Shown here piece after piece: positions 1-64,000 of a stretch of 64,000 nt of DNA. The notes beneath the pieces are model-generated. The model searched no databases. It was not told the origin of the DNA and saw only the letters and a list, made by a program, of their open reading frames with translations. Position numbers and translations under genes: made by a program. Position 1 is the first letter of the stretch, and the number at the start of each line of letters is the position of its first letter. Source of the DNA: Chitinivibrionia bacterium (lineage in GTDB: Bacteria > Fibrobacterota > Chitinivibrionia > Chitinivibrionales > Chitinivibrionaceae); assembly GCA_009779925.1 (NCBI GenBank), contig WRAZ01000006.1:1-64000 (forward strand). The letters run 5' to 3'.

Positions 1-2
1 GC

Positions 3-803
3 AGAAGCAATTCGGCAACCGACGGCGATATGGATATGGCATACGCGCTCCTTTTAGCTTATAGACGATGGGGCGATCCGCAATATAAAAGCGACGCTGT
101 TGATATTATCGGCTCGATAAAAAGTTTGAACTTTCACAGAGCGCCCGGCAATCAACATCGAACAAATTTAGGCGACTGGCACGGCAGATGGGGGCAAGCG
201 ACATTGTCGGACAGAACAACTTCGCGACCATCGGACTGGATGCCCGGACATTTTAGAGCGTTTTACCGAGCAACGGGCGATAATTTTTGGTGGGCGGCGG
301 CAGATGAAGTTTATACGCTTTTGTCTCAAGTTTCCGACGGAAATACGGGACTTATGCCTGATTTTGTTATAGACAATCCCGCAAGAGTAGTAGCGGGTAC
401 GCACGAAGCGGCTGTTGCAGGCGAACACAATTATTACAATTATTCGTATAATTCTTGCCGAGTGCCTTGGCGACTTGCACTCGATTGGGCTCATAACGGA
501 ACGCCTGCTGCCCAAACGCAAATCAATCGAATAAGCGCTTGGTTGAGAGGCGCTACAAACGGCGATCCCGAAGACATACGGTCGATTTACAGATTAGACG
601 GAAATCCCGTTGATCCTGACCGAAGAGCGTCTATAGCATTTGTAGGACCTTTTACAGCCGGAATGATTGGCGACGTTGCAAACCAGCAATTTTTAAACAG
701 AACTTACGACCATCTTATAGAACGAGATACGAGAGGTTTTTACAACAATTCACTTAGACTTTTAAGTTTATTTTTAATCACAGGAAATTGGAGGGCTCCA
801 TAA
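3..803 (+). CDS. Glycoside hydrolase family 8 enzyme, 5' end outside window
   Basis: GH8 enzymes hydrolyse beta-1,4 glycans (cellulose, xylan, chitosan or lichenan). The reading frame is already open at base 3, so the true start lies upstream; the first ATG here, at 30, falls inside the catalytic domain. The GH8 signature is intact: ATDGDMDMAYALLLAYRRW fits A-[ST]-D-[AG]-D-x2-[IM]-A. The catalytic acid Glu region is upstream and not visible. The C-terminus ends ...LITGNWRAP, almost the same as the next gene's LITGNWWIP, so the two are tandem paralogues. The stop TAA overlaps the next ATG (TAATG) behind GGAGGG, indicating translational coupling. Family assignment is firm; substrate is unknown. 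Confidence 0.9.
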   Translation, partial: RSNSATDGDMDMAYALLLAYRRWGDPQYKSDAVDIIGSIKSLNFHRAPGNQHRTNLGDWHGRWGQATLSDRTTSRPSDWMPGHFRAFYRATGDNFWWAAADEVYTLLSQVSDGNTGLMPDFVIDNPARVVAGTHEAAVAGEHNYYNYSYNSCRVPWRLALDWAHNGTPAAQTQINRISAWLRGATNGDPEDIRSIYRLDGNPVDPDRRASIAFVGPFTAGMIGDVANQQFLNRTYDHLIERDTRGFYNNSLRLLSLFLITGNWRAP

Positions 804-2236
804 TGAAAAAAATCTATTTAGCGGCATTTTTAGCGGCAACGCTGTTTTTTCTCGGTTGCGTCGAGGATCCGTTGGTTCCCGTTGAAAGACCAAAACTTCC
901 GACGGATACAACGGCGTTAAAGCCTTTTCCGCAAGCAGGTCTGTTCTCTATAAACGGCATAAGACCGAACAGAACGCAAGAGTTAATGAATAGTGATGTT
1001 ATTGCCGTGTATCGCAGATACAGAGACAGATATTTGGGATCCGCGCAAGGAAGCAACGGTCAAATACTGCATTTTATAAACGCTACAGGAACAAGCGGGA
1101 CAGGAACTGTTACAATTTCGGAAGCACACGGATATGCAATGCTTATTTTTGCGTTAATGGCAGGTTCGGAAGGCTTTGGCGATGAAAAAGAAATTTTTGA
1201 TGGACTTAACAGATTAAGAAGAACAAATCCTTCGACTGCGGATAATCGCTTGATGTCTTGGACGGTATATGCCTCAGATTTAAGCACAAATACAGGCAGA
1301 AGCAATGCTGCTACCGACGGTTGCTTGGATATGGCTTATGCACTTCTTTTGGCTTATAGGCAATGGGGGGAGCAATCGTATTTGAATGACGCTCGAAATG
1401 TTATCAGAGGGCTTAGAGAATCGACAATGCACCTGAATAATGCTACACACAGAACCAAACTCGGCGACTGGCATAGCTGGGATTGGGGCAATCGTCAACC
1501 TTCTGCTACCGCTACTAATACAACTTCAAGAACTTCGGATTGGCGACCGTCGCATTTTAGAGCGTTTGCCGAAGTTGATGACGCAGGTTTTTGGCTTGCG
1601 GCGGCTGATACGGTTTATGCGCTTTTAGGGCAAGTGTCCCACCCGATAACAGGTCTTATGCCTGATTTTATTATAGGCGTTAATCTCGCAAGAGCGGTTA
1701 GCAACGAAAACCGTTTTAATTTTGGAGGACGGATACTTCCAGGCGATTCAATACCTGACCGTAATGATGCCGGAAATGAGAATTGGCCCTCTCATTTTGA
1801 AGCGTTGGTAAGTGGCGAACATAATTGGGGACGGTTCGCAATGAATGCTGCCAGAACTCCTTGGTTTATAGCAAAAGATTACTTACACCACGGAACGCCT
1901 GCTGCGAAAAATCAACTTTCTCGGATAACAAGTCATTTCGGAATAGGAGGTATGACCGCTTCAGGGTACACGCTAGAGGGCGATGTAATTACTACCGCTA
2001 TTTCTACTAGTTGCCAGCTCGATAGTTTTGTTCGTCCCGGTTGCGCAGGATACACTTCTTGGTCGCCGATATTTGCGGCACCATTTGCTTCAGCAGCGGC
2101 GGCAAGCGGCAATCAAAGTTTTGTGAGCAGTGCTTACAATGCTATCAGCGGCGTAAGCGTGGCAAATAATGAATATGCTATGGCGATTCAACTTTTGAAT
2201 ATGCTTCTCATAACAGGAAATTGGTGGATACCATAA
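803..2236 (+). CDS. Glycoside hydrolase family 8 lipoprotein with altered signature
   Basis: A 477-residue GH8 paralogue, probably cell-surface anchored. The start is the ATG at 803, which overlaps the previous stop; GGAGGG at 790-795 is correctly spaced. An upstream in-frame TTG at 788 is less likely. The N-terminus MKKIYLAAFLAATLFFLGC is a lipoprotein signal with Cys19. SEAHGYAML (Glu about residue 107) matches the catalytic-acid block. The second motif reads ATDGCLDMAYALLLAYRQW: the Asp two positions after the presumed active-site Asp is Cys, while the upstream paralogue keeps DGD. The enzyme may therefore be altered in binding or activity. Stop and next ATG overlap as TAATG. Confidence 0.9.
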   Translation: MKKIYLAAFLAATLFFLGCVEDPLVPVERPKLPTDTTALKPFPQAGLFSINGIRPNRTQELMNSDVIAVYRRYRDRYLGSAQGSNGQILHFINATGTSGTGTVTISEAHGYAMLIFALMAGSEGFGDEKEIFDGLNRLRRTNPSTADNRLMSWTVYASDLSTNTGRSNAATDGCLDMAYALLLAYRQWGEQSYLNDARNVIRGLRESTMHLNNATHRTKLGDWHSWDWGNRQPSATATNTTSRTSDWRPSHFRAFAEVDDAGFWLAAADTVYALLGQVSHPITGLMPDFIIGVNLARAVSNENRFNFGGRILPGDSIPDRNDAGNENWPSHFEALVSGEHNWGRFAMNAARTPWFIAKDYLHHGTPAAKNQLSRITSHFGIGGMTASGYTLEGDVITTAISTSCQLDSFVRPGCAGYTSWSPIFAAPFASAAAASGNQSFVSSAYNAISGVSVANNEYAMAIQLLNMLLITGNWWIP

Positions 2237-3267
2237 TGGCAAAAATTAGTGTTTTAGCGACGTTTTTTGTAGTCAGCGTTTGCTTTGCCCGTACGGTTAT
2301 CGACGGGGAAGTAATAACTACAAATACTTGGTGGAGAGCGGAAAATAGTCCGTATATTCTTACCAACGACGTTGTTGTAGCGCCTCAAGCGCGCCTTGTA
2401 ATTGAGGCTGGCGTAGAAGTCTTGATAGAACGTCCCATAAGAATTCCCGAAGGCATAGAGCAGTTGGACAACCTTGACTCGCAAACCGTGTCAATAAAAG
2501 TTTTTGGAGCTTTACACGCGCTTGGAACACCGACGCGTCCCATTGTTTTCAGAGGGCTGAACGTTGAAGAGGGAAATCAATTTACGCATTGGTACGGAAT
2601 AGTAATAAGGTCGGCAAGAACGCAGGATATGGTTATCGGATACGCGACAATTTCTTCGGCGGCGCACGGAATTCGTGTTATCGGCGGACAGCCGCTTATC
2701 AGAAACGTTCTTTTTACGTTTAACAATATCGGCGTTCGCGTAGAAGACCGTTCCACTGCTCGTATAGCGCACAGCGTTTTCTCCCAAAATTTTTTGACGG
2801 GAATTCGAGTTTACAATTCCAATCCGCTTATCTACAATTCCATTTTGGTAAACAATAATATGACAGGACTTTGGGGCGACAGCCACGCCCGAATTGATTT
2901 CAGGCACAATTTGCTTTTCGATAACGGGCGGGATTTTTCTTTGACTGACCCCTTGTTCGGCAGAAACGACAGAGTAAATTCAAACGGCGATTCCACTGAT
3001 TTTAAGGGAAATATGGTTATGGAGCCGATATTTCTTGGGTCGTTTGCCGAAGCGGCAGTAAGAAAAGAGGGCAGAAGAGCCGAAAGAAGAGCCGCCTCCT
3101 ACAATATTATGGAAAGCATTAGCGCGGACGACGTACGCAGACGTTTCTTTTTGTCGCCGTTTTCGCCTGCAATCGATGCAGGGGTGAGCGACAGAGTGTT
3201 TCGTGAAATCGACGGAAGTCTTCCCGATTTGGGAATTTGGGGCGGTCCCGAAACCCTTCGTTTTTAA
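2236..3267 (+). CDS. Secreted right-handed beta-helix protein
   Basis: A 343-residue exported protein. The ATG at 2236 overlaps the GH8 stop, so it is translationally coupled to it. The signal peptide is MAKISVLATFFVVSVCFA. From about residue 35 there is a leader resembling those of parallel beta-helix proteins (NDVVVAPQARLVIEAGVEV), then short hydrophobic rungs (GIRVIGGQPLIRNVLF, GVRVEDRSTARIAHSVF, GIRVYNSNPLIYNSIL) of about 23 residues each. The end SPAIDAGV..R..DGSLPDLGIWGG is typical of beta-helix proteins with a closing Asp-Gly block. Such folds include pectate lyases and alginate epimerases as well as non-enzymatic adhesins. Linkage to two GH8 genes suggests polysaccharide binding or processing; no catalytic residues were recognised. 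Confidence 0.75.
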   Translation: MAKISVLATFFVVSVCFARTVIDGEVITTNTWWRAENSPYILTNDVVVAPQARLVIEAGVEVLIERPIRIPEGIEQLDNLDSQTVSIKVFGALHALGTPTRPIVFRGLNVEEGNQFTHWYGIVIRSARTQDMVIGYATISSAAHGIRVIGGQPLIRNVLFTFNNIGVRVEDRSTARIAHSVFSQNFLTGIRVYNSNPLIYNSILVNNNMTGLWGDSHARIDFRHNLLFDNGRDFSLTDPLFGRNDRVNSNGDSTDFKGNMVMEPIFLGSFAEAAVRKEGRRAERRAASYNIMESISADDVRRRFFLSPFSPAIDAGVSDRVFREIDGSLPDLGIWGGPETLRF

Positions 3268-3275
3268 GGAGCATT

Positions 3276-4514
3276 ATGAAATTCGACGAATATAAAATCT
3301 CTGATGAAATTAAGAGAAATCTCGAAAACTCGGGATTTAAAAAACCAACCGATATTCAATACAAATGTATTCCGTCGATTTTGGCGGGCGAGGATGTTTT
3401 GGCGGTTGCGCAAACCGGCACCGGGAAAACCGCGGCGTTCGCAATTCCTTTGATAGACCTTATCGACAGACACAAAAAAAACAAACGTTCCGATGGAATA
3501 AAATGTATTGTAATGTGCCCTACAAGGGAGCTTGCGAAGCAGACGGGAAGCGTTTTTTCAAAACTTGCAAAGCATACCAACCTTGTCAGTTTCGCCCTTT
3601 ACGGCGGCGTTGAGCAAGAGAAACAAGCGGCAAAACTCCAAAAAGGAATAGATGTGCTGATTGCCACTCCGGGGAGAATGTTCGACCTTATTTCGCAGGG
3701 AATAATCGACGTTTTGGCAGTGCGATATTTCGTTTTGGACGAAGCGGACAAGATGCTGAAACTGGGTTTTTATGACGATTTGGAATATATAAAAAAAATG
3801 CTGAAACAGCGGCATCAAACAATGTTCTTTTCGGCGACAATCGATGACGAAATAAAAAAATTGGCATACTCGCAAGTGAAAGGCGACGCAATACGAATAC
3901 AAGTTTCGCCCAAAGACCCTGTTTCAAAAAACGTAAAACACGGCGTTTTATTTGTGAAACAGGAAGAAAAAAGATTTTATCTGCTTGACTTTATTGTGGA
4001 AAATTCGTCTGCAAAAATCATCTGTTTTGCGCGAACAAAACTGAGAGTGGAACGCGTACAAAAATTCTTGGAGAAAAACAATGTTGCCTGCACAATTTTT
4101 CACAGCGGGCTTGCACAAACCGAACGGGAGAAAAATCTCGAAGATTTTCGCGAAAATCGCTTTAAAATACTTATAGCAACAGATATTTCAGCGCGAGGAA
4201 TTGATATTCCCAACGTCAGCAATGTAATAAATTATGACTTGCCCGAAGTTGCCGAAAATTACGTCCATCGAATTGGTCGCACGGGTCGCGGGGACAAAAG
4301 GGGAGAGGCGATTTCCTTTTGCTGTGAAGAAGAAGAGACTTTGCTTAAAGATATAGAAAATTATACGGGCTATGAAATAAACAGGGTTTCGGTAAACGAA
4401 GAAACAAGACAAAAAGCGGAAATTTGCGCGTTGAACGATAACAAAACTCTGCAACAAATGATTTTATCGGAAGAGGCGACTGCCGCCGCAATAAGGAAGA
4501 AACGTCGTAAATAA
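3276..4514 (+). CDS. DEAD-box ATP-dependent RNA helicase
   Basis: A 412-residue RhlE/CsdA-type helicase that unwinds structured RNA in the cytoplasm. All core motifs are visible: Q motif FKKPTDIQ, Walker A AQTGTGKT (about 45-52), PTRELAKQ, TPGR, DEAD (about 155-158), SAT, HSGL, ATDISARGIDIPNV and HRIGRTGR. The tail after the core is short and basic (ending IRKKRRK), without the long C-terminal RNA-binding extension of CsdA. The start at 3276 is favoured over an in-frame TTG at 3237 because AAGGAG (3266-3271) sits 4 bases upstream and the signature begins normally from here. It follows the beta-helix gene by 8 bases, probably in the same transcript. The exact RNA target is unknown. Confidence 0.93.
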   Translation: MKFDEYKISDEIKRNLENSGFKKPTDIQYKCIPSILAGEDVLAVAQTGTGKTAAFAIPLIDLIDRHKKNKRSDGIKCIVMCPTRELAKQTGSVFSKLAKHTNLVSFALYGGVEQEKQAAKLQKGIDVLIATPGRMFDLISQGIIDVLAVRYFVLDEADKMLKLGFYDDLEYIKKMLKQRHQTMFFSATIDDEIKKLAYSQVKGDAIRIQVSPKDPVSKNVKHGVLFVKQEEKRFYLLDFIVENSSAKIICFARTKLRVERVQKFLEKNNVACTIFHSGLAQTEREKNLEDFRENRFKILIATDISARGIDIPNVSNVINYDLPEVAENYVHRIGRTGRGDKRGEAISFCCEEEETLLKDIENYTGYEINRVSVNEETRQKAEICALNDNKTLQQMILSEEATAAAIRKKRRK

Positions 4515-4515
4515 C

Positions 4516-4605
4516 TGTAGGGGCGTATTGCATACGCCCTGTAAAAACAACACGTAAATGATAAAACGGTTGCAAATAATTGGGCGTATGCAATACGCCC
4601 CTACA
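4516..4605. repeat. Inverted repeat pair of the TGTAGGGGCG family
   Basis: Two 24-base arms, 4516-4539 (TGTAGGGGCGTATTGCATAC...) and its reverse complement at 4582-4605, are separated by 42 bases. Each arm can itself fold through GGGCGTAT/ATACGCCC. It lies between the convergent ends of the helicase gene and the 4601-6085 gene, and supplies the TAG stop of the latter. A second copy lies at 7216-7278, so this is a dispersed element. It probably also acts as a bidirectional terminator. Confidence 0.8.
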
Positions 4606-6085
4606 CTAAAATATACTCTTGCTTTATATGAAATTGCGGGTTTTTATTAAATTTGCAGGGAATGTCGTCTTCATCCTCGTCTTCTTCGAGTGGGAGGGTA
4701 TTTTTTTCGGCAATTTTTCGCAAGTCAAAGCCGATTTTTCCGAGCGTTTCAAAAACCGAATTCTCCTCACCCTCTTTTACTTTGAAAAATGTATATCCAT
4801 CTATCGGTGATAATTTTTCTTTAAGTTGCTCGTGGCTTGCAATGACCGCCGCAACATCATTTCTGAATGCAATATAAGGCAAATCCGCAAAAGCTCGGTT
4901 GAAAGAATGTATCCATTCCTGAATGGTCGTTAAAAGCGATTGCGGGACTTTCCATTCCTGCAAAATTTCTGTTATTTCACGCTCTTCAATACCGTTTACC
5001 AATGCTTTTTCAAGTCGTTGCTTGTCAATTTTTCCGCGATATATGACATCAACCGAGCAGATTTTGGTAGAATACAAAATTTTGCTCAAGTGTTTAGGAT
5101 TTACGCCTATAGGAATATAAACGTTGAAATCAGGCAAAATATGTCCATTTTCAAACGATGTGAAATCACTTGTTTTTATTTGGAAAACTCGTACGTTTTT
5201 GCTTTGTTTTTCGTCGTTGCTTGCTAATTCAATAAGACCGCACCAATGGAAAAATTTCAGCGAAAAATCAATTGTTTTGGCAATTTCGCCCATTTCCGTA
5301 ATATCAAGCTTTATTTGTCCTTCGTTTTTGCCGACAAGCGAGCGCAAAAATTGAAAATCTATACATTTTGAGAAATTTGCAATGATTTTCGGCAAATCTT
5401 TATTTGTTTCTTCTATAGCTCTGTTCAACAATTGCTCTGCGCTTGAAAGAAGTGTCAGTTTTGAGTCGGTATCGCTGAATTTTGCGCCCAATGACTTTGA
5501 CAAAACCAAAACAAAATCCAAAATTTTATCTAGTTCTTCGTGTGTTGTCAGTAATTTTCCTATTCCGCACCGCTCTTTCAGTAATTCCGTCCATCTTTGA
5601 GAGTAGGTTTTGTCTGTGCAAATTTTGCTTTCCGAGTTTTGAAACATATCCAGAATTATAGCAAAATCGCTTAAAAGCGTCGAAGAAAAATACAAAGGGC
5701 GGCTTAATTCTTCGCAAACGCTTAAATTTTGAGCGAAATATCGGGCTATAAGCGGCGATAAGTCGGGAAATCCAAAGAGGGTATCGGAGTTTTCGTCTAT
5801 GCCTTCAAAAGCCAAAAATGTTTTCAAAACTTTGGTTTTTAAGGATTGCGATGAGATTTTTTTTCCAAAGTCGCCGCAAATATAAACTTGAAAAATCTCT
5901 GCTCTTTCGTTCGCTGAAACGCTTTGTAAAGTCTGTTCGATGTAATTTTCTTCGCAGAATTTTTTCGTGATTTTTTCGTAAACGCCGTTCGTTAAAATTT
6001 TGGATGAGCCTATGTCGCTCAAATATTCTAAAACCATATTTGAAGGTAGTTGTCTGACATAATTTGAGAAATTTATGCGCTTCAT
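4601..6085 (-). CDS. Helicase_C_3 (XPB/Ssl2-like accessory domain) protein
   Basis: A long protein (494 residues from the ATG at 6085; 502 from an ATG at 6109) with no helicase ATPase motifs. The segment from HILPDFNVYIPIGVNPKHLS to IQEWIHSFNRAF (about residues 325-415) has the layout of the Helicase_C_3 domain: an 'N-F-x-hydrophobic-P' strand, '..SVD..YR..' and an 'EI..L.....P...L...I..W' helix pair. This domain is found beside XPB-like helicases and in stand-alone bacterial proteins. Acidic tail EEDEDEDD near the C-terminus. The 6085 start is preferred because the region around 6109 contains the promoter-like motif AAATAGTATTTT, which would give a leaderless mRNA. Function unknown; family assignment is by pattern only. 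Confidence 0.55.
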   Translation of the reverse strand: MKRINFSNYVRQLPSNMVLEYLSDIGSSKILTNGVYEKITKKFCEENYIEQTLQSVSANERAEIFQVYICGDFGKKISSQSLKTKVLKTFLAFEGIDENSDTLFGFPDLSPLIARYFAQNLSVCEELSRPLYFSSTLLSDFAIILDMFQNSESKICTDKTYSQRWTELLKERCGIGKLLTTHEELDKILDFVLVLSKSLGAKFSDTDSKLTLLSSAEQLLNRAIEETNKDLPKIIANFSKCIDFQFLRSLVGKNEGQIKLDITEMGEIAKTIDFSLKFFHWCGLIELASNDEKQSKNVRVFQIKTSDFTSFENGHILPDFNVYIPIGVNPKHLSKILYSTKICSVDVIYRGKIDKQRLEKALVNGIEEREITEILQEWKVPQSLLTTIQEWIHSFNRAFADLPYIAFRNDVAAVIASHEQLKEKLSPIDGYTFFKVKEGEENSVFETLGKIGFDLRKIAEKNTLPLEEDEDEDDIPCKFNKNPQFHIKQEYILV

Positions 6086-6092
6086 AAGACCC

Positions 6093-6104
6093 AAAATACT
6101 ATTT
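6093..6104 (-). promoter_or_regulatory. Extended -10 promoter, predicted leaderless
   Basis: On the minus strand this reads AAATAGTATTTT. The TATTTT hexamer lies at -13 to -8 relative to the ATG at 6085, the position expected if transcription starts at the start codon itself. No Shine-Dalgarno sequence precedes either candidate ATG. The motif would fall inside the coding sequence if the 6109 start were used. Confidence 0.5.
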
Positions 6105-6204
6105 TTCATAGAGCAAATGCAAGGTTTTTTGTTTTTGTCTTCCTATAAATGTTTGGCATTTATTATTTTGTTGGCGAAAAGTTTTCAAATTAAGGAGTGA
6201 AAAT

Positions 6205-7038
6205 ATGCAGAAGTATTTGATTATCGCAATGGCGCTTTCGTTTGTGGCGACGAGTTTCGCCGAATTATATTCCCCGGACGCTTGGTCCTCTTTCAGACGA
6301 GATACCCTTGAATTCAGCGTGGGAGTAAATGATGCAGATTCGGGTAAAATAGTGAATTACGAATTACAGCATAGGGATGAAAACGGCAGAATGACTGTGC
6401 TTTCAACTCAATCGCGCAGAGCGAACGAGGCTGAATGGACATTGATGTTTTCGGGAATAAGAAGAGAGACTGTTGGGCAAAGCGCTTTGTGGGTGCAGGA
6501 GAAAATCGGCGGCAACACACGAGTTTACGGACCTTACGGGCTTATAAGAACACCGCTTTTGGAAACCGCCGACACAATTTCTCTCTTTAACGATGACGTA
6601 AATAATTTTCCGCTCGGCGCCGACGACATATATAGGTTTGCATACAACAGAAACGGTCTTTTTGTCGGAATTAATACTTCGAGAGGCGATTTAACCGTGT
6701 CGCTCGACCCTGCAAACAGTAAAACCGCATTTTTGGCTTTTGCAAATCGCATAGTAAGATACAACGCCGAGCAACAAACCTTAGAGTTTTTGTTTCCCGA
6801 AAGAAGCATAGAGCAAAGAACTATGGCAATTCAATACAGAGTTCGCGATTGGGAAGGCGATATGAGAGTGCACAGCATTGCAAACGGAAAACTCGTATTT
6901 ATACCTTGGCACGACTTGGGTATGCTGTTTGAAGCGGGCAGACGTTTCGGATTTATGGTGCACGGAACAGGATTTGCGTATCCTGCAAAAGCGTCGCGCC
7001 ACGCACCTGCAACGTGGGGAAATTTGATTTTGCAATAA
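6205..7038 (+). CDS. Secreted protein of unknown function
   Basis: A 277-residue exported protein with signal peptide MQKYLIIAMALSFVATSFA and a good ribosome site (AAGGAG). No family is recognised with confidence. The first half (about 25-105) looks like a beta-sandwich (FSVGVNDADSGKIVNYELQH). The second half (about 125-277) has a layout seen in CBM9/DOMON-like carbohydrate- or ligand-binding domains: alternating strands and a terminal FGFMVHGTGFAYP...HAPATWGNLIL block. A promoter-like TTTATTATTTTG occurs at about 6156-6167. It is monocistronic, with tRNA-His downstream. Carbohydrate binding is a guess from context with the GH8 genes. Confidence 0.6.
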   Translation: MQKYLIIAMALSFVATSFAELYSPDAWSSFRRDTLEFSVGVNDADSGKIVNYELQHRDENGRMTVLSTQSRRANEAEWTLMFSGIRRETVGQSALWVQEKIGGNTRVYGPYGLIRTPLLETADTISLFNDDVNNFPLGADDIYRFAYNRNGLFVGINTSRGDLTVSLDPANSKTAFLAFANRIVRYNAEQQTLEFLFPERSIEQRTMAIQYRVRDWEGDMRVHSIANGKLVFIPWHDLGMLFEAGRRFGFMVHGTGFAYPAKASRHAPATWGNLILQ

Positions 7039-7043
7039 ACCTC

Positions 7044-7073
7044 TTGACAAAGGTGCTTGCGAAAAACTATTTT
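7044..7073 (+). promoter_or_regulatory. Sigma-70 promoter of tRNA-His
   Basis: TTGACA at 7044-7049 and TATTTT at 7068-7073, separated by 18 bases, lie 16 bases before the tRNA. The perfect -35 box identifies TATTTT as the -10 hexamer in this genome, which supports reading the recurrent AAATAGTATTTT motif elsewhere as a promoter. Confidence 0.75.
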
Positions 7074-7089
7074 AGCGATAGAATTTGAC

Positions 7090-7166
7090 GGTGAGTGTAG
7101 TTCAATGGTTAGAGCACCAGATTGTGATTCTGGTAGTTGCGGGTTCGAGTCCCGTCATTCACCCCA
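7090..7166 (+). tRNA. tRNA-His (GTG)
   Basis: A complete cloverleaf. The acceptor stem GTGAGTG/CATTCAC carries the extra G(-1) at 7090 opposite discriminator C73 (7163), the histidine identity pair, and CCA is encoded at 7164-7166. The anticodon stem CCAGA/TCTGG encloses loop TTGTGAT with anticodon GTG at 7124-7126. The T arm GGGTTCGAGTCCC is canonical. It decodes CAC and CAT. Confidence 0.97.
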
Positions 7167-7173
7167 TAAAACG

Positions 7174-7200
7174 TAAGGGCAGGTTTTAAACCTGCCCTTA
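7174..7200 (+). terminator. Palindromic repeat/terminator after tRNA-His
   Basis: TAAGGGCAGG and CCTGCCCTTA form a perfect 10-bp stem with a 7-base loop, followed by TTTGTTTTGT. A nearly identical copy lies at 23261-23287, so this is both a terminator and a member of a dispersed palindrome family. Confidence 0.8.
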
Positions 7201-7215
7201 TTTGTTTTGTATATA

Positions 7216-7278
7216 TGTAGGGGCGTATTGCATGCCCAAACCGCCGACAGAAATCGGGCGTATGCAATACGCCCCTAC
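7216..7278. repeat. Second TGTAGGGGCG inverted repeat
   Basis: Left arm TGTAGGGGCGTATTGCATGC (7216-7235, extending to 7237) and right arm ending CAATACGCCCCTAC (7256-7278) match the element at 4516-4605, with an 18-base spacer instead of 42. It lies just past the ligA stop and may terminate ligA transcription. Confidence 0.75.
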
Positions 7279-7281
7279 GGG

Positions 7282-9677
<2,396 letters not shown>

Positions 9678-9700
9678 TATTTCTCCTTAAAATCATACAA

Positions 9701-9714
9701 AAATACTATTTGGC
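9701..9714 (-). promoter_or_regulatory. Extended -10 promoter for rseC-like gene and ligA
   Basis: Minus-strand GCCAAATAGTATTT lies about 25 bases before the ATG at 9677. It is one of the clearest examples of the recurrent motif. Confidence 0.5.
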
Positions 9715-9740
9715 GACAGGGCACCTATCATTTTCAAATA

Positions 9741-9770
9741 AAAAGAGCGAATATTTCTATCCGCCCTTTT
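9741..9770 (-). terminator. Terminator of the 9.8-17 kb minus-strand cluster
   Basis: An imperfect hairpin, AAAAGGGCGGATA...TATTCGCTCTTTT on the minus strand, is flanked by T and A runs. It begins 22 bases past the stop at 9793 and could act in both directions. Confidence 0.6.
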
Positions 9771-9792
9771 TATTATTTAACTTTCAATTTTC

Positions 9793-11727
9793 TCAGAAAG
9801 TAATTCTTCTGACTGTCGTCCGTTTATCTGCAGGCTCTTGAGTTACTCTGAGGTTGTCGATAATCGTTCGGCTTGAAGTCATTATATCCATCGGGTTGAA
9901 GCCGAATTCCATAACTTTTTCAAGGTCGAGCACTCTGTTCAAGACAGCGTCTGCGGGCTGGTTAAACGATTGACGGAAGTTTCTGAAAGGAACAATCACT
10001 TCGTTCCAACCGTTGTTTATATTAACCGTTGCAAGCCATTCTTCGCGACCTGCATCGACGATTTTCACGTCAATTCTTTCGCCGTTTGGAAGAGCCGAAT
10101 GAATGTCGAATGCAACTGCCGAATGCTTTGTCCAATCGCTGACATAAGGCAAGTTTCTGCGACCGATTTTGAAGTTTGCCATCGCCCAGTCGTCCAAAGT
10201 CCAATCAAGCGCCATTTGCCAACGTCCAAATCTTGGGCGCAGTTCTCTGACTAATTGCGGAACTGCATTTACTTGCAAAAGCGAAGTTGCGCCGCGTATC
10301 ACTATCCACTCGGCAGGGTCGTTTGTTGTTTCAAAGTCGGCTACCATCATATCGGGAGCGTTGGAGCGGAAATTATCCCAGAAAATATTCGGGTCAACAA
10401 AACCGGGGACATTTTCGAGGTATGCAAAACGCGAGAAGAACACTCTTATCGGGTCGTCGAGCATAACGCGGTTTACAAATCTGTTGCTCGATACCGTAAC
10501 GCCGACAATTCGGCTCCAATCAACCAGACCGGGGCGCGTTCTGTTTATGCTTTCATCCCACCAACTGCCTTCGTCGGCAAATTCTTGGAGCGGTATCATT
10601 ATGTAATTCCAATTTGTGTCGAGCGTTCCGAAGCTGTTTGCGACCTGTGAAGTTGTAACGCTTCTGTTGCCTCTGTCGTCAACAAGACCTATGATAAGCT
10701 GTGTAACTCCGGGTACTGCTTTCGCCCAAAAACCTAAGCCGCCGCCGTTGTCGCGAAGTTGCGTAAGGTCGGTTGAACGTCCCCAGTTAAAGGTTACGCC
10801 CGAAAATTCGTTTCCGTCAAGATAAACCGCCAAAACGTGCGGGCTTGCGCCTGTCGTATCGGTTGTGTTTTTCTGCGCAAAAACAGTTCTTCCGCCGTAG
10901 GCAACGCCTCTCATCGGCGCGCTGAAATCTTTTTCCCAAAGAACAGCTGTTTCTACTACGTCTGCACCCGGACGTGTGGGAGCTGGAGCGATAATTTCTT
11001 CACGCTCGTCCCAATACGGTTCCCAAAGATTAGCGGGTTCGGGGAAGCGGTCGGGAACAATGCGAATGTCATCGAGCCACACCTTAAACTGTCTGTTTGC
11101 GCCTTTGGAAGTCGTAATAATAAATTCTTTTACGTTGCCCCATTTGAAAGGGTTATTGACAAGCGACTGAGTGCGCGGATCCCAGAACTGCCCGCGTCTG
11201 CCGAGCGACGACAAAGGAATTGACATGTGTGTCCAAAACGGGTGAATACCACCGTATCTGTTAAAGTCCACGCCGACTTGCGTTTTAATGCCGTCCACCA
11301 TTTCGTCGTCCGCAAGACCCACGCGACCTATTTCGCCGCCTGTTGCGCCCTTAATCCAAAATTCGAGCGCGCCTGTCGGAAATACTTCGGTCAAGTCAAA
11401 ATGCGTTCCCCAAAGAACTATTGCACCGCCTGCATAATCGGCGGGGTCGAGTTCAAATACAACGGCGACTTCTCCGATATGCCCTGATTCTTCAGGAATA
11501 AATATACGGGTATTTCCGCCGTAAACATACGAATATCCGCCTGAAGCGAAGTTCTCTCTGAAGAAAACAAACTCGTTTGTTTCCTGCTTTTGCTCTGCCA
11601 TTCTTTGTTCGCGCGCTTCTCTTGCGGCGACCACTTCGGGAAGCGGTCTGATTTGCGCACAAACCATAGAAACCGCGCAAAGAAGAAGCACTGACGCCAA
11701 GAATGATAATTTTTGTTTTTTCATCAT
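9793..11727 (-). CDS. Secreted protein with three CBM-like beta-sandwich modules
   Basis: A 644-residue exported protein with signal peptide ending MVCAQ. Three repeats of a galactose-binding-like (CBM11/CIA30-type) beta-sandwich can be seen at about 50-215, 255-425 and 460-625. Each has 'LEFWIKG/LGFWAKA/VAFDIHS', then a Gly-Asp strand, 'W..I.IPL..L', and a last strand of the type 'VWLDDIRIV', 'VMLDDPIRVFF' or 'TIIDNLRVT'. A charged segment (AAREAREQRMAEQKQE) follows the signal. Such modules usually bind glycans. It is the last gene of a minus-strand set with two outer-membrane barrels 16-21 bases apart, suggesting a surface complex. No catalytic domain was found. Confidence 0.65.
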   Translation of the reverse strand: MMKKQKLSFLASVLLLCAVSMVCAQIRPLPEVVAAREAREQRMAEQKQETNEFVFFRENFASGGYSYVYGGNTRIFIPEESGHIGEVAVVFELDPADYAGGAIVLWGTHFDLTEVFPTGALEFWIKGATGGEIGRVGLADDEMVDGIKTQVGVDFNRYGGIHPFWTHMSIPLSSLGRRGQFWDPRTQSLVNNPFKWGNVKEFIITTSKGANRQFKVWLDDIRIVPDRFPEPANLWEPYWDEREEIIAPAPTRPGADVVETAVLWEKDFSAPMRGVAYGGRTVFAQKNTTDTTGASPHVLAVYLDGNEFSGVTFNWGRSTDLTQLRDNGGGLGFWAKAVPGVTQLIIGLVDDRGNRSVTTSQVANSFGTLDTNWNYIMIPLQEFADEGSWWDESINRTRPGLVDWSRIVGVTVSSNRFVNRVMLDDPIRVFFSRFAYLENVPGFVDPNIFWDNFRSNAPDMMVADFETTNDPAEWIVIRGATSLLQVNAVPQLVRELRPRFGRWQMALDWTLDDWAMANFKIGRRNLPYVSDWTKHSAVAFDIHSALPNGERIDVKIVDAGREEWLATVNINNGWNEVIVPFRNFRQSFNQPADAVLNRVLDLEKVMEFGFNPMDIMTSSRTIIDNLRVTQEPADKRTTVRRITF

Positions 11728-11743
11728 TTACAAATTCTCCCGT

Positions 11744-13798
11744 TTAGAATTTCACGGACAAATTCAAATCAAAGCGAAGTGCGCTCGAATTGTTTTGTGT
11801 TAATCTCAAGAAGTCATCAATATCTTTAGAATGGTGTTTTACATTCACTTGTCCGACAGTTGCGTTTAACACACCGCCTTCGGCAATGATAAATTCAAAA
11901 CCTGCCGCCCACTGTGATTGGGTTATTCTGTGTGTTTCGTCGGGGGCTATCGGATCAATTAAAGACTCGCTTCTTATAAACTGATAACCACCCATAAGCG
12001 CGGCTCTTCTCCAAAACTGCCAATACAATCCGCTGTTTATAAAAGAAATATCGTTTGTCGCACCTCTTATGTTTAAGAAGTCATCAACAGCTGTGTGTTT
12101 AATACTTCCCGAAAGAATAAAGGGGTGCGCCCACCAATGACCGAATTTAGCAACATCAAGAGATAAACCGCCGCCAAATTCCGTGAATTGCTGTTTTACA
12201 ATAACGTTTTCTTGTTGTTCTCCGCTTGTTTCTTCAAGGATATTAAGTAAACCGCTTACCAAAATCGCTCTGTCTAAAAAGTCAAAACCGACGTTTGCAA
12301 GAAGTCCTGTTCTGTTTGGAGTTGCTTGTCCGAAATGCATTGCTCCGCTTATTAAAGTCTCAATCAACTCTGTTTCAAATGCTTCTTCAAGCTCTGCAGA
12401 TGTAAGCGTGCTTCTTGTCCAAGCGCCTTTTCTCATCGGCTGTTTTGTTCCTGCGTGTCCTTCACCCGGCATATATGTAAACGCGCTTACATACAATGCG
12501 TCAAAAGTGTTGAAGTAATTCGGATTGTCGCTGTGAAGAACAGAGCGGTTAAACATTGCAGGGCTTTGAGCCATTTCGTTTCTGAAATTACGCTGATTTG
12601 CAATAAAACCAAAATCGAAATTAACACCGTTTGCACCGAACTTAATATCTCCGTCTAATCCGCCTCTAAATGCTGTTGCTGATTGAGAACCTATATGTCT
12701 GTCTTTTTGAGCGTCGGTAAGCTCATTCCATAGATTTTCTTGCGTCGGTCTTTCTATGTTAGTAATCACCATTTGAGTTCCGTCCGCTCTTGTAAGCACG
12801 TGTGCGCCTGCGTCGTTAAAAGATGACCACTGAGTGTAATCTGAGCCTGCAAGTTCTGCGCTCAAACCGAATTTTGCAACGCGAGGGTCAATTCCTGCAA
12901 AAAGTTCACTGCCTAATCCGCCGCGAACACTGAAAACCGTATTGCTTGTCGCATTAAGAGCGGCTTGCAATTCGCCGCCGAAGCCTGTCTTTTTCGCGTC
13001 GCCGATGTGCATAAATGTTCCGCCTAAATTAGTTCCGGGAACAAATACCAAATCCAAGTTTGTTGCAACTGCGTATCTGTCCATAAGGTTTCTTGCTGTC
13101 GAAACTTGTATAGGAGCGCCGCCCGTAAGAGCAGGTCTTTCTTTGTCTGCTTCACGAAGTCGTGTTGCAAAACCGCCAATGCGAAGTTCCTGCAAGGCGG
13201 GCGCTATAGATGCGCCAAAGTTAAAATTGAAACCTTGCAACACTCTCTCGTTGTTGCCCAAAAATTCCTCGCCCATAGTAATTTCTCTTTGACGAGCAAA
13301 AACCGTCGGCTCAAACATAATTTCAGGCTCAGGCACCCAAAGAGTAAGAGGTGTGTATCTTTGTCTGAAATCTCCTGCATTATAAAGGAAAAAATCCCCT
13401 GCGTTTCCATCTATGCTTATCCAGCGAAGAGTGAGCGGATTTGCGGTTGCGCCGAACATATTACGCCAATCGTGGTGCATTCTGATTATCGCCGTTCCCG
13501 AAATAATGTCAATCGGACGCGCCGTAATATTCAAGTCAAGTCCCGTAAAAAGCAATGCTTCGTGAGTGCTTGCGGTCTCATCTTTCGTAGCATTTCCGCT
13601 GAGCGTTGACATAAGCGCTCTGGAATAAAAATTCCCGCCGAAATGAATACCCGCTTTTGCATTGATATTTCGCGTCTGCGCTTCAATAGAGTCGAGGCGC
13701 TCGCTAATACTTCCTCTAATCGGCTCAGCCTGAGCCAAAACCGCCGCAAACATTCCGAATGCTAAAATGACGGTACAAATAAACTTTAATTTTCTCAT
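11744..13798 (-). CDS. Outer-membrane beta-barrel protein
   Basis: A 684-residue outer-membrane protein. Signal peptide MRKLKFICTVILAFGMFAAVLA is followed by a short helical segment (SISERLDSIEAQTRNINAKAG), then about 630 residues of alternating aromatic/hydrophobic and polar residues with many Gly and Asn, typical of porin-like barrels. The chain ends LRFDLNLSVKF, with the terminal phenylalanine BamA recognises. The 13820-16906 product has the same plan (signal, short DS.R.EALE helix, barrel), so they are distant paralogues. Probable roles are porin, glycan uptake or an anchor for the CBM-like protein. No plug domain or TonB box was seen. Confidence 0.65.
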   Translation of the reverse strand: MRKLKFICTVILAFGMFAAVLAQAEPIRGSISERLDSIEAQTRNINAKAGIHFGGNFYSRALMSTLSGNATKDETASTHEALLFTGLDLNITARPIDIISGTAIIRMHHDWRNMFGATANPLTLRWISIDGNAGDFFLYNAGDFRQRYTPLTLWVPEPEIMFEPTVFARQREITMGEEFLGNNERVLQGFNFNFGASIAPALQELRIGGFATRLREADKERPALTGGAPIQVSTARNLMDRYAVATNLDLVFVPGTNLGGTFMHIGDAKKTGFGGELQAALNATSNTVFSVRGGLGSELFAGIDPRVAKFGLSAELAGSDYTQWSSFNDAGAHVLTRADGTQMVITNIERPTQENLWNELTDAQKDRHIGSQSATAFRGGLDGDIKFGANGVNFDFGFIANQRNFRNEMAQSPAMFNRSVLHSDNPNYFNTFDALYVSAFTYMPGEGHAGTKQPMRKGAWTRSTLTSAELEEAFETELIETLISGAMHFGQATPNRTGLLANVGFDFLDRAILVSGLLNILEETSGEQQENVIVKQQFTEFGGGLSLDVAKFGHWWAHPFILSGSIKHTAVDDFLNIRGATNDISFINSGLYWQFWRRAALMGGYQFIRSESLIDPIAPDETHRITQSQWAAGFEFIIAEGGVLNATVGQVNVKHHSKDIDDFLRLTQNNSSALRFDLNLSVKF

Positions 13799-13819
13799 AA
13801 TTCTATAACCCCTTTTCTA

Positions 13820-16800
13820 TTAGAAAAACGCTTTTAATTCAAGTGAAACAACATTACCCGTGAAATCGTTTGGACGCTGTGTATTACCGTTTGCATCAAC
13901 ATACGAAATATTTTTATCAATATGTCTTAACCAAGAATATCTTCCGTGTAAAGATACTCTGCGAACAATATCCCAATTAAAACCTACACCCCAAGCAATG
14001 TCGTTGGTCGCAAGATTACTGCGTTTAACTCCTGTTAGCGTGTAATGGGTAGCGCCTGTAAAATTGTCGGCGGCTTCTATCCAAGCGTCGTTTGCAACGT
14101 TTATAAGTCCGCCGTTATTCGGTTGTCCGTTTAAAGCTCCGCCCATATATGCATACTCGCCTATCCAAGTTTTTCCGCTTCTCCACGCTTCAAATCCGAA
14201 CATTGTGGTTATGAAAAATCTGTTGGTAAGACCGATTGTAGGCTCGGTTCTGAAGTAGTGCGAAAGAAGCAAAACGTCGTTGCTTTCGTCGGACATAAAT
14301 GCCATCGGCTGAAAATTACGTGTTATGCCGTTTATTTGGTAATAAAGCGAAATATACAGGTCGTTTTGGTATCCGACGTATCTTGCAATGTTGCGAGCAA
14401 AATCTACGCTGAAATCAAAACTTCTCTTTTGAGATACGGGAACAAACCCTGTTTCGCTTACAACGGAAACTTCCGTATCACTTCGGAAACTGCCGTCTGC
14501 ATTGAAAGTTCTGAGAATTCCGCTGGTACCTTCTCCGATTGGGTCAACTAACAAATTTCCAAGGTCATCTACTGCAAAACGAACAAACGAAGTGTCTCTT
14601 CCGTTAACTATTCTGACGCCATCTCCGCTGTTTGCGGCATTTATTCCTCTCACTATCATATTTTCAAATCGACCTGTGTTTGCAGTATTGGGTCCGCCGA
14701 TGTTTCCGCTCGCTCCCTCAAAGCGCCTTCCTCTGACACGCATAAGGTCGCCCCAAATGTCGCCGCCGCTGTTCCAAATACTTCTCAAATCGCGGAAGTT
14801 GCTGATGTCCGTGCTTCCTGCAAAGTAGTTAAATATTACATCGTGAGGATTATCGAACGGAACAAATGTTTCTACTATTCCGTCAAAGTCGCCACGTAAA
14901 CCGCCTATATGCGGAGCGTTGGGTTGTGTGAAACTTTGGTCGCCCATACGGTTTACTCTGTGTTTTGCAAATGTACCTATTCTTGCCATACCCTCGTTGG
15001 TACTGAAGCCGCCTTGGTTGTTTCTGAACTCGTGTCCTTCCGTAAGCGTTCCCAAGCCCCATTTGCTGTACCAAGGAGAAAGCGCTTGCTGAAGCGTTCT
15101 GCCGTTAAGACGGTAGGGGAGCGCCAAAAGGTCGCGAGATGCGGTATTCTGCGAATTTATCTGGTATCCGAACTTCAAAAATCCGTGCCAATCAGGTGTT
15201 TCGGGAACAAGTGTAAGTTTCATAGAACGCATATTTTTTGAGTAAGGAGACGCTTCTGTGTTAAGAAATGCGCCCGAGCCGAGCATATTTGAACCGAAAG
15301 CCCAAAATGCGTCAGTGCTGTTTACAAAAGAGAACGGCGAATAAAAGTTGTCTTGCGCAAAAAACAATTCCAAACTTGTCTGAATTGCGGGGAAATTATA
15401 TGTTCCTGTTCCGTAAACGGCAAGTTGAGGCGCACTTGTTGATGTTCTTGTGTCTAAAATTCTTCCCGGATTGTATTGCGTTCCCGAACGTCCATCACCT
15501 CCGACGGCAGGGTCTGCGAATATGTTAAATGCCGGGTCGTTTCTTCGCGCTAAGGTGCCATACGAGTCGGGGTCAATTCTTATGAAATGTGTATCGACCC
15601 AAGAAGCGCCGACGTCAAGCATAAATCTGAAATTACTGCCGATACTTCCTCTTACGTCTGCGCTCAAAATATTCGGCTCAACAATAAAACCTTCACCGAG
15701 CGATAAAATATTTCTGTCTGCCGCGTTCCAATCGCGAACTCTTTCAAGGTCGGTTTGATGTTCTATTCTGACGGTTTCTCCAGTAGCCGTATTTTCCCAA
15801 TCCGAACGTAAACGTCCTATGTCGAACTTTTGATTAAACGAAGCGCCGAACCAATATCCCGCACCTACAACGTCGGTTCTCGAAATCATAAATCCGTTGT
15901 TTATTCCGAAAGTAATATCTTGGTCTTGCATACGTTTACTTAAGCGATAAAAAAGAAATTGACGATATTGGTCGCCGATACCCGCTTCAATAATTGAGCC
16001 GACTGCTCCTGCGTTATCACCCGCATATCCTCTGTCAACAGCCATATCTATATGGTAGCGGTGCATTCTGTCGAACGGGCTTCCTACGCCATAAAGGAAA
16101 AATCCGCGAAGTCCCCAAGGTAAGTCGATAACAGAAAGGTCAATACCTTGGAAAGGTCTTCTGTTCCAAACGCCTCGTCCGACCTGCTCCAAGCTTGCAA
16201 TGTTATTGCTGAAACGCTGTGCAATTGGTCCTTCAATTTCGTAAGGAAGATATTCCCACGCAAACGCTCTTCTTGTTCCGCCCCAAATAGAAAGCGGCGA
16301 TGCTTCGAGCCAATTCATACTTCCCATACGAAGCATAAAACTTGCGGGTGTTGTACGAATGGCAAATCCTGCGTTCATATCTTCATAAACCGTAACTCCG
16401 CGCCCCGAAGAGCCACTGCTGTGGTGTTGAAAGTCATAAAACCAATTGCCCCTTATGTCGTTTGCGTGGTTATTTGGGTCTCTCGGATTTAAAAACTGAT
16501 ATGAATTTACACCGGGAAATGACGCTCTGAAGCCCATCGTTGCCCAAGCAGTAGAATTTCTGCCGGGGGAGACCACCATTCCGAGCCTGATAAGCGGTTG
16601 GTCGGTGTTAAACACAAAACCTTGTTGTGCAAGATTAAGCCACGAAGAATCCGCCAATCCCGAAAAACTGTGAAACTGCGGACGTAATTGCAACATTCCC
16701 GAAAACGAAACGGGCGAAGATGCCCCATCTCTCAACGTGGAAGCGACTTTGGCTTCCATATACGGCAGGCGACGTTCGAGCGCCTCTATTCTGGCGCTGT

Positions 16801-16906
16801 CTGTTTCGTGCGCCGCCAACAATATATCTACCGAAGCAAGAAGCGGAATGCTAAATAAAAGCAAGGTTCCTACTCCGACAGAAATCTTTTTACCCCATTT
16901 ACTCAA
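13820..16906 (-). CDS. Large outer-membrane beta-barrel protein
   Basis: A 1028-residue outer-membrane protein. It starts with TTG at 16906, behind GGGAGG. The signal peptide is MSKWGKKISVGVGTLLLFSIPLLA, followed by a short coiled segment (DSARIEALERRLPYMEAKVAS). The remainder is beta-rich with repeated aromatic girdle residues, ending VVSLELKAFF. Extended Gly/Asn/Asp-rich loops (for example 'FEGASGNIGGPNTANTG') suggest long extracellular loops. It is first in a three-gene minus-strand set (16906 to 9793). Family name not recognised; such large barrels in fibre-degrading bacteria have been linked to adhesion, but that is inference here. Confidence 0.65.
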   Translation of the reverse strand: MSKWGKKISVGVGTLLLFSIPLLASVDILLAAHETDSARIEALERRLPYMEAKVASTLRDGASSPVSFSGMLQLRPQFHSFSGLADSSWLNLAQQGFVFNTDQPLIRLGMVVSPGRNSTAWATMGFRASFPGVNSYQFLNPRDPNNHANDIRGNWFYDFQHHSSGSSGRGVTVYEDMNAGFAIRTTPASFMLRMGSMNWLEASPLSIWGGTRRAFAWEYLPYEIEGPIAQRFSNNIASLEQVGRGVWNRRPFQGIDLSVIDLPWGLRGFFLYGVGSPFDRMHRYHIDMAVDRGYAGDNAGAVGSIIEAGIGDQYRQFLFYRLSKRMQDQDITFGINNGFMISRTDVVGAGYWFGASFNQKFDIGRLRSDWENTATGETVRIEHQTDLERVRDWNAADRNILSLGEGFIVEPNILSADVRGSIGSNFRFMLDVGASWVDTHFIRIDPDSYGTLARRNDPAFNIFADPAVGGDGRSGTQYNPGRILDTRTSTSAPQLAVYGTGTYNFPAIQTSLELFFAQDNFYSPFSFVNSTDAFWAFGSNMLGSGAFLNTEASPYSKNMRSMKLTLVPETPDWHGFLKFGYQINSQNTASRDLLALPYRLNGRTLQQALSPWYSKWGLGTLTEGHEFRNNQGGFSTNEGMARIGTFAKHRVNRMGDQSFTQPNAPHIGGLRGDFDGIVETFVPFDNPHDVIFNYFAGSTDISNFRDLRSIWNSGGDIWGDLMRVRGRRFEGASGNIGGPNTANTGRFENMIVRGINAANSGDGVRIVNGRDTSFVRFAVDDLGNLLVDPIGEGTSGILRTFNADGSFRSDTEVSVVSETGFVPVSQKRSFDFSVDFARNIARYVGYQNDLYISLYYQINGITRNFQPMAFMSDESNDVLLLSHYFRTEPTIGLTNRFFITTMFGFEAWRSGKTWIGEYAYMGGALNGQPNNGGLINVANDAWIEAADNFTGATHYTLTGVKRSNLATNDIAWGVGFNWDIVRRVSLHGRYSWLRHIDKNISYVDANGNTQRPNDFTGNVVSLELKAFF

Positions 16907-17017
16907 AAAACCTCCCTATGTTGAGTGTTTTTACATACTTTCATATTATCTGTTAAATATAATTCAAATCAATGCTGTTTGCACGTTTTTTTTTATTTTA
17001 CCTAAAACCTGAAAAAA

Positions 17018-18829
17018 TCATCTGAGTTTGGGCGCTATCTCCCAAAGCCCTTTTATATTGCCCGCCGTGATTAAATTCAGCGCCGCGCTACGCGAAGTTT
17101 CGTCTGTTTCAGATATTCCCCAATATTCTGTCGAAAACTGTTTGAATTGCTTTGGGCGATACATTATAGGTATTACGGGCAACTCCGCCATAAAAAGCCT
17201 GTTTAGTTCCCGATACGCATTTTTCATTTGTAAGGTGTCGCGCATCGGCGGAATTGTTCGGAGTAAATACGAAATTCTTTCGTTCATAAAACGTCCGTGA
17301 TTTGACCACACAGCAACACCCAGCGGCGCCAAGTCCTGCGAATTGAGCGTTGCGTCAAAGCGAGACCACGGAAGCGATGCGCTCTGTTCGGGACGAGGCG
17401 TGTAAATAATCAGGTCGAAAAATCCCATACTCAAATTATGCCAATATTCTCGTTCTCTTACTAAATTTACTTGTACCAGAACGCCTATTTCTCTCAGATT
17501 TTCCACGATAATTAAAGCCGCCTGCTCCCAATCCGTCCAACCGCGCGGCAAAGTTATGGAAATGCTTTCTATGATTTTACCGTCGGGCGCAAACAAATTG
17601 CCGTTTTCGCTTAACGTAAACCCTGCGGCGTCTAAAATTTGTCTTGCCGTATCAAGATTGTGATTTATCCTGTAAAGTTCGACGTCTTCTTCACTAAAGA
17701 ATAAACTTTCATTGCCTTCGTTTATAATAAAACCTGATGAAATTGCGGGAATATTGCCGCCGAGTGCGAGAGTCCGTATTTTTTCGTAATTTATTGCCCA
17801 AGCGAGAGCTCGTCTGAATTCAGCGGAACGTAAAACAGGGTTTGGACTGAATTGCTCCGACGCTTCTCCGAAATTCACTACAAGTGCAGTTATCGCTCCC
17901 GGAACATAAAGCGCACCTATTCCGTTTTCGGCGTCGATGTCTTGCTTTACTTGATTAGCGCGATTTTGCGCGAAAAACGTCTGCGACACATCGAGGTAGC
18001 CTGCTTCGAATGCTCTGGAAAAGTCGTCGTTTGAGGCGTAAGTCGGGTGTACTATAAATCGCGGCGCGGGAAGTCTTCCGTTATGCAAAGTCTCGTTGCC
18101 CCAATAATTGTCGTCTCTTTCCAAGGCTATTAAGTTTTCTGCATAAGAATGAATTTTATACGGTCCCGAAGACACAACGTTTCTGCTCATCATATTCTGA
18201 CGAATGCGGGCAAGAATTACTTCCGCATCGCTTGTTTCTACGTCCATAATCGCCGCCGCTTCAACCCATTCAAACACGTGTTTCGGCAAAATTTGAGTAG
18301 AAGTGATAATATCCCGCATAACAAGCGGATTGTAGAAGTTTCGGTTCATTCTGAATCGGATTGAATTCTGTCTTGTATAAACGGTGTCAATAAATCGCCA
18401 GTGCGAACTTAAATTGGTCGGGTATCGTTTGTGGAGATAAAATGTATAAATTACGTCTTCGACAGTGAGCGGCACTCCGTCGTTCCAACGAGCGTTTTCG
18501 TTTAATTCTACAGTCAGAACAGCCCCTGAAAACTCGTAGCGTGTTCCCAAAATCGGGCTAAGAGAGTTGGTCAGCGCATTAAAACTGAAAAGAGTTTCAT
18601 AAACAAGGTTAATATTACCCGAAACAGGAAATGAAGGGCGCATAGACAGCGGGTTAAAATCTCCCGGTGTGTCCCATTGAAATCCTCCGACATAAAGCGT
18701 TTCGTGGCGCGGAAACGAACTTTTAACAATTTGAGTGCTTGCTTTTCCTGTGGCGGCACAGCCGTCAAGCGCAGAAGAAATCGCTACTGCAATCAAAAGT
18801 AAAAACGCCGCAGTTCCGTATTTTCGCAT
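17018..18829 (-). CDS. Family 5 extracellular solute-binding lipoprotein (DppA/OppA-like)
   Basis: Captures peptides or similar solutes for an ABC importer. The 603 residues start at 18829 (AAAGGA upstream), not the in-frame ATG at 18856, which overlaps guaA. The lipoprotein signal ends SALDGC (Cys24). Family 5 landmarks: NPLSMRPSFPVSGNINLVYE, L..WNDGVPLTVEDVIYTFYLHK, FEWVE, NPVLRSAEFRRALAWAINYE, and a C-terminal dipeptide-binding fold to about residue 590. No permease or ATPase genes are adjacent, so partners must be encoded elsewhere. It follows guaA by 17 bases and is probably cotranscribed with it. Confidence 0.88.
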   Translation of the reverse strand: MRKYGTAAFLLLIAVAISSALDGCAATGKASTQIVKSSFPRHETLYVGGFQWDTPGDFNPLSMRPSFPVSGNINLVYETLFSFNALTNSLSPILGTRYEFSGAVLTVELNENARWNDGVPLTVEDVIYTFYLHKRYPTNLSSHWRFIDTVYTRQNSIRFRMNRNFYNPLVMRDIITSTQILPKHVFEWVEAAAIMDVETSDAEVILARIRQNMMSRNVVSSGPYKIHSYAENLIALERDDNYWGNETLHNGRLPAPRFIVHPTYASNDDFSRAFEAGYLDVSQTFFAQNRANQVKQDIDAENGIGALYVPGAITALVVNFGEASEQFSPNPVLRSAEFRRALAWAINYEKIRTLALGGNIPAISSGFIINEGNESLFFSEEDVELYRINHNLDTARQILDAAGFTLSENGNLFAPDGKIIESISITLPRGWTDWEQAALIIVENLREIGVLVQVNLVREREYWHNLSMGFFDLIIYTPRPEQSASLPWSRFDATLNSQDLAPLGVAVWSNHGRFMNERISYLLRTIPPMRDTLQMKNAYRELNRLFMAELPVIPIMYRPKQFKQFSTEYWGISETDETSRSAALNLITAGNIKGLWEIAPKLR

Positions 18830-18846
18830 ATTTTTTTTCCTTTCTG

Positions 18847-20094
18847 TTATTCCCATTCTATTGTCCCCGGTGGTTTGTGAGTAATATCCAGCAGTATATC
18901 GCCTACCCCTGCAATTTCTCTTGATTTTTTTATTATTTCATTTATTGCCTGCTCCGACAAATCAAAAAACTTTGCCGTCATAGCATCTTTTGAAATTATC
19001 GGGCGCAAAACTATCGTCTCATTTCCTTTGGAATTTACGACAGGCAACAAAACCACAGGCATTTGCCAGATTTTTTCGTATTCGCCCGAAGAAATTATTG
19101 CGTTGTTAACAATTTTATCGACCGCGCGAAGTTTATCCAAGCGGTCTTTAGTGCAATATCCCTCTTTAACTGAATATTTTTTGTCGTCGCACTCGGAATA
19201 AAGCGAAAAAACAACACGGTTTATCGAATTTATTTGAGATGTAAACGAATTTGCAACTTTTTCTAAGTTTTCATAACTGTATTTTCCGAAAACCACAGCA
19301 GGGTACGCATAAGTACGAGCGCCGTCTTTAATTCCTACCGAACGAATTGGCAGAGAAATTGCCGAAAATCCGTTTTCTCCGGCGATTTTTTCAAGTTCAG
19401 TTGCTTCTTTTTGTGAAATTTCTCCGTCTGCTTTTCCGTTTGAGCAAAGACATCTAACGCCAAGTCCCGGACCGGGGAACGGGTGTCTCCATACAAGCGC
19501 GCGCGGAATGCCCAAATGTTCGCCGAGTTCGCGCACTTGGTTTTTATAAAGCGATACAAGCGGCTCAATTACAAGCCCTTTTTCTATGAGTTCCACTACC
19601 ATATCCACACGGTTGTGGTGTGTTTTTATTTTGTTTTCGTTTTTATTGCCTGTTTCTACGACGTCGGGGTAAATTGTGCCTTGCGCAACGAGCCATTCGT
19701 CTGCATTGAGCGATAATTTTGCCTGCGCTTTGCTTTTTACCTCAAAAAACTCGTTTCCTATGATTTCGCGCTTTTTTTCGGGGGCAAAAACGCCCGCAAG
19801 TTTGCCTAAAAAGTCGCTTTCCGCGTTATAAATATGCAGGTTTTCAAAGCCGTTTTTCTTCATATATTCTATAATGTCCGCCGATTCGCCCTGTCGCATA
19901 AGTCCGCTGTCCACGTGTAAACCAAGCACTCTGTCTTGTCCTAAAACTTTGTTCAGAAGCGCAAAAAGGACGGTAGAGTCCACTCCGCCCGAAACAAGTA
20001 GAAAAACTTTTTTATCGCCTGCTTTTTGAATAATTTCTTTAGTAATTTCTTCTAAAAAACTCTTCGCGTTCCAATTTTCTGCTTTTTCGCTCAT
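18847..20094 (-). CDS. guaA: GMP synthase ATP-pyrophosphatase subunit, no glutaminase domain
   Basis: Converts XMP to GMP. At 415 residues it begins directly with the ATP-PPase domain: LLVSGGVDSTVLFALL (P-loop), VDSGLMR, IIGNEFFEV, AQGTIYPDV, HHNRVDMV and WRHPFPGPGLGVR. It ends DITHKPPGTIEWE, the standard GuaA C-terminus. The class I glutamine amidotransferase domain (about 200 residues) is absent. The C-terminal part is about 100 residues longer than usual and seems to hold two dimerisation-type units: LPIRSVGIKDGARTYAYP, then KIWQMPVVLLPV. Ammonia or a separate GATase subunit would be required. The ATG sits one base past the pfkB stop. Confidence 0.85.
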   Translation of the reverse strand: MSEKAENWNAKSFLEEITKEIIQKAGDKKVFLLVSGGVDSTVLFALLNKVLGQDRVLGLHVDSGLMRQGESADIIEYMKKNGFENLHIYNAESDFLGKLAGVFAPEKKREIIGNEFFEVKSKAQAKLSLNADEWLVAQGTIYPDVVETGNKNENKIKTHHNRVDMVVELIEKGLVIEPLVSLYKNQVRELGEHLGIPRALVWRHPFPGPGLGVRCLCSNGKADGEISQKEATELEKIAGENGFSAISLPIRSVGIKDGARTYAYPAVVFGKYSYENLEKVANSFTSQINSINRVVFSLYSECDDKKYSVKEGYCTKDRLDKLRAVDKIVNNAIISSGEYEKIWQMPVVLLPVVNSKGNETIVLRPIISKDAMTAKFFDLSEQAINEIIKKSREIAGVGDILLDITHKPPGTIEWE

Positions 20095-20095
20095 A

Positions 20096-21028
20096 TCAAA
20101 TCCTTTCGATTTTTACTTTTTCCATAACTTCTCCAACCTTGTCTCGGTTGATTTTACACGGCTCGTGGGTTAAGGTATTCAGCGCGCCGCTTGCGGTTGC
20201 CATTCTGCAAACTTCACTGAAATCAAATCCTCGTACAAATCCTACGACCGCTCCTGCCAAAAACGCGTCTCCGCAACCAACCGAATTTATCGGCTCTTCG
20301 ATTTCGGGCGGCAGGCATCTGAAACACTCGTTTTTGTTAAGCGCCACAACGCCGTCTTTGCCCAAAGTAATAAAAACGTTTTCAATTCCGCTTTCTATCA
20401 GCCGTTTTCCTTTAAGTATTATATTGTGCAAGCCCTTAACTTCATCGCCGAACAAAAATTGAAATTCGGTTTCGTTGGGCGATATTAAAAAAGGCAACGC
20501 CGAAAGCCCGTATTTTAGCGGATTTCCTCTTGTGTCAAGCGCAACTTTAGCATTTTTTATTTTACATTCCTCTATGAGTTTTCTGTAAATTTCTTCGTCG
20601 TAGCCTTCGGGAACGCTTCCCGAAAACGCCAAAAAATCGCCGACATTAATTTTTTCCATCAATTTTTTGTTAAAAATCGATATTTCTTCATCTAAAATCG
20701 GTTTGTTTTTGCTGTTAAGATGATACGAAATTCCGCTTTTTTCTTCGTAAATTGTAGTGTTTATTCTTGTATCTCCCGATACCTCAAACAAGTCGTGTGC
20801 TATTTTGTAGTCGTCTAAAAAATTACGAAATCTTGTTATATCACCGCTTCCGACAAGTCCCGATACCTCTACTTCTTCACCGAGAATTTTTGCCGCTTTT
20901 GCAAAATTTATTGCCTTTCCCGCAGGAAAAGAGACGCTGTTAAGTCCGATAAAATCCGTTTGTTCTCCGAATTTCGGAATTTTGTAATGTACATCTATCG
21001 CCGAATTGTATAAAACTGCTCTGATCAT
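20096..21028 (-). CDS. PfkB-family sugar kinase (1-phosphofructokinase-like)
   Basis: A ribokinase-fold kinase that phosphorylates a sugar phosphate or nucleoside. Its 310 residues and N-terminus (AVLYNSAIDVHYKI) resemble FruK/LacC. Motif 1 is PAGKAINFAKAAKILG. Motif 2, NSVGCGDAFLAGAVVGF, carries the catalytic Asp in GCGD instead of the usual GAGD. The start at 21028 leaves out an upstream extension that overlaps the divergent MCE gene and lacks family similarity. Promoter motif AAATAGTATTTT lies at 21067-21081. It heads a pfkB-guaA-SBP minus-strand operon. Substrate not determined. Confidence 0.82.
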   Translation of the reverse strand: MIRAVLYNSAIDVHYKIPKFGEQTDFIGLNSVSFPAGKAINFAKAAKILGEEVEVSGLVGSGDITRFRNFLDDYKIAHDLFEVSGDTRINTTIYEEKSGISYHLNSKNKPILDEEISIFNKKLMEKINVGDFLAFSGSVPEGYDEEIYRKLIEECKIKNAKVALDTRGNPLKYGLSALPFLISPNETEFQFLFGDEVKGLHNIILKGKRLIESGIENVFITLGKDGVVALNKNECFRCLPPEIEEPINSVGCGDAFLAGAVVGFVRGFDFSEVCRMATASGALNTLTHEPCKINRDKVGEVMEKVKIERI

Positions 21029-21066
21029 AATGAAATTTTTCCGTTTAATTTCGTTTTTTTGCCGAT

Positions 21067-21081
21067 AAAATACTATTTGGC
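21067..21081 (-). promoter_or_regulatory. Extended -10 promoter of the pfkB-guaA-SBP operon
   Basis: Minus-strand GCCAAATAGTATTTT ends about 39 bases before the pfkB ATG. The divergent MCE gene starts at 21125, so this short interval serves both directions. Confidence 0.5.
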
Positions 21082-21124
21082 AAAAGCAATAATGTATTTT
21101 ATTGTATAAATTAAGGAGAAAAGT

Positions 21125-22012
21125 TTGAGTATTACAGCCGCACAAAAATTTCGCCTCGGCGTATTCGTTATTGCATCGTCTGCCGTAATCGTCGCTCTGT
21201 TGGTCGTCGGTATCGGCGTTCGGCTTACGCATCAGACCGTACAATTCCACACCGAATTTACGAGCGAGTCGCTTTCGGGACTTACCAGAGGAATGGATGT
21301 TCGTTTTCGCGGCATACCAATCGGAAAAGTAATTCGCATAAGTTATGACCCTCGCAATTTAAGCGTAGTTCGTGTGGATTTTGAGGTCGAAGAAGATTTT
21401 CCTATGAAAGACGATATGGTCATAGAGTTGGGAATGGGAGGAATAACAGGGCTAAGACACATAGAAATTACAGGCGGCACAAACGAAGCAAAGCTTTTGC
21501 CTCCGCACTCTCTTGTGCCGTCTCGCACTTCGTTTTTCGGGTCAATTGCCGAGCAGGCGGAAAACGTTCTCGAGAACATAGAAATACTTTTGTCAAACTT
21601 AAATTCTGTAGTTAACAGAGACAGCCTGAACGATTTGTTTCAGACTTTCAGTAATATAAACGAATTTACGTCAAACCTAAATTCCGCCAGCAACGATTTT
21701 ATTTTGCGCCTCGATACCATCACAATAAGGGTAAACAATATGGCGCAAACAGCGGAATTGATACTTAATCGTTTTTCGGATGACGGAAGTTTGTTCGACA
21801 TTTTGGCAAATCTCGACTCTACTATGGTTATCATTTACGGATTGTCGCAAAATTTCGGCTTAACTTTTGCTCAAAGCCGCGAAGATTTCGGCGCAACACT
21901 CAGCGATTTGCGAATAACAATGGAAAACCTGAACGAGCTCTCGGCTATGCTTGTCGAAAATCCGTCGATTATTTTGCGAGGCAACACGCAACGTCCAAGG
22001 AGGATAAAATGA
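21125..22012 (+). CDS. MCE/MlaD-family lipid-transport protein
   Basis: A 295-residue periplasmic protein anchored by one N-terminal helix (about 11-33, VFVIASSAVIVALLVVGIGV). The MCE domain (about 40-120) is clear: GLTRGMDVRFRGIPIGKV, then V.V.FEVEEDFPMKDD and GGITGLRHIEI. A coiled C-terminal region (about 140-285) may form the hexamer tube. MlaD-type proteins bind phospholipid or cholesterol-like lipids and hand them to an MlaEF/YrbEF ABC unit; those genes are not next to it. It starts with TTG at 21125 after AAGGAG. The downstream lipoprotein overlaps by 4 bases (ATGA). Confidence 0.88.
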   Translation: MSITAAQKFRLGVFVIASSAVIVALLVVGIGVRLTHQTVQFHTEFTSESLSGLTRGMDVRFRGIPIGKVIRISYDPRNLSVVRVDFEVEEDFPMKDDMVIELGMGGITGLRHIEITGGTNEAKLLPPHSLVPSRTSFFGSIAEQAENVLENIEILLSNLNSVVNRDSLNDLFQTFSNINEFTSNLNSASNDFILRLDTITIRVNNMAQTAELILNRFSDDGSLFDILANLDSTMVIIYGLSQNFGLTFAQSREDFGATLSDLRITMENLNELSAMLVENPSIILRGNTQRPRRIK

Positions 22013-22650
22013 AGAAAAAAACTATAATTATTTCGATACTTTCGGCGCTTTTTTTGCTTATTGTTATAATCGGTTGCGGCAGACCGCTTCACAGAAATTT
22101 TTACATTCTGAACTACACGCCCGACAGATTTGAAGACAGACGAACGCCTGCACCTTATCCTATAACAATCCGCTTGCGTCCGTTCGATATAGAAAAAGCA
22201 TACGCTCGCCCAAACATTGTTTTTCGCGAAAACCCTTTCCGTTTGGATTTTTATCCCGACCATTTGTGGGCAGTCCGCCCCGCCGATATGATAACCGACC
22301 TGATTTTCAGACACTTGGAAGACGTTCGACTTGTTGACGCAATAACCCGCCGCTTAGACGAACGTTCGCCCGACTTTGAACTTTCGGGAACAATTTTGGC
22401 AATAGAAGAGTTTAACAGCGGCGATCAGTGGTTTGCTCATTTAAGGATTTCGTTTGTTATGACTGATTTCAGAACGGGAAATGCCGTGTATTCAAGAACT
22501 TTCAGTCAAACCCGCATTGTTCCCGCCAAAAATCCGCTTTCGGTAGTAATGACGCTCTCGGAAGTAATGGCTTTCATCGCCTCGCTTTTAATGATAGACC
22601 TCGATAACGTGCTTTACGAGCGGCTTGTTCTAAACGTGCAGGATGATTAA
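22009..22650 (+). CDS. PqiC-like ABC-transport auxiliary lipoprotein
   Basis: A 213-residue outer-membrane lipoprotein of the ABC_trans_aux type. The signal ends LLIVIIGC (Cys23). Family features are YILN near the start of the mature protein, 'RPNIVFRENPFRLDFYPDHLWAVRP'-like central strands, a middle 'LSGTILAIEEF' strand and a final helix. In Pqi, Mla-like and Yeb systems such lipoproteins accompany an MCE protein, matching the ATGA-overlapping gene upstream. Together they probably form the periplasmic and outer-membrane parts of a lipid-trafficking system whose ABC core lies elsewhere. Confidence 0.75.
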   Translation: MKKKTIIISILSALFLLIVIIGCGRPLHRNFYILNYTPDRFEDRRTPAPYPITIRLRPFDIEKAYARPNIVFRENPFRLDFYPDHLWAVRPADMITDLIFRHLEDVRLVDAITRRLDERSPDFELSGTILAIEEFNSGDQWFAHLRISFVMTDFRTGNAVYSRTFSQTRIVPAKNPLSVVMTLSEVMAFIASLLMIDLDNVLYERLVLNVQDD

Positions 22651-22661
22651 AAGCTATTCGG

Positions 22662-23168
22662 CTATTCTGCAACACCTCTCCATTGCGGAAGAAGAAAGTT
22701 CATATCATTAGGCGGGTTAATAGGGTCTGTAGTGCGGCGGTCAAAATGGTCAATAGCAATACTGCCTGCTTGTACAGGTCCGATACCACCGGGACGCAAC
22801 GTAGCTCTTGCGACAAATTGGTCGCCGAAAACAAGATCTCCTATAGCGAAATTGTTAGGCGGTTGCTGTGCGCCTTCTTCTGCCATTGTTGTTGCTACTG
22901 TGAAATCATAAAAATTTGAAGTCGGTGGAGTGTCAAATCCGAGTAGAACTATGATGTTCGCGTTATTGTTTGGGAGCGTTATAAACCAATCGTGTTCCGC
23001 TCTGAATATGTGTTGCTTATTTGCAATCGTCATTAAAATTTGTTGCCCTTCCGCCGCTCTTGCTCTGTGAACAGCAACTGTCATTCTTGGAACAGCCGTC
23101 GCCGCCAAAATTCCGATAATTGTAATAACTACCATAAGTTCAACTAATGTAAATCCCTTATTGTTCAT
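22662..23168 (-). CDS. Type IV pilin-like protein (prepilin)
   Basis: A 168-residue prepilin. The start at 23168 is set by AAGGAG and gives a standard short leader: MNNKG^FTLVELMVVITIIGIL, with PilD cleavage between Gly5 and Phe6 and Glu+5 present. The globular domain (about 45-168) is unusual for a major pilin in lacking a C-terminal cysteine pair; it has an Asn/Pro-rich region (WFITLPNNNANI, QPPNNFAIG). It could be a major pilin or a type II secretion pseudopilin. No pilus assembly genes are adjacent. Confidence 0.85.
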   Translation of the reverse strand: MNNKGFTLVELMVVITIIGILAATAVPRMTVAVHRARAAEGQQILMTIANKQHIFRAEHDWFITLPNNNANIIVLLGFDTPPTSNFYDFTVATTMAEEGAQQPPNNFAIGDLVFGDQFVARATLRPGGIGPVQAGSIAIDHFDRRTTDPINPPNDMNFLLPQWRGVAE

Positions 23169-23260
23169 AAAAAAATTCTCCTTATTCGAGGTTTTGCGCA
23201 TACTAATATAATATAACGCCATACGGAAAATGTCAAGAAAAAACTAAAATGCTCAAAAAG

Positions 23261-23287
23261 TAAGGGCAGGTTTAAAACCTGCCCTTA
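23261..23287 (-). terminator. Palindromic repeat/terminator after recN
   Basis: TAAGGGCAGG...CCTGCCCTTA, a perfect stem with a 7-base loop, is essentially identical to 7174-7200. It lies 10 bases beyond the recN stop. Confidence 0.75.
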
Positions 23288-23296
23288 CAATAAATT

Positions 23297-24961
23297 TCAT
23301 TTCAACAGTTCTTTTGCGTGTCTTATTGTTGTTTCGTTTTCACCGCCGAGCATTCGAGCTATTTCGGTAATTCTCTGTTCTTTACTCAATTTTACGATTT
23401 TGGTTTCAGTTCGTCCGTCCGTGTGTGTTTTGTACACGGCATACTGAAAATCCGCCTGCGAGGCAATTTGATGAAGGTGAGAAATTACCAAAATTTGGTG
23501 GTCTTTCGCCAATTTTTTGATTGCTTTTGCAATATCCGAGGCAATTTCGCCGCCAACCCCCGTATCAATTTCGTCGAAAATCATTATCGGAACAGTGTCG
23601 CTTTCGGCGAGAGTTGTTTTAACGGCGAGCATTATCCGCGATATTTCACCGCCCGAAGCCGTCTTTGCAAGCGGTAAAAACTGCTCGCCCGAATTTGTTC
23701 GGACTGTGAAAATTATTTCATCAGCGCCGTTTTGGTCGATTTTCTCTTTTTTTGTGAATTGCGTTAAAAATGCCCCGCCGTTAAAGCCGAGTTTTGCCAT
23801 TTCGTTGGTGATTGCAACGTCAAAGTTTTTGCAGGTTTTCTTTCGTAAATCGCTCAGAATTGAAGCGGTTGTTTCTAAATCTTTTTTTGTCGCCGCAAGT
23901 TTTTTCTCCAATTCGCCTTTTTCAAAATCGCCGTTTTCTATTGCTTCCAATTGGTGTTGCAGGTCGTCTTTTTTCTGCAAAAGTTCTTCAAATGAGCAGG
24001 CATATTTCTTTTTTAGTTTTTGGATTTTGGCAATTCGTTCGTTTAATTCGTCCAGTTTTGCAGGGTCAGCATCTTCTGCCGAACTTTCGTATTTACCTAC
24101 GGTTTTCTCCAATTCTTTAAGGATTTGCAAAAACGGCTTTAATTCCTGCGACCAATTTTCAAAAGATTTGTCCGTCTCCGCTATATTTTGCAGTAATTTA
24201 AGCAAATTAGAGGTATCTGTCATCATTCCCGAAGAGTTTTCGTTGCCGTTTAATATGTCGCTAATTCCCGCCGCTGTTTGAATACGTTGCGAAACAGACG
24301 ACAAAAACGCGAATTCTCGCTCCATCTCCTCTTCTTCGCCCGATTTTAACTCGAGTGTTTTTATGGCGTCAAATTCAAAGCGCAAAAAATCTTCTTTTTT
24401 CTGTAATTCTTCGCATTTTTTTATGTGCGCGTTAAGATTTTTTTCGGCAGTGCAATAATTTTCCCACGAGACATTAAACTTCTGTTTTTCGGCGGCGATT
24501 TCCTTAATTTTATCTATAATCTGATACGGCGCATCTTCGTTCAAAAGCATTTGGTGGTCGTGCTGTCCGTGCAGGTCAATTATAGTTTCGCCGATTGCTT
24601 TCAGCGTTGAAAGCGAGCAGATTTCTCCGTTTATCAAAATCTTGTTTTTGGACGATTCGCTCGCAATTATTCTTTTAATCACAAGAGATTTATCGCCCGC
24701 CGAAATAGCATTTTCGTCAAGAATAAGCTGCAGGCTTTCGGGAATTTTGTCAAAATTAAACGAACCGACAACTTCTGCGTTAGCTTCGCCGTTTCTTATA
24801 GTCTCGGCAGAGGCGCGACTGCCCAGAAGCAAACTTATCGCTCCCATCAATATAGATTTTCCCGCGCCCGTTTCGCCCGTAAAAACACAAAACCCGTTTT
24901 CGAGTTCGAGTTCGATGTTTTTTATCAGCGCGAGGTTGTTTATTTTAAGGTAGTTGAGCAT
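23297..24961 (-). CDS. recN: DNA repair protein RecN
   Basis: An SMC-like ATPase acting in double-strand-break repair. From 24961 it has 554 residues. N-terminal MLNYLKINNLALIKNIEL and Walker A GETGAGKS are followed by a long coiled coil (about 150-360), the ABC signature ASGGEISRIMLAV, Walker B IMIFDEIDTGVGG, and H-loop LVISHLHQIA. The ATG at 24961 is preferred over that at 24970: it matches the usual 'ML..L.I.N.ALI' start and leaves a workable distance from AAGGA. A promoter motif (GCGCAAATAGTATTTT) lies at 25007-25023. Confidence 0.95.
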   Translation of the reverse strand: MLNYLKINNLALIKNIELELENGFCVFTGETGAGKSILMGAISLLLGSRASAETIRNGEANAEVVGSFNFDKIPESLQLILDENAISAGDKSLVIKRIIASESSKNKILINGEICSLSTLKAIGETIIDLHGQHDHQMLLNEDAPYQIIDKIKEIAAEKQKFNVSWENYCTAEKNLNAHIKKCEELQKKEDFLRFEFDAIKTLELKSGEEEEMEREFAFLSSVSQRIQTAAGISDILNGNENSSGMMTDTSNLLKLLQNIAETDKSFENWSQELKPFLQILKELEKTVGKYESSAEDADPAKLDELNERIAKIQKLKKKYACSFEELLQKKDDLQHQLEAIENGDFEKGELEKKLAATKKDLETTASILSDLRKKTCKNFDVAITNEMAKLGFNGGAFLTQFTKKEKIDQNGADEIIFTVRTNSGEQFLPLAKTASGGEISRIMLAVKTTLAESDTVPIMIFDEIDTGVGGEIASDIAKAIKKLAKDHQILVISHLHQIASQADFQYAVYKTHTDGRTETKIVKLSKEQRITEIARMLGGENETTIRHAKELLK

Positions 24962-25006
24962 AGATACCATTTTCCTTAATTTGCATTTTTTCTGTTTTTG
25001 TTATGG

Positions 25007-25023
25007 AAAAATACTATTTGCGC
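25007..25023 (-). promoter_or_regulatory. Extended -10 promoter of recN
   Basis: Minus-strand GCGCAAATAGTATTTT lies about 46 bases before the recN start and within the fic-recN interval, so recN has its own promoter. Confidence 0.5.
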
Positions 25024-25112
25024 AAACGCAAATACATAATCGCCAACATTGTTTGACAACAAAAGACAAAATTCAGTGTTTATACAAAATTAGCGCAGAA
25101 ACGGTATTATTT

Positions 25113-26186
25113 TCATACCTCTATAATTTCCCAACGCCCGCCTTTATCCGGTCCAATACGCCTGATTTTTCCCGCATTCCGTAATTTATCAAGAATATTT
25201 CGTGTCTGATTTTCAGTCAATCCCAAGCGTTCAGACAAATTTCTACGGCTAATATTGGGCTCGTTTGTTAAAATGTCGATAATTTTCCGGTGGTTTTCCG
25301 GTGGTTTTCTGGTGGTTTTCTGGTGGTTTTCTGGTGGTTTATTGGTAATTGCCAACGGCAACTGCATATCGCAACTATTCAAAACATTGTTTTCGCCAAG
25401 AAGTAAATTTCCGAAAAATTTACGCAAATATTCAAAACTTTGATAAACGCCTATTTCCACGTTTTTGTAATTTGCCCTAACCAAAGCGTTGCGAAAATAC
25501 TCGGAATGCTCGGCAAATAAGTCGTTGTTGATGTTAAAGCCAAATGTTCTGAGGTATTTAACGATAAATACCGCTGTTATTCTCGTATTTCCTTCGCGAA
25601 ACGGGTGTATTTGCCAAATTCCCGATGTGAATTTCATTATGCGCTCAATAACGCCGCCGGCATTAAGACCGTTGTAATTAAAATTTTTTTCCTGCTCAAA
25701 ATCGTATTCCAGCGTTTCTTTCAAACTATGCGCGCTACTGTATAAAACCGTGTCGTTGTTTAGAATTTCCTGCTTTTTTGTTATATTTACCGTGCGAAAT
25801 TTACCGGCGATTTCTTCGCCGTTTACCAATATTCCGTCAAACAAACGTTTGTGAATAGCAATATATTCGGCAACGCTGAACTTAAACGTTTTTTCACCAA
25901 GCACCTCGGCGATACGAACGGATGTTTTGTCGGCTTCTTCCGTTCGTTTTTGGGGTTGAGTGTTCGGATTTGTTTCGTAATATGTGTTTATTCGCTCTTT
26001 AACTTCGTGAATAGTGAGCTTGCCGTCAATGTTTTCTTTAGCCGTTTCAATAAGATATTTTGATGGCGTTAAGTTGTCTGTTCGCTGAAGTCCTATGGCG
26101 GTTTGCCATATCTCGGCTTTTTCTTTTTTATCTGGCTCGCCAAGTTTTTGATATTTGCCGAATTCTTCTAACAGATTTATATCCAC
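25113..26186 (-). CDS. Fic-domain protein with winged-helix C-terminus
   Basis: A 357-residue Fic protein, a family that modifies target hydroxyls, usually by AMPylation. The catalytic motif HPFREGNTR (about 195-203) has His, acidic residue, Gly-Asn and Arg in place. An N-terminal helix, LIETAKENIDGKLTIHEV (about 45-62), resembles a VbhA-like antitoxin segment and may be inhibitory. After the Fic core is a repetitive linker, KPPENHQKTTRKPPENHRK, encoded by five 11-bp tandem repeats, then a winged helix (ISRRNLSERLGLTENQTRN) for DNA binding. It starts 3 bases after the nadK stop with GAGGAG upstream. Target unknown. Confidence 0.88.
   Translation of the reverse strand: MDINLLEEFGKYQKLGEPDKKEKAEIWQTAIGLQRTDNLTPSKYLIETAKENIDGKLTIHEVKERINTYYETNPNTQPQKRTEEADKTSVRIAEVLGEKTFKFSVAEYIAIHKRLFDGILVNGEEIAGKFRTVNITKKQEILNNDTVLYSSAHSLKETLEYDFEQEKNFNYNGLNAGGVIERIMKFTSGIWQIHPFREGNTRITAVFIVKYLRTFGFNINNDLFAEHSEYFRNALVRANYKNVEIGVYQSFEYLRKFFGNLLLGENNVLNSCDMQLPLAITNKPPENHQKTTRKPPENHRKIIDILTNEPNISRRNLSERLGLTENQTRNILDKLRNAGKIRRIGPDKGGRWEIIEV
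25287..25341. repeat. Five tandem 11-bp repeats inside fic
   Basis: Unit CCGGTGGTTTT/CTGGTGGTTTT on the + strand (AAAACCACCAG on the coding strand), five contiguous copies with only C/T variation at position 2 and a final-base change. Eleven is not a multiple of three, so gain or loss of one unit would shift the frame between the Fic core and the winged helix. Confidence 0.9.
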
Positions 26187-26189
26187 TCC

Positions 26190-27065
26190 TCACTCCTCAA
26201 TCTTCCTTATAGAATTCCCCCAGCCTAATTTTCTTCTCAGCAAATCGAAATAACTTTCTTGCGAAAATTGAACAAGATTTTTGCTTTCATCGAGACACGA
26301 AACTACAATTTCGTCTTCGGGCATAAGGTTAACGCTTTCAAAGCCGTCAACTGAAAGCAGGGTTTCGGGGTTTTTCTTGTTGATTTTTATTTTAAGCGGC
26401 TTGTGCGACGGCAAAATTATCGGTCTTTCGCTTATTGAATGCGGGCAAATCGGCGTAATTATTATTGCGTTCATATCGGGCAAAACTATAGGTCCGCCCG
26501 CCGAAAGCGAATAGGCGGTCGAGCCGCTGGGCGAGGCGATAATTATTCCGTCGGCGACGTAATCCGTAATGAAATCTCCGTCGCAGCTTAGTGAAAATGA
26601 TGAAAGTTTCGGAATGCTCAATCTGTTAAAATATATGTCGTTTACGGCATTGTATGTTCCTAAAATTTTGCCGCCTCTGAAATGTTTTACCTCTAAAACC
26701 ATTCTTCGCACGGTTCTGTAATTTCCGTCCAAAATATTTTGCAGTTTTTGCTCCAAGTTGTCTGTTTCAATATCCGACAAAAAGCCGACCGTTCCCAAGT
26801 TTATGCCGATAAGCGGCTTTTCGCAAAATCGAACATTATGCGCCGCCGATATAAAAGTGCCGTCTCCGCCGACCGACGCGACAATCTGCGATTTTTCGAG
26901 AAATTCGTCGATGTTTTTTGCGATTTGCGCCAATTCAAAAGGCGTTTCGGGGTGAAAAACAGGCGAAATTCTCTTGCTTTCGCACCAAACAAGCAATCGC
27001 TCAATGAGTTTTTGAGCGTCTGCGTTTTTCTTAAAAACAATAACGCCTATTTGATTGAATTTCAT
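26190..27065 (-). CDS. nadK: NAD kinase
   Basis: Phosphorylates NAD+ to NADP+. The 291 residues are normal length. Motifs are SVGGDGTFISAAH (about 64-76), GINLGTVGFLSDIE, AVNDIYF, and DYVADGIIIASPSGSTAYS with SAGGPIVLP. The minus-strand promoter motif AAATAGTATTTT is at about 27100-27111 and GAAAGGAAAA precedes the start. Fic follows immediately, so the two are probably cotranscribed. Confidence 0.95.
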   Translation of the reverse strand: MKFNQIGVIVFKKNADAQKLIERLLVWCESKRISPVFHPETPFELAQIAKNIDEFLEKSQIVASVGGDGTFISAAHNVRFCEKPLIGINLGTVGFLSDIETDNLEQKLQNILDGNYRTVRRMVLEVKHFRGGKILGTYNAVNDIYFNRLSIPKLSSFSLSCDGDFITDYVADGIIIASPSGSTAYSLSAGGPIVLPDMNAIIITPICPHSISERPIILPSHKPLKIKINKKNPETLLSVDGFESVNLMPEDEIVVSCLDESKNLVQFSQESYFDLLRRKLGWGNSIRKIEE

Positions 27066-27099
27066 AAGTTTGCCCGATTTTCCTTTCTGTTTTGAGGTG

Positions 27100-27115
27100 A
27101 AAATACTATTTTTTT
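27100..27115 (-). promoter_or_regulatory. Extended -10 promoter of nadK-fic
   Basis: Minus-strand AAAAAAATAGTATTTT lies 35 bases before the nadK ATG. Confidence 0.45.
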
Positions 27116-27211
27116 AAGCATTGTGAAAGAAAATAATAAAAAATACATACAGAAAATAAAAAAAGGCACACAAATTTGCGTTTGTGTACCTATATTTACT
27201 AAATTTACAAA

Positions 27212-27556
27212 TTACTGTCTTGTGAAGGTATCACCCCAAACAACGACAGTATTTCCGCCCTCATAAGTAAAGCTATTGCTGTCCCCCATAGCAGAGACAG
27301 TCACTGTTGTGCCTGATTGCGTCCAAGAAAAAGCCATCTCCCAAACGACCTCACCATTTTCAAACTCCCGAAAATTTCCGGTGTTGTTCGCATTAAAGAT
27401 AACAATGTCATACGACCCACCACCAAAATCCGCTCGCCAAGTACCAACGATTGACTCGCCGCCGCCACCTCCACCGCCGCCGCTGCTTGAGCAACCAACA
27501 AGCGTCAATACACACACACACACGAAAATACCGAGTAGTTTAGCTAATTTTCCCAT
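27212..27556 (-). CDS. Small lipoprotein with poly-Gly linker
   Basis: A 114-residue lipoprotein. The signal MGKLAKLLGIFVCVCVLTLVGC has Cys22 as the lipidation site, followed by SSS and eight glycines. The remaining about 80 residues look like a small beta-barrel of the lipocalin-like/DUF type (IVGTWRADFGGGSYDIVIF, then W.MAFSWTQSGTTVTV and SFTYEGGNTVVVW). A (CA)7 dinucleotide run at 27510-27523 encodes the VCVCV stretch of the signal, and the poly-Gly is encoded by a GCC/CC-rich tract, so the gene carries two slippage-prone repeats. Function unknown. Confidence 0.7.
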   Translation of the reverse strand: MGKLAKLLGIFVCVCVLTLVGCSSSGGGGGGGGESIVGTWRADFGGGSYDIVIFNANNTGNFREFENGEVVWEMAFSWTQSGTTVTVSAMGDSNSFTYEGGNTVVVWGDTFTRQ

Positions 27557-27692
27557 CGAAACCTCCTACGTAAAAAAGATTAAAATTAAACAAAGATAGC
27601 GGGAAAACACTACCTTGTTTTGTCCGTAATATAATATTTGTTTGCGGCTAAGTGGAGTGAATTTTCATTTTTTCATTTTTTATTTTGTGGCA

Positions 27693-27704
27693 TTTAGTAT
27701 TTTG
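27693..27704 (+). promoter_or_regulatory. Extended -10 promoter of ilvD
   Basis: TTTAGTATTTTG lies 36 bases before the ATG; AAGGAG gives a normal ribosome site. Confidence 0.45.
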
Positions 27705-27739
27705 TTCCTTGGAAATTCAACGAACCATAAGGAGAAAAA

Positions 27740-29572
27740 ATGAAAATTCCATTGAGAAGCGATACTGTTTTGCAGGGGCGGCTTATGTCGGGAGCGCGAG
27801 CGCTTTATCACGCAAACGGGCTTAAAAAGAAACATATCGGAAAACCTGTAATAGCAATAGCAAATTCATTCACGCAGTTTGTTCCGGGACACGTACATTT
27901 ACACGAAATCGGGCAGACGGTCAAAAAAGAAATAGAAGAAATGGGCTGTTTTGCCGCCGAATTTGACACTATGGCGATTTGCGACGGTATTGCTATGGGA
28001 CACGGCGGAATGCTGTATTCGCTTCCGAGCCGCGAAATAATTGCCGATACAGTAGAATATATGGTAAACGCACACAGGGCGGACGCGCTTATTTGCATTC
28101 CGAACTGCGACAAAATCGCTCCCGGTATGCTTATGGCGGCAATGCGCCTCAATATTCCGACGATTTTTGTAAGCGGCGGACCAATGGAAGCGGGAAAAGG
28201 CAACGGTCGAAAATACGATTTAATTGACGCAATGGTTATGGCGGGCGACAGAAACGTCAGCGATGAAGAACTTGCCGGAGTTGAAGCGGCGGCTTGTCCG
28301 ACTTGCGGAAGTTGTTCGGGAATGTTTACCGCAAACTCAATGAACTGTCTTACGGAAGCAATCGGTTTGGGGCTTCCCGGAAACGGAACGCTTTTGGCGA
28401 CGCATAAAAACCGCGTGGAACTTTTCAAAAGAGCGGCAAAACAAATTGTCGAAAATGCAAATAAATACTACGGCGACGGCGACGAAAACGTTTTGCCGAG
28501 AAGCATTGCGAGTAAAGCGGCATTTAATAACGCGGTGGCGCTTGATATTGCAATGGGCGGCTCCACAAACACAATTCTGCACTTGCTCGCCATAGCGCAA
28601 CAAGCGGGCGTGGACTACAAAATGTCGGATATTGACGTGCTTTCTCGCAAAATTCCGTGCATTTCAAAAGTAGCGCCGAACAGCGAAAAATATCACATCG
28701 AAGACGTTCACAGAGCGGGCGGAGTAATTGGGCTTATGGCGGAATTGGCGCGCGGCGGGCTTTTAGACACAAGCGTAAAGAGAGCCGATTGCTTAACTCT
28801 TGCCGAAGCGATAGATAAATACGACATTAAATCGCCGAATTGCGACGATATTACGAAAAAATTCTTCAAATCCGCTCCCGCAAACAAATATTGCATAGAA
28901 ATGGGCGCGCAGGAAACCTACTACGATGAACTCGACGACGACCGCGACAACGGCTGTATTCGCAGTGTTCCGAGCGCCTACTCAAAAGACGGCGGTTTGT
29001 GCGTGTTGTTCGGAAATATTGCCGAGCGCGGCTGCGTTGTAAAAACCGCCGGCGTTGACGAAAGCATATTTAATTTCGCGGGCAAAGCAGTGGTTTTCGA
29101 TAGCCAAGAGGCGGCTTGCGAGGGAATTTTGAGCGGAAAAATCGTTGCGGGCGACGTTGTGGTAATTCGCTACGAGGGACCAAAAGGCGGTCCCGGAATG
29201 CAGGAAATGCTATATCCGACCTCGTATATAAAATCAATTGGGCTTGGAAAAGAATGCGCGCTTATTACGGACGGTAGATTTTCGGGCGGAACAAGCGGGC
29301 TTTCCATCGGGCACATTTCTCCCGAAGCGGCAAGCGGCGGCGCAATAGGACTTGTGCGCGACGGCGATATTATAGAAATATCAATTCCGAACAGAAGCAT
29401 AAATTTGAAAGCGTCGCAGGACGAGTTGGATAAACGCAGATGTGAAGAGCGCGTCAAAGGAAAAGACGCGTTCAAGCCAAAGCGCGAGCGTTTTGTGTCC
29501 GACTCGCTTAAAATGTACGCTCATTTTGCGGTAAGCGCAGACGAGGGCGCTGTAAAGAGATTTGTGGATTAA
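27740..29572 (+). CDS. ilvD: Dihydroxy-acid dehydratase
   Basis: Dehydrates 2,3-dihydroxy-3-isovalerate and its isoleucine counterpart in branched-chain amino-acid synthesis. The 610 residues match the long IlvD form. Iron-sulfur cysteines are in [29 protein letters not shown] and [52 protein letters not shown] and [20 protein letters not shown] are canonical. Start ATG follows AAGGAG. The EamA gene starts 4 bases beyond the stop. Other ilv genes are not in the window. Confidence 0.97.
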
Positions 29573-29575
29573 GTT

Positions 29576-29989
29576 ATGTGGGTAGTTTATGCTTTACTTG
29601 CTGCCTTTTTTGCCGCGCTTGTTGCAATCTTTGCAAAAGTCGGCATTGAAGGGGTAAATTCAAATCTCGCGGTGGCTATCAGAACAGTTGTGGTTTTAGC
29701 AATGGCTTGGATTATAGTTTTTGCTACAGGAAAACACGCCGAAGTTGCGGCAATAACTCAAAAAAGCTGGGTGTTCCTTATACTTTCAGGGCTTGCAACA
29801 GGAATTTCGTGGCTGTTTTTCTACAGGGCATTGCAAATAGGTGATGTGTCAAAAGTTGTGCCTATAGACAAATTAAGCATAGTCATAACAATGATTTTAG
29901 CGTTTGTGATTTTGGGAGAAACAGTAAGCGTAAAGAAAATAATCGGCGCAATTCTTATAGTGGCGGGAACGTTTGTGTTGATTTTTTGA
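29576..29989 (+). CDS. Short EamA-family membrane transporter
   Basis: A 137-residue integral membrane protein with five hydrophobic segments (about 2-22, 33-52, 66-86, 93-112 and 118-136). It corresponds to a single EamA unit of the drug/metabolite transporter superfamily, which normally has two units in about 300 residues; short forms work as dimers. GLATGISWLFFYRALQIG and KLSIVITMILAFVILGE are typical. It is 4 bases behind ilvD, so a role in amino-acid or keto-acid export is possible but unproven. Confidence 0.82.
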   Translation: MWVVYALLAAFFAALVAIFAKVGIEGVNSNLAVAIRTVVVLAMAWIIVFATGKHAEVAAITQKSWVFLILSGLATGISWLFFYRALQIGDVSKVVPIDKLSIVITMILAFVILGETVSVKKIIGAILIVAGTFVLIF

Positions 29990-29992
29990 TGT

Positions 29993-30011
29993 AGGGCGAC
30001 CCTCGGTCGCC
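29993..30011. terminator. Short palindromic terminator between convergent genes
   Basis: GGGCGACC ctc GGTCGCCC, preceded by GATGTA, is a variant of the TGTAGGG-type palindromes. It separates the EamA gene (+) from the 30029 gene (-). Confidence 0.6.
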
Positions 30012-30028
30012 CATATTATATATGTTTT

Positions 30029-30415
30029 TTACCTTCTTACACCCAACTGCGCAAAATACTGATATATTTGACCGGTAGTTGTGCTTCTTGCCGTTGCTTG
30101 GACTATGTATGTTCCTGCGGCAACTCTGCGGTTGGTGTTTCTTCCGTTTAAGTCCCATTTCATTTGGAGCAGATTTGCATTGCCGACTCTTTTGGTTGAG
30201 CCGTTTTTAGAGAAAAGGACATTGCCTTGATTGTCGTAAATCAAAACTCTGATGTCTGTCGGTTCAGGGGTTAAAATATCGAAAACAGCTCTTTCGTTTG
30301 CAGGGTTTTCGTGAATGAAAACTCCGAAATCGCTTCTGTCCGTTGCATTATCCGCACTTGTAGCCGCCACAGGCAAACACAACAAGAACATCAAAAAAAT
30401 CAGAATAGCTTTCAT
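30029..30415 (-). CDS. Secreted stand-alone FlgD-Ig/sorting-type domain
   Basis: A 128-residue exported protein (signal peptide ending LPVAATSA). The mature part matches the C-terminal domains of surface proteins in this window: FIHENPANERAVFDILTPEP, IRVLIYDNQGNVLF, LQMKWDLNGRN, RRVAAGTYIVQATA, YFAQLGVRR. The same order occurs at the C-terminus of the 49003-51960 product (ILFTNPVSESAELHIVLP...GRFVANGTYLIVVEAT...SSRIGVNR). The fold is FlgD-Ig-like and may serve secretion or surface attachment. A domain on its own is unusual. Confidence 0.65.
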   Translation of the reverse strand: MKAILIFLMFLLCLPVAATSADNATDRSDFGVFIHENPANERAVFDILTPEPTDIRVLIYDNQGNVLFSKNGSTKRVGNANLLQMKWDLNGRNTNRRVAAGTYIVQATARSTTTGQIYQYFAQLGVRR

Positions 30416-30602
30416 ATTATCTCCATTTTTTATTATTTATTCACGATAAATATACTATATTGCGGCGTGGTTAGCACAAAAAAATCAAGTGAATGCCGAT
30501 TTTTTGTAAAAAATGTTATATTCTCACCCATTTTGGTGTCGCCAAAATAGTATATTAGTGCCGTTAAATTTAAAAAATGAAAAAACGGAGGAGAACTCGT
30601 TT

Positions 30603-31115
30603 ATGAAAAAAATGGCTTTTGTAATTGCAATCATTATGTTTTTGGCAATCGGTGCTTCAGCGCAACTCAGAATTGGTTTTGTTAATTCGGACGAAGTTTT
30701 GAGCCAATACAGCGGAACAAGACGCGCGGAAGAAGAACTTCGCCGCGAATATCAAAGATGGGAGCAAGAAGCAACAAGAATGCAGGAAAACATCCTCAGA
30801 ATGGAAGAAAACCTCAACAGGCAGGCTCTTCTTCTCAGCGAAGACCGCAGAACCGAACTTCGCAGAGAAATTCAGGATTCCGTAATGGCGTATCAAAGAT
30901 TTTTGCAGGAGCATTTCGGACAGCAAGGCTTGGCGGCTCAGCGAAATAACGAACTTTTGCGCCCTATTATAGAAAGAATAAACACAATAATTAACCAAAT
31001 CGCAAGAGACGAAAACTACGACTTCATATTTGATGCGAGAGCGGGAATTGTTTTTGCAAAACCTGTTTACGACTTAACCGACCAAGTGGTAAGAGCGCTT
31101 AACGCAGGAAGATAA
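30603..31115 (+). CDS. skp: OmpH/Skp-family periplasmic chaperone
   Basis: A 170-residue periplasmic chaperone for outer-membrane proteins. Signal peptide MKKMAFVIAIIMFLAIGASA; then LRIGFVNSDEVLSQY, a long charged coiled coil (about 40-115, with many Glu/Arg), and the closing DENYDFIFDARAGIVFAKPVYDLTDQVV, all as in Skp. GGAGGA precedes the ATG at 30603. Promoter-like CCAAAATAGTATATTAG lies upstream at about 30542-30558. lpxD and a GT2 gene follow at 2-base spacing and with an 11-base overlap, giving an envelope operon. Confidence 0.9.
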   Translation: MKKMAFVIAIIMFLAIGASAQLRIGFVNSDEVLSQYSGTRRAEEELRREYQRWEQEATRMQENILRMEENLNRQALLLSEDRRTELRREIQDSVMAYQRFLQEHFGQQGLAAQRNNELLRPIIERINTIINQIARDENYDFIFDARAGIVFAKPVYDLTDQVVRALNAGR

Positions 31116-31117
31116 TT

Positions 31118-32164
31118 TTGACATTAAGACAAATTATAGACGCGACAGGCGGCATTCTTTGCGGCAAAATCAACGAAATGCTCGAAATTTCGGGCATTTC
31201 TTCTGTTGTACTTGCTAATGAAAGCCAAGTTTCGTTTATTGTTAAGCCCAATTATATTGAAGACGCCAAATCCTCAAAGGCGGCGGCGGTTTTTGTAAAA
31301 GAAGGTTGGGATTTGGGTGAAAAACCTGCAATAATCGTTCGAGACCCATATTGGGCGTATGCTATAACAGCACAGCTTTTTGAAGACGACAAACCTATTT
31401 TTGACGGGCAATGTATAGCAATCTCCTGCGATGCGATAATCGACAAATCCGCAATGATAAGCGAAGACGTATCTGTCGCTGCGGGAACGGTTATCGGTGA
31501 AAACGTGAAAATCGGCAAAAGAACGAAAATCGACGCTCGCGTGGTCATAGAAAAAAACACGATTATCGGCGACGATTGCCATATTCAATCCGGCGCAATA
31601 ATTCGCTACGGCTCAAAAATCGGCTCTCGCGTAATTATTGCAAGCGGCGCGGTTATCGGAAGCGAGGGCTTTGCCAACGCCTTTGACGGCAAAAGATTTT
31701 TGAGAATCCCCTGCTTCGGCTCTGTTTTAATTGAAGACGACGCAGAAATCGGAGCTAACACTACCATAGACCGAGGAAATTTCGCGGACACAATTATCCA
31801 TAAAGGCGCAAGAGTTGATAATTTGATTATGATTGCCCACAACTGCGAAATAGGGGAGAGTTGCGGAATTGCGGCGCAGGTCGGATTTGCAGGCTCCACC
31901 AAAATCGGAAACCGCGTTATGATTGCAGGACAAGCAGGCTTCGGCGGACATATAGAAATAGGCGACGATAGTTTTGTCGGCGGACAGGCGGGAATTCAGC
32001 AGAGCTATCCCGCACAGTCAAAAATAACAGGCTCGCCCGCAATAGACCTTATGAAACGTCGTCGTATAGACAAAATTGAAGAAAATTTACCCGAAACGCT
32101 AAAAGAAATAAAAAAGATTCGTACGGAACTGGACGAATTAAGGGAGAAAATTTATGGCAACTGA
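31118..32164 (+). CDS. lpxD: UDP-3-O-acylglucosamine N-acyltransferase
   Basis: Third step of lipid A synthesis: adds the second acyl chain to UDP-3-O-acyl-glucosamine. The 348 residues start with TTG at 31118 (AGGAAG upstream). The N-terminal LpxD domain (about 1-95) is followed by a hexapeptide left-handed helix (about 105-320) with a run of I/V-G-x-x-V/T repeats (VIGENVKIGKRTKIDARVVI). The catalytic His region is LIMIAHNCEIGESCGIAAQVGFAG. A C-terminal helix completes it. The skp-lpxD order is common in Gram-negative bacteria. Confidence 0.96.
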   Translation: MTLRQIIDATGGILCGKINEMLEISGISSVVLANESQVSFIVKPNYIEDAKSSKAAAVFVKEGWDLGEKPAIIVRDPYWAYAITAQLFEDDKPIFDGQCIAISCDAIIDKSAMISEDVSVAAGTVIGENVKIGKRTKIDARVVIEKNTIIGDDCHIQSGAIIRYGSKIGSRVIIASGAVIGSEGFANAFDGKRFLRIPCFGSVLIEDDAEIGANTTIDRGNFADTIIHKGARVDNLIMIAHNCEIGESCGIAAQVGFAGSTKIGNRVMIAGQAGFGGHIEIGDDSFVGGQAGIQQSYPAQSKITGSPAIDLMKRRRIDKIEENLPETLKEIKKIRTELDELREKIYGN

Positions 32165-32885
32165 GCCAAAAGTTCTTATAATTATTCCGACTTACAATGA
32201 AAGAGACAATATTCCGCTTATTATTCCGCAAATCAAAAAACGTTTGCCTAAAGCGCATATTTTGATTGTTGACGACAATTCACCCGACGGAACTTCGCAG
32301 ATAGCAAAGGATATGTCAAAGAATATTGACGGGATTTTCGTTCTCGACCGTTGCAAAAAAGACGGCTTGGGAAAAGCATATATCGCAGGTTTCAAGTGGG
32401 CGCTTGAAGATGATAAAAAATACGACCTGATATTCGAAATGGACGCCGACTTTTCGCACAATCCCGACTATTTGCCAAACTTTATAGAAGCGGCGCAAAC
32501 TGCGGATTTGGTTATCGGCTCGCGTTATATCGACGGAAAAGTGAATGTGGTGAATTGGCCCCTCAAACGTCTGCTTTTGAGTTATTTCGGAAATATGGCG
32601 GCGCGTTTTATCGCAGGAATAAAAATTATGGACTGCACGGGCGGTTTCAAATGTTTCCGCGTAGATACTTTACGCGCGATAAACTTAGACGGCGTTGCTT
32701 CTTCGGGCTATTCTTTTCAAGTGGAAATGAACTATTACGTGCAGAAAAAAGGGCTGAAAATAAAAGAAATTCCCATTATTTTTAAGGACAGAGAACTCGG
32801 CGTATCAAAAATGTCGTCAAAAATCGTCAGCGAGGCGCTTGCTTTGCTTTGGAAATTGCGCCTTAAATCACTTTTTACGAAGTAA
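32154..32885 (+). CDS. GT2 polyprenol-phosphate sugar transferase (Dpm1-like)
   Basis: A 243-residue cytoplasmic or membrane-associated glycosyltransferase that loads mannose or a related sugar onto polyprenyl phosphate. Motifs are LIIIPTYNERDNIPLII, ILIVDDNSPDGTSQIA (DDxSxDGT), MDADFSHNPDYLP (DAD), SRYIDG, CTGGFKCFRVDTL and FKDRELGVSKMS. There are no C-terminal membrane helices, as in short DPM1-type enzymes. It overlaps lpxD by 11 bases and the opposing methyltransferase gene by 18 bases at the 3' end. Confidence 0.9.
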   Translation: MATEPKVLIIIPTYNERDNIPLIIPQIKKRLPKAHILIVDDNSPDGTSQIAKDMSKNIDGIFVLDRCKKDGLGKAYIAGFKWALEDDKKYDLIFEMDADFSHNPDYLPNFIEAAQTADLVIGSRYIDGKVNVVNWPLKRLLLSYFGNMAARFIAGIKIMDCTGGFKCFRVDTLRAINLDGVASSGYSFQVEMNYYVQKKGLKIKEIPIIFKDRELGVSKMSSKIVSEALALLWKLRLKSLFTK

Positions 32886-33617
32886 AAAATGCACTCGTTC
32901 GCTTTTTTTATTGTATAGAGTTTGTTCGAAGTCTCCCCAGATACCAACCGTGTCAAATAAGTTTTTCGGAATAAATGCGGCTATTTCTTCTACTTTGCGC
33001 ACCTTTTGGCGATGTTTTTCTTTAAATCTTCCGTAATTTCCGTCTTCTTGGCGAAGATAAATATCAAAATCGTTGTGCTGAATACAGTTTTTTTCGTCGT
33101 AATAACTTTCGCGAATATAAGTGAAGTCTTCGCCTGAAAGCGCCTCGCGATAGTTTGTGAAATAAGTTTTTGAGTTGGTTTGCGTGGTAATGTCGAACAA
33201 AAAAAGTCCGCCGTCTGCTAAAACTCTGTGAGCTTCTTCAAAGGTTTGGGTAAAACCTTCCGCCTCAAAAATGTAATTTATTCCGTCAAAAAGGAAAAGT
33301 AAGAGGTCGAATTTAGTGTTAAACGGTAAATTTCGGCAGTCGGCACAGACAAAATCAAGCCCTTTGTTTTTTGCGATTTGCGCCATTTCGAAAGATAGGT
33401 CGCATCCTTGATAAGAAAACTCGCTCTCGCTGAGTTTTTTTCCTAAAGTTCCTGTTCCTGCGCCGAGTTCTAAAATTTTTGCATCTTTTTTTAGACCGTT
33501 TTGACTGCAAATTTTCAAAATTAAATCAAACCACGAATTATATGACAAAAAAGACATTACTTTGTCGTAAATTTGTGCGAGCGCTCCGTATTGTGCGCAA
33601 GATTTGTCGTCGTTCAT
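32868..33617 (-). CDS. Class I SAM-dependent methyltransferase
   Basis: A 249-residue methyltransferase of unknown substrate. Motif I is ILELGAGTGTLGKKL, then YQGCDLSFEMAQIA, FVCADCRNLPF, FDLLLFLFDGINYI and VLADGGLFLFDITTQ, the usual Rossmann order. It resembles YjjT/Methyltransf_25-type enzymes. The ATG at 33617 is 5 bases past the surA-like stop; an in-frame upstream ATG (33659) would run into that gene. It ends tail-to-tail with the GT2 gene. Confidence 0.82.
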   Translation of the reverse strand: MNDDKSCAQYGALAQIYDKVMSFLSYNSWFDLILKICSQNGLKKDAKILELGAGTGTLGKKLSESEFSYQGCDLSFEMAQIAKNKGLDFVCADCRNLPFNTKFDLLLFLFDGINYIFEAEGFTQTFEEAHRVLADGGLFLFDITTQTNSKTYFTNYREALSGEDFTYIRESYYDEKNCIQHNDFDIYLRQEDGNYGRFKEKHRQKVRKVEEIAAFIPKNLFDTVGIWGDFEQTLYNKKSERVHFLLRKK

Positions 33618-33622
33618 TTGGA

Positions 33623-34903
33623 TTAACGGTAAATCTGAATAAATACGTCGTTGCGCCAACGAGTTATTAATTCCAATAATCTTTCTTGAGAGTTCATCTG
33701 CGAGGCAAATCTGGCAATATCGTCGAAGTCGTTTTCAAAATCCATAGTGCGATTTTGGTTGTAGTCGCTTACTCTGAAGAGAAAAACGCTGTTTTCTCTG
33801 CGAAATGCCTGCCCTACTGTTCCGACATTCAAATTCGGCAAACTGTTTCGGACGGGTGCGTCAAGAGTTCGGACTGTCTGCCAACCTAAATCTCCGCCGA
33901 ACGATCTTGTGATATTGTCTGTGCTGAATTTTTCAACCGCCGCCGTAAATTGTTCTTCCGTAGGCTTTGAATTTGCAGTTGAATCCAAACTTTGCATTGC
34001 TTGGGCTATGTTTTTTTCGTTAGGATTTACAGGAATAAATATGTGGAAAACCCGAACACCTTGTCCGCTTCTTTCGGTTACCCTCAACAAATGCCAACCC
34101 AACCGCGTTTCGATTGGCGCGCTTACTTCGCCCGGCTCAAGCGCAAATGCCGCGGCTTCCAATCTGACCAACGCAAGTGTTCCTCTTGCGACAAAGCCCA
34201 AATCTCCGCCTGTTGTTTCGGCGCCCGGTTCGCGAGAGTGTCTTCTTGCCATATCCTCAAATCTTTCGCCTCTTTCCACAATCTGACGGCGGATATAAAC
34301 AATGGTGTCAAATGCTCTTTGGCGAGCGGCGGAGTCAATTCCGACCTGCATTTCTATTTTTTGCAAGCGCACACTTTCGCCGAGTTGGGGAAGAGAGTCT
34401 TTGAAGTTATTGTAAAAGTTTCTGACTTCTTCGCGAGACAAATCTCTATCGACTATATAATGGTGCATTACCTGCTGTCGTATCATTTCTTGACGGGTTT
34501 GTATTGAAATTTGTTCTCGGAATTCTTCAAAGCTCATATTGTCCTGTTGGCGCAATACCATAACTAATTGGTCCATAGTCAATCTGTGTTGTGCAAGGAT
34601 TTGGTTTACCCTGTTATCGACCTGCTCCCAAACGTCAAAATCCGATATGTGTATATTTGTGTCGGCATTGGCGTGGGCTACCAAAATTCGGCTGTTTATA
34701 AGTTCTTCAAGCGCTTGCTCGAAAATCACGTTTCTCATTAGTGCATCGCCGCCTGTTTGTTGCAATTTCATATCTGTATATACGCTTACTTCCGAATACA
34801 AAATCGCGGAATCACCGACAACGGCAATTACTCGGTCGCGCGTAAATTCGGAGGCGAAAATCAATGTTGCAAGAAACAAAATCGCAAGTATCGTTTTTTT
34901 CAT
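33623..34903 (-). CDS. SurA-type periplasmic peptidyl-prolyl isomerase
   Basis: A 426-residue chaperone/isomerase for outer-membrane proteins. Signal peptide MKKTILAILFLATLIFA; SurA_N domain (about 20-150, RDRVIAVVGDSAILYSEV); first parvulin domain (about 180-285, GGDLGFVARGTL and GWHLLRV); second, more diverged domain (about 285-390, VRVFHIFIPVN and GGDLGW). It sits 4 bases after the interrupted isomerase lipoprotein gene and before a methyltransferase gene. Together with Skp and the large barrels it indicates active outer-membrane protein assembly. Confidence 0.9.
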   Translation of the reverse strand: MKKTILAILFLATLIFASEFTRDRVIAVVGDSAILYSEVSVYTDMKLQQTGGDALMRNVIFEQALEELINSRILVAHANADTNIHISDFDVWEQVDNRVNQILAQHRLTMDQLVMVLRQQDNMSFEEFREQISIQTRQEMIRQQVMHHYIVDRDLSREEVRNFYNNFKDSLPQLGESVRLQKIEMQVGIDSAARQRAFDTIVYIRRQIVERGERFEDMARRHSREPGAETTGGDLGFVARGTLALVRLEAAAFALEPGEVSAPIETRLGWHLLRVTERSGQGVRVFHIFIPVNPNEKNIAQAMQSLDSTANSKPTEEQFTAAVEKFSTDNITRSFGGDLGWQTVRTLDAPVRNSLPNLNVGTVGQAFRRENSVFLFRVSDYNQNRTMDFENDFDDIARFASQMNSQERLLELITRWRNDVFIQIYR

Positions 34904-34907
34904 TTAT

Positions 34908-35783
34908 TTAATCCTCCGCTTGCTCTTGCGGCTGTTGCGCTTCGATATTTACTGTTTGATGTTTTCCTAAATTTGCCATAAATTCTCTGTCGAATGTGTA
35001 ATCGGTGCGGTTGCGCAATCTTGAGAAAATATCTCCGACAACTTCGTTTTGCTTTCTTGTCAGCAGATTGCGTTTAATCAAATCTATAACTTCTTCCAAA
35101 AGTGCGGGGGTTCCTGCGTTTTCCCGAGCCAAAATCAAGTAGATGTAATATCTGTCGTCTTCTCCTATCGGGGCGGTTAATCCGTTGACCCTGGTGGTGA
35201 AAACCGTATTCCAAGTAACGGGCGTGAATGCCGACTGCGGCATAAATACTATATCTTCAAACTGTGGCGTTTCTTCCAAAGAATGGGCATTGCTTCGCGC
35301 ACGGAAATTTTCTACGCTGAGTCCTTCTCTTACTTGCCACGCCATTCTGAGGTTGGGAAGAGCAATTCTTGCGGCTCGAATGACAGGCTCTTGGCGTATG
35401 TATAATTGTGCGTTATCTCTGAATTCCTGATGAATATCGCTGATTGTAAGTTCGACGGGTTTCGCAGTGCCGATTGCTTGTTGTATATATAATACGGAAA
35501 GGAGGTTGCGTTGCATATCGTGAATTATGCGCCTTGTGTTTTCATCTCTGTGAAGTCCCAAATCAAGTGCTGCCTGATACGTCAGTTCCGTGTTAGACCA
35601 CTCTCTGATGAAGTTTAGTTTTTCTTCGGGAGTTGCATCTTCCCCGAGTGCCGTTATCAAATCCCTTTCGGTCAGAGCCGCTTAGCCTATTTGCATAATT
35701 GCAGGCTCATTTGAAACAGTTTCTTCTCGGCAAGATGTAATTAACAATGTTGCCGCCAATAAACAAAAAATAATATGTTTCAT
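34908..35783 (-). pseudogene. Isomerase/chaperone-like lipoprotein gene with in-frame stop
   Basis: A full-length start is at 35783 (GGAGGA upstream) and gives a lipoprotein signal MKHIIFCLLAATLLITSC. At codon 34 the frame has TAA (35682-35684) in the text 'MQIG-stop-AALTERDL', where homologues usually have 'vG...lT..dL'. The frame then stays open for 258 codons to 34908, with SurA_N/PpiC-like features (TPEEKLNFIREWSNTELTYQAAL, VIRAARIALPNLRMAW, YYIYLILAREN). A reinitiation TTG at 35660 lacks a signal peptide. One base change (for example GAA to TAA) would explain it. The stop could be real, recoded or a sequencing error. Confidence 0.7.
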
Positions 35784-35967
35784 CAATATTTCCTCCATTA
35801 ATCCGCACTAAAATAGTAAAAAATACAGACAGAATGCAAGAAAAAATACAAAAAGTGCGTTTTTATTTGCAAAATGTCTGCCGAAAATATATATTTATGT
35901 ATGAAAACCGATAAAATCAATGAAAAAATCGGTAAAAAACAAACAGCAATCCGTGGAGAATGTCATT

Positions 35968-36507
35968 ATGAGAATAATTGTAACGGGACCAAAATCGTCG
36001 GGCAAAAGTAATATTGGGTTCAGGCTTGCGTCGTTGCGCAAAATTCCGTTTTACGATCTTGACGAGCAAATAGAGAAAATATTTGAAGCAGAAGAGCGTA
36101 CGCATCTTTCTTTCAGGGAGATATATAGGCGGCACGGCGAAGAAAAATTTCGCGAATTAGAGATGCGCGCCATAAAATATATGGAGAATTTTGAAAATGT
36201 TTTGCTTTCGACAGGCGGAAGTACTTTTATGAATGACACCGCAAAAGAAATGTTGCAAAAAAATTCCTATATAATCCTGCTTCATAACACTCCCGAAACT
36301 CTTTGGACAAGAACAATCCGAAAAGGACTTCCTTCATATCTGGAAGGCGCACAAAATCCGCAAGAAGTGTTTTTCGCGCGTGTAAACGAGGTTGTGAATT
36401 TAATAAAACCGATAGCAGGGCTTGTTATGGAAACAAGTAATTTGTCCATAGAAGAGGTCGCTCAGATGCTGGATTACGAATTGGATTACAGGAAAATCAA
36501 GTTTTAG
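35968..36507 (+). CDS. Shikimate kinase-like P-loop kinase
   Basis: A 179-residue kinase of the AroK fold, expected to phosphorylate shikimate in the aromatic pathway. Walker A is GPKSSGKSNIGFRLA (about 7-21). DLDEQIE matches the shikimate-binding DxD block, then FREIYRRHGEEKFRELE and LSTGGS (GGG/GGx motif), with a lid region TIRKGLPSYL. The start at 35968 is chosen over the ATG at 35920 because GGAG lies 9 bases upstream and the P-loop is then near the N-terminus. The lid Arg pattern is not classic, so a related gluconate/shikimate-like kinase is possible. Confidence 0.8.
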   Translation: MRIIVTGPKSSGKSNIGFRLASLRKIPFYDLDEQIEKIFEAEERTHLSFREIYRRHGEEKFRELEMRAIKYMENFENVLLSTGGSTFMNDTAKEMLQKNSYIILLHNTPETLWTRTIRKGLPSYLEGAQNPQEVFFARVNEVVNLIKPIAGLVMETSNLSIEEVAQMLDYELDYRKIKF

Positions 36508-36812
36508 ACTACAGAAAAAAATAAAAAGTGTAAAATTCATATTGATATTATCGTTTGATATTGATATTATCGTTTTTTTTGTATAAATTTGAAACTTATG
36601 ATTATAAAATACAGAAAGAGGCAAAGCAGAGAGGTTGCGGCACTGCTTTGCCTCGGGCTTTCATAAGACACTGAAATAAAAATCTAACAAAATTTCAGTG
36701 CTGTTCTTGAAAGCCCATACCGCCGAAACCTATCGAAATTAAGCAATGGGCTTACTTAAGTTCTATTCTGACGGTAATATTATTTTAGGGGGGCAAAGAA
36801 ACAATTATTCAT
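36508..36812. other. Gene-free interval with direct repeat and strong hairpins
   Basis: Contains a 19-base direct repeat, twice in tandem (36539-36576, unit ATATTGATATTATCGTTTG). Then come two abutting perfect hairpins (36618-36654 and 36655-36716) and weaker stems (TAAGC/GCTTA, TACCG/CGGTA) to about 36780. It could be a noncoding RNA on the + strand, or the structured 3' region of the small minus-strand gene at 36813-36992. No known RNA family (tmRNA, 6S, SRP, RNase P) was matched by its conserved motifs. Confidence 0.5.
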
Positions 36813-36992
36813 CTAAAAGAAGGAATGAACTCCTGTGAAACCACCAAGCTGAGTATAATCAAATTGAGTTTTGCAATTAAGGACATCGAATCCAACGTGA
36901 GAGTCGAATGCGAAACTTAGAACGGCAAGATTATTGCCCGCTTTTTTCAGCGCTCTGTTCGTCGATTCCGTAAATACAACTTTTTGTTTCAT
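36813..36992 (-). CDS. Small protein of 59 residues, unrecognised
   Basis: A short gene beginning MKQKVVFTESTNRALKKAGN and ending QLGGFTGVHSFF. It has its own signals: the promoter motif TTTAGTATTTTG at 37036-37047 on the minus strand, 44 bases upstream, and AAGGA ahead of the ATG. The first 20 residues are basic, the rest mostly uncharged with one Cys (Cys40). No signal peptide or membrane helix. No homologue is recognised. Signals and context make it more likely real than chance; function is open. Confidence 0.5.
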   Translation of the reverse strand: MKQKVVFTESTNRALKKAGNNLAVLSFAFDSHVGFDVLNCKTQFDYTQLGGFTGVHSFF

Positions 36993-37035
36993 CTTTAATT
37001 TGTCCTTTTTCAGTTTTATATCAAAATTACGGTAA

Positions 37036-37163
37036 ACAAAATACTAAATTACCACACCCCTTGTCAAGGGGAAAATTAAAAAAAAGTAATTTTTTTTGAA
37101 AATTACCTGAAAAATGCGAAAATTTGATTTTCTTGCGTAATATGTACGTAATAAATAGTATTT
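37036..37163. promoter_or_regulatory. Divergent promoters: small ORF (-) and lysC (+)
   Basis: Minus-strand TTTAGTATTTTG at 37036-37047 serves the small protein gene. Plus-strand AAATAGTATTTTC at about 37150-37162 serves lysC. The two -10 elements lie about 100 bases apart. Confidence 0.5.
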
Positions 37164-37207
37164 TCGAGGGTTTGTTATATCGACAACTGTTATTTATGGA
37201 GAAAATG

Positions 37208-38575
37208 ATGCCTGTTATTGCTTGTAAATTTGGCGGAAGCTCGGTTGCCACGAGCCGAAAAATGGAGCAAATTGTAAACATTCTTAAGCTTAACCCCGAA
37301 AGAAAAGCGGTTATTTTGTCCGCTCCGGGAAAAGCCGAGGGCGTTGAGACAAAAATTACCGACTATCTTATTACGATAACTAAAAAAAGCTTGGCGGACG
37401 AAAACATCGCCGAAGACGTCGCCGCCGTTAAACAGCGTTTTTACGACATTTACGAGCCGCTTAAACTTACGCGCGAAACCATTGACGCCGTTTTAGCGCG
37501 CTTGGACGAGAGAATTGCGGCGAGCAAAAACAATTCGGGAAAATACAGAGACGCGATTGTCGCTTCGGGCGAGGATTTGAATGCGGAACTCTTTGCGATT
37601 TACGCCAAAACCGTCGGAATTAACGCAAAATTTGTTTCGCCGATGGATATAGAATTAATTGTAACGGCAAACTTCGGCGACGCGCTGATTAAAGCCGAAG
37701 GAAACGCTAACCTGATTAAACTGCGCGACCATATAGACGACGGATATGTCGTAATTTTTCCCGGATTTTTCGGAGTGAGCGCCGACGGAGATATTGTTAC
37801 TTTCAGCAGAGGCGGCTCGGATTTGACGGGCGCTCTTGTCGCCGCCGCCGTTAACGCTTCCGAATACGAAAACTTTACGGACGTAAACGGGATTTTGTGC
37901 ACAAATCCCAAAACCATAAGTAATCCCAAGCAAATAGAGGAGCTTACTTACCGTGAAATGCGGGAACTTTCGTATATGGGCTTCAGCGTTTTTCACGAAG
38001 AAGCGGTAAAACCCGTTATGAAAAAGAAAATCCCTATTCGTCTCAGAAATACCAATAATCTGGAAAACGGGGGTACGCGCATAGTATCCGACCGCGACCC
38101 GAATGAAGAAAACGCCGTAGTCGGAATTGCTTCGGCAAGCGGATTTTGTTCCTTTAACCTGCAAAAATTTATGATGAACCGCGAAAAAGGTTTTGGGCGC
38201 AAACTTTTGCAAGTTTTTGAAGATTTGGGATATTCATACGAACAATGCCCGTCGGGAGTGGATAATATTTCCGTAGTTTTAAACCAAAATCAGTTTGACG
38301 AGGACGATATAAACCGTATTACGGCTAAGATAGAAGGCGAGTTGAGACCCGACAGCCTTAAAAAAGAAGAAAATTTAAGTTTGGTCGCGCTTGTGGGCGA
38401 GGGCTTGCGAAACAAAATCGGAGTTTTGGGCGACGCGGCAACGGCTCTTGCGAAATCAGGCGTAAATATTAAGGTGGTTAATCAGGGAAGCAGCGAGTTG
38501 AGCATTGTGTTCGGCGTAAGCACCGCTGACGAGAAAAAAGCGGTAGAAGCGCTTTACGATAGATTTTTTAGATAA
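37208..38575 (+). CDS. lysC: Aspartate kinase
   Basis: First step of lysine, threonine and methionine synthesis. About 455 residues from the ATG at 37208 (GGAG 6-7 bases upstream; ATGs at 37196 and 37205 are alternatives). KFGGSSVATSRKM (ATP site), SGEDLNAELFA, FSRGGSDLTGALVAAAVNA and NFTDVNGILCTNP are conserved. A regulatory ACT pair occupies about 305-450 (VVGIASASGFCSF...; LVALVGEGLRNKIGVLGDA), so lysine/threonine feedback is likely. It is monofunctional; no homoserine dehydrogenase domain. Trm112 and LpxL-like genes follow closely. Confidence 0.95.
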   Translation: MPVIACKFGGSSVATSRKMEQIVNILKLNPERKAVILSAPGKAEGVETKITDYLITITKKSLADENIAEDVAAVKQRFYDIYEPLKLTRETIDAVLARLDERIAASKNNSGKYRDAIVASGEDLNAELFAIYAKTVGINAKFVSPMDIELIVTANFGDALIKAEGNANLIKLRDHIDDGYVVIFPGFFGVSADGDIVTFSRGGSDLTGALVAAAVNASEYENFTDVNGILCTNPKTISNPKQIEELTYREMRELSYMGFSVFHEEAVKPVMKKKIPIRLRNTNNLENGGTRIVSDRDPNEENAVVGIASASGFCSFNLQKFMMNREKGFGRKLLQVFEDLGYSYEQCPSGVDNISVVLNQNQFDEDDINRITAKIEGELRPDSLKKEENLSLVALVGEGLRNKIGVLGDAATALAKSGVNIKVVNQGSSELSIVFGVSTADEKKAVEALYDRFFR

Positions 38576-38591
38576 AAAAAGGAAGGTAGAA

Positions 38592-38834
38592 ATGAACCAG
38601 GATTTAGTTAAAATATTATGTTGCCCCGAAACAAAGCAGAAAGTTGAATTTGCGGACAAAGACATAATTCGCGATTTGAACAAAAAAATCGGCGCAAAGC
38701 AGCTTAAAAATCGCGGCGGCTTACTTGTTAGCGAAAGAATAGAAGACGGACTTATTCGCGAGGACAAAAAATACCTCTATCCGATAAAAAGCGATATTCC
38801 GATTATGCTGATTAACGAGGCTATTGAGCTGTAA
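38592..38834 (+). CDS. Trm112-family small zinc-ribbon-like protein
   Basis: An 80-residue protein of the Trm112/YcaR family: LVKILCCPETKQKVEF at the start and YPIKSDIPIMLINEAIEL at the end are the family's hallmarks. Unlike YcaR-type members, only two adjacent Cys are present and the second CxxC is missing. In other bacteria such proteins are encoded beside lpx genes or activate methyltransferases; here an LpxL-like gene follows 3 bases downstream. Confidence 0.82.
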   Translation: MNQDLVKILCCPETKQKVEFADKDIIRDLNKKIGAKQLKNRGGLLVSERIEDGLIREDKKYLYPIKSDIPIMLINEAIEL

Positions 38835-38837
38835 AAA

Positions 38838-39725
38838 ATGTCGGACGAAAAATGGAGCGGGAAAACCGAAGGTTGGGGTTTCGGGATAAACATATTTATT
38901 GCGCTGATTAAAATCTTCGGTTTCGCGCCCGCGTACGTACTACTTGTTCCCGTTTGTTTTGTCTATACGATAATAAACGCAAAAGCAAAAAAGGCGATTA
39001 GGCAATTTCGCAAGCGCTTGGGCTTAAAAACAAGCTTTTTCGATTATTACGCGCATTTTTTCTCGTTTTCTTTAACTATTATTCACAGAGCGGGCTTGCT
39101 GATTGGAAAAAACGATAAAATAAAATATCAGACTCAGAACGAAGACCGAATATCAAACTCGCTTAAAAACGGCAAAGGCGTAATTTTGCTCTCGTCGCAC
39201 ATAGGAAATTTTTGGATTGCCTCCGAAATCTTGGGCGAACGGCTGAACGCGCCGATAAATATCTTGATGGTAGAGCGGGACGGCGAAAAAATGAAGAAAG
39301 TTTACGACGGTTTCGACAAAAACCGCAAAGTGAAAATAATAACGCTCGACGAAAACCATATAGAAACCGCGCTGAAAATAAACGCCGCTCTTCAAAACGG
39401 CGAGATAGTCGCGGCGTTGGGCGACAGATTTATTGACGAAAACGTCGGCGAAATAGAATTTTTGGGCGAAAAAGCAAAGTTTCCGCGCGGGATATTTGAA
39501 ATTGCCTGCTTGACGCAAACGCCGATAATTCCCGTTTTTATGACAAGGCAAAAAATAGAAAATTATACATTTCGCGCGGGCGACATTATAGAAATTCCAA
39601 ACACAGACCGAAAAAAACGCAGGGAGTTTATTGACCGTGCTATGCGTGATTTTGTGGGGCAGATAGGGGAGCAGGCAAGAAAAACTCCGCTTCAATGGTA
39701 TAATTTTTATTGTTTTTGGGACTAA
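38838..39725 (+). CDS. LpxL/HtrB-family lipid A acyltransferase
   Basis: A 295-residue membrane-associated acyltransferase adding a secondary acyl chain to the lipid A precursor. An N-terminal hydrophobic segment (about 14-38) is followed by the catalytic region VILLSSHIGNFWIASEIL; the motif is HxGNF, compared with HxGNWE in typical LpxL, so the acidic partner of His is shifted or replaced. ALGDRFIDENVG and FLGEKAKFPRGIFEIACLTQTPIIPVF are conserved. It may equally act on other envelope lipids. Confidence 0.82.
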   Translation: MSDEKWSGKTEGWGFGINIFIALIKIFGFAPAYVLLVPVCFVYTIINAKAKKAIRQFRKRLGLKTSFFDYYAHFFSFSLTIIHRAGLLIGKNDKIKYQTQNEDRISNSLKNGKGVILLSSHIGNFWIASEILGERLNAPINILMVERDGEKMKKVYDGFDKNRKVKIITLDENHIETALKINAALQNGEIVAALGDRFIDENVGEIEFLGEKAKFPRGIFEIACLTQTPIIPVFMTRQKIENYTFRAGDIIEIPNTDRKKRREFIDRAMRDFVGQIGEQARKTPLQWYNFYCFWD

Positions 39726-39856
39726 TAAAGACTTAATAAGGTTTTTTTGTGCAATTTTGCATTTTTTATAGTATATTATATTGTTAATATAGTGTGAAAA
39801 ATAACATTGGCATTTTTGTTGAGCGGTGTTTTTATATTTAATTGAGAGAGGTGAAA

Positions 39857-42448
39857 ATGTCCTTTGCTGATTTACTTAACAGAGCGAAAGTTTCGGCGCG
39901 TCCTATAAAAACGCAGTTGCTCTTGGTGTGGATAGCTTTTTTCTTGATGAGCGCAAGCGGTTGTTTGTTTGTTATAACTATCGTCCACAGTAATTTGAAC
40001 GAGAAAGCGCAAAGCGCGTTGTCGCTTACCGCGGCGAAAATCGAAACCGATTTAATGGAGGTGGAAACCACTCTTCAGAGTATTTCGCAGACTATTCGCA
40101 GTATGATAAAACTTGGAGCGGACGCCGATGATATTTTGCAATATATGACCGAAATGACGGAGTTTTTGTCTCTGAATGAAGCGAGAGTATCGGGATTTGA
40201 AGGCGTTTACGGGGTTTTTGACGTATTCGCCGGACCGTTTAACGGCGCGTATCTTGACGGAACGGGATGGGTTCCGACCGAGGGCTATAATCCGAGGTTG
40301 CGCCCGTGGTACGAGGCGGCGATTATAGCGGGCGGAAATACTGTTGCGACTACCCCTTATCTTGAATATACAACGAAAACGCCCGTTATATCTTACGTTC
40401 GCCAAATTTTTGACGATAAAGGCAATTCCTTGGGCGTAGTGGTGGTATCTGCGGAACTTGAAAGAATAGGGGAGTATGTAATAAATTTACGTTTTGCGGA
40501 CGCCAAAAGCGGGTACGGTGTTTTAACGGATAAAAATAAGAATTTATTGGCTCATCCTAATCCTAATTTTTTGGGGACGGCGGTCGATAGTATTAACTCC
40601 GATTTTGCGCTTTTTTGGGGTAATGACGAAATTTTTGAATTCAGAACGCAAAATTACAGGGGAGAGGAAATATTTGTATTTTCCCAGCGTATGAACAACG
40701 GTTGGCATTTGGGAATATTTGTGCCTGTCGTCGAATATTTCAACAGTATGATGAGCACGCTGGCGGCTATTATTATTATAAATCTTTTGCTTACCATATT
40801 GCTGAGCGTAGCCTTAATGCGCGCTTCGGGCAGATATATCGCCAGAATTAAAGAAGCGGAATATTCCCAAAAAATGGAACAGGTTTTAGGGCATATTCTT
40901 AACGGAGTAAGCGCTATGATATACGTTAACGACCTTGATACCGGAGAGTTGATTTTTGTAAACGACATAATGAAAAAGAACTACAATTTAACGGGCGACG
41001 TCGTCGGGAAAAAGTGCTACTCGGTGTTTATGAAAGACGTTTATAAAATATGCGATTGGTGTCCTTGCCATAAACTTAAAGAAGACCCGAACACCATTGT
41101 AAGATGGGAAGAAAAAAGCGAACTTACGGGTCGCACGTATCAGAATACCGACTGTTTAATAGAGCTGTACAACGGTAAAATGGTGCACCTTCAAACTTCT
41201 ATAGATATTACGGAGTTGGTTGAGGCAAAAGAGCAGGCGATTATTGCCAACAAAACAAAAAGTAAGTTTTTGGCGATGATGAGCCACGAAATTCGCACGC
41301 CTATGAACGCTATTTTGGGTATGGCTGAAATTCATTTGCAGGATAAAAAACTTCCGCCCAAAACGCAGGAAGTGCTCACTCAAATTTACAATTCGGGCGA
41401 TTTGCTGGTCGCCATAATTAACGATATTTTGGATTTGTCGAGAATTGAAGCGGACAAAATGGAACTGAATTTAAGCAAATACGAGGTTGCAAGTTTAATA
41501 AACGACACGGTGCATTTGAATATGATGCAAGGCAGTAAATCCGTGGAATTTGAACTTTACGTGGACGAAAACATTCCCGCGGAATTTTTTGGCGACGAAC
41601 TGCGTATTAAGCAAATTTTGAACAATCTTTTGTCGAACGCCTATAAATACACCAAAAAAGGAAGCATAAAACTTAAAGTTCACGTTGAAGAATGCAGCGA
41701 CAAAAAGAAATATATGAAAACGCTTGTTTTCCAAGTAATAGACACAGGACAGGGTATGACCAAAGAGCAGAAAAACAAGGTGTTTTCTACGGAATATTCC
41801 CGCTACAATTTAGAGGCGAACCGAAGCATTCAGGGAACGGGTTTGGGTATGAACATTACGTGGCGTCTGGTAAAAATGATGAACGGCGAAATTACGGTGG
41901 AAAGCGAGCCGTTTGAGGGAACGACATTTACGGTGCGCCTGCCTCAGGAAACAACAAATTGCTCGGATGTTTTGGGTAAGGATGTTGTGCAGAATTTGCA
42001 AACATTCCGTATAAAAGAGCCTTCCCGACTGAAAAATCTGAATATTGTGCGCGAATATATGCCTTACGGAAACGTCTTAATTGTTGATGACGTAGAGTCG
42101 AATTTGCTGGTTGCGGAAGGTTTAATGGTGCCATACGGATTAACGATAGACACGGTTATGAGCGGAGAAGGCGCAATATCCAAAATAAAAGCGGGCAAAG
42201 AATACGACATTATATTTATGGATCACATGATGCCCGATATGGACGGAATTGAGACGGTAAAAATTATACGGGAATTTGGCTACAAAAAACCGATAGTGGC
42301 TCTTACGGCAAACGCCTTGATAGGTCAGGCTGAAGAATTTTTAGCGAACGGTTTTGATGATTTTATCTCCAAGCCGATTGATACTCGTCAATTAAATTCC
42401 GTGTTGAACAAGTATGTTCGCGACAAAAGAGACGACAAGCAGAAATAA
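39857..42448 (+). CDS. Hybrid sensor histidine kinase with Cache, PAS and receiver domains
   Basis: An 863-residue membrane sensor. TM1 (about 22-44) and TM2 (about 298-320) enclose a dCache-type ligand domain with NPRLRPWYEAA and TTPYLEYTTKTPVISY. The cytoplasmic PAS domain (about 340-445) has a Cys-rich loop (CDWCPCH) that might bind metal or sense redox. HisKA holds MSHEIRTPMNAILG (His477). HATPase has NNLLSNAYKYT, DTGQGM and GTGLGMNI. The C-terminal receiver has VDDVESNL and MDHMMPDMDG. RBS AGAGGTG precedes the ATG at 39857. A promoter-like TATAGTATATTATATTG lies at about 39768-39784. No partner regulator is adjacent. Confidence 0.93.
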   Translation: MSFADLLNRAKVSARPIKTQLLLVWIAFFLMSASGCLFVITIVHSNLNEKAQSALSLTAAKIETDLMEVETTLQSISQTIRSMIKLGADADDILQYMTEMTEFLSLNEARVSGFEGVYGVFDVFAGPFNGAYLDGTGWVPTEGYNPRLRPWYEAAIIAGGNTVATTPYLEYTTKTPVISYVRQIFDDKGNSLGVVVVSAELERIGEYVINLRFADAKSGYGVLTDKNKNLLAHPNPNFLGTAVDSINSDFALFWGNDEIFEFRTQNYRGEEIFVFSQRMNNGWHLGIFVPVVEYFNSMMSTLAAIIIINLLLTILLSVALMRASGRYIARIKEAEYSQKMEQVLGHILNGVSAMIYVNDLDTGELIFVNDIMKKNYNLTGDVVGKKCYSVFMKDVYKICDWCPCHKLKEDPNTIVRWEEKSELTGRTYQNTDCLIELYNGKMVHLQTSIDITELVEAKEQAIIANKTKSKFLAMMSHEIRTPMNAILGMAEIHLQDKKLPPKTQEVLTQIYNSGDLLVAIINDILDLSRIEADKMELNLSKYEVASLINDTVHLNMMQGSKSVEFELYVDENIPAEFFGDELRIKQILNNLLSNAYKYTKKGSIKLKVHVEECSDKKKYMKTLVFQVIDTGQGMTKEQKNKVFSTEYSRYNLEANRSIQGTGLGMNITWRLVKMMNGEITVESEPFEGTTFTVRLPQETTNCSDVLGKDVVQNLQTFRIKEPSRLKNLNIVREYMPYGNVLIVDDVESNLLVAEGLMVPYGLTIDTVMSGEGAISKIKAGKEYDIIFMDHMMPDMDGIETVKIIREFGYKKPIVALTANALIGQAEEFLANGFDDFISKPIDTRQLNSVLNKYVRDKRDDKQK

Positions 42449-42480
42449 AAACTTAAACATTTAAAAAGGATACTAAGACT

Positions 42481-42948
42481 ATGACTCGTGTTCCAATGAC
42501 TAAAAACGGATTTGATAATCTCGTGAAAGAACTTGAAAAATATACAAAAATCGAACTTCCCGCAATAATCGAAAAAGTGGCGGAAGCGCGTTCTCACGGC
42601 GACCTCAAAGAAAATGCGGAGTATCATTCCGCGCGCGAAAGACAAGGGCAAATTCAGGACAAAATCCGTTATCTTCAGGACCAGATTTCCAAAGCGAAAA
42701 TCATTGAAGTTGAAGGAAGCAGCAACGAAATCCGTTTCGGCTCAAAAGTCGTCTGTTGCGAAATCGACGACGAAGACGAAAAGGACGAATACACGCTTGT
42801 CGGCGCGGACGAAGCAAATCCGTCGAACGGCTTAATTTCGGTGGTATCTCCCTTAGGGCAGTCGCTTTTAGGCAAAAAAGGCGGCGATATTGTAGAAGTT
42901 GTCGCCCCCGCGGGAAAATACAAAATAAAAATCGTTTCGTTTGAGTAA
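42481..42948 (+). CDS. greA: Transcription elongation factor GreA
   Basis: Rescues backtracked RNA polymerase by promoting transcript cleavage. The 155 residues have the N-terminal coiled coil with acidic tip (SHGDLKENAEYHSARERQ, where Asp and Glu at the tip act in cleavage) and the C-terminal domain (GLISVVSPLGQSLLGKKGGDIVEV). AAGGA precedes the ATG. It lies 32 bases after the histidine kinase. Confidence 0.96.
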   Translation: MTRVPMTKNGFDNLVKELEKYTKIELPAIIEKVAEARSHGDLKENAEYHSARERQGQIQDKIRYLQDQISKAKIIEVEGSSNEIRFGSKVVCCEIDDEDEKDEYTLVGADEANPSNGLISVVSPLGQSLLGKKGGDIVEVVAPAGKYKIKIVSFE

Positions 42949-42978
42949 GCTAAGCAATTACGAATTACAAATTACGAT

Positions 42979-44112
42979 ATGAATTTGCACGAGGTAAAAC
43001 ACCTTGATTTTAAAGCTTCGGTCAATCTCGGCAGTTTTTACACGCCGCCGGGTTTGGTCGATATTGCGTATAATCTCGTGCAAAAAAATGTCGCAAATTT
43101 CTCTGATTACAAGATTTTGGACACAAGTTGCGGCTACGGCGGTTTTTTGCGAGGCGAAAATGCAATAGGCGCCGACATCGACGGCGAAGCGCTGAGTTTT
43201 GCGCAAAAACAAAATGAGAAAACTAAGTTTTTAGAGCAAAACGGTCTCAAAAATGTCAGCAGAGAGCGATACGGCTTAAACGAAAACTCGAAATTTGTTA
43301 TCATAGGCAATCCGCCGTATAACGACAGAACTTCGCAAATAAGAAATACAATAAAATGCGACAAAACCGAAATTGACGACGACCTTAAAACGCGCGACTT
43401 GGGCTTGTCGTTTTTGCTTTCGTATAATAAATTGCGAGCGGATTTTATTTGCGTTTTGCATCCGTTATCTTATTTGATTAAAGAAGCAAATTTTAACGCG
43501 CTAAAGGCTTTTACGAAAAATTATGTTCTGAAAGACGGCGTAATTGTTTCGAGCGGGGAGTTTCCGCAAACTTCAAAAACGACGCAATTTCCGATAATTA
43601 TTGCATTTTACGAGAGAAATTCGGTCGGTATGGACTATTCGTATATGCAAAAATATAAATTCAAAACCCAAGACGGCAAAAAATTTGCGATAAACGATTT
43701 CGATTTTATAGGAAATTATTTGTCGAAATATCCGAATTCAAGCACGGTCGGCAAAGATAATGCTGTTGCACACTTTTACACAATGCGCGATATAAACGCC
43801 TTAAAAAGAACGCGGACTTTTTTGAAAAAAGAAAGCGCAAATTCCTTGCGCGTAGCCAAAGAAAACTTTGCGTATTATTGCTACGTCGATGTTTTTAAGG
43901 AGTATATAAAAAACCTGCCGTATTATTTCGGCAACAGCGACGTTTTCATAAATAACGAAGAATTTCTGAAAATAAAAGATTGTTTTGTGGAAAAATCGGT
44001 TTCAAAATACGATTTTTTGCCGAAATTGGCGAAAAAGAGCGCCGTAAAAAACGCCGAAATCTTGATAAACAACTATTTTAGGAATTTGTTTGGGGAACAT
44101 TTTGTTGATTAG
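42979..44112 (+). CDS. Orphan N6-adenine-type DNA methyltransferase
   Basis: A 377-residue methylase-fold protein. SAM motif I is KILDTSCGYGGFL (about 36-48), a following ADIDGEALS, and catalytic motif IV NPPY (about 112-115, IIGNPPYNDRTSQ), typical of N6-adenine or related amino methyltransferases of the Eco57I/TaqI group. The C-terminal part (about 230-377) may hold a small target-recognition region. No endonuclease gene is adjacent. The fold is clear, but the substrate could also be protein glutamine (NPPY). The intergenic 'CGAATTACAAATTACGAT' just before ATG is a repetitive A/T stretch. Confidence 0.75.
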   Translation: MNLHEVKHLDFKASVNLGSFYTPPGLVDIAYNLVQKNVANFSDYKILDTSCGYGGFLRGENAIGADIDGEALSFAQKQNEKTKFLEQNGLKNVSRERYGLNENSKFVIIGNPPYNDRTSQIRNTIKCDKTEIDDDLKTRDLGLSFLLSYNKLRADFICVLHPLSYLIKEANFNALKAFTKNYVLKDGVIVSSGEFPQTSKTTQFPIIIAFYERNSVGMDYSYMQKYKFKTQDGKKFAINDFDFIGNYLSKYPNSSTVGKDNAVAHFYTMRDINALKRTRTFLKKESANSLRVAKENFAYYCYVDVFKEYIKNLPYYFGNSDVFINNEEFLKIKDCFVEKSVSKYDFLPKLAKKSAVKNAEILINNYFRNLFGEHFVD

Positions 44113-44133
44113 TTTTTTTTAAGATTTTTATTT

Positions 44134-44153
44134 GCGGCATAACGTATTTTCCC
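44134..44153 (+). promoter_or_regulatory. Extended -10 variant upstream of lepA
   Basis: GCGGCATAACGTATTTTCCC lies 44 bases before the lepA ATG. It is the AACGTATTTT variant of the motif also seen at 46626 and 63716. Confidence 0.4.
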
Positions 44154-44196
44154 TGCAAAAAAGTCCCCCAAAAGGGAAAAAACTTGGAGAACATAT

Positions 44197-45993
44197 ATGT
44201 TAATTAGAAATTTTTCGATAATCGCTCACATCGACCACGGGAAAAGTACGCTTGCGGACAGGTTTATTCAGCTCACAAACACGATTGCCGAGCGTGATAT
44301 GCAAAATCAGTTGCTCGACGATATGGACTTGGAAAAAGAGCGCGGAATTACGATTAAAGCGCATCCTATCCAGATGAAATTTCTTGCCAAAGACGGCAAA
44401 GAATACACCATAAATCTTATTGACACGCCCGGGCACGTGGACTTTACATACGAAGTTTCGCGCTCGCTCGCCGCTTGCGAAGGCGCGATTTTGGTCGTGG
44501 ACGCCTCGCAGGGAATTGAGGCGCAGACCCTGTCGAACATTTATTTGGCTATGGAAAACGACCTGACAATTATTCCCGTTATGAACAAAATCGACTTACC
44601 CGCGGCAAATCCCGAGGCGGTCGGGCAACAAATTTCGGATTTGCTCGGCGTTGACCCTTCCGAAATCCTGACTTGTTCCGCAAAAAGCGGTATGGGCGTT
44701 AAGGAAATACTGGAAAAAGTTATCGAAGAAGTTCCCGTCCCGCGAACTAAAAACGAGCCATACACAAAAGCGCTGGTTTTCGACTCGGTTTTTGACAGTT
44801 ATAGGGGCGCAATCGCGTACGTTCGCGTTTTTGAGGGAAGCATAAAGTTGGGCGACAAAATTAAATTTATGAAAACCGAACAGATTTACGAAATCACAGA
44901 ATTAGGTGTTTTCGGGATTAAAAGAGTGCCGACAAAAGAGCTCGAAACAGGGCAGGTCGGCTACATTATCGCCTCGCTGAAAACTCTTGCGGACATTCAT
45001 ATCGGCGACACAATTACGCTTGCGAATAATCCTGCGCCGACGGCAATTCCCGGCTATAAAGTGGTAAAACCGATGGTGTTTTCGGGTTTGTATCCTATTG
45101 AAAAGGGCGATTACGACGTTTTGCGCGCCGCTTTGGAAAAACTTGCGCTCAACGATTCTTCGCTGAATTTTATTCCCGAATCGTCGGAAGTTTTGGGCTT
45201 TGGTTTCCGCACGGGATTTTTGGGGCTTTTGCATATGGAAATCACGCAGGAGCGGCTTTCGCGAGAGTTTGGCGTGGAAATTATTACGACAATTCCAAAC
45301 GTTGTGTATAAAATAGCGAAATCAAACGGCGATATTATAGAAATCGAGCGCCCCGGCGACTTGCCTCCCGTCGGCGAAATAGAATACATTGAAGAGCCGA
45401 TTGCCAAAGTGCAGATAATCACTCCGACGACTTACACAGGCGCAATTATGAAGCTCTGCGACGAAAAACGCGGCATAATGGAAACGATGGAATACCTTGA
45501 TACGACAAGGGTTACGCTTCATTATAAAATCCCGATGCAAGAGTTGATTGTGGATTTTTTCGACCGTCTCAAAAGTTGCAGTTCGGGCTATGCTTCTATG
45601 GATTACGAAGTGTCGGAGTATCAAAAATCGGCTATGGTCAAACTGGATATTTTGATAAACGGCGAATTGGTGGACGCGTTTTCGTGCATAATTCACAAAG
45701 ACAAAGCCTATCATTACGGCAGTTTTATTACCGATAAACTAAAAGATTTAATTCCGAGACAGCAGTTTGTAATAGCAATTCAGGCGGCAATCGGAAGCAA
45801 AATTATCGCTCGAAGCACGGTAAAAGCGTATCGAAAAGACGTAACCGCAAAATGCTACGGCGGCGATATTTCCCGAAAACGCAAACTCCTCGAAAAGCAA
45901 AAAGAGGGCAAAAAACGAATGAAGCAAATCGGCAGCGTAGAAATCCCGCAGAAAGCGTTTTTGGCGGTGTTGAAGAGAGATGATAATGGATAA
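44197..45993 (+). CDS. lepA: Elongation factor 4 (LepA)
   Basis: A ribosome-associated GTPase that back-translocates or helps assemble ribosomes. The 598 residues are full length: [18 protein letters not shown] (G1), RGITIKA (G2), DTPGHVDF (G3), MNKIDLP (G4), CSAKSG (G5), then EF-Tu-like domain 2, EF-G-like domains III and V, and the LepA-specific C-terminal domain ([28 protein letters not shown]). The RBS is TTGGAG. Confidence 0.98.
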
Positions 45994-46101
45994 GAGCGAA
46001 AATTTGGCGAACTTTCCAAAACAGAAAAAAGCCGAAAGTTTTGGAAGTTTGTCGTCGGTTTGTTTGCGCAAATGTTATTTTCTGTAAAAAAGGAGATTGT
46101 A

Positions 46102-46332
46102 ATGCAAACATTAAACGTAAAGATTTCGGACACGGAATATGGTGCATTTGGTTTCAGCAGAACTCAAATGAACTTTACCGACCTTTTAGAGATAGTAGAA
46201 GTAAAAATAGCCAAGCGCCTGCTTGACGAAAGTTTATATTATGCCAAAGAATGCGGACTTTCAAATATGACAATGGACGAAATTTCAAACGAAGTCAGGG
46301 CAGTAAGAAAAAATGCAAAAAGTTATAATTGA
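46102..46332 (+). CDS. Antitoxin-like protein of a type II TA pair
   Basis: A 76-residue protein with start set by AAAGGAG ahead of ATG at 46102. It begins MQTLNVKISDTEYGAFGF and carries a helical middle (FTDLLEIVEVKIAKRLLDESL) and a conserved-looking end (MTMDEISNEVRAVRKNAKSYN), as in antitoxins paired with PIN_3-type toxins. The last 20 bases overlap the toxin start, typical of TA operons. Its toxin is now damaged. A promoter-like AAATGTTATTTTC lies at about 46069-46081. Confidence 0.7.
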   Translation: MQTLNVKISDTEYGAFGFSRTQMNFTDLLEIVEVKIAKRLLDESLYYAKECGLSNMTMDEISNEVRAVRKNAKSYN

Positions 46333-46556
46333 TACAAATGTATTTGTGTCCGCCTTAATACAAAATAATTTTCCGAGAAAAATAGTAATTGAATATAATT
46401 TCGGACAAAGACGACAACAAAATAGTAGAACTCGCCGATGAAAGCAATGCCGATTTCATTATCACTGGAAATACAAACGACTTTACCTTCCCCAAATACA
46501 AAAACACTAAAATATTGACGCCGCGCGATTACTGGCTATTTTTTTATGAACAATAA
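46313..46556 (+). pseudogene. PIN-domain toxin, internally deleted and frameshifted
   Basis: The start MQKVIIDTNVFVSALIQNNFP carries the first PIN acidic motif (IIDTNV). After about 30 residues the frame runs to TGA at about 46439. A different frame then gives the PIN C-terminus: DKDDNKIVELADESNADFII, TGNTNDF and KILTPRDYWLFF. A normal PIN_3 toxin is about 130-140 residues; about 60 middle residues are missing, so the gene is broken by deletion. The overlapping antitoxin is intact. Confidence 0.8.
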
Positions 46557-46624
46557 TTGTTTATTGAAATGTAAAAACAACAAATTTCTCCCCCAAACCA
46601 AAGATTTTTCCTGCTTCACTGTCA

Positions 46625-46885
46625 GCATAACGTATTTTCCCGATACCACTATTACTGAATTGTCGGATTTATTTCCGCTTTTCACTGTTCTTTGATTTAC
46701 GTTTTGTTTGTCGCTAAACCGGCAAAACAGTCCCTCAGGCTGTTCTGTCATCTGTCGGTTTTAGTGTGCTAGAACAAAGGTGGTGAACATATTCAGTAAT
46801 TGTGGTAAATATTTTTAATATGGGCAGAACAGCCTTATGTTGTTTCTGCTTAAACTTTTCACAATTTTATTAGGAGGGTTGCATT
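46625..46885 (+). promoter_or_regulatory. Surface-protein 5' leader, copy A
   Basis: A 5' region upstream of the lipoprotein gene. Promoter-like CATAACGTATTTTCC is at about 46629-46643. A local hairpin (46715-46764) contains AACAGtCC/GGcTGTT. Segment 1 AGGCTGTTCTGTC (46737-46749) is fully complementary, allowing one G-U pair, to segment 2 GGCAGAACAGCCT (46823-46835) 73 bases downstream. Segment 1 cannot pair locally and at long range at once. RBS AGGAGGGTTGCATT precedes ATG. The same plan recurs in copy B. Confidence 0.55.
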
Positions 46886-47587
46886 ATGGGAATGCAAACA
46901 AAACGGTTATTTGGGATTTTGGCAGTAGTGGTTGGTATGGCGTTCTGGGCGGGATGTTCGGATAATGGCAATGGCGATAAAGGCGGCAACGGCGGCGGAG
47001 ATTTTTCAGGGCTTACAGAATTGAGATTAAGCGGACAGGTATGGGCGACAGATCTTGTGAAATATACAGGAAGCCGCGTTGTTTATGGACGACCCGACGG
47101 TATAGGTGGCAGTGGAAATATTAACAACGGACAATTAAATTTCACTATCGGCACGCCTAACACCTCGCAATTAATAAGTATTCTTGAATGGCTTGAAGGG
47201 GCAGAAGATGAGTATGACAATATTGTTGTCAGCAACGATGAAGCAATGATGGCGGATTTATGGCTTAGTGTAGGAGGCAACATACATGCAGTGGAATTTT
47301 TGAGAGCGCATGATGTAGAAACAGCAAATGGCGGAACTGTTCAGTTTGAGTTATATATATACGTTGACAGAAACGTTAATATAACAGGCAAAGGCAAAAC
47401 ATTTGACGGCTATGATTACGGAATAGCTACTATCACAACCAATGATTTTACCCTCAATCTCAAAAAGGGTTGGAATATTATTAACCAAAAAGAAGAACGC
47501 GTCGGCGATATTGCCAGCACCATAACAGTATCCTTAGGAGAAGTTAGCAACGGACGATGGTGGTTATCTTATTTTACTATTGACTAA
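46886..47587 (+). CDS. Surface lipoprotein of unknown function
   Basis: A 233-residue lipoprotein. The signal MGMQTKRLFGILAVVVGMAFWAGC ends in the lipidation Cys24, followed by a Gly/Asn/Asp-rich spacer (SDNGNGDKGGNGGGD). The mature part is beta-rich (LRLSGQVWATDLVKY..., GGTVQFELYIYVDRNVNI, DGYDYGIATITTNDFTLNLKKGWNII), suggesting a small Ig-like or lectin-like domain. No family recognised. It has the conserved leader described for 46625-46885 and is followed by a strong terminator. Confidence 0.75.
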   Translation: MGMQTKRLFGILAVVVGMAFWAGCSDNGNGDKGGNGGGDFSGLTELRLSGQVWATDLVKYTGSRVVYGRPDGIGGSGNINNGQLNFTIGTPNTSQLISILEWLEGAEDEYDNIVVSNDEAMMADLWLSVGGNIHAVEFLRAHDVETANGGTVQFELYIYVDRNVNITGKGKTFDGYDYGIATITTNDFTLNLKKGWNIINQKEERVGDIASTITVSLGEVSNGRWWLSYFTID

Positions 47588-47626
47588 TGATTGACTTGAA
47601 CAGACAATTTTAACCCAGCAATAGCA

Positions 47627-47655
47627 GAGACGAGAAAAAATCTCGTCTCTTTTCT
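47627..47655 (+). terminator. Rho-independent terminator
   Basis: GAGACGAGA aaaaa TCTCGTCTC, a perfect 9-bp stem (47627-47649), is followed by TTTTCTT. It ends the 46886 lipoprotein transcript. Confidence 0.9.
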
Positions 47656-47750
47656 TGATACTTCTTTTTTTACCCCCTCAAGTTTTCAACAAATCTGCCG
47701 ATACTGCACAATAGAGGGAACTGTATCGATACATTAACACGGAGGTTTTT

Positions 47751-48653
47751 GTGGCGGGGAATGTAAACAACAATTCGGCGGTTAATTCACATTTTGCGGC
47801 GTATAATTGGGCGTACGCAAACGGCACAAAAGATTTTGCGACCGAAAAATCATTGCCGCAGTATCAACCGAGCAACGCCGCGACTGCGCAATCGGACGTT
47901 ATAGAACTCAGCGCGGAGGCGCGAAACGCCGTCGGGAGTATGAGTTCGGATTTAAGAAACGTACTGCTGAACAGCAATCTTAATATGCGCTCCGTTTTGG
48001 TGGAACAAGGCAACACAAGTTTTCGTGCGATTATAACGCCTCTTGGTATTTGGAAAGAAAGCGGCGGCAACGGCGACAGCGCATTTAGATCCGCAGAATT
48101 GCTCGATACTTCAAAAGGCGTTCCGGGCGTGGCTCAATCCACAATACGGGAATTGGAACATCTGAGCAAAATGCTTTCGCATATACCGCCCGAAATCACA
48201 AGAATAGGATTGATTGAGCGCGGCTACACTCCCCAACTTGATTTTGTGCCGAATAATCTTGAAGCGCGCGAACACGTCGGCACTCCCGAATTTCATCTTA
48301 ATCCCGACAGACCGATTACACTTCAATCGCAGTCTGCAACTTTATTTGACCGCCTGCAACAAATGACAAACGCTTTTGCGGCAGTGCGCGAGGAATTCGG
48401 CAATTCCAATCAGCATATTCAGTCTTCGGAAGCGGCTTTCAGGCATTTGCTGAACAATCAAATGCTTGCCGCTCAATTAGCAAGAAAGAATTTGGAAGGC
48501 GAAAGCGCCGCAAATATGAGTAGCGCGGATATTCATCAAATGCGCGAAGAAGCCCAACGTCAAATTAACGCGTTCGGCGACACATTTTTAAGCAATTTCA
48601 GAGAACACGGCTTAGACGGCGCTTTTGAAATCGCTTGGAAGCAGTTGCAATAG
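47751..48653 (+). CDS. Hypothetical cytoplasmic protein
   Basis: A 300-residue protein with GTG start at 47751 behind GGAGG. No signal peptide or membrane helix. The N-terminal part is Asn/Ala-rich (NVNNNSAVNSHFAAYNWAYANGT); DVIELSAEARNAV (about 49-61) resembles a short motif seen in FlgM-like and phage-associated proteins but is not diagnostic. The rest is mostly helical with Gln/Glu/Ala-rich segments (residues about 205-300). Function unknown. It sits between two leader-bearing surface-protein genes. Confidence 0.65.
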   Translation: MAGNVNNNSAVNSHFAAYNWAYANGTKDFATEKSLPQYQPSNAATAQSDVIELSAEARNAVGSMSSDLRNVLLNSNLNMRSVLVEQGNTSFRAIITPLGIWKESGGNGDSAFRSAELLDTSKGVPGVAQSTIRELEHLSKMLSHIPPEITRIGLIERGYTPQLDFVPNNLEAREHVGTPEFHLNPDRPITLQSQSATLFDRLQQMTNAFAAVREEFGNSNQHIQSSEAAFRHLLNNQMLAAQLARKNLEGESAANMSSADIHQMREEAQRQINAFGDTFLSNFREHGLDGAFEIAWKQLQ

Positions 48654-48750
48654 CGGTAAAATTCAAGTTGAGGCAATCTTTTTTCACAAACTCTTCAATC
48701 AAAAACACAAAATAAAGAACATCTCCCCCCTTTCCATCACTGCCAAATAT

Positions 48751-49002
48751 TATTTTTCCCTTACTTACTAACGGCAAATTTGGGATTTTGTTCCCGATTT
48801 TGTTTGCTCTTTTGTTGTTTTCGGCGCAGTAGAGAGGTAGAACACCTATGAGGTTGTTCTGCCTTACCTCTTATCTGTGTTAATAAAATCAATTAGAGCA
48901 TTCGCTGTTAGTAAGTAAAACAATGAATTTACTGGCAGGGCAGCCTTTTCGTTGTTTTTGGCTTGAGTTTAATTACTTTTTTAATACAGGGAGGGTTGCC
49001 TT
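48751..49002 (+). promoter_or_regulatory. Surface-protein 5' leader, copy B
   Basis: Same plan as copy A. Promoter-like CAAATATTATTTTTC is at about 48752-48766. Local hairpin with AGAGGT/ACCTCT outer stem (48833-48838 with 48866-48871) and AACACC/GGtTGTT inner stem. Segment 1 AGGTTGTTCTGCC (48851-48863) pairs base for base, with three G-U pairs, to segment 2 GGCAGGGCAGCCT (48934-48946) after 70 bases. RBS GGGAGGGTTGCCTT precedes ATG at 49003. Confidence 0.55.
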
Positions 49003-51960
49003 ATGGGCAAATTTACAAGTCTTAAATTTTTGGCGGCGATATTGGTTATCGTCGGTATGGTTTGGGGGCAGACAACGCGGTTTGGTCCCCGTGGTCCTCG
49101 CGGAGGAAACAGTGAGCAGCAAGTTTCAGGAACTTCTGCCGTAAGCGCTTCAATGTTTAGTGTTATAGATGATAACACCGGAACAGATTGGGCGGCTACA
49201 GAAATTACAATTACCACCGAAGAGCAGTTGAGAGTGATGGCGTCTTTGGTGAATTCTGACACAAGAAATTTTGAAGGGCAAACGATTATTCTCGACAACA
49301 ACATCAATCTTAACGGCAGTTCGGCAAATCCGTGGACACCTATCGGAAACTCAAGCCGTCCTTTTAACGGAATATTCGACGGCAACAACAATGTTATCAG
49401 CGGTGTTTTTATCCAAGTTTGGAACAGCAATCGAGGGTTTTTCGGTAGTATCGGTCAAAAAGGAGTGGTGAAAAATCTTGGCGTTGATGTGAATATTACA
49501 ATGCAAAATTGGGGTGATAATATTGGCGGCTTAGCGGGACAAAACAGCGGCACAATTAGAAATAGCCATACATCCGGAACAATAACCACTTGGAGTAATA
49601 ATGCCGGCGGATTAGTAGGGAATAACAACGGCACAATTGAGAATTCGTATTCTTCTGTAAACGTAAACGGCGGTCAGAGTGTCGGCGGATTGGTCGGACA
49701 GAATTTCGGCACTATTAGAAATTCTTACGCTGTCGGAAATGTTTCGGGAAGTTGGGAAATCGGCGGTTTGGCAGGACAAAACAACGGAACTATTATAAAC
49801 TCATTTGCTTTGGAAGGCGCATCCTCTGCACTTGTCGGACATAACAACGGCACAATTACAGGAAATACCGAACTTAGAACAGCCGCGCAAATGAAAACGC
49901 AAACCACCTACACAAATTGGAGTTTTGTTTGTATCTGGCAAATCAGTGCAGGCGAAAATGACGGTTTCCCGCGTTTGCGTCCGTCGGGCGAGCATAACTG
50001 GAACGATTGGGGGACTTGGAATATCACAACAGCCGGCACTTGCCACAGCTCCGGAAGCAGAACAAGAACAATGACTTGCAGAACTTGCTCGGAACAAATC
50101 GTACAAACAGAAGTAATTCCCGCAGGACACGATTGGAGTGCTTGGGCACAAGTTATCCCTGCAGGTGCAGAAACGAACGGACAAGAAACAAGGCTTTGTC
50201 AGAGAATATGCGGCACATCTCCTGAAACTCGCATTATCCCTGCAACAATGTGGAACGCAGATAACATAACGGTAAGCACCGAAACACATTTAAGAAATTT
50301 GGCGGCAGTTGTCAATAGCGGAGTAAGAGATTTTGAGGGGCAGACTATTGTCCTTGCAAACGACATAGAACTTGAAGGCGGTCAGTGGATTTCTATCGGG
50401 AATTCAAATAGTGCTAGTTCTTTTAGCGGCATATTTGACGGTAACGGCAGAATTGTCAGCGGGCTTGAGATTAGCAATAATGGTGAGCAGCGGGGATTCT
50501 TTGGTACTATCGGACAGAAAGCAACTGTAAAAAACCTTGGTGTTGAAGTTAATATTACCGGTTGGGGGTGGTATGTCGGCGGATTGGCAGGAGAAAATTT
50601 TGGAACCATTCAAAACAGCTATATTAAAGGAAATGTAAGCGGAAACGAATGGATTGGCGGTTTTGTGAGCGTGAACAACGGAATAATCAGCAATTCTTAT
50701 TCTCTCGCAACAGTCAGTGCTTCGTGGGGAGGAATTGGCGGATTTGCAGTACAAAATTCCGGCACAATCACCAATTCTTACGCTCTTCAAGGCACGGCGA
50801 GCCAATTTGTTGCTTGGTCCGGCTCAAGCACTACAAATTCCGGATTCAGAACAGCAGAGCAACTAAAAACACCGGCGACTTTCAACACTTGGGATACCGA
50901 GAACATTTGGGGAATTGCAGCAAACACCAACGACGGCTTCCCGCACTTACGCGTTTGGGGTAATCCGGGCGATTGGGTAGGCGATGTTGCGGCGACTTGT
51001 GCAGCAGACGGCAGCAGAAAAAGAGCAAGAACTTGTCAGCGTTGCAACAGTGCCGGCGAAGAAATTGAAGCAATTGCAGCGTTGGGTTGCTCAATGCCTG
51101 CCGATTGGACTGTAATTGCAGCAACTTGCGCAACAGAGGGTAGTAGAACAAAAACCTGCACACGAGCTTGCGGGCACTACATAAGAGAAACGATTGCGAT
51201 TGATCACAACGCGCACGCTTGGGGCGAGTGGACAACTACAACAGCGGCGACTTGCGCAGCAGAGGGCAGCAAAAGACGAGTGTGTTCTCGTAATAATACT
51301 CACGTAGAAAGTGCACCGCTGCCGAAATTAGACCACTTGTTTACAAATTGGACAATAACCACACAACCGACTTGCAAAGCCGCCGGCGAATTAACGGGTC
51401 GTTGTTCGAGAACGGATTGCGAAGAAACAAGCAGACAAAGCATACCCGCAATTTCGACAAATCACGATTGGGGAAATTGGTCGCTGATAAAACTTCCGAC
51501 ACGCACCGAAGAGGGACAATTAAGAAGAGTTTGTAAATTAGATGCTACTCACGTCGAAACCTTGCCGATAGACAAATTAGAATATTGCGACCGTTGCGAC
51601 AGACCGATAGAAAACTGCAATTGCCCACCGGTAAATATAACATCCAATCGTCGGTCAAACGAGCGCAATCACGGCATTTTGTTTACAAATCCTGTATCGG
51701 AATCCGCAGAATTGCACATCGTTCTTCCCGATAACGAAGATGTTGCAGACGCAAAAATTGTAATTTTCGATGCCGCAGGCAACATCGTCCATAATGTAGA
51801 GACGCAATGCCTTGCGTTTCCTAATTGCACGGTAATCTGGAATTTGCAAAACCAATCAGGCAGATTTGTCGCCAACGGCACATATTTGATTGTGGTCGAA
51901 GCAACAAGTGCCGGCGGTCGAAGATTTACCTATTCGTCGAGAATTGGCGTAAACAGATAA
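49003..51960 (+). CDS. Large surface protein: GLUG repeats, Cys-rich repeats, sorting-type tail
   Basis: A 985-residue exported protein. Signal MGKFTSLKFLAAILVIVGMVWG. Two beta-helical modules of GLUG repeats at about 65-300 and 425-640 (GGLAGQNSGTIRNS, GGLVGQNFGTIRNSY, GGLAGENFGTIQNSY). From about 320-375 and about 660-880 run units of about 45 residues of the form W..W......TC...G...R.C..C, like the 'TC.EEG..TRTC' repeats of gut adhesins. A final FlgD-Ig/sorting-like domain (about 895-985) ends SSRIGVNR. It has leader copy B and the terminator at 51985. Likely an adhesin; ligand unknown. Confidence 0.85.
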   Translation: MGKFTSLKFLAAILVIVGMVWGQTTRFGPRGPRGGNSEQQVSGTSAVSASMFSVIDDNTGTDWAATEITITTEEQLRVMASLVNSDTRNFEGQTIILDNNINLNGSSANPWTPIGNSSRPFNGIFDGNNNVISGVFIQVWNSNRGFFGSIGQKGVVKNLGVDVNITMQNWGDNIGGLAGQNSGTIRNSHTSGTITTWSNNAGGLVGNNNGTIENSYSSVNVNGGQSVGGLVGQNFGTIRNSYAVGNVSGSWEIGGLAGQNNGTIINSFALEGASSALVGHNNGTITGNTELRTAAQMKTQTTYTNWSFVCIWQISAGENDGFPRLRPSGEHNWNDWGTWNITTAGTCHSSGSRTRTMTCRTCSEQIVQTEVIPAGHDWSAWAQVIPAGAETNGQETRLCQRICGTSPETRIIPATMWNADNITVSTETHLRNLAAVVNSGVRDFEGQTIVLANDIELEGGQWISIGNSNSASSFSGIFDGNGRIVSGLEISNNGEQRGFFGTIGQKATVKNLGVEVNITGWGWYVGGLAGENFGTIQNSYIKGNVSGNEWIGGFVSVNNGIISNSYSLATVSASWGGIGGFAVQNSGTITNSYALQGTASQFVAWSGSSTTNSGFRTAEQLKTPATFNTWDTENIWGIAANTNDGFPHLRVWGNPGDWVGDVAATCAADGSRKRARTCQRCNSAGEEIEAIAALGCSMPADWTVIAATCATEGSRTKTCTRACGHYIRETIAIDHNAHAWGEWTTTTAATCAAEGSKRRVCSRNNTHVESAPLPKLDHLFTNWTITTQPTCKAAGELTGRCSRTDCEETSRQSIPAISTNHDWGNWSLIKLPTRTEEGQLRRVCKLDATHVETLPIDKLEYCDRCDRPIENCNCPPVNITSNRRSNERNHGILFTNPVSESAELHIVLPDNEDVADAKIVIFDAAGNIVHNVETQCLAFPNCTVIWNLQNQSGRFVANGTYLIVVEATSAGGRRFTYSSRIGVNR

Positions 51961-51984
51961 CACAACCTTTCAACAATTAAAAAG

Positions 51985-52025
51985 AACGCGCTCCGCTTAA
52001 ATTGGCGGGGCGTTTTCTTTTTTAT
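51985..52025 (+). terminator. Terminator of the GLUG-repeat gene
   Basis: AACGCgctCCGC and GCGGggCGTT form an imperfect stem, followed by a TTTTCTTTTTT run. Confidence 0.75.
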
Positions 52026-52055
52026 CGACGACAATAAAGTGAAATTCTTAAAAAG

Positions 52056-52136
52056 GGTTTAAGCGTGTTTATTCTCAATGTTAAACAAGAAGACGGCGTT
52101 TCGGTATTGAGGCAGAGGATTAATGTGAAGCGGTAA
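52056..52136 (+). pseudogene. Orphan C-terminal tail of a surface protein
   Basis: Open in one frame (K-G-L-S-V-F-I-L-N-V-K-Q-E-D then GVSVLRQRINVKR and stop). It matches the tail of the 62780-63559 protein but has no start or body. It is a decay remnant. Confidence 0.65.
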
Positions 52137-52176
52137 ATTAACCTAGGGCAAATCTGTGTAATTGCTCGTTTTTTAA

Positions 52177-52207
52177 GGAAGTGTATGAAAACACACTTCC
52201 TTTTTTG
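52177..52207 (+). terminator. Strong terminator hairpin
   Basis: GGAAGTGT atgaaaac ACACTTCC with a TTTTTT tail. Confidence 0.85.
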
Positions 52208-52411
52208 TATAAAAATTATGAGGTGAAAGCGGCGGAAAATAAAATGGGGAGGTGCCTAAGACCTCCCCGACCACCACCTGAAAGTATGTCTTTCGACAGG
52301 GACAAACAGGCACCTCTCTATAAATATACTATAATTCTCACAACTAATGCAAGGTTTTTACCATTTTTATGCAAAAAAAATATTATTTTCCCCGAAAAAA
52401 GGAGAAATTTA

Positions 52412-53017
52412 ATGAATTACAACGACTATGAAAAACACTTTTCAAAACCTCGATTAACCAAATACAAGCAATCTTGCCGCGGAAATGAGCAAAAAGCGCT
52501 TGAACTGTATATGTTAAATATCGAAATGTCTAAAAATTTTTACGGCATACTTAATTTGTTTGAAGTTGCTCTAAGAAATGCAATTAACGAACATTACAAA
52601 AATCATTTTGAAGATGACGACTGGATTTTAAATCAAGCAAATGGTGATTTTTTTGAAGAGTACTACAAAGATAGTATTGCTAAACAAAAGAAAAAACTTA
52701 ATAGGACAAATTCTTGTTCGCACGATAAACTTGTTGCGGCATTGACTTTCGGCTTTTGGACAGATATGTTTTTTAAGCCGCATTTTACTAAGGGTAATAA
52801 AACTTTGCTCAAAATATTCCCCAATAAAGAAAAAGGCATAAACTGCAAATTTATCTACAAAGAATTAGATGAAATAAGAGATTTCCGCAACCGAATAGCC
52901 CATCACGAAGCGATTTGTTTTAACCGAAGCGGCGAAATTTCAGACGGATATATGCTGAAAATTTGGGAAATTATATTAAAATACACACATTTCCTCACAA
53001 GAACAACAACACTATAA
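52412..53017 (+). CDS. Abi-like protein with HEPN nuclease motif
   Basis: A 201-residue protein. The start at 52412 has AAAGGAG ahead; an in-frame extension back to 52181 would cover a terminator and is rejected. The N-terminal helix-rich part (YEKHFSKPRLTKYKQSC..., MSKNFYGILNLFEVALRNAI) and the conserved C-terminal DEIRDFRNRIAHHE correspond to Abi_2/AbiD-F type abortive infection proteins. The RxxxxH pattern (RNRIAH) is the catalytic HEPN RNase signature. Such proteins are thought to act in phage defence by cleaving RNA; no partner antitoxin is visible. Structured DNA lies upstream. Confidence 0.75.
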   Translation: MNYNDYEKHFSKPRLTKYKQSCRGNEQKALELYMLNIEMSKNFYGILNLFEVALRNAINEHYKNHFEDDDWILNQANGDFFEEYYKDSIAKQKKKLNRTNSCSHDKLVAALTFGFWTDMFFKPHFTKGNKTLLKIFPNKEKGINCKFIYKELDEIRDFRNRIAHHEAICFNRSGEISDGYMLKIWEIILKYTHFLTRTTTL

Positions 53018-53352
53018 CAGTTTCTTTCGCCTGCAATGAGTGCTATAAACACGTTCTTAAAGGAAAATTTACAGCGCCGTTTATGTCATATTACGAGGGC
53101 TGTGCTGGAGGACGTTTAGATAACTTGCAAACAACGTTAGGTGTAAAACTAAGAATTAAATCGGTTGATATTTCCCCCATTAACGAAAATATCGAGAACC
53201 CTTGCCTTTTTGCGTTTGATATAGTGGAATGAAAACATTTTCCACAAAAAACGCCTGATTTTAGTAGTTTTTGTAGAGACAAGGCAATACCTTGTCTCTT
53301 TTTATTTATGGCAGAATGTATATTTTATCTTGAAAAGGAGAAAGTTCACCCA
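53018..53352 (+). other. Interval with a doubtful short coding segment
   Basis: Downstream of the Abi gene a frame stays open to 53232 (for example from ATG 53083: MSYYEGCAGGRLDNLQTTLG and ending NPCLFAFDIVE). It overlaps nothing afterwards, has no ribosome site and no recognised relatives, and may be a gene remnant. A palindromic terminator follows at 53275-53299. Confidence 0.3.
53275..53299 (+). terminator. Palindromic repeat/terminator
   Basis: AGAGACAAGG caata CCTTGTCTCT, a perfect 10-bp stem, is followed by TTTTTATTTAT. Its TTGTAGAGAC left flank resembles the TGTAGGG family of this window. Confidence 0.85.
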
Positions 53353-54840
53353 ATGATTAAAGATTTTGACGTTATCCTCAGCGAGGGCGAAAGTTATACT
53401 ATTGAATTCAAAGAAAGCGCAGATAAATCGCTGTCCGCCGAAGTTTGTGCATTCGCAAATGCTTCGGGCGGGCGAATTTTTATTGGCGTTAATGATAACG
53501 GTCAAGTTGTCGGCACAGATGTCAGCAATGTCGCTCGGTCGAGAATTCAGGACACTGTCAACCAAATTGAGCCGCGCCTAAAAGTAAACATTGATATTCA
53601 CGACAACATAATTGTGATAACTGTTCCTGAAGGTGCGCACAAGCCTTATTCCTGCTCAAAAGGTTTTTATTTGCGCTCAGGTCCGAATTCGCAAAAATTG
53701 GAGCGCGACAGCATTATAGAGTTTTTTCAGAATGAGGGGCGAATTCGCTACGATGAAATTATTCGAGAAGACTTGCCGATTTCGGAAAGGTTTAACGAAG
53801 CGGCGTATAAGCGGTATATCAAACTTGCCCAAATCAGCGAAGTACTCAACAAAGAAGCTATCCTCAGAAATCTTGATTGCGTAGGCAATGTCGGCGGCAA
53901 GTTGTGCTTTACTAACGCGGGCGCGCTATTTTTCAGGATTAACGACGAAGACGTAAAGTTTCGCCACGCGGGAATTGTTTGCGCGCTTTACAAAGGCACA
54001 GACAAATCGTATATTTTAGACGCAAAAGAGCTAAACGGCGATATTGTCAGCAATGTTGACGATGCAATAATATTTTTGAAAAAACATCTTCGTATAAGTT
54101 ATAAAATAGAAACGTTGCAACGCCAAAATATCCTTGAACTGCCCGAAGACGCGCTTCGTGAAGCCGTTGTAAACGCCGTTTGCCACAGAGATTATTTTGA
54201 AAAAGGCGCGCGAGTTATGGTCGAAATTTTTGACGACCGAGTGGATATTGTAAGCCCGGGCGGCGTTTGCAAAGGAATTACTCCCGAAAATTTCGGAACT
54301 ATAAGCATTTCCCGCAATTCGCTTCTTGCAAGTATGCTTTTTCGCATAAATTATATTGAACAAATGGGAACGGGCATTATGCGCATAAAAAATGCCGCGC
54401 GAAACGCGGAAGTTGCAGAGCCGATTTTTGAACTTTCAGGCTTTTTCAAGGCAACATTCAGACGATTTCCGAAAGAAGAAATTATCGACCATCAACAGCC
54501 TTTATCAACTACAACAGCTAACATAAAACAAGCGATAGAAACACAAAAAACAAGCGACATAAAAACCGCGCATACACCTGAAAACAAACAACTTACCGCT
54601 AAAAAACAAGCGATTGAAACAAGCGATAAAAACACAAAAAACAAGCGATTGACAAGCGATAGCAAACGCTTCATTCTTTCGCATATAAAAAGGCATTCGG
54701 AAACAAGAATTTCCGATTTTTCCGCCCGCTTAAATCTCAGCCAAGCGCGCATAAGGGTTATACTTCAAGAAATGATAAACGACAAGCTTATTGAAAAAGT
54801 CGGCGACAAACGATATACCTATTACGTGCTGAAAAGATAA
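53353..54840 (+). CDS. Schlafen-type AlbA_2/HATPase DNA-binding protein
   Basis: A 495-residue protein. The AlbA_2 (Schlafen AAA_4) domain (about 5-125) shows GESYTIEFKESADKSLSAEVCAFANASGGRIFIGV with the conserved E..FKES and N..GG pattern. A HATPase_c_4-like domain (about 255-380) has ALREAVVNAVCHRDY, FDDRVDIVSPGG and QMGTGIMRIKNA. A repetitive, Lys/Thr-rich linker (about 390-435, repeats of 'KQAIET..TSD') leads to a C-terminal winged helix (RISDFSARLNLSQARIRVILQEM). Such proteins are usually regulators or defence-associated; function here is unknown. AAAGGAG precedes the ATG at 53353. Confidence 0.82.
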   Translation: MIKDFDVILSEGESYTIEFKESADKSLSAEVCAFANASGGRIFIGVNDNGQVVGTDVSNVARSRIQDTVNQIEPRLKVNIDIHDNIIVITVPEGAHKPYSCSKGFYLRSGPNSQKLERDSIIEFFQNEGRIRYDEIIREDLPISERFNEAAYKRYIKLAQISEVLNKEAILRNLDCVGNVGGKLCFTNAGALFFRINDEDVKFRHAGIVCALYKGTDKSYILDAKELNGDIVSNVDDAIIFLKKHLRISYKIETLQRQNILELPEDALREAVVNAVCHRDYFEKGARVMVEIFDDRVDIVSPGGVCKGITPENFGTISISRNSLLASMLFRINYIEQMGTGIMRIKNAARNAEVAEPIFELSGFFKATFRRFPKEEIIDHQQPLSTTTANIKQAIETQKTSDIKTAHTPENKQLTAKKQAIETSDKNTKNKRLTSDSKRFILSHIKRHSETRISDFSARLNLSQARIRVILQEMINDKLIEKVGDKRYTYYVLKR

Positions 54841-54864
54841 TTTCAAAAAGGAGAAATTTTCAAT

Positions 54865-55440
54865 ATGACAACCACAGCGCAACAAAAACAGGGCGGCGGC
54901 ACGGCGACACTTGCAAAAATTGCCTACCGCAACATCTGGCGCACAGCTTTTTGTTTTGTTGCGGCAATTTTTTTTGTCGGATGTCCCCGACCCGTTAATG
55001 AGAATGTTGCTGAAAATCCAAATAATACAGCCGAAAATCTGACAAAATGGGCAAAAATCTATCAAATTACGCTTAACAGTTATTTAGAGCAAGACCCTGC
55101 TTTGAACGAAAATGTTGATTTTATTGCCGTTGATTTATCCACATTAGAGTTTGCCGACGATAATGATAAAAAAGCAATTGTTGCGTGGATAGAATTAAAA
55201 CACGCGCCTGTTAAAAACACTAATTTAGACGGTTTGAGAGCGGAAAATTTGTTTGACGGTATGCGTATTCCCAACGGAGTTTTTTTGACAATAAATAAAA
55301 TTACCGAAAGGGAAAATGAAATAATTATTGACGGTATGAAATATCGCGGTGCAAGAGCGGCGAATTGGTTTCGGACAAATTGGCGGTTCAATAGCGGCGC
55401 TTGGGAGTTTGTTGAAACAACAATGACGATGATTTCGTAA
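54865..55440 (+). CDS. Putative lipoprotein, hypothetical
   Basis: A 191-residue protein with good RBS (AAAAGGAG). An N-terminal cytoplasmic-type stretch of about 25 residues (TTTAQQKQGGGTATLAK) precedes the hydrophobic segment FCFVAAIFFVGC with a lipobox-like Cys40. If the start were later (no suitable Met) it would be a normal lipoprotein. The mature part has no recognised fold: WAKIYQITLNSYLEQDPALN, DFIAVDLSTLEFADDNDKKA, and a C-terminal beta region NWFRTNWRFNSGAWEFVETT. It sits between the Schlafen-like gene and the GNAT gene. Confidence 0.6.
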   Translation: MTTTAQQKQGGGTATLAKIAYRNIWRTAFCFVAAIFFVGCPRPVNENVAENPNNTAENLTKWAKIYQITLNSYLEQDPALNENVDFIAVDLSTLEFADDNDKKAIVAWIELKHAPVKNTNLDGLRAENLFDGMRIPNGVFLTINKITERENEIIIDGMKYRGARAANWFRTNWRFNSGAWEFVETTMTMIS

Positions 55441-55453
55441 AGAGGAGCAAAAA

Positions 55454-55912
55454 ATGGAAAAATTCACCCAAACCATTCCCGACAAAACAGCCGAGCAAAT
55501 CGCTCGAATTCAGCGGGAGGTGTTGTTTGAAAAATCGGATGTTAATTCCGTTAAATCGCTTGCAGAAAGCGGGGTTTTGTTTTTTGTTGAATTCGACGAA
55601 AAGCAGAATGTTGCCTGTTTTTGTTCGGTTAAACCGATTTTGGACGAATGGGAAATTTACGATTTGGCGACTGTTCCCGAACATAGAAATCGCGGAATGG
55701 CGAAGAAAATTATTGGCGAAATTCTTGATTTTGCGCTTAAAAACGGGGCGAAAAAGGTGTTTTTGGAAGTTCGTGAAAGCAATAATGCGGCGATAAATTT
55801 ATATTCAAATTTAGGTTTTGAGAAATATCTTACGCGTAAAAATTACTACAAAAACACCCAAGACGGTGTGCTTGGCGCAGAAAATGCCGTTTGTATGAGA
55901 AAAGTGTTGTGA
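55454..55912 (+). CDS. GNAT-family N-acetyltransferase
   Basis: A 152-residue acetyltransferase using acetyl-CoA. The acetyl-CoA site is DLATVPEHRNRGMAKKIIGEIL (R/Q-x-x-G-x-G/A motif with 'RNRGMAKK'), and the last strand/helix pair is FLEVRESNNAAINLYSNLGFEKYLTRKNYY. This order is typical of RimI-like enzymes, which modify protein N-termini, but the substrate is not defined. GAGGAG precedes the ATG, 13 bases past the previous stop. Confidence 0.88.
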   Translation: MEKFTQTIPDKTAEQIARIQREVLFEKSDVNSVKSLAESGVLFFVEFDEKQNVACFCSVKPILDEWEIYDLATVPEHRNRGMAKKIIGEILDFALKNGAKKVFLEVRESNNAAINLYSNLGFEKYLTRKNYYKNTQDGVLGAENAVCMRKVL

Positions 55913-56004
55913 AAACCGCAGAAAAAACATAAAAACGCCCGCACGACAAGCGCCCAAATATTATTTTTGCCTTTAATAAGTTGAAAAAACAAGGAAAATA
56001 GATT

Positions 56005-57228
56005 ATGATAATACCTCGTTCGGACAGAATGGCGGGAGTAAGCTACGCAATACGCGGTCCGGTTTTGGACAGGGCTTACGAATTGGAATCGCAGGGACAT
56101 AAAGTCCTGAAACTGAATATCGGAAACCCCGGAGTTTTCGGATTTAACGCGGACAAAACGCTACTTAACGCGATGAAAGACAATTTGCTTGGCTTGGAAG
56201 GCGGGCAATCGTATTCGCATTCAAAAGGCGTGGAAGAAGTTCGCGCGACAATTGCCGAATATCACATAAAAAGAGGCGCGAAAAACCTTACAAGCAACGA
56301 CGTTTATATCGGAAACGGCGCGAGCGAGCTTATAACTGCCTGTATGCAGGCGCTCCTAAACAGCGGCGACGAGGTGCTTTTGCCCGCGCCCGATTACCCG
56401 CTTTGGACGGCGGCGGTAAATTTACAGCGAGCAAAGGCAGTGCATTACATCTGCAACGAAGAAGACGATTGGAACCCCGACGTTTCGGACATTGAGGCGA
56501 GAATAACGTCCAAAACGCGGGCGATTGTAATAATAAATCCGAACAATCCGACGGGTGCAAATTACAGCGAAAAAGTGCTGAGAGAAATTGTCGGAATTGC
56601 AAGAAAATACGAATTGCTTATTTTTTCCGACGAAATTTACGACAGAATTTTGTATGACGGCGAAATTCATCACAGCATTGCCGAATTTGCGGGGGATCAC
56701 CCTTGCTTTATTTTTAACGGGATTTCAAAAACGCATTTGGCTTGCGGATTTCGCGGCGGTTGGCTTGCGGTTTGCGGCGACAAAAGCGAATTGGGCGACT
56801 ATTTGGACGGGCTTACGACTTTGCTTTCGATGCGGCTTTGTTCTAACGTTCCCGCGCAGTTTGCCTGCAAAGCGGCTTTGGAAGCGGACTATCAAATGGA
56901 TAATTTTATAGTTCCCGGCGGCAGGCTTTACGAACAAAACACGGTCGCAACAAAACTTTTGAACGAAATAGACGGAATTTCGTGCGTAAAGGCGAAAGGC
57001 GCGTTGTATTTGTTCCCGAAAATTGATACAAAAAAATTTAACATAACAAGCGACAAGCAATTTGTTATGGATTTTTTAACGGAAAAAAAGGTACTTTTGG
57101 TAAACGGCACAGGTTTCAACTGGATAGCCCCCGACCATTTCAGGTTGGTATTTTTGCCCGAAGTTCCCGTTCTTGAAGACGCTATCGGTAGGCTGAAAGA
57201 GTTCCTTTCGACCTACCGACAGAAATGA
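56005..57228 (+). CDS. Class I aminotransferase, AlaA-like
   Basis: A PLP enzyme of 407 residues, close in layout to the alanine-forming aminotransferase AlaA. KLNIGNPGVFGF at the start, GNGASELI, PDYPLW, NPNNPTGANYSEKVL, FSDEIYDRI and the PLP-lysine motif FNGISKTHLACGFRGGW are all present; FRLVFLPEVPVLEDAI follows near the C-terminus. Promoter-like CCAAATATTATTTTTG is at about 55950-55965. It probably makes alanine from pyruvate and glutamate. The terminator/repeat block at 57271 follows. Confidence 0.92.
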   Translation: MIIPRSDRMAGVSYAIRGPVLDRAYELESQGHKVLKLNIGNPGVFGFNADKTLLNAMKDNLLGLEGGQSYSHSKGVEEVRATIAEYHIKRGAKNLTSNDVYIGNGASELITACMQALLNSGDEVLLPAPDYPLWTAAVNLQRAKAVHYICNEEDDWNPDVSDIEARITSKTRAIVIINPNNPTGANYSEKVLREIVGIARKYELLIFSDEIYDRILYDGEIHHSIAEFAGDHPCFIFNGISKTHLACGFRGGWLAVCGDKSELGDYLDGLTTLLSMRLCSNVPAQFACKAALEADYQMDNFIVPGGRLYEQNTVATKLLNEIDGISCVKAKGALYLFPKIDTKKFNITSDKQFVMDFLTEKKVLLVNGTGFNWIAPDHFRLVFLPEVPVLEDAIGRLKEFLSTYRQK

Positions 57229-57270
57229 GGTGAAAGCCTCCACCACCAAGGCGAGAGCATATTTTTCTCG

Positions 57271-57330
57271 TCTGCCGCATATAGAAAAGCAGGGACAAGG
57301 ATTTTTTCTTGTTCCTGTGTTTTTTAGACT
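57271..57330. repeat. Dispersed terminator block, copy 1
   Basis: CTGCCGCATATAGAAAAGCA (57272-57291) leads into hairpin CAGGGACAAG gatttttt CTTGTTCCTG (57290-57317) and a T run. The same block recurs at 60153-60240 and 62636-62740. It separates the converging aminotransferase and CotH genes. Confidence 0.8.
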
Positions 57331-57372
57331 GGTCAGCAAGTTAAGTAAAGCCAATAAAATTAAACAGCTATA

Positions 57373-59379
57373 TTAAATTCGTGCATTCAGATAATTTACC
57401 CTCCTTATCCACCAATCAGCCATAAGTTCTACTTGTCGGGCGTGGTCTGGGTCATATCCTTCCCAATAACCGCTTCCGCATTCCATTATCCATCTTTTGG
57501 AATCTTCTTTAACGCCTGCTCTGATTGCAAGTCCTTGCGATTTTATAAAATCGCTGACGGCAAGTATTTCGGTAAGTTTTTCAGTAAAACGCGCTCTGTA
57601 TCTTGCTACAAAAACAGGATCTTCAAAAAAACGTCCCCAAAAAGCGTTTGCTGAGTGTTGATGAAAATAAATATAACGATGTCCTGCAAAATATATGTGC
57701 CCCCCACCCTCTACATAACCAAATCCCCAATCAAAATCCCATAGCATACCTGCGCTTATTTTATCATTTCTGCTTCTTCTATAAAAAAATGTGCTTTTGG
57801 GATGATTCGGCTCAAAGTTCTGAACAATTTCGTTTACCATAATAAAATCTACCAAACTATTTATATCTACCAAATCGCGCCAGCCGTTTTCGGGAAACGT
57901 TTGACAGGCAAGTAAATCGGTGAATTCAGCCCAGTCGTCTATTATGAAGCGATAGCGCGGGTCGTCAATATTATCGCTGAACGACGGCGCTGAAATATTC
58001 ACCGGTAAGTTGAAATTATCGGTTTTAAACCACGGCTCATCTGTGCCGACATCTAATTGCACAAACCAACCGCCGTTATTAAAATCGACATTTGCTCGTC
58101 CCGGAGCGCCGATACCGTTGGGGTCGGCTTGTCTGTGTTCCGTTAGTAAGTAAACTCCCCAATATTCTCCATCCAAATACAAATGAACGTGTTTATGAGT
58201 GTTGGTGTAAGGCAGGTTAAAAACTTCGCGACCGAGATAAAGTGTTGCCGCGTTAGTTAAAAACGTCGGGTCTTGAAATTCCGCAAGCAATATCCAGTTT
58301 CGACGTGCGGCAAGCCCGAACATAGACGTGTCGTTTCTGAATCTTATCCGAAATGGCTGTTTTGGATATCCCCAAGTGGTGTTTCCGCGCCCTCTGATTT
58401 CTTGGTTTCTGATAGTGGCAATATTATTTTGCGGATTATTGGGGTCGTTCAAAGAAAAAGTCATATTTGTCCAAATTCCCGTGGCGCTACCGTGGATTTC
58501 TGCGCCGTAAGCGTCAATAAAGATAACAGGCAGAGTTCCCTCTGCTCTGCCCCTATATCCGATAAGTCCGCCTGTTAATGGATTCCACGCCCCGAATTCT
58601 CGATTTTTGGGACGGAAATGTTCTAATTCGTCATCGTCAACTCCGCCGTGAGCGTAGCGAATGCTTTCAAAGTCGGCGGCATTATTGTCCGTTCCGTCGA
58701 GGGTTATGCGGCGAACGGCTTCCGAAGCGGAGTTTCGCGTTGGCGTTCCTTTGTATCCGAATATGTTGTCGGGATTTGTTGCGTGGTCAATATTGTTTGC
58801 TGTTCCGAGCAAATCAATGAAACCGACGGCAATCTGGCTTCCGTTGCCGTCCATAGTAAACGGATTTTGCACGGTTAATGGAGTTGTGCCTCGGATAAGA
58901 GCGACCTTAAACGCCCGATTGCTCAAACTGAAATTCGGGTCGTTAATATCGCCCGAATTATCATTTATTGACAGGCGACCTGTTGTGTTTTCTCTTGCTC
59001 CTAAAATTAAGAACGATGTTTTTGCGGGAATTGTTCCGCTCAAAGGGATTGCTCTCCAATTATCATCCACCCCTGCTTCTCTTGCAGGCAAACCTCTTAT
59101 ACCGTCCGCGTGAAACAAGGTAATCCCGCTCAAGTTTATCGGTGAATCGGAGTTGTTGTAAATTTCAACAAAAGAATGGCTTGCACCCGCCGCGTCTCCC
59201 GAAGAGCCATACGCCTGCAATATTAGTAATTGCCCTGAAAGCGAGTCCCGTCTTCCGTGATTATTGCATCCGCTATCACGGTCATAATCATCATTTTTGT
59301 CGTCCGAGCAACCGACAAAATTCGTCATACTTAACGCGATAATCCATATCGCCGCCAACATTTTAATAAAACGTCTCAT
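57373..59379 (-). CDS. CotH kinase-like lipoprotein with lamin-tail domain
   Basis: A 668-residue surface lipoprotein. Start at 59379 (GGGAGG upstream); the ATG at 59394 overlaps the RBS. The signal MRRFIKMLAAIWIIALSMTNFVGC (24 residues) is followed by a D/N-rich spacer. A lamin-tail-like (LTD) domain spans about 45-215 (FVEIYNNSDSPINLSGITLF). The CotH domain (about 300-600) has GRGNTTWGYPKQPFRIRF, RRNWILLAEFQDPTFLTNA, VHLYLDGEYWGVYLLTEH and the metal-binding-like MLWDFDWGFG. CotH proteins phosphorylate surface proteins or act in cellulosome-type systems. Leader copy D lies upstream. Confidence 0.85.
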   Translation of the reverse strand: MRRFIKMLAAIWIIALSMTNFVGCSDDKNDDYDRDSGCNNHGRRDSLSGQLLILQAYGSSGDAAGASHSFVEIYNNSDSPINLSGITLFHADGIRGLPAREAGVDDNWRAIPLSGTIPAKTSFLILGARENTTGRLSINDNSGDINDPNFSLSNRAFKVALIRGTTPLTVQNPFTMDGNGSQIAVGFIDLLGTANNIDHATNPDNIFGYKGTPTRNSASEAVRRITLDGTDNNAADFESIRYAHGGVDDDELEHFRPKNREFGAWNPLTGGLIGYRGRAEGTLPVIFIDAYGAEIHGSATGIWTNMTFSLNDPNNPQNNIATIRNQEIRGRGNTTWGYPKQPFRIRFRNDTSMFGLAARRNWILLAEFQDPTFLTNAATLYLGREVFNLPYTNTHKHVHLYLDGEYWGVYLLTEHRQADPNGIGAPGRANVDFNNGGWFVQLDVGTDEPWFKTDNFNLPVNISAPSFSDNIDDPRYRFIIDDWAEFTDLLACQTFPENGWRDLVDINSLVDFIMVNEIVQNFEPNHPKSTFFYRRSRNDKISAGMLWDFDWGFGYVEGGGHIYFAGHRYIYFHQHSANAFWGRFFEDPVFVARYRARFTEKLTEILAVSDFIKSQGLAIRAGVKEDSKRWIMECGSGYWEGYDPDHARQVELMADWWIRRVNYLNARI

Positions 59380-59399
59380 AAAAAATCCTCCCATATTAG

Positions 59400-59500
59400 A
59401 GATTAAAAGTTAAGTTTTACGGGAAAAACAACAAAAAAAAGAGGTTGTTCTGCCGAAATTCATATTTTCGACAAAAAATCACGAATACGCTATCGCATCG
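59400..59500 (-). promoter_or_regulatory. Surface-protein 5' leader, copy D (upstream of CotH gene)
   Basis: On the minus strand, ATTCGTGATTTTTTGTCGAA precedes GGCAGAACAACCTC (59441-59454), then a T run and GTTGTT. This is segment 2 of leaders A and B. It is homologous, in inverted orientation, to copy C at about 60026-60090. A clear segment 1 is not found; GAGGTT near 59530 is a weak candidate. Confidence 0.45.
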
Positions 59501-59808
59501 CAAATAGTAAAAAAGTTATTACTTGTTCCGAAACCTCGTTTAAAAGGCGTTCATTACTAGTATTACATCTAAGATCAAGCAGAGATAAACTCTACTCGTG
59601 ATTTTTTGGCACAGGGAAAATATGTTATTGCAACAATAGAAAACGAAAAAAAATCTAAATATTTGATTTAACAGAGAAAAAAATGCGTTAAAAGCGCTTT
59701 TTTTTATCAATTAAAACATAGTTTTTTTCAATTTTTTTTAATTATATTTAAATGGTATAATCTTTAATATCCAATAACTACAAAAAACTTCCTCATTTTT
59801 CCTGCGCC

Positions 59809-60090
59809 AAATAGTATTTTCTTCCCTGCCAAGAAATCACGATGATGTAGAGATTATGTCTCTGCGTTTCGTTTTAAAGTAAAATTAGTGGTTGCCGGAT
59901 GCTATGTTCTTACGAAGGACAAGCACCTGTAAAAGTAATTTTTGGGGGGGGATTCTGCCCATCTTGTTAGCTTATACAGGCGGTAATTACTATATTATGT
60001 AAATTACAGAGAAACGACAAGTGGTAATTCGTGATTTTTTGGCGAAAATAAGAATTTTCGGCAGAATACCCCTTTTTTTTGTTGCCTATT
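59809..60090 (+). promoter_or_regulatory. Orphan surface-protein 5' leader, copy C
   Basis: CCAAATAGTATTTTC promoter, then segment 1 GGGGATTCTGCC (59948-59959) and segment 2 GGCAGAATACCCC (60060-60072), complementary with one bulged A. The pair is 100 bases apart and followed by a T run and GTTG, as in copies A, B and D. No gene follows; the next coding-like text is a C-terminal tail. Confidence 0.5.
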
Positions 60091-60093
60091 CCG

Positions 60094-60141
60094 TGCGGAA
60101 GAAGATTTACCTATTCGTCGAGGATTGGGGGGAGCAGGTAT
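60094..60141 (+). pseudogene. Remnant of a sorting-type C-terminal domain
   Basis: One frame reads C-G-R-R-F-T-Y-S-S-R-I-G-G-S-R, close to the GGRRFTYSSRIGVNR end of the 49003-51960 protein. No body or start; it follows leader C directly. Confidence 0.65.
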
Positions 60142-60152
60142 AATTCAATTTG

Positions 60153-60254
60153 CATATAGAAACACAGGGGCAAGGATTTTTTCTTGTCCCTGTGTTTTTT
60201 TAGATTTTTCAAAAAACTTCGTATTTAACAGGAAATAAATAGTATTTTCATCTT
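60153..60254 (+). repeat. Dispersed terminator/promoter block, copy 2
   Basis: CATATAGAAACACAGG with hairpin AGGGGCAAG/CTTGTCCCT (about 60166-60191), then TAACAGGAAATAAATAGTATTTTC to the ATG at 60255. It is nearly identical over more than 100 bases to 62642-62744, including the promoter. Confidence 0.85.
60243..60248 (+). promoter_or_regulatory. Leaderless promoter of the PDDEXK gene
   Basis: TATTTT occupies -12 to -7 relative to the ATG at 60255, exactly the -10 position if transcription starts at the A of ATG. There is no Shine-Dalgarno sequence upstream. Confidence 0.55.
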
Positions 60255-61379
60255 ATGGAAACGAACAATACAAACAATATGGAAGCACAAGAATTTCAGC
60301 AGGTGCTCGGGATTATTTCGCAACACCGTTTGCGAGCGTTGCAAGCCGTTAATAGCGAAATTCTGTTTACAGCGTGGAGTGTCGGCGCTTTTGTTTCGGC
60401 GCGCCTTAAAAATTCCGCGTGGGGAAGCAAAACCGTTATGCAACTTTCGGAGTATCTGCGCGCGCAAGACCCGACTTTGAGAGGATATAGTCGTCCAAGT
60501 ATATACAATATGGTTAGTTTTTACGAGGCATATTCTTCCGCGCAATTTGCCGAATACAAAGAAAATCTAAAGCTTGACAGATTTGTCCAGCCGTCGGCGA
60601 GACAATTAGAAAACACTTTAACAATTATCTCGCCGCCGGCGAGACAATTGGAAGAATCAATGCCTGAATTCTTAGGTTTAACAACTATAACTAATCATTT
60701 TGAAATACTCAATGCTTGCAAAACCATTGAAGAGCGTATTTTTTACATATTGTATTCCTATAAGGAAAAATTGAATAAAATGGAATTGCGGCGTTGTATA
60801 AAAAACCACACTTTTGCCTCTTTAATGGGAACAAAACACAACATTTCCAAAGGATTAAAAGAAATTTATCCTCAATCCGTGCCAATGTTGAAAGACACAA
60901 TTTTTGTCGATTTTCTCGGGTTGCCACAAAAATACTCCGAAAAACGTTTGCGAAAAAGCATTTTGGCTAATTTGAAAGATTTTGTTCTTGAATTAGGAAA
61001 AGATTTTTTGCATTACGCGACCGAGTTGCCTCTACAAGTCGGAAATTCTACGTTCAAAGTTGATTTGGTATTTTATCACAGAGGATTACAATGTTTGGTG
61101 GCAGTTGAACTGAAAACAGGCAAGTTTAAGCCCGAACATACAGGGCAGTTGGAATTTTATCTCGAAGCCCTCGACCGCGATGTTCGTCGAAGCAACGAAA
61201 ATCCAAGCATTGGCATTTTGCTTTGCAGAGAAGCCGACCGAAGCGTTGTCGAATATGCGATGAGCCGCAGTTTAAGCCCGACAATGATTGCCGAATACGA
61301 GCGGCAACTTATCCCCAAAGAAGTACTGCAACGCTCTTTGGACGAGTTTTGCAGTTTTTTGACCGATACAAAGAAGTAG
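60255..61379 (+). CDS. YhcG/DUF1016-family PDDEXK nuclease-like protein
   Basis: A 374-residue protein of the YhcG type. The N-terminal DUF1016_N region (about 10-110) reads LRALQAVNSEILFTAWSVGAFVS, GSKTVMQLSEYL and GYSRPSIYNMVSFYEAY. A short imperfect duplication (PSARQLENTLTIISPPARQLEES) links to the C-terminal PDDEXK-type nuclease domain (about 220-345), where FKVDLVFYHRGLQCLVAVELKTGKF gives D..ExK with Asp, Glu and Lys. YhcG-like proteins are found with restriction systems and mobile elements. Start and promoter overlap (leaderless). Confidence 0.85.
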   Translation: METNNTNNMEAQEFQQVLGIISQHRLRALQAVNSEILFTAWSVGAFVSARLKNSAWGSKTVMQLSEYLRAQDPTLRGYSRPSIYNMVSFYEAYSSAQFAEYKENLKLDRFVQPSARQLENTLTIISPPARQLEESMPEFLGLTTITNHFEILNACKTIEERIFYILYSYKEKLNKMELRRCIKNHTFASLMGTKHNISKGLKEIYPQSVPMLKDTIFVDFLGLPQKYSEKRLRKSILANLKDFVLELGKDFLHYATELPLQVGNSTFKVDLVFYHRGLQCLVAVELKTGKFKPEHTGQLEFYLEALDRDVRRSNENPSIGILLCREADRSVVEYAMSRSLSPTMIAEYERQLIPKEVLQRSLDEFCSFLTDTKK

Positions 61380-61412
61380 GTTTGGGGTCAGATTTTTAAA
61401 TTTAGCCAAAAG

Positions 61413-61476
61413 CACAATTATCGCCGAAGCAACAGGTATCAGCGGAAGAAGATTTGCCCTTTTTCGCCGTGATTAA
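61413..61476 (+). pseudogene. Remnant of a sorting-type C-terminal domain
   Basis: One frame reads T-I-I-A-E-A-T-G-I-S-G-R-R-F-A and ends FRRD-stop, similar to the VVEATSAGGRRFTYSSRI tail of the GLUG protein. It overlaps the end of the opposing fic gene. Confidence 0.5.
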
Positions 61477-62552
61477 GTTTCTGCCTTACTGTACCAAGCG
61501 CCTTTTGTGGAGCCGTTTTTAATAATATAATTTTTTAGCAACAAAGTTTTTACTGCTTTTTTAGCGGTTTCCAAGTTCAAATTCAGCGAATCCGCAATTT
61601 CCGAAGAAGTCAGGCAATTTTGCCGCTCAAACAATGAAAGTATTTTTTGCTTGGTAAGTGATACGGCAGGTTTTCTTTCTTCTTTTCCGAGATTTTTTGT
61701 TTGTTTTATTTTGCTTATTTTAACTTCCAAATGCCTTTTTTGTTTCAAAAGTGTCGCTAAAAAGAATGAAATCCAAGGTTCGAAATTAGGCGTTAAAGTG
61801 CTGATTGTGCTTTGCGTTTTTCTTAAAGCGCGATAATATCCTTCTTTGTTTCTCTCAACGATCGATTCCACCGAACTATACGGAATATACGCATATCCCT
61901 TTTGCTGTAAAAGTAAAGTCGTAATTGCTCTTGACAAACGACCGTTTCCATCTTGAAAAGGGTGTATCGCCAAAAAAACTACAACAAAAATTCCTATTAC
62001 TATAAGCGGGTGATAAAAATTATCGTCAAGATTTTTTTTAGTCCATTCAAGCAAATCGTCCATTTGTTTTGGAGTATCAAAAGGCGAAGTTGTTTCAAAA
62101 ATAACGCCGATTTCTTTGCCGTCGGAATCAAATGCTACTATAGAATTCGACATTTTTTTGTATTCGCCTCTGTGCTTTTCATCTTTTTGAGTATATTGCA
62201 ACAAAATTTTATGCAATTGTTTTATATAATTTTCCGACAAAGGAATAATTTCGTAGTTTTCAAAAATCGCGTCTAAAAGTTCCGCATAGCCGCCCACTTC
62301 TTCTTCGTCTCTCGAATCAAACGATTTTGTTTTTATACATGAAAGAAGTTTTTCGATTTCTTTGTCCGTTAATTTGTTTTCCTCTATACGGTTGCTTGAG
62401 CCGATTGACTCAATTGTCGATATTTTTTTTAACGCCAATAATTTTTCAGGAGAAAAGTTTTGTATATTCTCCCATTTCCCCTTAAATTCATCTATTTCCG
62501 CTATAGCCGACAAGATCTGCGGCGTTATTTTCAGTTCTCCGATTTTAAGCAC
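61473..62552 (-). CDS. Fic-family protein with winged-helix C-terminus (second copy type)
   Basis: A 359-residue Fic protein of the common N-terminal-helix type. Inhibitory-helix motif region SIESIGSSNRIEENKLT (about 48-64) resembles S-x-x-x-E-[G/N], here with Glu after the key Glu. Catalytic HPFQDGNGRLSRAI (about 195-208) is canonical. A C-terminal winged helix (about 295-355, CLTSSEIADSLNLNLETAKKAV) may bind DNA or regulate its own gene. It is not close in sequence to the Fic protein at 25113. Function of the modification is unknown. Confidence 0.9.
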   Translation of the reverse strand: MLKIGELKITPQILSAIAEIDEFKGKWENIQNFSPEKLLALKKISTIESIGSSNRIEENKLTDKEIEKLLSCIKTKSFDSRDEEEVGGYAELLDAIFENYEIIPLSENYIKQLHKILLQYTQKDEKHRGEYKKMSNSIVAFDSDGKEIGVIFETTSPFDTPKQMDDLLEWTKKNLDDNFYHPLIVIGIFVVVFLAIHPFQDGNGRLSRAITTLLLQQKGYAYIPYSSVESIVERNKEGYYRALRKTQSTISTLTPNFEPWISFFLATLLKQKRHLEVKISKIKQTKNLGKEERKPAVSLTKQKILSLFERQNCLTSSEIADSLNLNLETAKKAVKTLLLKNYIIKNGSTKGAWYSKAET

Positions 62553-62635
62553 ACGCGCTCCTTAAATATACTTTATTTTACTTAATATTGCTTAATTTTT
62601 CTTTAAAAATGTGAATTTTGTGTAAAATCTCTAAG

Positions 62636-62779
62636 TCTGCCGCATATAGAAAAGCAGGGGCAAGGATTTTTTCTTGTCCCTGTGTTTTTTAGATTTTTCA
62701 AAAAACTTTCGTATTTAACAGAAAATAAATAGTATTTTCATCGTATGAAAACGAACAATATAAACAATATGGAGGAAAA
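62636..62779 (+). repeat. Dispersed block copy 3 with promoter and mini-ORF
   Basis: Terminator hairpin CAGGGGCAAG/CTTGTCCCTG (62655-62682), then TAACAGAAAATAAATAGTATTTTC and a 12-codon mini-ORF at 62745-62783 (MKTNNINNMEEK-stop) that mirrors METNNTNNMEAQ of the 60255 gene. Its TGA overlaps the ATG of the 62780 gene (ATGA). GGAGGAAAA serves as that gene's ribosome site. Confidence 0.8.
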
Positions 62780-62783
62780 ATGA
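62745..62783 (+). CDS. 12-codon leaderless mini-ORF
   Basis: MKTNNINNMEEK, starting 6 bases past TATTTTC. It matches the first 12 codons of the YhcG-type gene, so it is a captured gene start, now in front of an unrelated secreted protein with ATGA overlap. It could couple translation of the downstream gene. Confidence 0.4.
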   Translation: MKTNNINNMEEK

Positions 62784-63559
62784 AAAAAATAACAAAAATT
62801 TCTTTGGTGATTTTAGGACTATTCGGATTTGCGAGCGCGCAGATTACTTTATTGCATACTTTTGATGGAAGTTATTTGCACTCAGGTACACAAGCCAGAT
62901 TTTTTAGCGGATACTTCCCGCAAGTTCCTTCAAATAACCAAGTGCGGTTCTACAATGAAGATTTTTCTCTGAGAGCGCAAGTTAACATACCAATTCCCGA
63001 TGGATATGCTATTTCAAGCATTGCAAATGTATCGGAAAATGTATTTAGCACAGACGGCAGATTGGAATTTACTGTTTCTTTTCTTAGATCCTCATCAATG
63101 CGTGTACAATTATTTAATGAAAACGGAAATATGCTTAGAGACTTTGGCGATGGTAGCCTATTCGCCTTTCTTCACTTAACATCAGACGGAAATTATCGAC
63201 TATTTGTAAACAGACGAGGAACAGTTGGAACTGAAACAAGAACATTTACCGACATATATTCGCTCCCCGGCAGAGAGCCGTCGGTTTCTTCAACTCCTGC
63301 AAGAGCCGTTAGAAGTAGTAATCCTGCTCGTTTTGCAGGAATAAACAACGGACAAATTCAACTGAATTTAACAGCCGGAAGATATACCGCGCAACTCTTA
63401 AATCCACAAGGACGTTTAATAAACAGCGTAGATATTAACGCAATAAACGGTGTAAATGCAACAGGCTTAAGAACAGACAACTTGGCGCGAGGCGTATTTA
63501 TTTTGAATGTCGAACAGGCGGGAATTACGGTGCTAAATCAGAGGATAATGATTGATTAA
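62780..63559 (+). CDS. Secreted protein with sorting-type C-terminal domain
   Basis: A 259-residue exported protein (signal peptide MKKITKISLVILGLFGFASA). The body (about 22-165) is beta-rich and unrecognised; a Ser/Arg/Pro linker precedes a C-terminal domain of about 75 residues (IQLNLTAGRYTAQLLNPQGR, LARGVFILNVEQAGITVLNQ) with the strand pattern of type A sorting (Por/T9SS-like) domains. GGAGGAAAA gives a good RBS. The promoter and leader come from block copy 3. Whether a T9SS exists in this organism cannot be decided here. Confidence 0.75.
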   Translation: MKKITKISLVILGLFGFASAQITLLHTFDGSYLHSGTQARFFSGYFPQVPSNNQVRFYNEDFSLRAQVNIPIPDGYAISSIANVSENVFSTDGRLEFTVSFLRSSSMRVQLFNENGNMLRDFGDGSLFAFLHLTSDGNYRLFVNRRGTVGTETRTFTDIYSLPGREPSVSSTPARAVRSSNPARFAGINNGQIQLNLTAGRYTAQLLNPQGRLINSVDINAINGVNATGLRTDNLARGVFILNVEQAGITVLNQRIMID

Positions 63560-63589
63560 CATATTTTAGTAATTATGCCGAAAGATATC

Positions 63590-63652
63590 GAAGCAACAGG
63601 TATCAGCGGAAGAAGGTTTGCCTATTCATCAAGGATTGGGGTGAGCAGGTAA
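63590..63652 (+). pseudogene. Remnant of a sorting-type C-terminal domain
   Basis: The frame reads EATGISGRRFAYSSRIGVSR and stop (21 codons), closely like the end of the 49003 GLUG protein. It has no body and follows the 62780 gene by 30 bases. Confidence 0.7.
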
Positions 63653-63715
63653 AAAATTGGTTTTCGTCCATTTTTGCAGATACAAGACGCGCCTTGTATC
63701 TTTCTCGTTGGCGCA

Positions 63716-64000: not shown

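Follow-up and report, generated by a model that had tools for sequence, protein, structure and literature searches.

A candidate pseudoknotted leader RNA in about 60 copies, mostly upstream of exported-protein genes, in a termite-gut Chitinivibrionia bacterium

The Termite-flg and Termite-leu RNA motifs (RF01729 and RF01730) are structured RNA candidates, both known from bacteria of the termite hindgut only (PMC2864571). The leader described here is likewise a candidate structured RNA from termite-gut bacteria, but it matches neither of them: a search of the leader region against Rfam at E≤5 returned nothing relevant, Termite-flg and Termite-leu being unmatched up to E=5, and at the gathering score no Rfam 15 family matched it in scans of the whole window (the entire 64,000-nucleotide stretch that was analysed) and of 20 further loci. 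The open-access literature, to which the literature search was confined, yielded no description of this leader element. The earlier claim that the RNA is undescribed is in keeping with the lack of an Rfam match.

Other described systems resemble the leader in part. With translational and attenuation riboswitches it shares a place in the 5' leader, a closing P1 helix and a variable output module, as well as alternative pairings common to the upstream domain and a gene-proximal segment; unlike them, it has no known ligand, shows no conserved junction core that we could see, is present in about 60 copies in one small genome, is confined to one genus and has mainly exported proteins as its targets. 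To our knowledge, few structured leader RNAs reach such a copy number in one small genome. Like 5'-terminal mRNA stabilisers it has a helix at its inferred 5' end, before envelope-protein genes, but it is much larger, is predicted to be pseudoknotted, and carries a conserved long-range helix and competing hairpins. Like integron attC sites it has arms that are complementary within each copy and diverge from one copy to the next; however, the folded strand of the leader is the gene-sense strand, the copies are dispersed and no integrase was found above cut-off. As in structured cis-regulatory leaders, compensatory changes keep the fold (in two genomes) and the element lies in sense upstream of genes.

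Copies and their downstream genes

The first-pass annotation had drawn attention to two similar leaders in the window, in front of genes 1 and 2 (Table 1), in each of which a segment 1 could pair over a long range with a segment 2. The positions it gave for the two segments are right to within one base in both leaders, and the nearly identical RBSs that it noted are the same 10 letters in both. The promoter-like motif and the segments are indeed present, but the extent of the leader had been underestimated; the element begins around 70-90 bases further upstream, at the boxes listed in Table 1, and its closing helix P1 had been missed. The leaders of both genes are members of one RNA family with a length of about 190 bases. 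The family was traced via the shared RBS and then via the pattern of segment 2, which gave 65 matches in the whole genome compared to 12 for the reversed pattern, and side-by-side comparison of the copies revealed a common plan much larger than the two-segment pairing.

Table 1. Features of the four leader copies in the window and of the first two downstream genes
Feature	Position	Strand	Sequence or remark
Copy 1 box	46633..46638	+	TATTTT; promoter-like; 5 nt before P1
Copy 1 P1 5' arm	46644..46660	+	TACCACTATTACTGAAT; pairs with 46791-46807
Copy 1 hairpin P2	46664..46677	+	CGGA 46664-46667 with TCCG 46674-46677
Copy 1 local hairpin holding segment 1	46726..46744	+	AACAG 46726-46730 with CTGTT 46740-46744
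Copy 1 segment 1	46738..46749	+	GGCTGTTCTGTC; 12-bp complement of segment 2
Copy 1 P1 3' arm	46791..46807	+	ATTCAGTAATTGTGGTA
Copy 1 linker	46808..46822	+	near-constant length in the family
Copy 1 segment 2	46823..46834	+	GGCAGAACAGCC
Copy 1 segment 3	46839..46849	+	GTTGTTTCTGC; rival local partner of segment 2
Copy 1 RBS	46873..46882	+	GGAGGGTTGC
Gene 1	46886..47587	+	233-aa lipoprotein-like exported protein, no Pfam family
Copy 2 box	48751..48756	+	TATTTT; promoter-like
Copy 2 P1 5' arm	48761..48779	+	TTACTTACTAACGGCAAAT; pairs with 48900-48918
Copy 2 hairpin P2	48780..48797	+	TTGGGA 48780-48785 with TCCCGA 48792-48797
Copy 2 segment 1	48852..48863	+	GGTTGTTCTGCC
Copy 2 P1 3' arm	48900..48918	+	ATTCGCTGTTAGTAAGTAA
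Copy 2 linker	48919..48933	+
Copy 2 segment 2	48934..48945	+	GGCAGGGCAGCC
Copy 2 RBS	48990..48999	+	GGAGGGTTGC
Gene 2	49003..51960	+	985-aa secreted GLUG-repeat protein with C-terminal FlgD_ig-like domain; Pfam GLUG E=1.3e-16, FlgD_ig just below cut-off
Copy 3, diverged	59443..59611	-	E=1.7e-9; retains P1, P2, the linker and segment 2; segment 1 unrecognisable
Copy 4, diverged	59827..60071	+	E=2e-7

A covariance-model search found 60 leader copies in the 2.5-Mb genome at E≤8e-6, dispersed in the genome. An 18-kb stretch of one contig (G000:C24:10580-28856) has a cluster of six copies, all on the same strand, two of them about 440 bp apart, and at another locus a contig start (L051:1-118, minus strand) carries the 5' end of a 16S rRNA gene around 1 kb from a leader copy. 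In the window, copies 3 and 4 (59443-60071), both among these 60, stand back to back with nearly identical P1 sequence; copy 3 precedes a gene for a 673-aa lipoprotein-like product (57373-59394, minus strand), and from copy 4 to the next long ORF the distance is about 180 nt.

The covariance model R1 (173 positions and 26 pairs, built from 31 copies) was also used on the sole congener examined, the termite-gut MAG Chitinivibrionia bacterium Mp193P3bin36 (WRFX01; Fibrobacterota). It gave 28 matches there at E≤0.01, 27 of them at E<1e-6, a few being near-identical contig pairs. Further copies with compensatory changes were obtained both in this genome and in a relative. Covariance-model search covered 168 phylum genomes, with three from the same family among them, and gave no credible copy in the other 166; these large searches used stricter filters, so that a strongly diverged form elsewhere could escape detection. 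One match in the phylum (G013, E=8e-4) was dismissed as it is inside a coding region, and an exact pattern scan of viral contigs gave no match.

The leader is located 28-129 nt upstream of start codons, mostly those of exported-protein genes. An RBS and a start codon on the same strand within 140 nt were present for 52 of 66 copies, compared to 4 of 66 in a mirror-image control. Proteins were scored as exported if a simple, rough hydropathy rule indicated a signal- or membrane-like segment at the N-terminus, with background genes taken from neighbouring loci and the window. By this rule 35 of the 42 testable downstream proteins have a signal-peptide or membrane-like N-terminus, against 44/135 of the background (p=8e-9), and in the congener the figures are 11/17 and 5/25 (p=0.008). 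The association with cell-surface genes, first suggested from genes 1 and 2, extends to an enrichment for exported proteins in two genomes. The products include lipoproteins, a GLUG-repeat protein and proteins with pilin-like starts; for a few downstream genes, export of the product is not obvious. Since the leader recurs mostly before exported-protein genes, one RNA shape probably controls much of the cell surface.

The signal peptides encoded at gene 1 (L001) and at L008 agree at 88% over 25 aa, and the proteins are unrelated beyond. Some of the downstream proteins thus have nothing but the signal peptide in common, as if leader and signal-peptide start had spread as a module. A nearly identical 25-aa signal peptide is common to L001, L003 and L008.

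The multi-helix fold is conserved in two genomes

From 5' to 3' the leader consists of a box AAATATTAT[TA]TT, 5 nt, the P1 5' arm, the hairpin P2, the P3 domain, the P1 3' arm, a linker and segment 2; the majority of the copies here then have a segment 3 (about GCTGTTTTTGC), and the RBS comes last. In a pattern search the promoter-like box TAT[TA]TT was found in 68 copies with a fixed spacing to the TGC or TAC that opens P1, and no conserved -35 was seen near it. Transcription probably starts at P1 or just before it, judging from the box. P1 is the closing helix, of 13-22 bp. Segment 1 (consensus GGYTGTTCTGYC) lies within the inner hairpin of the long P3 domain, whose stability exceeds that obtained with shuffled flanks in 48/52 copies here and in 19/19 in the congener (z below -2). 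The linker between P1 and segment 2 has the consensus of about AAAATTATGAATTTT and, counted from the P1 column taken as reference, a length of 15.4 ± 1.5 nt; the consensus of segment 2 is GRCAGARCARCC. P1 crosses the 12-bp helix of segments 1 and 2, so that the two together would form a pseudoknot, and the near-constant linker of about 15 nt suggests that they can coexist in this way. If they do, the long-range helix may serve as a structural part no less than as one of the states of a switch.

P1, P2 and the segment 1:2 pairing covary in each genome separately, in alignments made from sequence only. For this genome a MAFFT alignment of 51 copies was made without structural information; 93.6% of cells were paired, compared to 80.1 ± 0.6 in shuffles and 39.8-52.6 with slid partners, the three-helix covariation score was 0.459 against 0.217 ± 0.009 in shuffles and at most 0.129 with slid partners, and double changes were seen at 12/12 P1 and 6/6 P2 pair columns. 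In a second alignment, made separately from 23 copies of the congener that R1 had located but that had played no part in building it, 93.7% of cells were paired, the covariation score was 0.533 against 0.262, and double changes were seen at 14/14 P1 pairs. The P1 columns are 14-26/206-217 (A1) and 2-15/176-189 (A4). Kinship among paralogues inflates these covariation counts, which the controls with slid partners and the use of a second genome offset in part. By these sequence statistics, a multi-helix fold has been kept by about 60 paralogues in this genome and by about 27 copies in the congener.

Segments 1 and 2 were paired in 98.4% of cells in this genome and 96.4% in the congener, with double changes in both, and this helix is less informative because it is conserved in sequence. 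In the congener alone, 1 of 500 shuffles reached its score, and copy-wise permutation over both genomes gave 15/5000; in the permutation set L026 and L058 were anchored on the wrong segment 1, which produced false mismatches but leaves the column-based counts unaffected. Double changes were found at pair 10 (G-C to A-U, in three congener copies), at pair 4 (U-A to A-U, in L042) and in copy 4 of the window, where segment 1 (GGGGGATTCTGCC, 59947-59959) and segment 2 (GGCAGAATACCCC, 60060-60072) are both altered and are complementary except at one position. With 60 copies in the genome and the scores above, the long-range pairing first seen in two leaders is not a matter of chance. It had been stated that their paired positions differ while the pairing is kept; between those two copies the changes are wobble changes, and the double compensatory ones come only from other copies.

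On the gene-sense strand, G.U exceeds A.C in segment 1:2 (139:6), in P2 (80:30) and in P1 (24:6), which argues for an RNA rather than a duplex-DNA repeat. This counts against a DNA-level element, such as a folded recombination site of the integron attC kind, an invertible promoter or a MITE-like repeat, which would account for dispersed inverted repeats, for complementary arms whose sequence varies among the copies and for signal-peptide coding segments common to otherwise unrelated proteins (L001/L008). Further, the orientation of the element to genes is fixed (52/66 against 4/66), no integron integrase was above cut-off in either genome and all 71 P1 arms are distinct, so these are not recently transposed copies. 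A DNA-level element is accordingly very improbable. The attC site was also considered by itself and rejected; neither genome gave a TIGR02249 match that reached the cut-off, nor did the controls, and the copies are dispersed.

The arms of P1 match at 97% within a copy and at 40% between copies, and G.U makes up 2.5-2.8% of P1 pairs compared to 15-18% in other helices of the same RNA. Such perfection may come from a need for stability, from a factor that binds double strands or from concerted change in the two arms; a helix with almost no G.U and free sequence poses a clear evolutionary question. An almost wholly Watson-Crick P1 with free sequence would also suit a constitutive 5'-terminal stabiliser, in which the P1 duplex and a compact pseudoknot block RppH, RNase E and exonucleases on long-lived exported-protein mRNAs, with no switching involved. 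Bacterial mRNAs are known to be protected by 5' secondary structure, RppH and RNase E needing single-stranded 5' ends (PMC3997798), and as P1 comes 5 nt after a -10-like box the RNA 5' end would fall at the helix. However, a stabiliser needs neither a conserved segment 1:2 sequence, nor a competing segment 1 hairpin, nor a fixed linker, and all three are observed; we regard this explanation as unlikely, though the most serious of the alternatives considered.

Competing pairings and the output step

The local hairpin that holds segment 1, described at the outset for the two window leaders, has a mean energy of -7.5 kcal/mol in 52 copies of this genome, compared to -3.6 with shuffled flanks; in the congener the values are -6.7 and -4.1. 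Segment 2 can in turn fold with segment 3, a hairpin seen in 50/52 copies here where 21 are expected and in 14/19 in the congener where 8.9 are expected, with energies of -10.7 against -5.9 here and -6.1 against -4.9 in the congener. Since segment 1 has a rival local partner in both genomes, and segment 2 has one in this genome, the switch-like layout is real, and the two-partner arrangement that the first-pass annotation proposed for segment 1 has statistical support in both. The rival hairpin of segment 2 is weak in the congener, and so the two-state balance is not equally conserved. In a direct comparison, mean energies (kcal/mol) are -21.7 for the segment 1:2 duplex, -6.8 for the segment 1 hairpin and -10.7 for the segment 2:3 hairpin; in these calculations the two predicted states are close in energy once a pseudoknot cost, of unfixed size, is added.

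Alternative pairings in a leader position, with a constant upstream domain and a variable output module, are also what would be expected of a metabolite-sensing riboswitch that acts by transcription attenuation or translation control, and a U-rich tail (at least 6 U in 9 nt) is found behind 18 of 52 segment 2:3 hairpins. However, the conserved letters are in the pairing segments and the linker rather than in a junction core, the leader occurs in one genus only among the 168 phylum genomes and its target genes are very heterogeneous; a riboswitch of this type seems improbable. As a general terminator the segment 2:3 hairpin was not retained, the support being weak and especially so in the congener, where 3/19 have such a tail.

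The RBS carries a GGTTG extension in 22/44 element genes compared to 3/205 of the background, and in 7/17 compared to 0/37 in the congener. This extension is complementary to the CARCC end of segment 2. The simple model in which segment 2 hides the RBS is unsupported here; freeing segment 2 lowers access in 4/43 leaders and raises it in 10/43, and folding of the 3' leader gave no consistent RBS occlusion in this genome. In the congener the Shine-Dalgarno sequence is unpaired at 0.10 against 0.21 in shuffles and CTCC-like anti-Shine-Dalgarno sequences are common, an effect seen only there.

Possible role in expression of exported proteins

The reading that we favour, with fair though far from complete confidence, is that of a genus-specific cis-acting leader RNA, pseudoknotted via P1 and segment 1:2, that tunes the expression of an exported-protein regulon. 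The element would work like a leader-RNA switch, a putative cis-acting expression switch of exported genes in which no single output step is singled out. The leader would be transcribed in the sense of the downstream gene; the RNA would fold P2, P3 and the segment 1 hairpin first, after which P1 would close. The emerging segment 2 could then invade segment 1 via the unpaired CUGYC end, forming the pseudoknot, or fold into its own hairpin, and the balance of the two states would set the amount of exported protein through translation start or mRNA survival. The trigger of this putative switch and its output step (translation, stability or attenuation) are parts that we infer. Nothing like the conserved junction core of a typical small-molecule aptamer was seen, and a metabolite would therefore be a less likely trigger than a genus-specific protein or a physical cue.

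Should the leader act in this way, a large part of the exported proteome of an uncultured bacterium from the termite gut would be coordinated by one RNA architecture. More speculatively, and rather doubtfully, the pseudoknotted switch could be a master control of the cell surface, in which about 60 leaders have a common segment 1:2 lock, each with a private near-perfect P1 (71/71 arms distinct) that would hold the lock in cis, and which new exported genes would join by gaining a leader and a signal-peptide start. The copies are in any case a natural variant set for testing RNA pseudoknot switching.

Leaders of the congener such as L079, L087, L095 and L113 have, in the stretch from segment 2 to the start codon, a CTCC-like anti-Shine-Dalgarno sequence and a second hairpin (about GGCAATAACAATAACGTTTTTGCAT) 5' of the RBS, and a hairpin similar to the latter is present in L014, L024, L048 and L062 of this genome. 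In leaders L017, L019, L026, L028, L030, L035 and L068 of this genome, close to the RBS on its 5' side, a small hairpin GCCG...CGGC, the stem letters of which vary, is found directly 5' of AGAAAGG or GGAAAGG.
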